37,022 nt of DNA from Eubacteriales Family XIII. Incertae Sedis bacterium. Lineage in GTDB: Bacteria; Bacillota; Clostridia; Peptostreptococcales; Anaerovoracaceae. The DNA lies in the NCBI GenBank assembly GCA_031266025.1, contig JAISBV010000021.1:1-37022 (forward strand). The letters are read 5' to 3'. The position numbers were made by a program, and so were the translations under genes. How positions within the stretch are numbered: position 1 is the first letter of the stretch; each line of letters opens with the position of its first letter. Shown one piece after another: positions 1 through 37,022 of this stretch. The notes beneath the pieces were generated by a model. The model was given only the letters and a program-made list of their open reading frames with translations. It did not search any database and was not told where the DNA came from.

Positions 1-129
1 TTACCCGTTCCCGACGAACATTATTACAAATACGGACAAAGACTCGCGCCGAAACTCGCCTTTACGGAGAGCAACGAAGAAATCATTGAAATGCTTGAAG
101 ACATATTCCTGCGAAAACAAGTTCCGTAA
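1..129 (+). CDS. 3' end of an unrecognised protein (partial)
   Basis: Frame 1 is open from the first base to a TAA at 127-129, giving a 42-residue C-terminal tail that starts LPVPDEHYYKYG and ends FLRKQVP. The composition is that of a soluble, charged protein. It is followed after 67 bases by a ribbon-helix-helix gene on the same strand, so the two may share a transcript. I do not recognise the family from this tail. It is called coding because the frame is open, has a normal amino-acid mix and ends in a clean stop just before a plausible operator. Confidence 0.5.
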   Translation, partial: LPVPDEHYYKYGQRLAPKLAFTESNEEIIEMLEDIFLRKQVP

Positions 130-152
130 ACGAAGACCGTATCTCGAAAAAA

Positions 153-166
153 TATACGTACGTATA
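153..166. promoter_or_regulatory. 14-bp perfect palindrome, candidate operator of the RHH gene
   Basis: TATACGTACGTATA is a perfect palindrome 30 bases upstream of the start of the small ribbon-helix-helix gene. A -10-like TACAAT at 165-170 overlaps its right edge. RHH proteins commonly bind short palindromes over their own promoters, so autoregulation is a natural inference. Binding itself is not shown. Confidence 0.4.
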
Positions 167-196
167 CAATACCGGGTTTTTCGGAAAGGTAAGACA

Positions 197-556
197 ATGA
201 GAAAAGAGTATGTTTCGCCGGTAGCGTTTTATCGCGATTTCGCGGACGACGGCAAAAGAAACGTTTCGATCAAAGATGTCGACGACTTGATCGCACGGCT
301 TAAATCCGAGAAAAACGCGGAAGTGATCGAACTTCCGCACGGCGGCGTTATTGTTCAAACAGAAGATAAAATGTCGTCGAAATATTTGCCGCAAAAGAAG
401 CACGGCAAAGCCAATTACACGAAATTATCCGTTTCGATTCGCAAACAGGATGCGGCAAGGTTTTCCGAAGCGTGCCGCAAGCTCGGCGTCACACAGGCCG
501 ACATCATACTGCCGTTGATACGCGAAACCGTAGCCGCAGCCGAACAAAAGGAATGA
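197..556 (+). CDS. Small protein with C-terminal ribbon-helix-helix-like domain
   Basis: This is a 119-residue soluble protein. The ATG at 197 is chosen over an in-frame ATG at 86 because GGAAAGG lies 7 bases before it and the upstream extension overlaps the previous gene's tail. Residues about 78-115 read TKLSVSIRKQDAARFSEACR followed by KLGVTQADIILPLI. This is a short beta strand, a helix, a turn and a second helix, as in Arc/CopG-type RHH DNA-binding proteins. The N-terminal half (residues 1-70) is polar and unrecognised. The upstream palindrome at 153-166 fits autoregulation. It sits in accessory DNA beside an insertion-sequence end. It could be an antitoxin, a plasmid or phage copy-control protein, or an orphan regulator; no toxin-like ORF follows. 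Confidence 0.6.
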   Translation: MRKEYVSPVAFYRDFADDGKRNVSIKDVDDLIARLKSEKNAEVIELPHGGVIVQTEDKMSSKYLPQKKHGKANYTKLSVSIRKQDAARFSEACRKLGVTQADIILPLIRETVAAAEQKE

Positions 557-648
557 GTGGCATTTTATGCGGCGTCCGCGCCGTTCTTTGCGCGGGTGCT
601 TCGGCCGGGGTGCGGGGCGGGCCTACAGCCCCGCATAAGATCAAGGGT

Positions 649-670
649 CTGCCGCCGCCCTTGGCGGCAG
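649..670. terminator. GC-rich hairpin after the RHH gene
   Basis: CTGCCGCC (649-656) and GGCGGCAG (663-670) form a perfect 8-bp stem with a 6-nt loop. No clear T-run follows, so it is at best a weak terminator. The surrounding 557-720 is notably GC-rich and has no convincing gene. Confidence 0.3.
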
Positions 671-721
671 GGCTTCCGATTTGAAAGATTCGGCTTGCCT
701 GTTTGTATCCGAAGAAATGCA

Positions 722-785
722 GGGGTGACATTTTTACATGATAATTAACTCTCTTTTGGGGTGACATTTTCAAAAAGTATTGACA
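722..785. mobile_element. Solo end of an IS21-like insertion sequence
   Basis: Two direct copies of GGGGTGACATTTT lie 36 bp apart at 722-734 and 758-770. Each is followed by a related AT-rich tail, and the second ends in TTGACA at 780-785. Read from the other strand, the block begins TGTCAATA, matching the 5'-TG...CA-3' ends and repeated transposase-binding sites known at IS21-family termini. No IstA or IstB coding sequence is present beside it, so only a terminus remains. The family assignment rests on recall of similar ends, not on a search. Confidence 0.5.
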
Positions 786-816
786 ATATAACGCTGCAAT
801 CGTCATCGAACTAAAA

Positions 817-1479
817 TTGCATATTAAAAAGTTTAATATTAGCAAGAAGCCATTATGGATATTTAAGCTTGTTTTCTTAACTATCTCTGTATTCCAATTT
901 CGAAACTTTCGAAGACTGATAAAACATTTTATCCCTATAAAGAAAAAGGCGACCCAATCGAACGCAGTTAAATACGGCGACTACAAGAAAGAACAAATAA
1001 GGTCGAATTTGATTACGGCAGCAATATCATTGTGTATGGTAGCTGTAATTATTGTTGTGTCTATGCAATTTTCCGTATCCGACCAAGATTATTTTGAGAG
1101 CGCCAGAATTGTTCTTATCGGCTATTCTACTGATATGATTGTTTTGCTGAATCAAGCCGAATCAAACCCAAGCGTTGAAAACAGAACGGCTGTTTTTACA
1201 CTTATAGATAAGCAATTGAAAGCGATAAAAACCATACAAAAATTTGAAGAGATACCCGATGAATATATCGCCTTTCATGATGGACTCCTTGCTCTTTGCA
1301 AAGATGAAGAGATTTGTCTGACTGAGTATAAAGCGTTGCTTTCTTCCGGTCAAGAGCTGTCCAAAGAGGAAATTGCCAATTATATGGCTTTGCGAAGCAG
1401 TAATTATCAATGGCTTATGCATGCTTATGCCGAGTTTTCACAGCGGAAAGCCATCCATGCAATTTTTGGAATTTTTTGA
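817..1479 (+). CDS. AT-rich membrane-anchored ORF, unknown, possibly truncated
   Basis: This is a 220-codon ORF opening with TTG and lacking a convincing Shine-Dalgarno, so the start is uncertain. The N-terminal 60 residues are basic. A single membrane segment follows at about residues 66-88 (ITAAISLCMVAVIIVVSM), then a soluble, mostly helical region with many Glu, Lys and Ile. It is much more AT-rich than the rest of the window and directly follows the IS21-like end, which suggests foreign origin. The last residues (IFGIF) run into a T-rich tract, and an adjacent frame continues open to 1696, so the true C-terminus may have been lost by frameshift. No family recognised. Confidence 0.4.
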   Translation: MHIKKFNISKKPLWIFKLVFLTISVFQFRNFRRLIKHFIPIKKKATQSNAVKYGDYKKEQIRSNLITAAISLCMVAVIIVVSMQFSVSDQDYFESARIVLIGYSTDMIVLLNQAESNPSVENRTAVFTLIDKQLKAIKTIQKFEEIPDEYIAFHDGLLALCKDEEICLTEYKALLSSGQELSKEEIANYMALRSSNYQWLMHAYAEFSQRKAIHAIFGIF

Positions 1480-1696
1480 GATTAAATTTGTTTACCAATT
1501 AAGTTTTACGGCACGAGATGAATATGTCGGTACTGTTGAATCTAAAATGTCCAACCTACGCCGACTTATTCAACGAGATTGGATAAATGATCGCGAATAT
1601 CGAATAAAATATTTGATCAATACACCCGTTACCCTTCGCCCAAGTGCAGACGCCGCAAGATCAACTGCCAATTACACATACAACGTGAAGCAATAG
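1457..1696 (+). pseudogene. Possible frameshifted continuation of the preceding ORF
   Basis: Starting in the run ATGCAATTTTTGGAATTTTT near the end of the previous ORF, the +1 frame stays open for 79 codons and is rich in charged residues (ESKMSNLRRLIQRDW). A one-base change in the T-runs around 1467-1480 would join the two frames. There is no ribosome-binding site of its own. It could equally be a chance open frame. From 1697 to 1826 I see nothing recognisable. Confidence 0.2.
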
Positions 1697-1826
1697 ATCT
1701 TCGGAGATTCTGCCTAAAACAAGACAACTTCACGTCATTCGGCAATTGACGATTTACTGATCAATTCAACTGAAGTATAACATTCAAAAGAGATAGACAT
1801 ATGCGAAGCCCGAAGCATCAAAGACT

Positions 1827-2675
1827 CTATCCAATGTTTCCAAGAAGCGTTTCAATCTCGGCGCGGGTCAGGCCGGTGAGTTTTTCGATTTGCTCGCCGG
1901 AGAGGCCCATTGATAAGGCATTCTTTGCCACCTCTGCCTTACCTTCGGCTTTGCCTTCGGCCTTACCTTCGTGCCTTGCGCCCTTCAGTCTCGACGCCTC
2001 GTCACGACGCGCTTTCTCGCGTGACTCGTACAGCATGCGCGCCTTCTCGTCGGCGGACAACTCCATCAGAACGCCTACGGCTCTTTCTATATTCGGATTC
2101 GTCTGTGCGAGCATATCGAGTTCCTCCTTCCGTTCCGCCCCTATGAAACGGAGCCAATTCCATAATTCGGTGTTGTCGTTTTCTTTCGGCAGCTTCGGCA
2201 TCTCAAGCGTGTAAATTTGCACGAGATCCGTAAATTCCGTATCGTCGGATTTGTCGTAAAGCGTAAAGCGATGGTGATATTTCGACTTGTTGCCTATCAA
2301 TTCAAAGTCAGTTATGACGATGCCTATAACATGCTTAATGGTGTCGTAGTCGTCTCCGTCGCCGATCTGCTCAGTCACCATCTTCGAGATATAGAATGTA
2401 ATGCGTTCCTTTAACTCCGGCGTAGGTAAGACTTGTATCTCAATATCTATAATCTTGCCCGATTTTGTTTTGAGCTTTACATCCAATATACCGAGTTTAC
2501 CGCTGTCTGCGTCGCGAAGCAAGTGCGGGTCGACTATTACAACCTCGTCATATTCGTCTGCGGGCAGGTCAAGCACCGCTTTCAGCAGATCCGTAAGCAA
2601 GTCCGTATTGCGTTCGTCGCCGAACAAGAGTTTGAATACCACATCGGACTTTGGGGGCAGAAAATCCTTGCTCAT
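1827..2675 (-). CDS. Rpn family recombination-promoting nuclease / PD-(D/E)XK transposase-like protein
   Basis: This 282-residue protein has the start of the Rpn/PD-(D/E)XK transposase-like family: SDVVFKLLFGDERN near residue 10, then GILDVK (D65) and IDIEIQV (E79, Q81) as the nuclease core. Family members cut DNA and stimulate RecA-independent recombination. Many copies per genome are common in Clostridia and their cellular role is unclear. The C-terminal region is charged and helical, with GKAEGKAEGKAE (about residues 236-247) and a final helical hairpin typical of this family. That tract is encoded by a short near-tandem repeat and is prone to length change. It has its own promoter at 2702-2730 and is not obviously part of an operon. 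Confidence 0.88.
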   Translation of the reverse strand: MSKDFLPPKSDVVFKLLFGDERNTDLLTDLLKAVLDLPADEYDEVVIVDPHLLRDADSGKLGILDVKLKTKSGKIIDIEIQVLPTPELKERITFYISKMVTEQIGDGDDYDTIKHVIGIVITDFELIGNKSKYHHRFTLYDKSDDTEFTDLVQIYTLEMPKLPKENDNTELWNWLRFIGAERKEELDMLAQTNPNIERAVGVLMELSADEKARMLYESREKARRDEASRLKGARHEGKAEGKAEGKAEVAKNALSMGLSGEQIEKLTGLTRAEIETLLGNIG

Positions 2676-2701
2676 GTCGCAATACCGTCCTTTCGTCTAC
2701 T

Positions 2702-2730
2702 ATTATACGCCGGTGCATTTGAATTTTCAA
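2702..2730 (-). promoter_or_regulatory. Sigma-A-type promoter of the Rpn gene
   Basis: On the minus strand TTGAAA (2730-2725), a 17-base spacer and a consensus TATAAT (2707-2702) lie 27 bases upstream of the ATG at 2675. Confidence 0.65.
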
Positions 2731-2881
2731 GTAACACCAAAGATAAAGCGTTCCCTTAACTCCAAAAGGCTTCTTAACCTCACTTTCTCTTTACCATAAG
2801 AACCGGCAACTTTGCCTTGTTTCTCGTTACATCATGGCGGGGAGAAATGAAAATATTGGACGTAACGCAAAGTATGATTTA

Positions 2882-3724
2882 TCAACAGAATCTTGCAAGG
2901 ATGTCGTTGATTTTTCTCCTCCACGGCGAGAGTCTGCAATACATGTTCTTGCCGTGATGGTCTCGGGCGCATTCCTTGCATTTGCCGCAGTATTTGCAAT
3001 TCCGGTTCGGGCAGGGGCAGTTTTCTGTGCTGACACCGTATCCGTACGCTTCCAACTCGCGCAACGCGGCTTTTGCTTCTTCGCAGTCACGCGTCTGCGT
3101 CGGTTTGACCGCCACAGCCTTGGTGTAATGGGAATGGGCCTCCGCAAATTCTTTGTATTTATAGTAAAAATTGCCCAACGCGAGGTTCAGGCGATACGGA
3201 TCGTTGCTCACAGCCGTAAGACGCGCCAAAATTTCGAATTCGGCTTCGCGATCCCGGAGATAATAATGGTAAATTTGATTCTTATAAAACAGGACGATAG
3301 AGCTCTTCGGGTTTATCGCCTCTGCTCGCGCGAGCACCTCAAGCGCTTCATCCAAACGTCCGTTGTTGGCGATTCGCCATGCGTATTGCACCAGAAGATC
3401 CGCATCGTTTGGATCACCGTCCACGGCCTTCTTCGCGTATTCTTCGCTTTTCACGGGATCATTCAAATCGGCGTATATCGAAGACATCATGTCGTAAGCG
3501 TACAGCACATACGGCGAAACACCGCAGGCAATAATGTCCCGGCACACGTCGGCGCATTCGTCAAACATGTCCAATTCGTAATAGGCGTAGGACAGTTTGA
3601 TCAGCAGCCACGAATCCCGTGGATTGTCTTTTAGCGCGTCCAGACATGCGAGACGCAGTCTGTCATAATTGCGGCTTGCATTGTAATACCGTATCAGCTC
3701 AAGCTTTTTTTCATACTCGTCCAC
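2882..3724 (-). CDS. TPR-repeat protein with C-terminal cysteine cluster
   Basis: This is a 280-residue soluble protein starting at GTG (3724), with GGAG 8 bases upstream. Residues 1-215 are helical repeats of TPR type (for example SWLLIKLSYAYYELDMFDEC, then DADLLVQYAWRIANNGRLDE, then NLALGNFYYKYKEFAEAHSH). Residues 236-263 are a dense cysteine motif: C236, C238, C243, C246, C249, C252, H256, H257 and C263, with a last Cys at 280. This suggests one or two bound zinc ions or an Fe-S centre. It follows the AAA ATPase gene by 41 bases and is very likely co-transcribed. TPR proteins act as protein-binding scaffolds, so an adaptor role for the ATPase is the simplest inference. I do not recognise a named family. 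Confidence 0.75.
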   Translation of the reverse strand: MDEYEKKLELIRYYNASRNYDRLRLACLDALKDNPRDSWLLIKLSYAYYELDMFDECADVCRDIIACGVSPYVLYAYDMMSSIYADLNDPVKSEEYAKKAVDGDPNDADLLVQYAWRIANNGRLDEALEVLARAEAINPKSSIVLFYKNQIYHYYLRDREAEFEILARLTAVSNDPYRLNLALGNFYYKYKEFAEAHSHYTKAVAVKPTQTRDCEEAKAALRELEAYGYGVSTENCPCPNRNCKYCGKCKECARDHHGKNMYCRLSPWRRKINDILARFC

Positions 3725-3765
3725 AGCCTTGTCTCCGAGTCTCCCCGCTTTGACGGCAAGTATCC

Positions 3766-5004
3766 CTACAACTTGTTTTCCCGCATATACTCATCGACGT
3801 CATTATAAAATCCCGTCTGGTTCGCGTATCTCACATAGTCCGATATGGTTTTCATCCAGCCGAGCGTGGATGGTTTTTCGGCGGCCAACGCGGCAAGAAG
3901 CGCGCGTTGGGAAATTTTCAGCCCCTCGTCGCCCGTGCTCAGTATCTCTTCCAACACTGTCTCCGCCGCCATTTCCACAACCTGTTCAATGTCCGCGCCG
4001 GAAAACATCGGGCTTTTCTTCGCAAGCGCGTGATAATCGATGTCCTCGATCGGCCTTCCTGCCAGTTTGAGCCGGAAGATCACCTCACGAGCAGCGACAT
4101 CCGGCGGCGGCACGAACACGGAACGGTCAAAGCGCCCCGGTCGCCGCAGGGCCTCGTCCACATCCCAAGGCATGTTCGTCGCACCGATGATGAGCAGCTT
4201 ATCCGTACTGCTGTCTATCCCTTCAATCTCCGTCAGCAGTTGATCCACCACGCCGCGAGCGGACATTGAGCCGGCCTTCATGCGGTTGAAGCCCAACGTA
4301 TCAATTTCGTCAAAAAACAGGACGCAAGGCTTCCGGGCGCGGGCGGACGAGAATATATCTCTCAGATTGCGTTCGCTCTCGCCCATATAAGATCCCAACA
4401 CGTCCGCAATGCCGATTGATCGGAAATGCGCCCCGCATTCCCCGGCGGTCGCCTTGGCTATAAATGTCTTCCCGCAGCCCGGCGGCCCGTACAGCAACAG
4501 TCCTCCGCCGGATTTTTTGCGGAATTGATTGAAAATTTCGGGCGTTTGAAACGGCTTTATGATTCGCATTTCTATGGTCTTCTTCAGACCGTCCAAACCG
4601 CCCACATCGCGGAAGGTGACAGTTTCCCGCGCCCGGTTTTGGGAAGGCCGCGCGCCGTCGCCTCCGACAATTACTCGCAGGTTTCGGACGCCGACCCCGG
4701 CCGGTTCGTCCGCTTCGAAAAACTTCCCGCTTTCGGCATTCCCTCCGAGCGCATCGCCCGCCTGCGTTCCGTCGTCTTCTCCGGCTCCGGCCGTTCGAGC
4801 TTCACGCAACGCGCCGATTTCCGCAATCTCGTGCAATATCATATCGTTCAGCGTCTCATTATGTTTCAGCATGAGCTCGCCGAACACAGACAGCGCCTCT
4901 GTGTGCAAGCCCTTTTCTTTGCAGAGCTTGCCCAACAGATACAGCGTGTTATCATCCGCTTGCTTGTTCTCTCTCAGGTTCCGAAAATATGCCAAATCGT
5001 CCAT
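3766..5004 (-). CDS. AAA-family ATPase with TPR-like N-terminus
   Basis: This 412-residue protein starts at ATG (5004), 10 bases after GGAGG. Residues 1-65 resemble a single TPR unit (NTLYLLGKLCKEKGLHTEAL), followed by a loop about 60 residues long. The AAA domain starts near FRDVGGLDGLK (131). Walker A is GPPGCGKT (173-180), Walker B is FFDEID (230-235), the second region of homology is GATNMPWDVDEALRRPGRFD, and R288/R291 are the likely arginine fingers. One AAA domain of the classic (Cdc48/FtsH/Vps4) type is present, with a helical lid. There is no membrane segment and no protease domain, so it is probably an unfoldase or remodelling ATPase working as a hexamer. The next gene encodes a TPR-cysteine protein. 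The substrate is unknown. Confidence 0.85.
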   Translation of the reverse strand: MDDLAYFRNLRENKQADDNTLYLLGKLCKEKGLHTEALSVFGELMLKHNETLNDMILHEIAEIGALREARTAGAGEDDGTQAGDALGGNAESGKFFEADEPAGVGVRNLRVIVGGDGARPSQNRARETVTFRDVGGLDGLKKTIEMRIIKPFQTPEIFNQFRKKSGGGLLLYGPPGCGKTFIAKATAGECGAHFRSIGIADVLGSYMGESERNLRDIFSSARARKPCVLFFDEIDTLGFNRMKAGSMSARGVVDQLLTEIEGIDSSTDKLLIIGATNMPWDVDEALRRPGRFDRSVFVPPPDVAAREVIFRLKLAGRPIEDIDYHALAKKSPMFSGADIEQVVEMAAETVLEEILSTGDEGLKISQRALLAALAAEKPSTLGWMKTISDYVRYANQTGFYNDVDEYMRENKL

Positions 5005-5150
5005 GGTGTCGCATCCTCCGATGCATAATACCGTGAAATATATTCTTGATTCCTTCTGTTATAATGAATTTGGCGACACTGCGCCGCCGGCGCAATAATA
5101 TTCTAACTTGATTGCCGTTGATTGTCAATGTCGCCCTCGGCAAAAAAAAC

Positions 5151-5179
5151 TTTACAAAATCGCGCAAAGCGTATATGCT
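5151..5179 (+). promoter_or_regulatory. Candidate promoter of the DtxR-family gene
   Basis: TTTACA (5151-5156) is followed after 17 bases by TATGCT (5174-5179), 59 bases upstream of the chosen ATG. The match is moderate. The 5005-5237 interval separates this gene from the divergent AAA operon. Confidence 0.35.
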
Positions 5180-5237
5180 TATACTTAAAGGCGAATACAC
5201 TGTATTTTGCATTTGGAAGATTATGGGAGCGTGGGCA

Positions 5238-5624
5238 ATGAAGATTTACGAATCCGGTGAAAACTATCTTGAAACTATTCTTATACTCCAGAGGGAGCGG
5301 GGAAATGTGCGTTCTATCGACGTCGCCACGGAGCTCAATTTCTCGAAGCCGAGCATCAGCCGCGCCATGGGCATACTCAAAAATGCGGGATATATTAGGA
5401 TCGACAGCAGCGGAAATATACATTTGACGGAAATGGGCAAGGAAACGGCGGAGGGCATTTACGAAAGGCACCGTCTGATCACGCGTTATTTCATGGAGGC
5501 TCTGCATGTGGATGAGGAAGTCGCGTCGCATGACGCCTGCCGCATAGAACATGTGATCAGCTCCGAGTCCTTTGATCAGATCAAAAAATGGCTTGAAACG
5601 CATGCCGCGTCCGCAAAGGGCTGA
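5238..5624 (+). CDS. DtxR/MntR-family metal-dependent transcriptional regulator
   Basis: This 128-residue protein begins MKIYESGENYLETILIL, the usual start of DtxR/MntR proteins. The ATG at 5238 has GGGAG 8 bases upstream; an ATG at 5223 is possible. Residues 1-65 form a winged helix (VATELNFSKPSISRAMGILK as recognition region). The second half is the metal-binding and dimerisation domain. H78, H98, C101, E104 and H105 align with H79, H98, C102, E105 and H106 of DtxR, and the Cys is the iron-type ligand rather than the Glu usual in manganese-specific MntR. It lacks the SH3-like third domain, so it has MntR-like length with a DtxR-like ligand set. It likely represses metal transport genes outside the window. 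It converges on the TRAP operon through a shared terminator. Confidence 0.85.
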   Translation: MKIYESGENYLETILILQRERGNVRSIDVATELNFSKPSISRAMGILKNAGYIRIDSSGNIHLTEMGKETAEGIYERHRLITRYFMEALHVDEEVASHDACRIEHVISSESFDQIKKWLETHAASAKG

Positions 5625-5660
5625 CAGTATGCCGCGCCGGCCGCAATAAAGCAGTTAACT

Positions 5661-5698
5661 AAAAAACGCGCCCCGCAGTGTAATTCTGCGGGGCGTGT
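5661..5698 (-). terminator. Strong bidirectional rho-independent terminator
   Basis: Arms 5666-5678 and 5686-5698 pair over 13 bp with one G-T pair, around a 7-nt loop. On the minus strand the stem is followed by six Ts (the A-run at 5661-5666), so it ends the TRAP/decarboxylase operon. It can also stop transcripts of the regulator gene on the plus strand. Confidence 0.85.
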
Positions 5699-5761
5699 CT
5701 ATTGTACCGGGCAATTACAGAACGTAATTCGCCGCAGAGCAATGTTGCGCCGACCGGGTCG

Positions 5762-7075
5762 TCAGCTCATGCTGTTCGGCAGGAACAGCGCTATCTGCGG
5801 TAATATGCTGATGATAACGATCGCGGTCGCAAATATGATTATGTAGGGCACGACCCCGCGAATTATTTCCGCCATCTTGATCCCCGTCGCTCCGCGCAGC
5901 ACGAAAAGGTTCATTCCCACAGGCGGCGTAATCATGCCGATGGCGCAATTGATTGTGAGTATTACTCCGAGCCATATGGGGTCAAACCCCTGTGCTTTCA
6001 GGAATGGAAATGTAAACGGCAGCACTATGAGCATAATGCTCAAAGGTTCCATAAAACAGCCCAGAATCAGGAAAATGACATTGACTACTATGAATGTAAC
6101 CCATCTGTTCGGGCTTGCGTTAATAACTATTTCGGATAAATCCTGCGGAAGCCCTTGCACAGTCAGAAACAGCGCGAATACAAGACCGCCGAACATGAGG
6201 AAAAGGATCATGCACGTAGTCGACGTCGCCTGAAGGAGCGTTTTTTTGAATACATTGAGCGTCATCCTCTTTTGAATAAATACCACAAAAACCGCTCCGA
6301 TCACGCCTATGGCCGCACTCTCGGTCGCGGTGGCGATTCCGGAATACAGCACGATAAATATTACGGCGATCAACGCGATAATGGGCAATATGGTAATTAT
6401 ATCGAATCCGAGACTTACGCCGCTTTTCTGATCTTCTCCGTCGTCGTCTTTTGGCGGTATGATCATATTGGGATCTATTTGACTGCGTATAATTACATAC
6501 GCAATCATAATGCACGCAATCATAATGCCGGGGAAAACGCCCGCCATAAACAGCTTGACTATGCTGGTTTCTGTGATTACACCGTATATTATGAAATTGA
6601 TGGACGGCGGAATCAGTATTCCGAGATTCCCGCCGGCCGCCTGTGTTCCACCCGCGAGACGCGGACTGTAACCCTTCTTGAGCATTGTCGGTATGCTTAT
6701 GCGCCCGATGGTTACGGCGGTAGCGGGCGCGGATCCGCAAAGCGCCGAAAACAGCGCGCTTGTAATAATACTGGCTATGGCCATATTCGCGGGCAGTTTC
6801 TTCAGCCTGCGGTTTATCACCTCGAACAGGTCGCCCGCCATATTTGAATTTGCTAAAAATTCTGCCATAAGTATAAAAAGGGGAATCATGAGAGTTGTTA
6901 CGCTTGTCGATTGGTTGAATGTAATAGCGCACAACTGTTGAAGCAAACTCGGCTTCAAAAATAAAAGAATACCCATTACGCCGAGGAAACCGATCCCCAT
7001 GCCTATAGGGGTACCAATGAACAGTATAGCTATAAGAATGATAAAAATTATAACAATGGTTGTGAGACTACCCAC
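5762..7075 (-). CDS. dctM: TRAP transporter large permease (DctM family)
   Basis: This 437-residue protein is almost wholly hydrophobic with about 12 membrane segments, the length and pattern of DctM permeases. Typical stretches include GTPIGMGIGFLGVMG near the start and GMITPPVGMNLFVLRG near the end. DctM forms the sodium-coupled membrane channel of tripartite ATP-independent periplasmic transporters. It starts at GTG (7075) with GGAAAGG upstream and lies 32 bases after the small permease gene, as the last gene of a five-gene minus-strand operon. An internal loop (residues about 205-222) is acidic (DDDGEDQ). The substrate is inferred from the neighbouring decarboxylases to be an organic, perhaps aromatic, acid. 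Confidence 0.92.
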   Translation of the reverse strand: MGSLTTIVIIFIILIAILFIGTPIGMGIGFLGVMGILLFLKPSLLQQLCAITFNQSTSVTTLMIPLFILMAEFLANSNMAGDLFEVINRRLKKLPANMAIASIITSALFSALCGSAPATAVTIGRISIPTMLKKGYSPRLAGGTQAAGGNLGILIPPSINFIIYGVITETSIVKLFMAGVFPGIMIACIMIAYVIIRSQIDPNMIIPPKDDDGEDQKSGVSLGFDIITILPIIALIAVIFIVLYSGIATATESAAIGVIGAVFVVFIQKRMTLNVFKKTLLQATSTTCMILFLMFGGLVFALFLTVQGLPQDLSEIVINASPNRWVTFIVVNVIFLILGCFMEPLSIMLIVLPFTFPFLKAQGFDPIWLGVILTINCAIGMITPPVGMNLFVLRGATGIKMAEIIRGVVPYIIIFATAIVIISILPQIALFLPNSMS

Positions 7076-7107
7076 CTACGCCACCTTTCCTTCACAGAGA
7101 ATGATGT

Positions 7108-7605
7108 TTAAACGCTTTTCCGCGCGGGGTCATGCAATCCTTTGTTCTTCCAAACATCAACAATCATCACTATAAGCGTAATGAACAGCAGCGCGGAGCC
7201 GAACGTCATAACGCCGTACAGTATGACCGAGGGAACAGGCAGGTTTCCCTGTGCTTTCCAGTTGTTCTGTACGGCGCTCACGGAAAATTGCCAACAGGCC
7301 CTCGTCAATGACATTACAAAAATCATCGAAAAAATGTAGCCCACGGTAATGGATACGCGCCGCATTGCCGGGTTCATCTTGTCAACGAGCAGCTCGACAA
7401 AAACGTGCCCTCCCGCTTGCATAGCGTAAGCCGTTCCGATAAATACCGCGCCGAGCATGAGAAACGCCGATATGTACGGCGCGTACAGCGACGGCGAGTT
7501 GAAAAAATACCTGCATACGACGTCATACAGAATAACACAAGCCGAAACCAAAATAAGCGCGCCGGCTATGTATCCGCATACTTTATTGAATTTCTTCAGC
7601 ACCAT
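7108..7605 (-). CDS. dctQ: TRAP transporter small permease (DctQ family)
   Basis: This 165-residue protein has four predicted membrane helices, the usual size and topology of DctQ. It includes the typical first-helix pattern ending DVVCRYFFNSPSLYAPYISAF and the loop GGHVFVELLVDKMNP. DctQ pairs with DctM in the membrane. The ATG at 7605 is preceded by AAAGGA. It is 102 bases downstream of the binding-protein gene and 32 upstream of dctM. Nothing is missing, so the three TRAP components are complete and separate, not fused. Confidence 0.9.
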   Translation of the reverse strand: MVLKKFNKVCGYIAGALILVSACVILYDVVCRYFFNSPSLYAPYISAFLMLGAVFIGTAYAMQAGGHVFVELLVDKMNPAMRRVSITVGYIFSMIFVMSLTRACWQFSVSAVQNNWKAQGNLPVPSVILYGVMTFGSALLFITLIVMIVDVWKNKGLHDPARKSV

Positions 7606-7707
7606 GGGTAAACGGATCCTTTCTACAATAAGGCCGCCGGCGAAAGCAATTCCGCGAAAAAACGCTGTATTGCCGTACGCGGGCAGCCTTATGACAGACG
7701 TGCCGAC

Positions 7708-8814
7708 CTATCTGTAATTTGAAGGCGCGGAAAGCAACGCGTCAATAAGTTCGTTACCCAACTCGCCCGAGCTTTGTCTGCATTCTTCGATCAGCGGAAT
7801 CGCCGCGTCAACGAAGACTTGGTTCTCTTCTTCCGTCAGATAATATATGGTACCGCCCGAATTTTCAACATCGGCTTTGAATGTGTTGAACTGTTCTTCA
7901 ATAAGGTCTTTGCCGTACTCCTGCGCTTCTGCGGCGGCCCTGATCATTATGTCCTGCTGTCCCGCGCTGAGTCCGTTCCATACATCCAAGTTTACAGCCA
8001 TGGGAGACCAGCAGGATTTCGCTATCTTCGCGTACGATATATACGGCGCGTTTTCGAAACATCTGTAAGAATGAATGAATCCCCAACCCGTAAAGCCTCC
8101 GTCTACGGTTCCTTTGTCGAGCGCCACCGCGATATCGGCCGGCATGACGGTCTGCGGGGATGCGCCCCATTCGGAAATGGATTTGCCGATCCACATGCCG
8201 TGATCCCTCAGACGCAAGCCGCCGATGTCGGCGGGAGAGTGGACGTCCTTTTGGTTTTTCTTATTCAAATAGAATACGGAGTCTGTTTCGTCAAAGATCA
8301 TCAGGCCTTTTTGATTTTGTGTTTCAAGTATCTTATCCAACGTCGGCTTTATGATCTCGTATGTTTCCCAAAAATAGTCGGGATCGTATATGCCCTGAAT
8401 GTCAAGCGGCGCAAGAGCGGGCACCTCGGATGTGTTGAAGGACAACGAGCCCATGCCTATATCGGCCGAACCGTTGGCTGTGGATTTCAATGCGTCCTGC
8501 GAGGTGACGAGGGTTTGAGACGGAAATGGGGTTACGGATATATTGCCGTCCGAGTATTCGTCGCAAAGATCCGCGAATCTCTGCATAGCCATGGCTCTGT
8601 AGTCGGACGTCGGAAACGGATGTCCGAGATTCATACTTACGGGCGAGCCGAGATCCGCGGCGTCGGTCGAACCTTCGTCGGTTTCGCCCGATTCCGATGA
8701 TGCGGGATCGTTTCCCTGCGCGGATTCGCCTCCGTCTCCGCCGGAACAGGCGGCAAAGGACAGTAAAGCAAACAACACGATCAGCGAAAGAAATAAAAAT
8801 TGTTTTTTAGCCAT
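7708..8814 (-). CDS. dctP: TRAP transporter solute-binding lipoprotein (DctP family)
   Basis: This 368-residue protein starts at ATG (8814), which has GGAGGA 7 bases upstream; an in-frame ATG six codons earlier lacks such a site. Residues 1-22 are a signal peptide ending in a lipobox (FAAC, C23), followed by a Gly/Ser/Glu-rich tether, so it is an extracytoplasmic lipoprotein. The DctP fold is clear: LGHPFPTSDYRAMAMQRFAD near the start, then GGLRLRD with the conserved carboxylate-binding Arg, and GASPQTVMPADIAVALDKG with VDGG after it. It captures an organic anion for the permease pair downstream. The upstream decarboxylase gene ends 17 bases before its start, showing tight coupling. Confidence 0.92.
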   Translation of the reverse strand: MAKKQFLFLSLIVLFALLSFAACSGGDGGESAQGNDPASSESGETDEGSTDAADLGSPVSMNLGHPFPTSDYRAMAMQRFADLCDEYSDGNISVTPFPSQTLVTSQDALKSTANGSADIGMGSLSFNTSEVPALAPLDIQGIYDPDYFWETYEIIKPTLDKILETQNQKGLMIFDETDSVFYLNKKNQKDVHSPADIGGLRLRDHGMWIGKSISEWGASPQTVMPADIAVALDKGTVDGGFTGWGFIHSYRCFENAPYISYAKIAKSCWSPMAVNLDVWNGLSAGQQDIMIRAAAEAQEYGKDLIEEQFNTFKADVENSGGTIYYLTEEENQVFVDAAIPLIEECRQSSGELGNELIDALLSAPSNYR

Positions 8815-8831
8815 AATGCTTCCTCCATTCA

Positions 8832-9809
8832 TTAGATACCGGTGAGTTTAAATAAATCTATGCTGTTTTGCCTGCCGATCAATTTCTTGTCCGTATCGCC
8901 GATAGAACAATTGTCGAACCATTCACACGCGTCGCCGACTTCTTCAAACGGAAAATCCGTAGCGAAGAGGATGCGGCTCGAACTGAACTCCATGATGGTG
9001 TTCCAAAGCGCGGGCGTACGGAATTGTCCGCTCGTCGTGAACCGGAAATTCTCCGCCATATACTCATAGAGCGGGCGTTTTGCGGGAATTCCTCTGCGTT
9101 CTCGCGCTATCCTGCTTTGAGTGCGCCATATACAAAAAGGCAGTGTTTCACCAAGATGTCCAAGAATGTATTTCAGGCCCGGATGCCTGTCAAAAAGTCC
9201 GCTGCACAATAAACGCAGCGTATGGGTGGCGGTTTCTACGCCGAAAGTCCACGCGGCGCCGACAAGCCAAGGGTGTCCGTCCACCATATGCGTATTGCAC
9301 GGCATGGCGTCGCGCGGATGCATATAGAAAGGTACGTCGAGTTTTTCCACTTCGGCCCAGAATGGTTCGTATATAGGATCATCCAAGTATTTATATGTGT
9401 TTTCGTCGCCTATCTGCGAATAACCGTTGACTAATACGCCCACGCAACCCAAATCCTTGACGGCTCGATGCATTTCTTTGATGGCCTCATCCACATCTTG
9501 CATCGGCAGGGCGGCAAAGCCCCTGAATCTCTTGTAGTTCCTTGTTATGGCTTCCGCCATGGCGTCATTTGCTTTTTTCGCGACCTCGACCGCTCGTTTC
9601 GGATCATAAATTGCTTGAATCGCGGGTGAATTAAGTGACAGGATCATCATATCCATGCCGTATTCATCCATTTCATCTATGCGAATCTTCATCAAATCCA
9701 ATATCTTGGCGGAAAATTTCGGCCACACGTCTTTTGGGAAATATCGCTCCGAGTCTCCCAATGTTTCAAGAATCGCGAAATGTTCTTCCAAGCCTATTTT
9801 GCCTTTCAT
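8832..9809 (-). CDS. Gamma-resorcylate decarboxylase-like amidohydrolase
   Basis: This 325-residue protein belongs to the amidohydrolase-2 (ACMSD) superfamily. Its start KIGLEEHFAI, the segments MILSLNSPAIQAI and FYMHPRD, and its length match the 2,6-dihydroxybenzoate (gamma-resorcylate) decarboxylases, about 327 residues. Metal ligands known in that family are all here: E8, H10, H164 and D285 (in LFATDFPFE), plus the catalytic H218 in GHLGE. These enzymes remove CO2 non-oxidatively from hydroxybenzoates (gamma-resorcylate to resorcinol) and can run in reverse. The ATG at 9809 has GGAGAGG close upstream. It lies between a second family member and the TRAP binding protein, which suggests it acts on the imported acid. 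Substrate specificity within the family is inferred, not shown. Confidence 0.85.
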   Translation of the reverse strand: MKGKIGLEEHFAILETLGDSERYFPKDVWPKFSAKILDLMKIRIDEMDEYGMDMMILSLNSPAIQAIYDPKRAVEVAKKANDAMAEAITRNYKRFRGFAALPMQDVDEAIKEMHRAVKDLGCVGVLVNGYSQIGDENTYKYLDDPIYEPFWAEVEKLDVPFYMHPRDAMPCNTHMVDGHPWLVGAAWTFGVETATHTLRLLCSGLFDRHPGLKYILGHLGETLPFCIWRTQSRIARERRGIPAKRPLYEYMAENFRFTTSGQFRTPALWNTIMEFSSSRILFATDFPFEEVGDACEWFDNCSIGDTDKKLIGRQNSIDLFKLTGI

Positions 9810-9837
9810 GACCTCTCCTTTCTTTAATTACGCAAAA

Positions 9838-9886
9838 TAACGCAAACGGGTTCAATACCCGTTCGCAAGCTCCGGGCACGCGTGTA
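9838..9886 (-). repeat. Dispersed palindromic repeat, family 2, short copy
   Basis: About 49 bp lie between the two decarboxylase genes. On the minus strand it matches 19943-19992 almost base for base. Positions 9856-9879 are the 24-nt module also found at 19950-19973 and 35091-35114. It contains a 7-bp stem, AACGGGT (9845-9851) with ACCCGTT (9857-9863), around the loop TCAAT. Placed inside an operon, it will be transcribed as a hairpin. Confidence 0.75.
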
Positions 9887-9908
9887 CCGCAGCTTGCCGC
9901 AGGGCAGG

Positions 9909-10907
9909 CTATTGACTGACGTTCAGCAGACGCTCCGCGTTTTTAAAGAACAGAAAATCCCTTTCTTCCCCGGTCAAGTCAAGCTTTTTTACATAACCGG
10001 TCATTGCGTCTATGTTTTCGTACGGGTAGTCGCTGCCGAAAATGATATTTTCAATACCGATGACGTCTTTTGTGCATTGGAACGCGGCCCTCGACATGTT
10101 GCCGCTCGTCGTGACTTTGATATTGTTTCCAAAGTAATCGCTTGGTTTTTTTTGGTTTTTTATCCTGTCATTCGGTAAAAAATTCAGCCTGTTATCAATT
10201 CTGTCAAGCAGAAAGGGGATTGCCTCGCCAAGGTGTCCCAGAACGATTTTCGTTTCGGGAACACGGTCAAATATCCCTGTAACAATCAGTTTCATAACAG
10301 TCAGATAGGCGTCAAGCGTAAATCCGGCTGCGGGCCCCGCGAATGTGAACCCGTATTCGGCGAAATCCTTGTAAACGGGAAGTGTTGGGTGGAGGTATAT
10401 GTATACTCCCAACTCCGCGGCGGTTTCAAATATGGGAATGAATTTTTCCTGTTCTATGGACTCGTCGGTATAGTTCGAATGCGTGTGCCAACATACAAAT
10501 CCAAGCTCGTTCACACAGCGTCTCAGCTCTTTGCACGAAGCGTTTACGTCCTTGACCGGAAGCGCGGCCGAGCCAAGATAGCGCCCACTGTATTTTTGTG
10601 TCAGCGCATAAGTTTTGTCGTTGTTTTTCTTCGTGAGTCCAATGCTTTCAGACGGGTCAAGTTCCTCCAAGCCCTGAGACGGGCTGATAACGGCCGTCGT
10701 TATTCCGGTTCGGTTCATCGTATTGATTCGCCCGTCCGTATCCACAAGGAGGTCATGCAAAACGCCGAATGGCATTGTTATCTTTTCATTCCAGTTTATA
10801 GCTTTCGCTTCTCTGTCAAAATACGGATAGCCCTTGCGGTTTGCCATTGCTTCGACTGTCTCGGAGTCGTAATAGTGGTTTTCAAGATCGATCAATTTCA
10901 TTTCCAT
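9909..10907 (-). CDS. Amidohydrolase-2 family decarboxylase or hydrolase
   Basis: This is a 332-residue ACMSD-superfamily protein, distantly similar to its downstream neighbour. The ATG at 10907 is chosen because GGAG lies 9 bases before it; an in-frame ATG 13 codons upstream lacks one. Expected metal-site motifs are present: LENHYY near the start (E-x-H), YLHPT, GHLGEAIPF and IIFGSDYPYEN with the final Asp. The insertion around residues 35-60 differs from gamma-resorcylate decarboxylase, so it probably takes a different substrate. Being first in the TRAP operon, it could process the same imported acid or the next intermediate. A decarboxylase is most likely; a hydrolase of this family is not excluded. 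Confidence 0.8.
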   Translation of the reverse strand: MEMKLIDLENHYYDSETVEAMANRKGYPYFDREAKAINWNEKITMPFGVLHDLLVDTDGRINTMNRTGITTAVISPSQGLEELDPSESIGLTKKNNDKTYALTQKYSGRYLGSAALPVKDVNASCKELRRCVNELGFVCWHTHSNYTDESIEQEKFIPIFETAAELGVYIYLHPTLPVYKDFAEYGFTFAGPAAGFTLDAYLTVMKLIVTGIFDRVPETKIVLGHLGEAIPFLLDRIDNRLNFLPNDRIKNQKKPSDYFGNNIKVTTSGNMSRAAFQCTKDVIGIENIIFGSDYPYENIDAMTGYVKKLDLTGEERDFLFFKNAERLLNVSQ

Positions 10908-11144
10908 TGCGTTCGTCTCCGCTCGCTGATTTGGCAAGTCCGGCACGCGCGTTCTTGCCGTGTTTGTGAAAAGACATTCCTAATTAGTAAGCATAATACA
11001 TCTGTTATTGACTGTATATGTACACCGTGTATAGAATGTGCGGAACGGAATTGCAATTATTTGGGCGGAGAAACCAAATATGTTGCAACCCAAAGGTCGT
11101 CGTTCCCGGGCAAGCAAATCTTTGAGCAGTAAACGCAATCTTGC
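10908..11144. other. Intergenic region between TRAP operon and nrdD; small palindrome
   Basis: There is no gene here. TACACCGTGTA (11021-11031) is an 11-bp palindrome with a one-base centre, which could be an operator. A plus-strand TTGACT (11008-11013) with TATAGA (11030-11035) is a weak promoter match straddling it. On the minus strand TATTAT (10998-10993) is a -10 candidate for the operon but has a poor -35. I see no strong promoter for the decarboxylase/TRAP operon, which would fit an activator-dependent or repressed promoter. Confidence 0.3.
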
Positions 11145-11308
11145 TTTTGCTGCGGGCAGTTTATTACGCAAACAGGTTCAATGCCCTGTAGCTTGCTACG
11201 TTTTCTTATTCATAAAATAGGGTATTGAACCCAGTCCTAAGGTATTTCCTATCGTATCAAACTGCCCGGCTCCCCAATACCCTGTAGTTTTGCTGCGGGC
11301 AGTTTATT
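11145..11308 (-). repeat. Dispersed palindromic repeat, family 2, long copy
   Basis: The block is bounded by two identical 21-bp direct repeats, 11145-11165 and 11288-11308, reading TTTTGCTGCGGGCAGTTTAT plus one T. On the minus strand it is homologous to 19821-19993. Positions 11246-11272 are identical over 27 nt to 19859-19885. AAACTGCCCG (11259-11268) pairs with CGGGCAGTTT (11296-11305). A second hairpin, ACAGG/CCTGT at 11172-11189, corresponds to the CGGG/CCCG stem of the other copies with a compensated pair. It ends 12 bases before the nrdD promoter. Confidence 0.75.
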
Positions 11309-11320
11309 TTTGATATACAA

Positions 11321-11349
11321 TTGACATAAGCCCCTGTTGCCATTACAAT
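11321..11349 (+). promoter_or_regulatory. Near-consensus promoter of nrdD
   Basis: A consensus TTGACA (11321-11326), a 17-base spacer and TACAAT (11344-11349) are seen. The transcript would start near 11356 and have a leader of about 105 nt before the nrdD ATG. Confidence 0.8.
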
Positions 11350-11358
11350 ATATAGCAT
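11343..11358. promoter_or_regulatory. NrdR box over the nrdD -10 element
   Basis: The core CAATATATAG (11346-11355) fits the NrdR-box core CWATATATWG exactly; the outer three bases on each side do not follow the consensus. It covers the -10 hexamer, so NrdR bound with ATP/dATP would block the promoter, as known for other nrd operons. A convincing second box at the usual spacing is not seen. Confidence 0.65.
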
Positions 11359-11461
11359 AAAGTTATTGATTTTCGCACACCATCCGGTACTGTAAAAAAG
11401 GTGTTACGGTAACCCGCGAAGTTGTGGCGTCGGCGTTTTTTCTGTTGGAGGATGTTTTGAG

Positions 11462-13573
11462 ATGATCACACGGGTAAGGAAGAGGAATAATGAATTGGCG
11501 CCGTTCGAGCAGGAGAAGATCGCGTGGGCGCTCTATAAAGCCGCGGAGGCGGTGGGCGGCAAGGATTTTGATCTGGCGTACAGACTGAGCGCGCAGGTTG
11601 TCGAACTTGTTCCAAAGGACGGCGACGTCGCCTACGTGGAGGATATTCAGGATGCGGCTGAGAAGGTTCTGATTGAAAACGGCCACGCCAAGACAGCCAA
11701 AGCATTTATTCTTTATCGCGAAAAGCGAAGAAGCGCGCGGGAGAGTAACGCGCTGATAGGCGCCACCATACAGATGTTCTCGGATTATCTCGACGACAAG
11801 GACTGGCAGATACAGGAGAACGCCAATACGCAGAAGTCCATAAACGGTATGAACAATTATGTGCGTGAAACCTTTACAAAGCAATATTGGCTGCATGAGG
11901 TGTATCCTCACGAGGTTGCCCGGGCGCACACAGAAGGCGATATACATCTGCACGACCTTGGATTTTTCGGGCCTTACTGCGCCGGGTGGGACATGCAGCA
12001 ATTACTTGCGGACGGTTTCGGAGGCGTCAGCGGAAAGGTCGAGTCGTCGCCGCCCAAGCACCTGCGCGCGCTTTTGGGCCAGATTGTCAATTCCACGTTC
12101 ACGACACAGGGTGAGACGGCGGGCGCTCAGGCTTGGTCGTCGATAGACACGTATTGCGCGCCGTTTATACGCTATGACGGACTTGACAAAAATCAGGTCA
12201 AGCAGGCGCTTCAGGAATTTATATTCAATATCAATGTACCGACGCGCGTCGGTTTTCAGTGCCCGTTCTCGAACCTGACATTCGACATAGTGGCGCCGAA
12301 TACGATGAAGGATCGTTCCGTCATCGTAGGCGGCAAGCTGATGCCCGATACATACGGCGAATTTCAGGCCGAAATGGATATGTTCAACGAGGCGTTCTGC
12401 GACGTCATGTTGGAAGGCGACGCGAAAGGTAGGGTTTTCACATTTCCTATTCCGACGATCAATGTGACGAGCGCTTTCGATTGGGACAGCCCCGTCGTGA
12501 ACAGATTTATGGAGATCACGTGCAAATACGGCATTCCGTATTTTTCCAATTATATAAATTCCGATCTTTCGCCTGAAGACGCGCTCTCGATGTGCTGTCG
12601 GCTCAGGCTCGATACGAAAGAGCTCCGAAAACGCGGCGGTGGTCTGTTCGGCTCCAATCCCATGACAGGCTCTATAGGAGTTGTGACTATCAATCTCCCG
12701 CGGCTCGCGTATTTTTCGAAGAGTGAGGTGGAATTTCGCGCTCGGCTCTGGCGGCTTGTGAATGTGGCGAAAAGCAGTCTCGAAATCAAGCGCAAGGTGA
12801 TCGAACATCAGACAGCGCGCGGCATGTACCCGTATTCAGCGCATTATCTGCGCGATATTAAGGCCCGCATGGGTGAGTTCTGGTATAATCACTTCAATAC
12901 GGTAGGCATCATAGGCATGAACGAGGCCTGCCTTAACTTTTTTGGCGACGGCAGCGATTTGACGAGCGAAAAAGGACAGAAATTCGCAATAGATACGATG
13001 CATTACCTGCGAGAGCAGATCGCGCGAATTCAAGAAGAAACGGGACATTTCTACAATCTGGAGGCGACGCCGGCGGAAGGTACGAGCTACCGTCTCGCGA
13101 ATATCGACCGCAAGAGGTATCCGGACATAGTGTGCGCGGGTACGCGAGAAACGCCGTATTACACAAATTCCAGTCAGCTGCCCGTAGGTTTTACGGACGA
13201 TATATTCGAAACTCTTGACCTTCAGGATGAGTTGCAAAGTTTATACACAGGCGGTACGGTATTGCATTTTTACCTCGGCGAGCGCATACCCGATATCGAA
13301 GTGGCGAAGAGCCTTATAAAAAAAGTCTTTACGCATTACAAACTGCCGTATATTTCGCTGACGCCCACGTTTTCGGTCTGCAACGCGCACGGATACATAT
13401 CGGGCGAGCATTTCAGCTGCCCCGTTTGCGGCGCGGATACTGAGGTATGGAGCCGCGTAGTGGGTTATCTGCGCCCCGTACAGCATTACCACAAGGGCAA
13501 GAAGGCGGAGTACGATGAACGTAAGAAATACGTCATTGCGGATTCCGAACCGGCAAACGGTCTTGGGATCTGA
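11462..13573 (+). CDS. nrdD: Anaerobic ribonucleoside-triphosphate reductase (class III)
   Basis: This 703-residue enzyme reduces NTPs to dNTPs in the absence of oxygen. Residues 1-90 are an ATP-cone (ITRVRKRNNELAPFEQEKIA) for allosteric control. The catalytic barrel includes NVPTRVGFQCPFSNLTFD with the thiyl-radical Cys and KRGGGLFGSNPMTGSIGVV. The C-terminus carries a zinc site C640-x2-H643 and C653-x2-C656, and the glycyl-radical loop SRVVGYLRPV with G668. The ATG at 11462 has GGAGG 10 bases upstream. It is directly followed by the activase gene. NrdR-type control is indicated by the box over its promoter. All key residues are present, and the length is normal. Confidence 0.97.
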   Translation: MITRVRKRNNELAPFEQEKIAWALYKAAEAVGGKDFDLAYRLSAQVVELVPKDGDVAYVEDIQDAAEKVLIENGHAKTAKAFILYREKRRSARESNALIGATIQMFSDYLDDKDWQIQENANTQKSINGMNNYVRETFTKQYWLHEVYPHEVARAHTEGDIHLHDLGFFGPYCAGWDMQQLLADGFGGVSGKVESSPPKHLRALLGQIVNSTFTTQGETAGAQAWSSIDTYCAPFIRYDGLDKNQVKQALQEFIFNINVPTRVGFQCPFSNLTFDIVAPNTMKDRSVIVGGKLMPDTYGEFQAEMDMFNEAFCDVMLEGDAKGRVFTFPIPTINVTSAFDWDSPVVNRFMEITCKYGIPYFSNYINSDLSPEDALSMCCRLRLDTKELRKRGGGLFGSNPMTGSIGVVTINLPRLAYFSKSEVEFRARLWRLVNVAKSSLEIKRKVIEHQTARGMYPYSAHYLRDIKARMGEFWYNHFNTVGIIGMNEACLNFFGDGSDLTSEKGQKFAIDTMHYLREQIARIQEETGHFYNLEATPAEGTSYRLANIDRKRYPDIVCAGTRETPYYTNSSQLPVGFTDDIFETLDLQDELQSLYTGGTVLHFYLGERIPDIEVAKSLIKKVFTHYKLPYISLTPTFSVCNAHGYISGEHFSCPVCGADTEVWSRVVGYLRPVQHYHKGKKAEYDERKKYVIADSEPANGLGI

Positions 13574-13599
13574 TTCGAGATTTGTATGTTTAACAGAGT

Positions 13600-14343
13600 A
13601 TGCCGGGGGGTACTGTGATAGTACCGTTTGAAAAAAGTTTGCGCGTGGCCGGTTTGCAGAAAAGCAGCACGCTTGATTTTCCGGGCCGCCTGTCGGCGGT
13701 GCTGTTTTTCGCGGGTTGCAATTATGACTGCTATTACTGTCACAACAGGCGTATTTTAAATGCCCCGTCGCTTATGAGCATGGAGTCGGTGTTCTCTTTT
13801 TTGCATAAACGCCGCGGGCTTTTGGACGGCGTCGTGCTCTCGGGCGGAGAGGCGACGCTGCAGGGCGGCCTTTATTCCTTTGCGCTCGGCTTGAAGGAAA
13901 TCGGTTACACGGTCAAGTTGGATACGAACGGCAGCAGACCGGATGCTCTGCGCGCCATGCTGAGCGACGGGGCGGTCGACTTTGTGGCTGTGGACTACAA
14001 GGCGCCGCTCTATATGTACGACACAGTCTGCGGGGCCGGCGCCATGGGCGGCGCGGGGCTGCGTGAAACATTCGATCTGCTGAGGAACAGCGGCGTCGCC
14101 TACGAAGTGCGCGTCACCATGATTCCTCATATTACCGCAAAAAAACTCACGGAAATGGCGGAATCGCTGCCAAGACTCAATAGTTTCGTACTTCAGCTTT
14201 ACAGACCCGTAGAGCCGGACGGAACGCTTCGCTTGGTGGACGCGAACACGCAGGACGCGGGCGTTCCGTACACGCCGGGCGAACTCCATGAAATGGCTGC
14301 GGTCGTGCGCTACGCGCAGCCTAACGTGAGTGTGCGCGTATAA
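13600..14343 (+). CDS. nrdG: Anaerobic ribonucleotide reductase activating protein (radical SAM)
   Basis: This 247-residue radical-SAM protein has the cluster motif C40-NYD-C44-YY-C47. The flanking FPGRLSAVLFFAGCNYDCYY and VVLSGGEATLQ segments are typical of NrdG-type activases. It generates the glycyl radical on NrdD (G668) using SAM and a 4Fe-4S cluster. It begins 26 bases after nrdD ends and is surely co-transcribed. The start is uncertain: ATG at 13600 has little Shine-Dalgarno, while an in-frame GTG at 13615 has GGGGGG only 4 bases before it. It ends 24 bases before a tiny membrane protein gene. Confidence 0.93.
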   Translation: MPGGTVIVPFEKSLRVAGLQKSSTLDFPGRLSAVLFFAGCNYDCYYCHNRRILNAPSLMSMESVFSFLHKRRGLLDGVVLSGGEATLQGGLYSFALGLKEIGYTVKLDTNGSRPDALRAMLSDGAVDFVAVDYKAPLYMYDTVCGAGAMGGAGLRETFDLLRNSGVAYEVRVTMIPHITAKKLTEMAESLPRLNSFVLQLYRPVEPDGTLRLVDANTQDAGVPYTPGELHEMAAVVRYAQPNVSVRV

Positions 14344-14367
14344 CGTCGGAGAGGGTTGGGTGTAAAG

Positions 14368-14589
14368 ATGGCTTATTATAAAGAAAGAAAACCGCGTAAA
14401 TTCAATTTTGACAATGAAGCTCCCAAAGGCGCCGGCAAGAGGGCTATGCGTGTGATCATTCTCTTGTTGTTTTTGATCGCCGCGCTTATATGGTTCTTCC
14501 CGGATTTTTTCAAAGATGCGAGCGGGCAAAGCGGCGCCGTGAATACGGAGTTTTCGAGCGTCGGAGGCGCTTTGTATGCACGCGTTTGA
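14368..14589 (+). CDS. Small single-pass membrane protein, unknown
   Basis: This is a 73-residue protein. The N-terminal 30 residues are strongly basic (YYKERKPRKFNFDN). They are followed by one membrane helix, about residues 30-45 (VIILLLFLIAALIWFFP), and a short polar tail, implying N-in/C-out topology. The ATG at 14368 is preferred; an in-frame TTG lies four codons upstream, and GGAGAGG is at 14348-14354. It overlaps the next gene by 14 bases, so it is translationally coupled to the ABC ATPase. No family recognised. It might be a small accessory subunit or anchor for that ATPase, which has no permease nearby. Confidence 0.6.
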   Translation: MAYYKERKPRKFNFDNEAPKGAGKRAMRVIILLLFLIAALIWFFPDFFKDASGQSGAVNTEFSSVGGALYARV

Positions 14590-16342
14590 AATAAAGCGCT
14601 TTACGTTTACGCATCACGGCAAGGAGAAGCCCGCTCTTGACGGTATAGACCTGATTATCCGCGAGGGTGAGTTCGTAACGCTCTGCGGCAAGTCCGGCAG
14701 CGGCAAGAGCACGCTTCTTCGCAACCTCAGGGCGATATCCGCGCCGCCCGGTATAGGGAGCGGACGCATTACGTTCCTCGGTCGTCCTGTTGAAATGATT
14801 CCTCCTCTTGAACAGATGAGACGCATCGGTTATGTGGCGCAGGATCCCGATGAGCAAATCACGGCCGGTTCCGTGCAGGGCGCGCTTTTGTCGGGACTTG
14901 CCGGTTTCGGCTTTGACGAGCGTTCCGTAAAGCTGCGTGTGGCCGAGATTGTCAGTTTTTTCGGCATACAGTCATGGTTTCATTGCGATGTTTCAGCGCT
15001 TTCCGGCGGACAAAAGCAGATGTTGGCCTTGGCGTCCGCGATGTTACTCATGCCGGATGTTTTGCTTTTGGACGAGCCCACGGCGCATCTTGATCCGGTA
15101 GCCGCCGGGGATTTCCTTGATGCCGTAAAGAAGATAAACAGGACGACAGGCACGGCGGTCGTCATAGCGGAGCAGAGACTTGAAGAGGTATTCCCACTGT
15201 CCGACAGGGCTGTTGTCATTGATCTCGGAAGAGTTGTAGCGGACGCGCCGCCCAAAAGAGTCGGCGTCACTTTGACACAGCTCAAGCACGATATGGCGCT
15301 CGCGATGCCCGCGCCCATGCAGGTGTTTTTGGAACTTGAACAGGATGCGGCGATCAAATGGCGGCGTTCGGAAGAGGGTTCGCTTAGGAGCATGGGGTTC
15401 CCGATAACGGTGAGGGACGGCAGAGAATGGCTTACGGATCTGTTTGACGGCAAACCGCCGGCCAAGCGCTGTATCGAACGTTCCCCCGCGCCGGAGGATG
15501 AAAACGAAACGGCCATTGAGTTAAAAGGGCTGCGCTTTCGTTACGGCAAGGGCGGGCGCGATGTGATAGACGGTCTTGACCTTGTCGTTCCGAAAGAAAA
15601 ATTCTTTTGCGTAGTCGGAGGAAACGGCGCCGGAAAGAGTACGGCCATAAAGCTGATCAGCGGACAAATCACACCGCATAAAGGGAAGATTTTCATAAAC
15701 GGACAGGACATCAAGAAGCTTTCGCCTAAGGAGAAAGACGCCTGCTCTGTCGGAATGCTGCCGCAAAACCCAAAACTCTTATTCACGGAAAGCGCTACAG
15801 TAGGCCGGAATCTCTTGGCGGTGTTTGACGGGCGCGTCAAACAGGACGGAAGCGCTTTTGCCGCGCATGAGAAAGAAGGGAAGATAGCGGGCGTCGCCGC
15901 GCTTTTGACGTTGGACGACCTGCTCGCACGCTCACCCTCAGAACTCTCTGCGGGCGAACGGCAGCGGGTTGCCTTGGGTATGACGCTGCTCAAAGAGTCG
16001 AGTATACTGCTGCTTGACGAACCCACCAAGGGTCTCGACAATCACTTCAAAGAGCGCCTTGCCGTGATTATACGGGCCTTGCTGTCACAAGGCAAGACGA
16101 TTCTGATGGTTTCGCATGATATTGAATTCTGCGCGAGACACGCGGATATCTGCGCGTTGTTCTTCGACGGTTCTATAGTCGCCGCAGGTGAACCGGGTGT
16201 CTTTTTTTCTGACAACAGCTTCTATACGACGGCCGCGAATCGCATGTCGAGACATGTATTCGAAAACGCCGTTACGACGAAAGAGGTGATAGCGCTTTGC
16301 CGCGAAAATATAGTCTATGACAAGGCGCCCGGTACCGGCTGA
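14576..16342 (+). CDS. ABC transporter protein with two ATPase domains (ECF/CbiO-like)
   Basis: This 588-residue cytoplasmic protein carries two complete ATP-binding cassettes. The first has Walker A GKSGSGKST (38-46), signature LSGGQKQ and Walker B LLLDEP. The second has Walker A GGNGAGKST, signature LSAGERQR and Walker B LLLDEP, ending with a MVSHD switch region. Fused double ATPases of this size are typical of energy-coupling-factor (vitamin or metal) transporters such as the YkoD type. Such systems need a T and an S membrane protein, and neither is in the window; only the 73-residue membrane protein overlaps its start. The ATG at 14576 has GGAGG 8 bases upstream. It probably powers uptake of a micronutrient with membrane parts encoded elsewhere. 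Confidence 0.85.
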   Translation: MHAFEIKRFTFTHHGKEKPALDGIDLIIREGEFVTLCGKSGSGKSTLLRNLRAISAPPGIGSGRITFLGRPVEMIPPLEQMRRIGYVAQDPDEQITAGSVQGALLSGLAGFGFDERSVKLRVAEIVSFFGIQSWFHCDVSALSGGQKQMLALASAMLLMPDVLLLDEPTAHLDPVAAGDFLDAVKKINRTTGTAVVIAEQRLEEVFPLSDRAVVIDLGRVVADAPPKRVGVTLTQLKHDMALAMPAPMQVFLELEQDAAIKWRRSEEGSLRSMGFPITVRDGREWLTDLFDGKPPAKRCIERSPAPEDENETAIELKGLRFRYGKGGRDVIDGLDLVVPKEKFFCVVGGNGAGKSTAIKLISGQITPHKGKIFINGQDIKKLSPKEKDACSVGMLPQNPKLLFTESATVGRNLLAVFDGRVKQDGSAFAAHEKEGKIAGVAALLTLDDLLARSPSELSAGERQRVALGMTLLKESSILLLDEPTKGLDNHFKERLAVIIRALLSQGKTILMVSHDIEFCARHADICALFFDGSIVAAGEPGVFFSDNSFYTTAANRMSRHVFENAVTTKEVIALCRENIVYDKAPGTG

Positions 16343-16373
16343 TTTTATTACAGTTCCTCAGTCATACCGGAAT

Positions 16374-16400
16374 TATTCAAAGGTCAAATCGAGTAGTTAC
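16374..16400 (+). repeat. Possible remnant of the family 1 repeat ends
   Basis: The segment reads ATTCAAAGGTCAAATC followed by GAGTAGTTAC. The first part resembles the left edge of the 17400 element (ACTCAAAGGTTCAATC) and the second equals its right edge (GAGTAGTTAC). It looks like both ends joined without the centre. It lies between two converging genes. Because it is short, chance is possible. Confidence 0.35.
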
Positions 16401-16401
16401 T

Positions 16402-17328
16402 TCATGCTATACGGTTCAATATCGCGACATACGTCGGTATAGTGAACAGACAGAGTATTGTGCTCATTCCGACTAATTTTGCGGCGTATTCGCTTTCCAC
16501 ATCGTAGTACTGCGCTAATATTGACGTCTGCATATGGCACGGCATGGATGAACTCAGCATCAAAACCGAAAACGCCAGTCCCGATATGCCGAAGACGCGC
16601 AGAAGCGCTAACATCAATAGGGGACTGAACAGGAATTTTCCCACCATAATCATGACGTCGTCCACTGAGATTGACGGCGGTTTTTGGAAAAACGCCACAA
16701 GTTTGGCGCCTATAACCAAGATAGAGAGCGGTACGCACAGCACGGAAACATAGTGCAGCGACGTATCAACAGGCGCGGGAAATTGCAGCTGTAAGCCGGC
16801 CGAAACCACGCCTATAATCACGCCTATGAGACCGGGGCTGAATATCTTTGAAGGGGAAAAGGTTTTTTCGGCCTTGGGCGAGGCGTTTGCTATCTCATAA
16901 GCTCCAATGCTCCAAAATGATGTGAGACTGGCGATATAGTACGCGAACAGATACGGAAGCCCCTCTTCGCCGAATGTGATCACATTGATCGGCAAGCCTA
17001 TGAATATGACATTCGAAAACGTGAAGGTGACTTCAAATACGGTTCTTTTGCCCGATTTTAGCCTGAGCAGACGTGAGAGACCCTTCCCGAAGAAGTACAT
17101 AAGCGCGAGATGCAGAAATGAAATCAGCAGCAGTATAAGGGATTCCCGCAGCATTTCAGGTGTGAATCGATCCGCTATGCTGACTATGGCCAACGCGGGC
17201 GCCGCCGCTTTAATTATGATTGCGGAAAGGGTATCGGTCGCGTTGTCAGGCCACAGGCGGAAGCGCGAAAAAATGAAACCCACCGAGAATATCAGAAATA
17301 TAACCAGTACGCTGACGATGCCGCTCAT
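16402..17328 (-). CDS. AEC family transporter (auxin efflux carrier-like permease)
   Basis: This 308-residue protein has about 10 membrane helices and no large soluble domain, the usual AEC size. Family features include FTFSNVIFIGLPI in the first half and SSSMPCHMQTSILAQYYDVE near the end. Bacterial AEC members export or exchange organic acids such as malate, though specificity cannot be read here. The ATG at 17328 is preceded by AAAGGAGG, a strong Shine-Dalgarno, and a promoter at 17359-17387. It stands alone on its strand, convergent with the ABC gene and divergent from the Na+/H+ antiporter. Confidence 0.85.
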   Translation of the reverse strand: MSGIVSVLVIFLIFSVGFIFSRFRLWPDNATDTLSAIIIKAAAPALAIVSIADRFTPEMLRESLILLLISFLHLALMYFFGKGLSRLLRLKSGKRTVFEVTFTFSNVIFIGLPINVITFGEEGLPYLFAYYIASLTSFWSIGAYEIANASPKAEKTFSPSKIFSPGLIGVIIGVVSAGLQLQFPAPVDTSLHYVSVLCVPLSILVIGAKLVAFFQKPPSISVDDVMIMVGKFLFSPLLMLALLRVFGISGLAFSVLMLSSSMPCHMQTSILAQYYDVESEYAAKLVGMSTILCLFTIPTYVAILNRIA

Positions 17329-17358
17329 GCAGATTTGCCTCCTTTAAGCAATATGAAC

Positions 17359-17387
17359 AGTATACAATAATCAGCCGGCGCTTGCAA
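17359..17387 (-). promoter_or_regulatory. Promoter of the AEC transporter gene
   Basis: On the minus strand TTGCAA (17387-17382), a 17-base spacer and TATACT (17364-17359) lie 31 bases upstream of the ATG at 17328. Confidence 0.6.
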
Positions 17388-17399
17388 TGAAAAAAAGGC

Positions 17400-17577
17400 T
17401 ACTACTCAAAGGTTCAATCAAGACTACTCAAACGCCGCGTCAGTTTTGTGCAGGCCGGGTTCTGAGAGCTGATTTGGCTCCCCGGAACGTACTCGAAGCT
17501 ACGTGAGGAAGACAAATCAGCTCTCAGGTTCCGGAATGGGTAAAAATCACGTGGGGTTTGAGTAGTTACAAAAAGGA
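17400..17577 (+). repeat. Structured leader element, family 1, short copy
   Basis: This 178-bp element lies immediately upstream of the antiporter gene and includes its Shine-Dalgarno. Its concentric arms are an outer 11-bp ACTACTCAAAC (17423-17433) with GTTTGAGTAGT (17556-17566), and an inner perfect 15-bp stem at 17462-17476 with 17513-17527. The inner stem is flanked by CCGG/CCGG across a symmetric GTT/GTT loop. The 36-nt centre, 17476-17511, is identical to 34972-35007 in the second copy. It could be a MITE-like mobile palindrome or a cis-acting RNA. Confidence 0.8.
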
Positions 17578-17584
17578 TCAATTT

Positions 17585-19657
17585 ATGGAAATAACTGCTG
17601 TAATAATAGGCGTTTTATTTGCGATCGTTATGTCAAATATATTGGGCAGTCTGTTCCCCATGCTTCCGCTGACACTGATACAGATCATATTCGGCTGCCT
17701 TATGGCGTTGCTCGTGCCTGAATTCAAGCTCCATTTGGAACCGGAGCTGTTCATGATTCTTGTGATAGCGCCCTTGCTTTTTCGCGAGGCGGATGAAGCC
17801 GACGTCTATTCTCTTTGGGAACTGCGCAAAACGGTGTTTTTGATGGCCTTCATCCTCGTATTTATCACCGTGTTCGCTATAGGAGGCTCTGTAAATTTGC
17901 TGATACCGGGCATACCGATAGCCGCCTGCTTTGCGCTCGGGGCGATACTCGGACCCACGGACGCCGTCGCGGTGTTTTCACTGTCGTCGCGTATTAAAAT
18001 CAATGAAAATCTCACGAACGCGCTGAAGGGCGAAGGATTGATCAACGATGCATCCGGCCTTATCGCGTTTCGCTTTGCGGTGGCCGCGCTGCTCACAGGC
18101 GGCTTCTCGCCCTATATGGCGTTCAGGGATCTCCTGCTTGCCTCACTCGGAGGCGTATTGGTCGGTCTTTTGCTTTCGTCCGTTGAACGTTGGGCCGTCA
18201 GTATATTGAAGAAATTATCCGTACACAATACGGGCGCATATATACTTATAGAGATTATGATGCCTTTTATCTGTTACATGTTCGCGGAGGAGCTCGGAAC
18301 ATCCGGCGTTCTGGCCGCAGTGGCTGCGGGAGCGCGGCAAACGCCTGTTCTGCGAAAAACGGATCTTTCCGAAGCGGAATTTTCGATGTCCAAGCATGTC
18401 ATTTGGGATATACTCACATTCGTGCTCAATTCGCTCGTATTCCTGCTTTTGGGTTTGCAATTGCCGGGCATATTCGCGGAGGTGTGGAATGATCCCGCAT
18501 ATACGCATTTCTTCTTGGTGCTGTGCGCCGTATTAGTCACGCTGATACTGTTGGCGGTTCGGTTTTTGAGTCTTGCGGTCTTTGCTGCCGACGTCGTCGG
18601 GGATACGCTCCGCGCGAAGCTGAAAAACACGCTGTTGCTGACGCTTTCCGGGGTAAAAGGGGCTGTAAGTCTCGCCACCGCGTTTGCCTTGCCCATAACG
18701 TACAGCGGCGGGTTTAATCCCGCGCACAGACTGCTGCTGCTCTTCATAACGGCCGGCGCCATTATACTGTCATTGCTTATGGCCTTGACCTTGCTGCCTA
18801 TTATTGCCGATTCGGTCAAGAACGACAGATCGGAAAGCAATATGCGTATCAGCATACTGCGAGAGGTGATCGCGCAGCTCAAGGAACAGTCGTACGACAA
18901 GATATCGGCGGGCAAGGGCGACGCCGTTCGCGCCGTCATCAAGAACTATAAAGAGCGCATCAGGAATACGGAAGATGTGGAATACGACAAGCGCGAAAAG
19001 AAGGCCATACAGGCGCTGTGGCGCTTTATGTACCGGACAGAAAAAGAAATCATAACGGAATGTCAAAGAAAAGGGGAAATCGACGCCGCTATGCGACGCG
19101 ATATTCTCGACAGGCTGTGTTTGATATACAAAGATAAGTATCGCGGCGCGGCGGCGCGCGCCGCGTGTTCTTTTTTGTTCATGCGATTTTTCGTCGGCCG
19201 GAAACGGCTGCTCAGACTGCTTGATGAAAGCCATCGTTTTGCCGTGCGCGACAGGCTTGCGAAAAACGCCGCGTCGCTTGCGAAAGCGCTGCGCGACGGC
19301 CCGAAAAGCCGTCCCGAGAGATTGATCGACAGGGTTTTGCACGAAAGGCAATCCTCAGCCGTCGAGATAGAAGACGGTATGTTCGGGCGAAGCCCTCAGG
19401 AACGCTTTATTCCGGGTTATGAGGACGAGCTGATCAACGGTTTCTATGTTGAAAGGCGCGTTGTACATCAGTTCTTGGACAGGGGGGATATCACGGTCGA
19501 ACAAGCCAATAGGCTGCGCGGCGACGTAAATCGTTTGGAGCTCTATACCCTTTCCGAAAAGCTCGGCTACTCGGAGCCGATGATCAAAATGTTCACAAAA
19601 CTGCGCGGAAAAATGTCGGACAGGTTACACGGAAATAAAAACCGACCCAATACTTGA
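17585..19657 (+). CDS. CPA1-family Na+/H+ antiporter
   Basis: This 690-residue protein starts at ATG (17585), 7 bases after AAGGA; an upstream in-frame TTG at 17558 lies inside the repeat element and is rejected. Residues 1-420 form about 12 membrane helices with the CPA1 hallmarks GPTDAVAVF (123-131, D126) and GEGLINDASGL with the Asn-Asp pair (N154, D155) that binds the ion. Residues 420-690 are a long, charged, helical cytoplasmic tail, as in NhaP/SLC9-like bacterial exchangers, probably regulatory. It exchanges cytoplasmic Na+ or K+ for protons in pH and salt homeostasis. The structured repeat directly before the start will affect its translation if transcribed. Confidence 0.9.
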   Translation: MEITAVIIGVLFAIVMSNILGSLFPMLPLTLIQIIFGCLMALLVPEFKLHLEPELFMILVIAPLLFREADEADVYSLWELRKTVFLMAFILVFITVFAIGGSVNLLIPGIPIAACFALGAILGPTDAVAVFSLSSRIKINENLTNALKGEGLINDASGLIAFRFAVAALLTGGFSPYMAFRDLLLASLGGVLVGLLLSSVERWAVSILKKLSVHNTGAYILIEIMMPFICYMFAEELGTSGVLAAVAAGARQTPVLRKTDLSEAEFSMSKHVIWDILTFVLNSLVFLLLGLQLPGIFAEVWNDPAYTHFFLVLCAVLVTLILLAVRFLSLAVFAADVVGDTLRAKLKNTLLLTLSGVKGAVSLATAFALPITYSGGFNPAHRLLLLFITAGAIILSLLMALTLLPIIADSVKNDRSESNMRISILREVIAQLKEQSYDKISAGKGDAVRAVIKNYKERIRNTEDVEYDKREKKAIQALWRFMYRTEKEIITECQRKGEIDAAMRRDILDRLCLIYKDKYRGAAARAACSFLFMRFFVGRKRLLRLLDESHRFAVRDRLAKNAASLAKALRDGPKSRPERLIDRVLHERQSSAVEIEDGMFGRSPQERFIPGYEDELINGFYVERRVVHQFLDRGDITVEQANRLRGDVNRLELYTLSEKLGYSEPMIKMFTKLRGKMSDRLHGNKNRPNT

Positions 19658-19674
19658 GCAGCTGCAGAAAACAC

Positions 19675-19808
19675 CTTTGCTTCGCTTCGCATTTGTGATA
19701 AAATGACCGCAGTACAGTCATTTTATTGTTTGAAATGCCCTCCGGCTGCGCCGGAGACGGCTATATCATAAATGACTTTGCTTCGCTCCGCATTTATGAT
19801 AAAATAAC
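19675..19808. repeat. Hairpin-rich region with a 33-bp direct repeat
   Basis: Positions 19675-19707 and 19776-19808 are direct copies (29 of 33 bases identical) sharing CTTTGCTTCGCT and GATAAAAT. Between and over them are three inverted repeats: AAAATGAC/GTCATTTT around 19700-19725, CTCCGGC/GCCGGAG around 19739-19756, and ATCATAAATG/CATTTATGAT around 19766-19800. It directly follows the antiporter stop and may act as its terminator region, though no classic T-run ends a stem. Confidence 0.6.
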
Positions 19809-19820
19809 AAAGCGGCCGGC

Positions 19821-19993
19821 AAATAAACTGCCCCGCAGCAATATTACGGGGTAATAGAGAGCCGGGCAGTTTGATACGATAGGAAGTTATTGGGAGTGGG
19901 TTCAATACCTGCAACAGAAAGATGAAGCGTGGCAAGCCATGGGGTACGTGTGCCCGGAGCTTGCGAACGGGTATTGAACCCGTTTGCGTAATA
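19821..19993 (+). repeat. Dispersed palindromic repeat, family 2, complete copy
   Basis: This block shares its left half with 11145-11308 (reverse strand) and its right half with 9838-9886 (reverse strand). Features are AAACTGCCCC (19825-19834) facing CGGGCAGTTT (19863-19872), the 27-nt identity at 19859-19885, the 24-nt module at 19950-19973, and the stem GCGAACGGGT/ACCCGTTTGC around ATTGA. It lies 35 bp upstream of scpA, so the scpA promoter must lie within it or further left. Confidence 0.75.
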
Positions 19994-20027
19994 AAAAAAT
20001 GAAAAGTGCGGACGCCTTGAGGAGTTT

Positions 20028-20792
20028 ATGTCATATAAAGTAAAGATAGATAATTTCGAAGGCCCGTTCGATCTGCTCTGTTACCTGATCGAAAGCGCCG
20101 AGATGAATATATACGATATACGGGTATCGCAGATCACGACTCAGTATCTTTCATATATAGATGAGATGCGTCTGCGCGACCCCGCGCTTGGCGGCGAATT
20201 TATGGTTTTAGCGGCGACGCTCATAGAATTGAAGTCGAAGATGCTTTTGCCGCGATCGGGGCCCGCCGGCGACCGTGATGAGGATGATCCGCGAAACGAG
20301 CTCGTCATGAAGCTGCTCGAATACAGAAAGTTCAAGTCGGCGGCCGCCTTCCTGTCTGAACGGGAGGAGCGCGCCGGCTTTCTGTTTGAAAAGCCCGGAG
20401 AGGATATGCAGACCTATACGAATGACCGAGACGAGTATCTTCGTATGGATCCTGAGCGCTTCGCGCGGGCGTTCCGATCATTTTTGTCGGGAAAACAGCG
20501 CGTGGAAGAGATGCGCAATATATATGAGCGCACTGAAAGACAGCGTGAAACAGTGGAGTCGCGGATATCTCTTATCACCGGCATGTTCGCGCTGAAGAAG
20601 ACCCGCAAATTGGGTTTTTACGAGTTTCTGAAGGCGCAAAACGACCGATTTGAGAAAGTTTTAACATTTATAGCATTACTTGAGATGATAAGGGGCCGTG
20701 CGGTGACAGTAAAACAGCGCGGCAGCTTCGCGGAGATCACGGTGGAGCTTTGCGGCGGTAAGGAGATGTCTTTGTATGCCAAACAGGAATAG
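20028..20792 (+). CDS. scpA: Segregation and condensation protein A
   Basis: This 254-residue kleisin opens with YKVKIDNFEGPFDLLCYLIE, the conserved ScpA N-terminus that binds the SMC neck. The middle is acidic and the C-terminal winged helix (VEITVELCGG region) binds the SMC head. It bridges the SMC dimer with ScpB in the chromosome-condensing complex. The ATG at 20028 has GAGGAG upstream. It overlaps scpB by 17 bases, the usual scpAB arrangement. Length and domains are normal. Confidence 0.95.
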   Translation: MSYKVKIDNFEGPFDLLCYLIESAEMNIYDIRVSQITTQYLSYIDEMRLRDPALGGEFMVLAATLIELKSKMLLPRSGPAGDRDEDDPRNELVMKLLEYRKFKSAAAFLSEREERAGFLFEKPGEDMQTYTNDRDEYLRMDPERFARAFRSFLSGKQRVEEMRNIYERTERQRETVESRISLITGMFALKKTRKLGFYEFLKAQNDRFEKVLTFIALLEMIRGRAVTVKQRGSFAEITVELCGGKEMSLYAKQE

Positions 20793-21360
20793 TATAAAAT
20801 CGGCGTTTGAGTCCATGATGTTCGTATGGGGTGAACCTCTGGATGTAAAGACAGCGGCGGAAGTCGTCAACATAGATAAAAAAACGGCTTACGAGTATTT
20901 TAAAGAGCTCAAACAGGAATATAACGACGGGGAGCGCGGTCTTGCCGTGCGCGAGACAGACGGCGCGTTTCAATTCGTTACGCGTGCCGAGAACTTCGAT
21001 TATCTGCAACGGCTCTGCACTCCTGTCAAGGAGAAACGGCTTTCGCAGGCGGCGCTTGAAGTTTTGGCGATCATCGCTTATCGGCAGCCCGTGACCAAGG
21101 GCGAAATCGACGTGATACGCGGCGTCAAATGCGAGAGGGTTGTTGAGGGGCTTATGCGAAAAGGGCTCGTCGAGGAAACGGGCAGGTCGAGCGCCATAGG
21201 GCGCCCCGTCTTGTACGGCACGACAAGAAACTTCTTGCGACAGTTTGATTTGGAAAGTCTGCGCGATTTGCCCGACATCGACGATATAGAAGATGCAATC
21301 CATGAATCGGCGCCGGATGAATCGCCGGACGGCGCGGAGCAGATTACCTTTCTGAAATAG
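20776..21360 (+). CDS. scpB: Segregation and condensation protein B
   Basis: This 194-residue protein consists of two winged-helix units. The conserved core LSQAALEVLAIIAYRQPVTK at about residues 95-114 and RPVLYGTTRNFLRQFDL are diagnostic. ScpB dimers bind the ScpA linker in the SMC-ScpAB complex. It starts inside the scpA end, with AAGGAG 11 bases upstream. Its last 17 bases overlap the end of a citrate synthase gene on the other strand, leaving no room for a separate terminator. Confidence 0.95.
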   Translation: MPNRNSIKSAFESMMFVWGEPLDVKTAAEVVNIDKKTAYEYFKELKQEYNDGERGLAVRETDGAFQFVTRAENFDYLQRLCTPVKEKRLSQAALEVLAIIAYRQPVTKGEIDVIRGVKCERVVEGLMRKGLVEETGRSSAIGRPVLYGTTRNFLRQFDLESLRDLPDIDDIEDAIHESAPDESPDGAEQITFLK

Positions 21361-22729
21361 GCGTATAGGGAACACGTTCCGAAACATTCATATACGCGGG
21401 CCGTATGATCTTGCCGGCATTGATCAACTCTTCTATGCGATGCGCGCTCCAGCCCGCTATGCGCGCGATTGCGAAAATGGGCGTATAGAGCTCAAGCGGC
21501 AAGTCGAGCATGCTGTATACAAAGCCGCTGTAAAAGTCTATGTTTGCGCTGACGCCTTTGTATATCTTGCGTTCATCCGCGATCACTTTGGCTGCCAGGC
21601 GCTGTACGCTGTTGTAGAGCCGATATTCGTCCAATCGGCCTTTTTCCTTTGATAGATTTTCGACGAAGTATTTGAATATATTGGCTCTCGGATCCGACAG
21701 CGAATAGACCGCGTGGCCCATGCCGTAGATCAGACCTGCTCTGTCGAAGGCTTCGCCGTGGAGCAGCGCGCGCAAATATTGTTCTATCTCTTCGTCGTCC
21801 GACCAGTCTTTCACGACGCCTTTCATATCTTCGAACATGCGGACGACCTTGATGTTCGCGCCGCCGTGCTTTGGCCCTTTAAGCGAGCAAATGGAGGCGG
21901 CGACGGATGAATACGTGTCCGTACCGGATGATGAAACCACATGGGTAGTAAATGTGGAGTTGTTGCCGCCGCCGTGCTCGGCGTGGAGCACGAGCGCCAC
22001 ATCGAGGATGTGGGCTTCAAGCTCAGTGTATTTGCCGTCGCTGCGCAGCATTTGCAGTATGTTTTCCGCCGTAGACAAGCCGGTCTTCGGTGTATGGATG
22101 AATAGATCATCCCCGGCAAAGTAGTGACGGTAGGCTTGGTATCCGTAAACAGACAGCAATGGGAATACCGCCGTCAAAAGCAGAGACTGCCGCAGTACGT
22201 TTGTGACGCTGACGTCATTGGCCTTCGTGTCGTATGAATGCAACGTGAGCACGCTCCGCGCCAGCGTGTTCATCATATCCGCGTTCGGCGCCTTCATGAT
22301 TATATCGCGGACAAAACTCGTTGGAAGCGTTCTGTATTTTTCCAGAAGTCCCGTAAATTCGGCCAATTGATCCGCAGTCGGCAAATCCCCGAATATCAAC
22401 AGATAAGCGCATTCTTCGAAACCGAAACGCTTGTCGTGAATAAAGCCTTTTACGAAATCCTCCACATTCACGCCGCGAAAGAAGAGCTTGCCCTCTATGG
22501 GGGTTTTTTTGCCTTCGGACGTATCGAAAGATTGTATTTCGGATATCTCCGTCAGGCCCGTCAGCACGCCGTTACCGTTCAAATCGCGAAGCCCGCGGTT
22601 TACACGGTGCTTCGTGTACAGCTCGGCGTCTATGCGTCCGTTTTTGACGCAAAGTTTCGCTAACCGTTCTATCTCCGCCGTAATTTCAGAATATTTATCG
22701 TCAAGTGTATTGAATTCTGTCGGAAGCAT
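21344..22729 (-). CDS. Citrate synthase, first paralogue
   Basis: This 461-residue enzyme condenses oxaloacetate and acetyl-CoA. Visible active-site elements are LHAEHGGGNNS (H252), GPKHGGAN (H288), GMGHAVY (H339) and IDFYSGFVY (D398). The ATG at 22729 has GAGGGGG 6-7 bases before it, and a TATAAT at 22772-22767 (minus) is the likely -10. A second citrate synthase lies 7 kb away at 29704-31062, clearly homologous but diverged. In an anaerobe one copy may feed glutamate synthesis and the other may act on another acyl-CoA, as in methylcitrate synthase. The residues that separate these activities cannot be judged by eye. Confidence 0.93.
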   Translation of the reverse strand: MLPTEFNTLDDKYSEITAEIERLAKLCVKNGRIDAELYTKHRVNRGLRDLNGNGVLTGLTEISEIQSFDTSEGKKTPIEGKLFFRGVNVEDFVKGFIHDKRFGFEECAYLLIFGDLPTADQLAEFTGLLEKYRTLPTSFVRDIIMKAPNADMMNTLARSVLTLHSYDTKANDVSVTNVLRQSLLLTAVFPLLSVYGYQAYRHYFAGDDLFIHTPKTGLSTAENILQMLRSDGKYTELEAHILDVALVLHAEHGGGNNSTFTTHVVSSSGTDTYSSVAASICSLKGPKHGGANIKVVRMFEDMKGVVKDWSDDEEIEQYLRALLHGEAFDRAGLIYGMGHAVYSLSDPRANIFKYFVENLSKEKGRLDEYRLYNSVQRLAAKVIADERKIYKGVSANIDFYSGFVYSMLDLPLELYTPIFAIARIAGWSAHRIEELINAGKIIRPAYMNVSERVPYTPISER

Positions 22730-22872
22730 AGTTTTCCCCCTCTGTTTGCGTTACCCTTATCAGAACATTATATCCGATTTTGGCCGCGTGTACTACAAGT
22801 ATTTTTTGTCTCAAATGGCTTAATTTTGCCTGAATTTGCTTGCGAAATTCGAGTATCGCCTGTTTTCCTGTA

Positions 22873-22901
22873 TTTACATCCGGCGCGCTCCGGTATATAC
22901 T
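22873..22901 (+). promoter_or_regulatory. Promoter of the pseudouridine synthase gene
   Basis: TTTACA (22873-22878), a 17-base spacer and TATACT (22896-22901) lie 43 bases before the ATG at 22945. Confidence 0.6.
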
Positions 22902-22944
22902 TTAAAGATGACATTATAATGAATGACTGAAACGGAGGATCGTA

Positions 22945-23655
22945 ATGCGGCTGAACAAATACATCGCTTCGGCGGGGATTTGCAGCCGTCGCAAAGCGGA
23001 TGTGCTGACCGCAAGCGGCGATGTGAAATTGAACGGCTTGGTTGTGCGCGAAATGGGCGTAGACGTCAAAGACGGCGATGTTGTGGAAGTGTACAACCGC
23101 GTAATAACGTCCGCCGGCAAGCTTATTTGCATAGTTTTGAACAAACCCAAGGGCTTTATCACTTCGGTCGGCGACAACCTGGGCCGTCCGACGGTCATGG
23201 ATTTGGTCGGCGATATACCGGAGCGCATATTTCCGGTAGGCAGGTTGGATGCCGATACGTCAGGGCTTTTGCTTATGACGAACGACGGCGCTCTTTCACA
23301 AATGCTTATGCATCCCAAGCATAAGATATACAAAACCTACCGAGTGAAAATCGGCGGCGTACTGTCTGACGAACGTATCGCACGACTGAGAAAGGGCGTT
23401 GATATAGGAGGATTCGTGACGTCGCCCGCCGAGGTGAAAGTGCTGCGGCAGTCGGAGCGAATTACAACCGTTGAAATCAGCATATTTGAAGGGAAAAACC
23501 GGCAGGTTCGAAAGATGTTCGCCGCCGTTGGCAACAGCGTCGTTGAACTAAAGCGCGTTGCCGTGGGAGACATACTGCTCGGGAGACTCAAGGAAGGGCA
23601 CTACAGAAAGCTGACTCGCCAAGAACTGTTGCACCTCCGCGATATCTTGGAGTAA
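22945..23655 (+). CDS. RsuA/RluB-family pseudouridine synthase
   Basis: This 236-residue protein opens with an S4 RNA-binding domain (MRLNKYIASAGICSRRKAD). It then has the catalytic motif GRLDADTSGLLLMTNDG with D102 as nucleophile, and the family signature GKNRQVRKMFAAVG. It isomerises a uridine in ribosomal RNA. The size fits the RluB or RsuA group; which rRNA position it modifies cannot be settled by eye. GGAGG lies just upstream of the ATG. It is often found downstream of scpAB in Bacillota; here a convergent citrate synthase gene lies between. Confidence 0.93.
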   Translation: MRLNKYIASAGICSRRKADVLTASGDVKLNGLVVREMGVDVKDGDVVEVYNRVITSAGKLICIVLNKPKGFITSVGDNLGRPTVMDLVGDIPERIFPVGRLDADTSGLLLMTNDGALSQMLMHPKHKIYKTYRVKIGGVLSDERIARLRKGVDIGGFVTSPAEVKVLRQSERITTVEISIFEGKNRQVRKMFAAVGNSVVELKRVAVGDILLGRLKEGHYRKLTRQELLHLRDILE

Positions 23656-23686
23656 CGCGGCGGTGAAATTATGTAACCGGCCTGCT

Positions 23687-23706
23687 TTTGCGGCCTGCGC
23701 CGCAAA
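23687..23706. terminator. Hairpin between pseudouridine synthase and CoA-transferase genes
   Basis: TTTGCGGC (23687-23694) and GCCGCAAA (23699-23706) form a perfect 8-bp stem with a CTGC tetraloop. No T-run follows, so termination strength is doubtful. Confidence 0.4.
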
Positions 23707-23787
23707 GACAGGTAATGATAGTATGTATTGCTTCGGCTTTTAATTGCCTGAGCGATAATTGCACACGATAAGGAGGAAACTAACGTA

Positions 23788-24468
23788 ATGACTGACAAAA
23801 TCAAGACAGCCGACGAGGCTGTCGCCGCGATCAGCGACGGCGCGACGATTATGGTCGGGGGTTTCATGGCCTGCGGAACTCCTGAAATACTCATTGACGC
23901 GCTCGTGAAAAAGGGTTCAAAAAACCTGACGATTATCTGCAACGATGCCGGCGTACCCGGTCGGGGCGTGGGCAAACTGCTTTCAAACGGGCAGATCAAC
24001 ACCCTCATCGCATCCCACGTCGGATTGAATCCCGAAGTGGCACGGCGCATGAACACCGATGTTCCTGCGGATAAGCTCATATGCAATCTCGTGCCTCAGG
24101 GTACATTGGCCGAGCGCATACGTTCGGGCGGCTTCGGTATAGGCGGTTTTTTGACGCCGACCGGCGTCGGCACTATAGTCGCCGAGGGCAAACAGGTCAT
24201 CAGCATAGAGGGCAGGGATTATCTTCTTGAACTGCCGCTCAGGGCTGATTTCGCGTTTGTCAGGGGTTCCGTAACAGACAAGTTCGGCAATACCGTCTAT
24301 AACGGAACAACGCGGACATTCAATCCGATGATGGCCGCCGCTGCGGATTATGTTATAGTCGGCGCTTGCGAGATTGTTGAGGTCGGGGATATAGACCCGA
24401 ATAATGTGGTTACACCGGGAATTTTTGTGGATGCAATTGTGGGAGGTGAAAAACCGTGGCAGATATAA
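23788..24468 (+). CDS. 3-oxoacid / acetate CoA-transferase subunit A
   Basis: This 226-residue alpha subunit of a family I CoA-transferase starts with [20 protein letters not shown] and has [16 protein letters not shown] in the middle, both typical of AtoD/CtfA-like proteins. With the B subunit it moves CoA between short-chain acids such as acetate, butyrate or acetoacetate. AAGGAGG lies about 11 bases before the ATG. It overlaps the B gene by 13 bases, so the subunits are made together. The exact acid partner is not determinable. Confidence 0.93.
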
Positions 24469-25109
24469 AGGCTCTTATTGCGGCAAGGGTCGCACAGGAA
24501 TTGAAGAACGGCGATGTCGTCAACCTTGGGATCGGTCTGCCGACGCTCGTGGCGGACTATCTGCCTGAGGGCGTTACGATCATACTTCAGTCGGAGAACG
24601 GCATCATGGGCATGGGGCCGGCCGCGCCGCAGGGCGGCGAAGATGTGGATATCGTCAACGCGGGAGCGCAGTATGTGACGGTTAATCCCGGCGCGATGTT
24701 CTTTGACAGCGCCACGTCTTTCGGCATCATACGGGGCGGTCATGTGGACGCGACTATCCTCGGCGCTCTCGAGGTTGACGAACACGGAAATTTGGCAAAT
24801 TGGATAGTGCCGGGCAAGATGGTTCCCGGGATGGGCGGCGCGATGGATCTGGTAGTCGGCGCGCGCAAGGTTATCATAGCCATGACGCACACGCAAAAAG
24901 GCAAGCCCAAAATTCTCAAGGAGTGCACGCTGCCATACACCGCCGTCGGCGTTGTGGATTTGATAATAACGGAAATGGGCGTTATGGAACTTAGCCCCGA
25001 AGGTATAGTTCTCAAAGAATTGAACGCGGGTTTCACAGTAGAACAGGTTCAGGAAGCTACGGAAGCGAAATTAATCATATCTCCCGATTTGACAGTCATA
25101 GAGCAGTAA
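24456..25109 (+). CDS. 3-oxoacid / acetate CoA-transferase subunit B
   Basis: This 217-residue beta subunit contains the catalytic segment [12 protein letters not shown], whose Glu (about residue 47) forms the CoA-thioester intermediate, and the conserved [17 protein letters not shown]. It starts at GTG (24456) with GGGAGGTG close upstream, inside the end of the A gene. Its TAA stop (25107-25109) forms the left target duplication of the MITE-like element that follows at once, so the insertion sits exactly at the gene's end without altering the protein. Confidence 0.94.
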
Positions 25110-25266
25110 GGATCTGTCGGAAAATAACCTATACATTTGACTTGCTCTTTTGTACCCCGGCCGTGTTGCCGGAACCCTTGAATACTACAAGTATTCGCGG
25201 AACCCGGCGCCTTGCCGGGACACAAAATTGCTGCGCTGACTGTACACTTTATTTTCCGACAGATCC
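25110..25266. mobile_element. MITE-like element with 18-bp perfect terminal inverted repeats
   Basis: The 157-bp non-coding element starts with GGATCTGTCGGAAAATAA (25110-25127) and ends with the exact reverse complement (25249-25266). TAA flanks both sides (25107-25109 and 25267-25269), consistent with a 3-bp target duplication. The inside is also palindromic: TTTTGTACCCCGGC against GCCGGGACACAAAA, and a GAATACT/AGTATTC hairpin at the centre. There is no transposase. The GG..CTGTC ends recall DDE insertion sequences of the IS5/IS1182 kind, which could mobilise it; that link is inference. Confidence 0.8.
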
Positions 25267-25354
25267 TAAGAGCAAGTGGAAGAATACACCTGCATATGTA
25301 GGGGGAACTGCCGCCGTCGTTTAAAACAGAGAACAGTATAAAATATAAACGGCA

Positions 25355-25482
25355 TGTGGATAAAATAGCGTTTTTTGATGTAAGCGCGCTATGCACATTG
25401 GAAATCAATATGTTTTCAGGTGATGTAATCCACAGGCAATCCTGAATAAAATTGTATACAATTTTATTGCAGGTGTGGAAAA
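25355..25482. other. Three DnaA-box-like sites in an AT-rich intergenic region
   Basis: TGTGGATAA (25355-25363) is a perfect DnaA box in reverse. TAATCCACA (25426-25434) and TGTGGAAAA (25474-25482) each differ by one base. They lie in 25270-25640, which has no gene, is AT-rich and also holds a 24-bp palindrome. There is no dnaA or dnaN nearby, so it is not an obvious origin. The sites could titrate or bind DnaA, or be chance. Confidence 0.3.
25445..25468. promoter_or_regulatory. 24-bp perfect palindrome, GntR-type operator candidate
   Basis: The half-site AATAAAATTGTA is followed directly by its exact complement; the centre is TTGTATACAA, the shape of sites bound by GntR/FadR-type repressors. 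The right edge overlaps a TTGCAG (25467-25472) that could serve as a -35 for TATATA (25492-25497, 19-base spacing). It lies 175 bases upstream of the saccharopine dehydrogenase-family gene. The binding protein is not in the window. Confidence 0.55.
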
Positions 25483-25642
25483 ACGGCAAAATATATAAAA
25501 GCAAGCCGTTTTTAGCGTGTTAAAAAATGTTCGTTCGCATACAAACATGGGTTTACATAATATGTTGCTGTCCGGAGGCCGGTATTCTGAAAAAAGAACG
25601 GCCGGTGAAACAGTATTCGAAATGCGGAGAGGAGATTTAACC

Positions 25643-26905
25643 GTGAAATTGCTTATTATAGGAGCGGGCGGCGTCGGAACGTCGGCGGCTATGATCATAA
25701 GACGAGCCGGGAAAGAAGGGGAGTGGGCGGAAAAGGTCGTCGTTTCGGACTACAATGAGGATAGGGCCGCGAAGGTCGCAAAATTGCTCGGCGATCCGCG
25801 CTTCGTCGCGGAAAAGATAAACGCGCGCGATCCTGAGAGCATTAAGGAAGTAATAAAGAAGCACGGCGTAACATTTGTAATGAACGCAGTGGAGCCATCG
25901 TTCAACAAGATTATTTTCGACGCCTGTTTTGATGCCGGCGTAGGCTATCTTGACTGCGCAATGACGCTGTCCGAGCCGCATCCCGAAAAACCGTTTGAAC
26001 TTGCCCACGTCAAGCTTGGCGACTATCAGTTCGAGAGACATGAGGTGTGGAAAAAGGCCGGTATTACTGCCATAGCCGGTTCCGGCGTGGAGCCCGGCAT
26101 GGCGGATGTGTTCGCGAAATTCGCGGCAGTACATCTTTTCGACACTGTAGATGAGATCAATATTCGCGACGGCGACAACTATTCGGGCGGAGGCGATTTT
26201 GGGTTTTCGGTCTGGACGACGATAGAAGAATGCTTGAATCCGCCCGTTGTATTTGAGAAGGGCAGGGGCTTTTTTACAACGGAGCGCTTTTCAGAGCCTG
26301 AAGTTTTTGATTTTCCGGGCGGTATAGGCGCCGTCGAAGTCGCGAATGTTGAACATGAAGAGGTGCTTCTTGTGCCTCGGGTTATAGACTGCAACAGGGT
26401 TACGTTCAAGTACGGCGTACCGAAAAGTATGCAGCAGCTGCTTTTCAATCTTGAGTCGGTGGGTATGACCGATAAGAGCAGGAAGATCAAAGTGGGAGAC
26501 GCCGAGATCACTCCGAGGGATTTCCTTGTGAAGGTTGTTCCGAGTCCTGTGGATTCATCGAACGGCATGATCGGAAAGGGTTGCGCCGGCACATGGGTGA
26601 CGGGAACTAAAGACGGGAAGAAACGCTCCGTGTATCTCTATCAGATAGCCGACAACCAAGAATGCATAAAGAAATACACGACGAATTCCGTCGTCGCGCA
26701 GACCGCCGTCGGCCCCGTTATCATGCTTGAACTTATAGACAAGGGTATTTGGAATCTTAAAGGAGTATACGGGCCGGAGTCGTTCGATCCCGATCCGTTT
26801 GTCGAGCGGCTCGCCAAATACGAGTTCCCGGCCGCCGTTCGTGAGATGGATTCGGAGTATGCCGACGCCTTGGACGAGGAGAAGTTGCTTGCCGCTATGA
26901 AATGA
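25643..26905 (+). CDS. Saccharopine dehydrogenase-family oxidoreductase
   Basis: This 420-residue protein starts at GTG (25643), 7 bases after GGAGA; an earlier in-frame ATG at 25517 lacks a ribosome site. The first residues hold a Rossmann fold with GAGGVG (7-12) for NAD(P). The later VEPGMADVFAKFAA segment and long C-terminal domain match saccharopine/carboxynorspermidine dehydrogenase relatives. Such enzymes join or split an amino acid and an aldehyde or keto acid by reductive amination. The substrate (lysine, polyamine or other) is not clear. It has a probable own operator at 25445-25468 and is closed by a strong terminator, so it appears to be a single-gene unit. Confidence 0.8.
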   Translation: MKLLIIGAGGVGTSAAMIIRRAGKEGEWAEKVVVSDYNEDRAAKVAKLLGDPRFVAEKINARDPESIKEVIKKHGVTFVMNAVEPSFNKIIFDACFDAGVGYLDCAMTLSEPHPEKPFELAHVKLGDYQFERHEVWKKAGITAIAGSGVEPGMADVFAKFAAVHLFDTVDEINIRDGDNYSGGGDFGFSVWTTIEECLNPPVVFEKGRGFFTTERFSEPEVFDFPGGIGAVEVANVEHEEVLLVPRVIDCNRVTFKYGVPKSMQQLLFNLESVGMTDKSRKIKVGDAEITPRDFLVKVVPSPVDSSNGMIGKGCAGTWVTGTKDGKKRSVYLYQIADNQECIKKYTTNSVVAQTAVGPVIMLELIDKGIWNLKGVYGPESFDPDPFVERLAKYEFPAAVREMDSEYADALDEEKLLAAMK

Positions 26906-26932
26906 TGAGACAGCGCCTTAACTGTCATTAAC

Positions 26933-26964
26933 AAAAATCCGCGCGGTGTACCGCGCGGATTTTT
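26933..26964. terminator. Perfect bidirectional rho-independent terminator
   Basis: AAAAATCCGCGCGG (26933-26946) pairs perfectly over 14 bp with its complement at 26951-26964 across a TGTA loop. T-runs occur in both directions. It ends the saccharopine dehydrogenase-family gene and the convergent yjfB-like gene. Confidence 0.95.
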
Positions 26965-26978
26965 GTCGAACGTTTTGA

Positions 26979-27179
26979 CTATACGAGTACGTCCAACAGA
27001 TGCTCGGACGGCGGCGCGACCGCCGCAGCCGTGTCGACGGCATCCGCCATATTGAGCATTTGTTCCACAGATTGCTGCTGCAGATCCATAACCTTTCGCA
27101 TCATGGCCAAGTCGACCGACTGCGCCAACTTCATTTGGCTGAGCGACATACTCATGGCCGCTATTCCGTAAGTATCCAT
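26979..27179 (-). CDS. YjfB-like putative motility protein
   Basis: This 66-residue protein begins MDTYGIAAMSMSLSQMKLAQ and continues with Met/Gln-rich helices, the pattern of the YjfB motility family. The ATG at 27179 has GGGGG 6 bases before it; upstream in-frame TTG (27200) and ATG (27191) are less well placed. Its promoter at 27223-27249 is of sigma-28 (SigD) type, so it is expressed with flagellar and chemotaxis genes. The molecular role of YjfB proteins is not established. No flagellar genes are nearby, so this is an isolated member of the motility regulon. Confidence 0.8.
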   Translation of the reverse strand: MDTYGIAAMSMSLSQMKLAQSVDLAMMRKVMDLQQQSVEQMLNMADAVDTAAAVAPPSEHLLDVLV

Positions 27180-27222
27180 ATTTGCCCCCATTTTTCCCAA
27201 GCAGACATTACATCAATATATA

Positions 27223-27249
27223 TTATCGGCCGGCGCCCATAAAACTTTA
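27223..27249 (-). promoter_or_regulatory. Sigma-28 (SigD) type flagellar promoter
   Basis: On the minus strand TAAA (27249-27246), exactly 15 bases, then GCCGATAA (27230-27223). This matches the SigD consensus TAAA-N15-GCCGATAT at all but the last base. It lies 43 bases upstream of the yjfB-like ATG. Confidence 0.85.
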
Positions 27250-27265
27250 GTGTCTTTTTGCAGCC

Positions 27266-27294
27266 TTGTCACTGCGGCGCAACCGTGTTATACT
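27266..27294 (+). promoter_or_regulatory. Promoter of the serine hydrolase gene
   Basis: TTGTCA (27266-27271), a 17-base spacer and TATACT (27289-27294) lie 43 bases before the ATG at 27338. It sits back to back with the sigma-28 promoter. Confidence 0.65.
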
Positions 27295-27337
27295 GTTGAA
27301 ATAAGAGCAAATCACAATGAGAGGGGTGCAGGGTTTT

Positions 27338-28465
27338 ATGGATTATTGCGAAAAAATTAACGATTATATAAAGAGGGCGATATTCGGCTTTGACTTGCCG
27401 GGGCTTGCCGCGGGCGTGTACGTCGGCGCGGACAGTCCTTTGGACTGCGCGGGGATGAGCTGCGAAGCCGCTGCGGGTTTTTCTGATTTTTACGAACGCG
27501 CGCCGCTCGGGACGGATAATATCTTCCATATGGGCTCGGTTTCAAAACTCTTTGTCGCTGCGGGCGTTTTAATTTTGGCCGATCACGGCGCGTTGGACGT
27601 TGAGAGACCGGTTTGCGATTATTTGCCTTGGTTTAGGATGAGAGACTCTCGGTATAAGGATATCAGTACAGTGCAAATTCTGACGCATACCGCCGGACTG
27701 CCCGACGTCTCGGACTACGGTTGGAACGCGCCCGAGATTGACGACGACGCGCTCAGGCGTTATGTGAGTTCGGACGAGGTTTGTGAAGCGTCGCTGCTTT
27801 GGGATCCTCGCGACGGACGCTTTTGCTACAGTAACATGGGCTACGAGATATTGGGATGTCTGATAGCCGAGCTTTCGGGCCGCGACTTTGAGACTTTCAC
27901 GGAAGAGAATTTGCTGCGTCCGCTTGGCATGGATGCGTCGACATTTTTGACCTATACGCGCACACGGGCCGGCAGCGGTATTTCGCGCGACGAGATCGCA
28001 GACGCTCTTTCGATTGACGCCCTGCGAGCCGCAGGGGTTTGCGCGCCTCATTCAAAGGACGACGGCAACCATATTGTTCGCGAAGCGCACTTCCCGTACA
28101 ACCGCGCGCACGGTCCAAGCTCGACCCTCACGTCTAATCTGCGCGATATGCGCCGCTTAGGCGAGGCTTGCTTGCACAGGGAGTCGATTTTGTTCGAAAA
28201 CCGTGAAAAGGCTTGGAAGCCTTACGCTCTCGTTCCGAACAACGGCGAACATATTGGGCTTGCTTGGTTTATAAGGGAACAGAGCGGGTACAGGCTGTAC
28301 GGTCATGAAGGAACGGACGACGGTTTTCGCGTGAGTTTCTGGCTTTGTCCGCAGCTTGATGTGCAGATAACGGTAATGTCCAACCTCTCGGGAGCGCCCG
28401 TCAAAAAGATCAACAAACAGCTGTTTGAACTGATTATCGCGCCGCCTGAGCGGACAACGGCCTGA
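27338..28465 (+). CDS. Serine hydrolase, class C beta-lactamase / penicillin-binding fold
   Basis: This 375-residue protein contains the three active-site motifs of the family: S67-VS-K70 in FHMGSVSKLF, Y164-S-N166 in CYSNMGYEILG, and H323-E-G325 replacing the usual KTG box. Relatives are esterases, D-aminopeptidases, DD-peptidases or beta-lactamases. The HxG version is common in esterase-like and peptidase-like members rather than true AmpC. No signal peptide is visible, so it is probably cytoplasmic, which argues against cell-wall or antibiotic hydrolysis. The ATG at 27338 is preferred over 27317 because GAGGGG lies between them. Confidence 0.83.
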   Translation: MDYCEKINDYIKRAIFGFDLPGLAAGVYVGADSPLDCAGMSCEAAAGFSDFYERAPLGTDNIFHMGSVSKLFVAAGVLILADHGALDVERPVCDYLPWFRMRDSRYKDISTVQILTHTAGLPDVSDYGWNAPEIDDDALRRYVSSDEVCEASLLWDPRDGRFCYSNMGYEILGCLIAELSGRDFETFTEENLLRPLGMDASTFLTYTRTRAGSGISRDEIADALSIDALRAAGVCAPHSKDDGNHIVREAHFPYNRAHGPSSTLTSNLRDMRRLGEACLHRESILFENREKAWKPYALVPNNGEHIGLAWFIREQSGYRLYGHEGTDDGFRVSFWLCPQLDVQITVMSNLSGAPVKKINKQLFELIIAPPERTTA

Positions 28466-28507
28466 GAGCTCGTTCTTCGCGGCAGGGGTTCGGATTGGCG
28501 CGCGGCG

Positions 28508-29707
28508 TCAGTCACTCGGCTCAAATTCATTCAAGTATTCAACGAAATCAGAGAAGTCCGGAAAATCGCTTTGTATAAACTCATAAAAGACGGAGTCCTT
28601 GAATTCGTACTTTCCCGACAGGCTGAGTTTTGTCCGCATAGCCGCCCGCAATTCTTTTTCTATGCGGTTTATGGCGGACAGGGAGTATGTCACGGCTATA
28701 AGCTGGCATTGCTCTGTAATGAAAAACATGCCTTGGACATCGTCGTTTAAACGATATACGGATTCCTTGAGATGATCGTTGTTGTTTTTGAATTGAAGGT
28801 ACAGGAATCCTCCGTCACGTTCTTTTCTCATGGCGCCGGGATAGAGTCGTTCGATCAATTTTTGCATGTCTTCGATCTCTGTCATGATCTCGTAAACCGT
28901 TATGTATTCAGGTCTGCTGAGCATCATTGCGGCTTCGGAGACGCTGACGTAGAAACATGAGCGTATATAAAAAGAGGACACCCGCTTCGCGTTCATGTAT
29001 ATCTCCGAAAGGATTAGCTGATAGCGGTTGTTGTTTTCTATAAGAGATTCGCATAAATAAGATACGCCGCTTGGATTGATGTACGGTTCTATGGTGTTCT
29101 TGCACAGGGTCTCGCCCCGCTTGTTCGGCGCGGGGCTCACCGTGATAGATCTTGTTGCGAGACGTTTGACCGCTTCCGCGTCTTTGGAGAAGTAGCGCAT
29201 AAGAAAATAATTGATTGTATGTTCGTTGTTTTCGAGCATGACGCACAGTTTGCGGAAGAGTATGTCTTCTTCAAGCGGCGCTAACGGACATGTCCTGTCT
29301 AATATAAACGCAAATTCTTCTTTTCCTTCGGGGAGACCCGAACCCAATTCCTTGGCCATGCGAGCATATTTTTGAATGATGAAAACCGCTTCATTCTCAG
29401 ATATGTCTATCTTACTCCCGCCGAGACCGCCGAGCATGGCCTGTTCCGTTTCATAGAGCAGCTCTGCGTTATTTCCTTCAATCCCCCGGTAGGTTTCGAT
29501 TCCGAATTTTTCGGCGTCTATATAGAAAAACTGATGCAGATCATCGGAATCCGTCTCCGCCTGCACCCCGACCCAGTGGATATACATGGCAATGACGCCC
29601 ATGAGTCTTGTATCGGTAGCGAAAGCACTTGAAAAATGTCTGTTATATCTTCGTACGGTCGGATGCAGACCGCCTTTTATGATACGAAGTCTCGTCACCC
29701 CGTTCAC
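28508..29707 (-). CDS. Unknown protein translationally coupled to citrate synthase 2
   Basis: This is a 399-residue soluble protein. The start is placed at GTG (29707-29705) because it overlaps the citrate synthase TGA as GTGA, and AGAGGA lies 12 bases upstream. A GTG at 29698 is the alternative. The N-terminus reads TRLRIIKGGLHPTVRRYNR and the next part DTRLMGVIAMYIHWVG. The rest is charged and helical, rich in Glu, with no membrane segment, signal or recognisable catalytic motif. I know no family for it. The four-base overlap means the two proteins are made in linked amounts, so a role with the citrate synthase (regulation, partner enzyme) is a fair inference. Confidence 0.7.
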   Translation of the reverse strand: MNGVTRLRIIKGGLHPTVRRYNRHFSSAFATDTRLMGVIAMYIHWVGVQAETDSDDLHQFFYIDAEKFGIETYRGIEGNNAELLYETEQAMLGGLGGSKIDISENEAVFIIQKYARMAKELGSGLPEGKEEFAFILDRTCPLAPLEEDILFRKLCVMLENNEHTINYFLMRYFSKDAEAVKRLATRSITVSPAPNKRGETLCKNTIEPYINPSGVSYLCESLIENNNRYQLILSEIYMNAKRVSSFYIRSCFYVSVSEAAMMLSRPEYITVYEIMTEIEDMQKLIERLYPGAMRKERDGGFLYLQFKNNNDHLKESVYRLNDDVQGMFFITEQCQLIAVTYSLSAINRIEKELRAAMRTKLSLSGKYEFKDSVFYEFIQSDFPDFSDFVEYLNEFEPSD

Positions 29708-31062
29708 GGTTGTATACGTTCCTCTAACGGAACGTATTTTACGGACGGCTGTACACATTTATAGGCGGGACGCATGATCTTGGCGCCCTCGGACAATTCT
29801 TCAAGCCGGTGCGCGCACCATCCGGAAATACGGGCCATAGCGAATATGGGGGTGGATAATTCGTTCGGGATACCGAGCGCTTTATATACGAATCCCGAAT
29901 ACAGATCTACATTGGCGGGCATGGACTTTTTGGCGCCTTTGATCTCATTGTAAAGCTGCGGCGCGTTGTTTTCGATGTATTCATATAAGGCGAAGTCGTT
30001 TGCAAGGCCCTTTTCGACCGCAAGTTTTCGAGCCATTTTTTTCAGTAAAACGGCTCTCGGATCCGAAACGGTGTATACGGCGTGACCTAAGCCGTATATT
30101 AGTCCGCTTCGATCGCCGGCCTCTCCTTTCAGCAGTTTGATCAAATATTCCCTGACCTTGCTTTCATCCGTGACGTCGCGTACATTCTTCTTTATGCCCT
30201 CTATCATTTCTATGACTTCTATATTGGCGCCGCCGTGTTTCGGCCCCTTGAGCGAGCCCGCGGCCGCAGCTATGGCGGAATACGTATCCGTTCCCGTTGA
30301 CGTAACGACATGGGTCGTAAAACTCGAATTGTTCCCGCCGCCGTGTTCCGCATGAAGGATCAGACAGATGTCGAGCATTTTGGCTTCAAAATCGGTGAAA
30401 TTGCCGCTCGGGCGCGTTAGGCGCAGAATGTTCTCGGCCGTACACAGCGCCGGGTCGGGCGAATGCAGATAGATACTGTTGCGATTGTTCATGAGCGTCT
30501 GTTTGGCCTGATATGCGGCGGCGATAAGCGCCGGGAAATAGGCTATTAAATCTATGGACTGCCGCAGCACGTTTTCTATGGACGTATCATCCGGATTCTT
30601 ATCGTAAGAATACAGCGCTAAAACGCTCCGCGCCAATTTGTTCATAATGCTCCTTGACGGCGCCGTGAGGATCATGTCGCGTATAAATCCCTTGGGAAGC
30701 GCGCGTTTTATGCCGAGCAGACGCTCGTATCCGCGCAGCTCGTCGCGGTTCGGAAGGCGGCCGAAAAGCAGCAAGTAACTTGTTTCTTCGTAACCGAAGC
30801 GATCCTCCGCTATACAGTTGTTCACAATATCCTCTATGTTAACGCCGCGATAGAACAGTCTGCCGCCAATGGGAATTTTTTCACCGCGTTCGTTTACCTC
30901 GTAGCCCTGTACGTCGCCGACGCGGGTCAATCCTACAACAACACCGGAGCCGTTCGCGTTGCGAAGACCGCGCTTCACATCCCATTTGCCGTAAAGCGAA
31001 GGGTTTATTTTATTGTTTGAAATCAAATATTTTTCTAATTTGCTTGTAAAATCATTTTTCAC
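29704..31062 (-). CDS. Citrate synthase, second paralogue
   Basis: This 452-residue enzyme starts at GTG (31062), with GGGGAGG just upstream and a promoter at 31091-31119 that rules out the longer in-frame starts. Catalytic motifs are LHAEHGGGNNS, GPKHGGAN (H276), GLGHAVY (H327) and VDLYSGFVY (D386). It is collinear with the first paralogue, with the same RGVN-ED and IRDM blocks, but many substitutions show an old duplication or transfer. It is followed with a four-base overlap by an unknown protein that the first copy lacks, suggesting a different role or control. It could be a methylcitrate or related Si-type synthase. Confidence 0.92.
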   Translation of the reverse strand: MKNDFTSKLEKYLISNNKINPSLYGKWDVKRGLRNANGSGVVVGLTRVGDVQGYEVNERGEKIPIGGRLFYRGVNIEDIVNNCIAEDRFGYEETSYLLLFGRLPNRDELRGYERLLGIKRALPKGFIRDMILTAPSRSIMNKLARSVLALYSYDKNPDDTSIENVLRQSIDLIAYFPALIAAAYQAKQTLMNNRNSIYLHSPDPALCTAENILRLTRPSGNFTDFEAKMLDICLILHAEHGGGNNSSFTTHVVTSTGTDTYSAIAAAAGSLKGPKHGGANIEVIEMIEGIKKNVRDVTDESKVREYLIKLLKGEAGDRSGLIYGLGHAVYTVSDPRAVLLKKMARKLAVEKGLANDFALYEYIENNAPQLYNEIKGAKKSMPANVDLYSGFVYKALGIPNELSTPIFAMARISGWCAHRLEELSEGAKIMRPAYKCVQPSVKYVPLEERIQP

Positions 31063-31090
31063 CGTGTACCTCCCCGAACGTCCTTTGGTC

Positions 31091-31119
31091 ATTGTATCAT
31101 GACTGCCGGTAAAGTTCAA
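31091..31119 (-). promoter_or_regulatory. Promoter of citrate synthase 2
   Basis: On the minus strand TTGAAC (31119-31114), a 17-base spacer and TACAAT (31096-31091). The transcript would begin about 22 bases before the GTG start. From 31120 to 31328 nothing else is evident except AT-rich sequence. Confidence 0.7.
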
Positions 31120-31328
31120 GCAAGGAACCGGAAATCGAGCCTGAAAATTCATTGGGACAGCCGGTATACGGACCGCCGGCGTTCCTTGACGGGCTTGTCG
31201 GAAAATCAAATTTTGAACAGGTTCATTTAATAATCCAATAATATTACACTTAATATGCATAAATTTGACTATCAATCGAGAAAATTGAAAAAAGTATCGC
31301 GAACAGGTAAAATAAATCGCGCTTTTGC

Positions 31329-31356
31329 TTGACAAATGCAATATTTAGAGTATAAT
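31329..31356 (+). promoter_or_regulatory. Consensus promoter of the small membrane protein gene
   Basis: A perfect TTGACA (31329-31334) and a perfect TATAAT (31351-31356) are separated by 16 bases. The leader to the ATG at 31428 is about 65 nt. This is the best -35/-10 match in the window. Confidence 0.85.
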
Positions 31357-31427
31357 AAAACTATAAAACGTATATAAAACGGGAAAGACATATGGATATT
31401 CGCTAATTCGTTGCAAGGAGCGCCCGT

Positions 31428-32045
31428 ATGCAATTTTTAAGTAAGTTTACGTTAAAAAAAATAGTCTGTGGGTCGATATTTGTACTGCTTTTGGCGGCAT
31501 TTGCAGTGCTTCCCGTCTTTGCGACGGATGCAATCGACGCCGACGATGATTCGGACGAGACCGTTTCGGCACAGGAAACAGGTGGCGGCAGCTATGATTT
31601 TTCATCGGATGAAGATGTTTTGACGTTGAAGAATATCGACGAAAGCGTTTACAATATCGACGAAACCGAAACACCGCTTATTGAGCTTCCGTATGTCGGA
31701 ACTTGGGCCTTGGTTAACATGCTTATGGCGTTGACTTCTCTTATATTGTCGGCGTCGACCGTTATAGCGTTAATGGCGGAGCGCGCCGCGAAGATCAAGA
31801 TTTCAGACCCGTACAGAACACGCAAAGGATTTGTTTTGAGGTATTCGCCGGCGTTCAAATTTGCGGGCGCAGGTTTGGGTTTCGTCTCCGCGATATTGTT
31901 TTTGCTGACGGAAGACGTGCACGGCGCAATGCAGCCGGTTGACGAATCTACTTGGCTGACAGCCTTGATGCTGCTCGTTCAGAGCGGCGTCCTTTTTGCG
32001 GCGTTCGGAAGCGAAAAGCGTTTTCGAGACATAGGCGACATGTGA
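31428..32045 (+). CDS. Signal-peptide membrane protein with three C-terminal helices, unknown
   Basis: This 205-residue protein has AAGGAG before the ATG. Residues 1-33 are a signal peptide ending PVFA. Residues 34-85 are very acidic (DADDDSDETVSAQET) and presumably outside. Three membrane helices follow at about 90-114, 143-160 and 174-193, with a basic loop between the first two. It resembles the membrane tail that some Bacillota surface proteins carry after secreted repeats, but here without the repeats. No family recognised. It is transcribed alone from a consensus promoter and converges on lysA with a 21-bp gap. Confidence 0.65.
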   Translation: MQFLSKFTLKKIVCGSIFVLLLAAFAVLPVFATDAIDADDDSDETVSAQETGGGSYDFSSDEDVLTLKNIDESVYNIDETETPLIELPYVGTWALVNMLMALTSLILSASTVIALMAERAAKIKISDPYRTRKGFVLRYSPAFKFAGAGLGFVSAILFLLTEDVHGAMQPVDESTWLTALMLLVQSGVLFAAFGSEKRFRDIGDM

Positions 32046-32066
32046 GATTTGCTGTTAGCAAGATGC

Positions 32067-33380
32067 TTACCGCAGCGTGTTTTTCGATTTTGCGAGCATA
32101 TCGCGGACGTTTTTGGCGACTTCGTTCAACTGCTTGCCAAACCGTGTTTCCGTGAGCGTCGCGAAGTAGTCCTCAGGGCGTTCCGCCCGTCTTATGAGTT
32201 TGACGGAGCCGTCCGCGCGCAGCAGGAGTTCCGCAGATCGCAGTTTTCCGTTATAATTGTATCCCATAGCGTATCCGTGGGCGCCCGTATCGTGTATCAC
32301 GATCAGGTCGCCCTTTTCTATTTCCGGCAACGCTCGGTCGACGGCGAATTTGTCGTTGTTTTCGCATAGGGATCCTGTGACGTCGTATATGCGGTCGGCC
32401 GGCATATTCTCTTTCCCCGATACCGTTATATGGTGATATGCGCCGTATACGGCGGGGCGCATCAGATCGGCGGCACAGGCGTCAAGGCCGATGTATCGCT
32501 TGTAGGTGTCCTTGCTGTGCAATGCGGCAGCTACGAGACAACCGTGCGGTCCCAACATGAATCGTCCCATTTCCGTGAAGAGCGCCGGATTCGAAAGCCC
32601 GGCGGATGCCGGTACTTCGTCGTATACGCCACGCACGAGCGCGCCGATCCGCGCGATATCGTTAGGTCTCTCGTCGGGTCGGTAGGCTATGCCTACGCCA
32701 CCGCTCAAATTTATGAACGCGACGTGTATTCCGGTTTCTGCTTTGAGCCAAGCGGCGGTTTCAAGCAGCGTTCGCGCGAGGGCGGGGTAATAATCCGGCG
32801 TCAGCGTGTTGCTTGCGAGAAAGGAATGCAGCCCGAATGTGCGCGCCCCCATTTCACGGAGTTTCAAGAATCCTTCGCGCAGCTGCTCTTTCGTGAATCC
32901 GTATTTGGCGTCGGCGGGGTTGGACATAATGCTGTTTTGTATGCCGAAGCTTCCCGGATTGTACCGGCAGCATATCGTTTCAGGTATTCCGGCGTGACGG
33001 TCGAGAAAATCTATATGTGAAAAATCGTCAAGGTTGATTATTGCGCCCAAGGCCTTCGCGTAGATAAAATCGTCCGCGGGCGTCGCGTTTGACGAGAACA
33101 TGATTTCCTCCCCGCGAAAACCCAAGGTCTCCGCTATCATCAGCTCTGTGAGACTCGAACAGTCCACGCCGCAGCCTTCCTCTTTCAGTATGGCGATGAT
33201 TTCGGGATTCGGATTCGCTTTGACCGCGAAGTATTCCTTAAAGCCTCCGTTCCAAGCGAAGGCCGCGTTTACGGCGCGCGCGGTGTTTCTTATCCCCGCT
33301 TCGTCGTACAAATGAAAGGGCGTGGGGTAGACGTCCGCGATACTCATGAGAGTTTCATGATTTGCAAAGGGTTTTTTCAT
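32067..33380 (-). CDS. lysA: Diaminopimelate decarboxylase-like enzyme (fold III PLP)
   Basis: This 437-residue protein belongs to the alanine-racemase-fold decarboxylases. K54 in YFAVKANPNPE is the PLP lysine, LSGGVG (225-230) the phosphate loop, EMGRFMLGP (from 270) the usual E-x-GR element, and C339-E340 in GSLCENND the second active-site part. The CxGxDxSSxxEL-like GVDCSSLTEL block is also clear. It would make lysine from meso-diaminopimelate. AAAGGA precedes the ATG. It lies 24 bases after an aminotransferase gene in the same unit. Since lysA relatives also decarboxylate other amino acids, the assignment is likely, not certain. Confidence 0.82.
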   Translation of the reverse strand: MKKPFANHETLMSIADVYPTPFHLYDEAGIRNTARAVNAAFAWNGGFKEYFAVKANPNPEIIAILKEEGCGVDCSSLTELMIAETLGFRGEEIMFSSNATPADDFIYAKALGAIINLDDFSHIDFLDRHAGIPETICCRYNPGSFGIQNSIMSNPADAKYGFTKEQLREGFLKLREMGARTFGLHSFLASNTLTPDYYPALARTLLETAAWLKAETGIHVAFINLSGGVGIAYRPDERPNDIARIGALVRGVYDEVPASAGLSNPALFTEMGRFMLGPHGCLVAAALHSKDTYKRYIGLDACAADLMRPAVYGAYHHITVSGKENMPADRIYDVTGSLCENNDKFAVDRALPEIEKGDLIVIHDTGAHGYAMGYNYNGKLRSAELLLRADGSVKLIRRAERPEDYFATLTETRFGKQLNEVAKNVRDMLAKSKNTLR

Positions 33381-33404
33381 CGACTCGGTTCCTTTCGGAT
33401 CGCT

Positions 33405-34682
33405 CTATGCGGATCGCTCTGACAGAATCTTATCTATGCTCACTAATTTTACGCATAGGCAGAACAGACGCATTGCGGAGCTCAGTTCGTCCTGCGCCGG
33501 GTATGTCGGCGCTATTCGAATGCTTGTATCCTTCGGATCTACGCCGCGAGGAAATGTCGCGCCCGCGTTCGTCAGCGTTGCACCCGCCTCTTTTGCCAAT
33601 GCGACAACCGCCTTAGCGCAGCCTTCCATCGTATCTACCCCGATAAAATAACCGCCTTTGGGGCGTATCCACGTCACGAGTCCCGTTCCACCCAATTCGC
33701 TTTCGAGCATGTTGAGCACGATTTCAAACTTGGGCCGCAGCATATCGCCTATGGCGCTCATATGACGCCTGATGTTTTCGGCGGTCTTGAAATACCTGAC
33801 GAAGCGCAGTTGATTCAGCTTGTCGTAGCCTATAGTCTGTACAGATATATGCTTACACTGCTCGGCGATGTTCGCGGGGCTTGCAGCCGCGAGTCCGATC
33901 CCTCCTCCCGGGAATGTGATCTTCGAGGTGGAGAAGAAGTAATATATACGATCCTCATTGCCGGTCTCCGCCGCCGATTTGAATATATCCGCAATGCTGT
34001 TTTCGCCGAAAACATGATGCAGCCCATAAGCATTGTCCCAGAATATCCTGAAATCTTTGGCCCTTGTTTTCATTTGGGCCAGACGCCTTACCGTTTCGTC
34101 GCTGTAAACTACGCCTTGAGGGTTTGAGTAAAGAGGCACGCACCATATGCCTTTAACGGAGTCGTCCTCCCGCACAAGGTCTTCTACCTCGTCCATATCA
34201 GGGCCGTCCTCCGTCATAGTCACGGGGATCATTTCCGTGCCGAAAGCATTGCTTACGGCGAAATGCCTGTCGTAACCGGGACTCGGGCACAGGAATTTCA
34301 CACTGTTAAGTTTGCTCCAAGGTTCATTGCCCAATGTGCCGAACAGATAGAGTCTGCTGTAAAAGTTGTGCATCAACTCGAGACTCGCGTTATTGCCTAT
34401 TATGATAAGACCCTCGGGTATGCCGAGCAGTTCCGAGAATAAGCGTCTGCATTCCGCAAGACCTGTCGGAACGCCGTAGTTGCGCGCGTCCGTGCCGTCT
34501 TCGGATATGGGCGACGAGAGCGTACCCAAAAGTCCGTTGCTCATATCGAGTATGTCAGGCGAAGGCTTGCCGCGCGACATATCGAGCTTCAGACCGCGGG
34601 CTTTGAGTTCCGCATACGCCTTGCCGCAGCTTTCCTTCAGATTCAAGAGCTGTTCATTCGAATAATTTTTCCACAAATCCAT
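33405..34682 (-). CDS. PLP aminotransferase, class I type Ic aspartate aminotransferase-like
   Basis: This 425-residue protein starts at ATG (34682), 5 bases after GGAGG. The fold-type I residues are D216-N-A-Y219 and the PLP lysine K254 in FFSTSKITFPGGG. The segments MSRGKPSPDILDMSNG and NYGVPTGLAECRRLF near the start resemble the aspartate aminotransferase group seen in actinobacteria and Clostridia. It likely transfers the amino group of aspartate or a similar acid. Being first in the unit with lysA suggests a link to aspartate-family amino acid synthesis. An exact donor cannot be read. Confidence 0.85.
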   Translation of the reverse strand: MDLWKNYSNEQLLNLKESCGKAYAELKARGLKLDMSRGKPSPDILDMSNGLLGTLSSPISEDGTDARNYGVPTGLAECRRLFSELLGIPEGLIIIGNNASLELMHNFYSRLYLFGTLGNEPWSKLNSVKFLCPSPGYDRHFAVSNAFGTEMIPVTMTEDGPDMDEVEDLVREDDSVKGIWCVPLYSNPQGVVYSDETVRRLAQMKTRAKDFRIFWDNAYGLHHVFGENSIADIFKSAAETGNEDRIYYFFSTSKITFPGGGIGLAAASPANIAEQCKHISVQTIGYDKLNQLRFVRYFKTAENIRRHMSAIGDMLRPKFEIVLNMLESELGGTGLVTWIRPKGGYFIGVDTMEGCAKAVVALAKEAGATLTNAGATFPRGVDPKDTSIRIAPTYPAQDELSSAMRLFCLCVKLVSIDKILSERSA

Positions 34683-34733
34683 TGTCGCCTCCGTTGCGCT
34701 CTTCAAGCCGCTTCACATTTTGAAATTTTGAAT

Positions 34734-34762
34734 ATTATATAAAAAATTACGAAAAAACGCAA
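34734..34762 (-). promoter_or_regulatory. Promoter of the aminotransferase-lysA unit
   Basis: On the minus strand TTGCGT (34762-34757), a 17-base spacer and a consensus TATAAT (34739-34734) lie 51 bases before the ATG at 34682. Confidence 0.7.
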
Positions 34763-34770
34763 GTGTTCTT

Positions 34771-34799
34771 TTGCGTATTGGGATTTTTTATGGTAAAAT
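34771..34799 (+). promoter_or_regulatory. Promoter placing the family 1 element in the leader of the SLH gene
   Basis: TTGCGT (34771-34776), a 17-base spacer and TAAAAT (34794-34799) with an extended TGG before it. Transcription would start near 34806, the first base of the repeat element, making all of it a leader of about 350 nt. Confidence 0.6.
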
Positions 34800-34805
34800 T
34801 AATGT

Positions 34806-35149
34806 TACTGCTCAAAGATTTCAATTAAAACTACTCAAACGCCGCGTCAGTTTCGCTCAGGCCGGGTTCTGAAAGCTGAGTTGCCTTTTTGCCCCGAAGC
34901 TTTGCTTCGGCAGGCAAAACGGACAGCGAAGCGAACGAAGTGAGCGTAGGAATGTGGCAAAGCCACATGTTGGCTCCCCGGAACGTACTCGAAGCTACGT
35001 GAGGAAGGCAGCACGGCTGTCCGTTTTCCCATTGCGGCTAAAGCCGCGGGAAAAAGGCAACTCAGCTTTCAGGTTCCGGAATGGGCACTTGTGCCCGGAG
35101 CTTGCGAACGGGTAAAAATCACGTGGAGTTTGTGTAGTTACCAAAAGGA
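34806..35149 (+). repeat. Structured leader element, family 1, long copy with nested stems
   Basis: This is a 344-bp element ending at the Shine-Dalgarno of the GHL10-SLH gene. It shares both flanks and the 36-nt centre (34972-35007) with 17400-17577 but has extra concentric parts: a 22-bp perfect stem (34869-34890 with 35051-35072), a 12-bp stem (34916-34927 with 35016-35027), and small hairpins such as GTGGCAAAGCCAC and GCGGCTAAAGCCGC. A 27-nt module, including the 24-nt sequence at 35091-35114 shared with family 2, is inserted between GGG and TAAAAATC relative to the short copy. Confidence 0.8.
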
Positions 35150-35157
35150 GGAACGCC

Positions 35158-36996
35158 ATGCGTATAAAACGATTGCCCGCCTATGCGGCCGCGCTGCTTA
35201 TCATGTTTATAGTGCTTGTCTGTCTGCAACCGGCGCCTATATCAGCCGCTCCGAGGGATGAGTTCCGAGGCGTTTGGGTACCCACTGTTTTGAGCCTGAA
35301 TTATCCGGCCGGTACGACGACGGATCCCGAAGCTCTCAGGCGCGACGCGCTTCGTATATTGGACGACGCGAAGGACATGGGTTTCAACGCGGTGTTCTTT
35401 CAGGTCAGGCCCGCTTCCGACGCCCTGTACAGGTCAGCTATATTCCCGTGGTCGAAGTATCTGACCGGAACGCAAGGCATTGCGCCCGCCGATGGTTTCG
35501 ATCCGCTTGCCTTCATGGTGCAGGCCGCTCACGAGCGCGGCCTTGAGCTGCACGCTTGGCTGAATCCCTACCGCATTACGGCCGAAACGCAGGATAACTC
35601 GGGTCTTGTCGCGACTCATCCGGCTCGCTTGCATCCCGAATGGACCGTGACGCATACGGACGGACGCATGTACTGGAATCCCGGCGAGCCCGGAGTGCAG
35701 CAGCTCATAGCGGACGGGGTCAGGGAGATCATCGACAATTACGCGGTAGACGGTATTCATATAGACGATTACTTCTATCCGGACGCCGACTTTGACGACG
35801 CGGCGGCCTTTGCGGCCTACGGCGCCGCCTATCCTTCCAAAACGGAGTGGCGCAACGCCAATACCGAGACGACCGTTCAAAACATCTACAACGTCGTTCA
35901 CTCAAGCGGAAAGGCCATCGTGTTCGGCGTCAGCCCCATAGGCATATGGGCCAACAAGTCCACGACGCCCTTGGGCAGCGATACAAGAGGCGGCGAAGCC
36001 CTGATCCAGAAGTTCGCGGACACGCGCGGTTGGGTCAAGCGCGGTATCGTCGATTACATCGCGCCTCAGATATATTGGAATATAGGCTATGATATAGCCG
36101 ATTACGCGACGCTCGTCAGATGGTGGGTCGACGTCGTGGCCGGCACGAACGTCAAGCTTTATATCGGACAGGCCGCGTACAGAACCGGCAGCACGGACGC
36201 GAACAGCCCGTGGCGCGGCGTCGACGAAATCAGCCGGCAGCTTGCGTTCAACAGGGCCGACGCCAATGTGAGCGGTTACATCATGTACGCGTACAAATCC
36301 TTTGCGGACAATCCCGCGCTGCGCACGCTTATAAAGGAGCTCAACGAGACCGGCGCGGCTTCCGGAACGACCGGTTCCGGCGGAACAGCGGATCAGGGTT
36401 CAGCGGGGCAGGGGACCGCGGGCGCGGCTCCGGTATTTTCCGACACTGCCGACCACTGGGCAAAGGATTATATCGCGTCGATTGCGGCGGCGGGCTACAT
36501 AAAAGGCTATCCCGACGGCACATTCCTGCCCGACAACAACATAAAGCGCGCGGATTTCGTCTACATGCTCATGACTTCTTTCGCTCTATTTACGGAGACC
36601 GAGGCTGCGGAGAATTTCTCGGATGTCGCGCCGGGCATATACTATTACGGAGCTGTCGCATCCGCGAAGCGCGCGGGCATAGTTACGGGCATAGGCGATA
36701 ATATGTTCGACCCCGACGCGACACTTATGAAGCAGGATATGCTCGCCATGACATACAGGGCGCTCGTGATCATGGGAAAGGCGGGAACCGGCGTCGCTCC
36801 ATCCGTTCTCGACGCTTTTCCGGATCGCGCGCAGGTGGCGGTGTACGCCGTCGCGCCGCTGTCCGCCTTTGTCGAAAAAGGCGTGCTCACGGGTTCGGCC
36901 GAGGGGCTTTTGGAGCCCATGAAGCCGGCCACGCGCGCGGAGACGGCGACCGTTTTGTGGCGGGTAAATAGGGATTACCAATTGAACGCGTTTTAG
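35158..36996 (+). CDS. Secreted GHL10 glycoside hydrolase-like protein with three SLH domains
   Basis: This is a 612-residue surface protein. Residues 1-30 are a signal peptide (ALLIMFIVLVCLQPAPISAA). Residues 33-390 are a GHL10/DUF187 TIM-barrel domain, with EFRGVWVPTVLSLNYP at the start, FQVRPASDALYRS, HAWLNPYRI and VDGIHIDDYFYP with acidic residues at the likely active site. A Gly/Ser/Thr linker (397-423) leads to three SLH repeats (about 425-470, 485-530, 550-600) that bind cell-wall polymer. The ATG has GGAGG 6 bases upstream. It probably acts on or binds wall polysaccharide at the surface; the reaction of GHL10 domains is not well established. Transcript start and repeat leader are described at 34771-35149. 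Confidence 0.93.
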   Translation: MRIKRLPAYAAALLIMFIVLVCLQPAPISAAPRDEFRGVWVPTVLSLNYPAGTTTDPEALRRDALRILDDAKDMGFNAVFFQVRPASDALYRSAIFPWSKYLTGTQGIAPADGFDPLAFMVQAAHERGLELHAWLNPYRITAETQDNSGLVATHPARLHPEWTVTHTDGRMYWNPGEPGVQQLIADGVREIIDNYAVDGIHIDDYFYPDADFDDAAAFAAYGAAYPSKTEWRNANTETTVQNIYNVVHSSGKAIVFGVSPIGIWANKSTTPLGSDTRGGEALIQKFADTRGWVKRGIVDYIAPQIYWNIGYDIADYATLVRWWVDVVAGTNVKLYIGQAAYRTGSTDANSPWRGVDEISRQLAFNRADANVSGYIMYAYKSFADNPALRTLIKELNETGAASGTTGSGGTADQGSAGQGTAGAAPVFSDTADHWAKDYIASIAAAGYIKGYPDGTFLPDNNIKRADFVYMLMTSFALFTETEAAENFSDVAPGIYYYGAVASAKRAGIVTGIGDNMFDPDATLMKQDMLAMTYRALVIMGKAGTGVAPSVLDAFPDRAQVAVYAVAPLSAFVEKGVLTGSAEGLLEPMKPATRAETATVLWRVNRDYQLNAF

Positions 36997-37022
36997 AATT
37001 TTCTCAGTCATTCCGGGAAGAA

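Follow-up and report, generated by a model that had tools for sequence, protein, structure and literature searches.

How two unrelated genes come to be preceded by copies of one palindrome, each reaching up to a ribosome-binding site, is the question raised by this locus. The window, a stretch of 37,022 nucleotides, is contig C73 of G000, a 2.6-Mb genome in 162 contigs that we take to be a Clostridiales Family XIII bin and that presumably comes from a termite gut, as read from the isolate names of the MAGs of its closest protein relatives. Neither tRNA genes nor Rfam families were found in the window. The two copies and their identical centre of 36 nt (GGCTCCCCGGAACGTACTCGAAGCTACGTGAGGAAG) are present as the initial annotation described them, and the two differences between their stems are indeed compensated. 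We consider, at a probability of roughly 85%, that the palindrome is a non-autonomous, MITE-like mobile element and that the genes downstream are bystanders.

The element proper spans G(T/C)TAC through GTTAC, with approximate bounds at 17398–17569 for the short copy and 34804–35141 for the long copy, both on the forward strand. The short copy, a mobile palindrome of 172 bp recovered by genome BLAST and flanked by a target duplication matching at seven of eight positions, AAAAAGG(C/A), has a reverse-strand gene on one side and an antiporter-like ORF, whose ATG follows, on the other. Its left end (17398–17447, weight-matrix score 78.2) is composed of an outer repeat GCTACTACTCAAA, the segment TCAATCAAG and an inner arm ACTACTCAAACGCCGCGTCAGTTTT. 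The left arm of the inner stem (17462–17476) pairs with the right arm (17513–17527) in the covariation alignment A1, whose columns 76–79 and 127–130 take several Watson–Crick types. Between these arms lies the conserved central core CCCCGGAACGTAC...TACGTGAGGAAG (17480–17512), with columns that are invariant in 63 copies and that are also present outside the family, and the copy closes with the right end ATCACGTGGGGTTTGAGTAGTTAC (17540–17569), recognized by both the end pattern and the weight matrix. The long copy is a composite of 338 bp in which the same ends and core are accompanied by extra stem modules: an inserted module GCCTTTTTGCCCCGAAGC...CATGTTGG (34883–34972), with relatives lacking the element on C114, C20, C49, C72, C15, C54 and C79, and a side hairpin GGGCACTTGTGCCCGGAGCTTGCGAACGG (35084–35111), which other copies have on the left arm in reverse complement. 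Its right end (35112–35141) was located with the weight matrix. Compared with shuffled sequences, the two window copies reach fold-stability z-scores of −8.35 and −8.52. Separately, GCCTTTTTGCCCCGAAGC...GGCAAAACGGACAGCG forms a second repeat family, nested in the long copy at 34883–34972 and solitary elsewhere (C114:17862, C20:21761, C49:12989, C72:30950 and C15:27931, and also on C54 and C79).

The Shine-Dalgarno sequence, which had been counted as part of the element, proves not to be: the element ends at GTTAC, just before the Shine-Dalgarno, which is host sequence. At the short copy, this host sequence (AAAAAGGA, 17570–17577) overlaps the target duplication, the AAAAAGG 3' of the element repeating the AAAAAGG before its left end (7/8). 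At the long copy, a target duplication is not visible, and the comparison is provided by locus L089 of a related genome: the gene pair is the same, as are the divergent neighbour, the promoter-like region and the Shine-Dalgarno, but the element is lacking. Because this empty site carries the same Shine-Dalgarno, the latter belongs to the host.

The element is abundant well beyond the window. Used as a BLAST query against the genome, the short copy returned dozens of copies with E-values down to 1e-75, and an end-pattern search of the genome gave 77 matches to the right end and 50 to the left end, against 0 in the reversed control; the resemblance of the window pair is therefore not due to chance. 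A weight-matrix scan of the fetched regions of G000 gave at least 61 left–right pairs, that is, complete copies, whose lengths by the matrix bounds are mostly 170–172 or 196–198 bp, with some of 74–103 bp and one of 336 bp; about 20 right-only and 3 left-only ends were also found by matrix scanning. The typical element is close to 172 bp, starts with GTTAC and finishes with GTAAC or GTTAC, and its terminal inverted repeats are GTTACTRCTCAAA and TTTGAGYAGTWAC. Many copies are also present in four genomes of the same genus and in one of another genus. A covariance-model search matched 56 of 350 family genomes at E 0.001, with matches being trustworthy only above about 55 bits; as model R1 gives true copies read on the wrong strand scores as high as 50 bits, its matches below about 50 bits were set aside. 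In a tree, the copies group by genome (11 changes, compared with 22.4 when shuffled).

Mobility, already suspected, is backed by this dispersal, by the empty site in L089 and by target duplications. Clean 8-bp duplications occur in relatives (L070, L075 and L076: CGCTCCGC, CTATATCG and GAGTCTTT), and 14 of the 61 copies in G000 match at 7–8 of the 8 flank bases, while shuffling gives a mean of 1.0 and a maximum of 5. Short, multi-copy and dispersed, devoid of a transposase gene, and bounded by inverted repeats and target duplications of fixed length, the element shows several of the features by which MITEs are defined. Its insertion into intergenic DNA, duplicating 8 bp of the target, would depend on a transposase acting in trans, and the genes downstream would simply have retained their own Shine-Dalgarno. 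The hisH–hisA spacer, as identified from translations, holds an antisense copy both in G000 (C119:25872, L194) and in G004 (C135, L068); these were considered as an orthologous insertion, but the tree places them apart and their inner stems differ, and they are probably two independent insertions.

The initial annotation had raised the possibility of a leader RNA at the two genes downstream. Such a leader or riboswitch would agree with the position of both window copies, which end 15–16 nt upstream of a start codon, and with a fold conserved on the very strand expected to be transcribed at these genes. Of 80 copies, however, only 38 have a downstream gene pointing the same way (by crude ORF calling), so that orientation is not fixed 5' of one gene class, and more than 60 copies adjoin unrelated genes. 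A start codon with a ribosome site lies within 45 nt of the right end in 26 of 80 copies, and many of the remainder adjoin the stop codon of a facing gene. L089, moreover, has the gene without the element, and searches of Rfam 15 at gathering and lax thresholds left the element unmatched, returning only chance microRNA-like hairpin hits. Since the copies show no preference for lying in the same orientation as the gene that follows, the leader idea fails, and we regard it as very improbable. The annotation had specified that copies lying at random with respect to starts and lacking covariation would leave a passive repeat; placement does ignore starts, whereas the covariation stays. Divergent spacers, where promoters lie, contain the fewest copies (9, compared with 22 in convergent spacers), and gene placement fits insertion into short spacers under purifying selection. 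As an observation apart, a minimal copy in L172 (C84:31737–31820) lies in frame near the start of an ORF for a predicted lipoprotein or binding protein, where the element may supply coding sequence.

What selection has kept is the fold, and the proposal of a selected hairpin is not only upheld but strengthened by an asymmetry between strands. In a structure alignment of 63 copies from eight genomes, the consensus comprises 49 pairs, 36 of them with double changes; 97.4% of the paired cells are complementary, compared with 89.1% after shuffling and no more than 44% when the alignment is slid, and none of 500 shuffles reached the observed pairing or double-change count. The inner-stem pairs take several Watson–Crick types, indicating that whole stems were replaced while pairing persisted. 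G.U cells number 425 and A.C cells 49, symmetric mismatches being counted too, and six pairs are fixed as G.U while none is fixed as A.C. The forward strand folds more stably in all 63 copies. The same holds for 38 of 45 further core loci, not all of them independent; enterobacterial core loci show no clear strand preference. Neither strand would be preferred in a passive DNA palindrome, and selection hence acts on a single strand, whether RNA or DNA. An account in which the arms correct each other by hairpin-templated repair, with no selection at all, would explain how whole inner stems were swapped between subfamilies with pairing kept, but such repair should favour neither G.U over A.C nor the same strand in 63 of 63 copies, and the unpaired core is conserved as well; we hold it to be improbable. 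The strand whose fold selection keeps is the one that runs toward GTTAC, be it RNA or single-stranded DNA. A reading of the core as a kink-turn was rejected, as it does not hold for all subfamilies.

In the mobile-element reading, this hairpin would serve the element itself, possibly as the form recognized for mobility; alternatively, a compact fold might keep insertions in transcribed regions harmless. The strand bias exceeds what a plain DNA MITE needs, and the excess of right-only over left-only copies is not predicted by cut-and-paste transposition. Both features would fit a retroelement whose RNA is reverse-transcribed at the target, leaving variably 5'-truncated copies with a constant 3' end: the fold is strand-specific, and the right-only copies, which lack differing lengths of the 5' part, outnumber the left-only ones. 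Nevertheless, no RVT_1 match was found in G001–G004, G010, G016, G024 and G189, and among the carriers a reverse transcriptase is present only in G000, on C77. There, two such genes with an HNH-like tail (L367:5057–6874 and 8578–10461), beside ParB-like and coupling-protein-like genes, look like group II intron proteins, which they probably are, in what is probably an integrated conjugative element. The target duplications have a constant 8 bp, the ends are inverted, and the truncated copies have no clear duplications by eye; a retroelement origin thus appears doubtful.

A different observation concerns a truncated right end located just upstream of a full copy, an arrangement seen at C27:27939, C37:10726, C43:43323, C46:53494, C88:13137, C92:8657 and C158:3011, and at L246 in another genus. 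The truncated end has the private variants of the full copy, and the spacer is mostly the same sequence of roughly 8 bp that lies 3' of the full copy. No instance of the mirror arrangement was seen. Tandem duplication followed by decay is a possible origin, although it does not predict the one-sidedness.

With respect to the machinery, elements of the IS66 family generate an 8-bp duplication and have a GTAA-like end. The element resembles them in both, its right end reading 5'-GTAAC from outside, so that derivation from an IS66 element deserves consideration. Its left end, in contrast, is GTTAC and not GTAA, the IS66 transposase TnpC (PF03050) was detected in none of the eight carrier genomes searched, whose assemblies are incomplete, and none of 30 IS66 loci from the same family has ends of the element type; we therefore judge an IS66-derived MITE to be rather unlikely. 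A scan for inverted end pairs enclosing 0.45–4 kb, performed on 1.27 Mb that took in part of G000, gave 28 candidate pairs bounded by GTTACTACTCAAA ends, none with matching 8-bp flanks as an autonomous element would have. C84 and C107 carry long orphan end pairs, but the genes between these ends are ordinary, and the pairs were discarded. Pattern scans of viral contigs produced no match.

Among known systems, the element is most readily compared with bacterial MITEs such as QMITE2 of Coxiella burnetii, which is shorter than 500 bp, with a core of 113–145 bp, inverted ends and direct repeats of 7–9 bp, and whose transcript is predicted to form one long hairpin (PMC10969869). Small size, inverted ends, direct repeats and a long hairpin are common to both. 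Unlike QMITE2, the element has a fold for which selection on one strand is demonstrated, together with a core common to palindromes in other phyla, and its parent IS was not found.

This core is what extends beyond the family. Its loop, CGGARCGTAC-n-TACGTGAG, is nearly invariant in the 63 copies, and palindromes repeated between the genes of some other Bacillota, Alphaproteobacteria, Salmonella and E. coli have the central loop CGGAGCGUAC-n-UACGUGAG as well. The exact core pattern occurs up to 131 times per carrier genome and in 10 of 398 genomes across the phylum, with 0 matches for the reversed pattern in both cases. With a 32-nt core query, intergenic palindromes came to light in Phyllobacterium, Sphingobium and Aminobacter and, in Salmonella, between dnaN and recF; a 42-nt query led to a locus in E. 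coli, read as glnA–glnL from its translations. In a 22-kb search, model R1, which was built from the Clostridial copies, reaches E 2–3e-6 on Salmonella and E. coli, the E. coli repeat core matching at 3e-6 with different arms. The glnA–glnL repeat, which we take to be 'box C', shares the core CCCGGAGCGTAC...GTACGTGAGGA, is intergenic and occupies several places per genome (median of 5 in E. coli), but its arms differ from those of the element, and the enterobacterial examples show no clear forward-strand preference. RPE-1 of Rickettsia may have a core resembling that of the element; its peptide AYIDVRED would fit a core GCGTAC...GTACGTGAGGA, and a search of plasmids with this peptide gave no match. 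The Rickettsia palindromic elements (RPE-1) are mobile palindromes of about 150 bp (PMC10969869). Two further features were noted: a small palindrome CAATCGGTCAAACCCCGCGTGGGGTTTGACCGATTAC with a similar ending, which may represent a sister family, just upstream (in element orientation) of the copy at C150:3352 in L200, and a cobalamin riboswitch (L260:307–486, reverse strand, 92.3 bits) near a core-like hairpin on a relative's contig.

The distribution of these sequences suggests a wide superfamily defined by the shared core. More tentatively, this could be an ancient, multi-phylum superfamily of mobile palindromes whose arms are free to turn over while all retain, on one strand, the structured core CGGARCGUAC-n-UACGUGAG, in which the internal loop is rich in purines; this would imply a shared factor recognizing the folded strand, for mobility or for tolerance.

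Covariation that ends at a Shine-Dalgarno can thus stem from a mobile element that duplicated this site when it inserted, which calls for caution when such patterns are read as leaders. The usual view of repeated bacterial palindromes is that each is lineage-specific and has no relation to the others. What deserves to be followed up is the cross-phylum core: a core common to Clostridia, Alphaproteobacteria and enterobacteria, together with selection on one strand, would join many of these palindromes into one class with a common factor.
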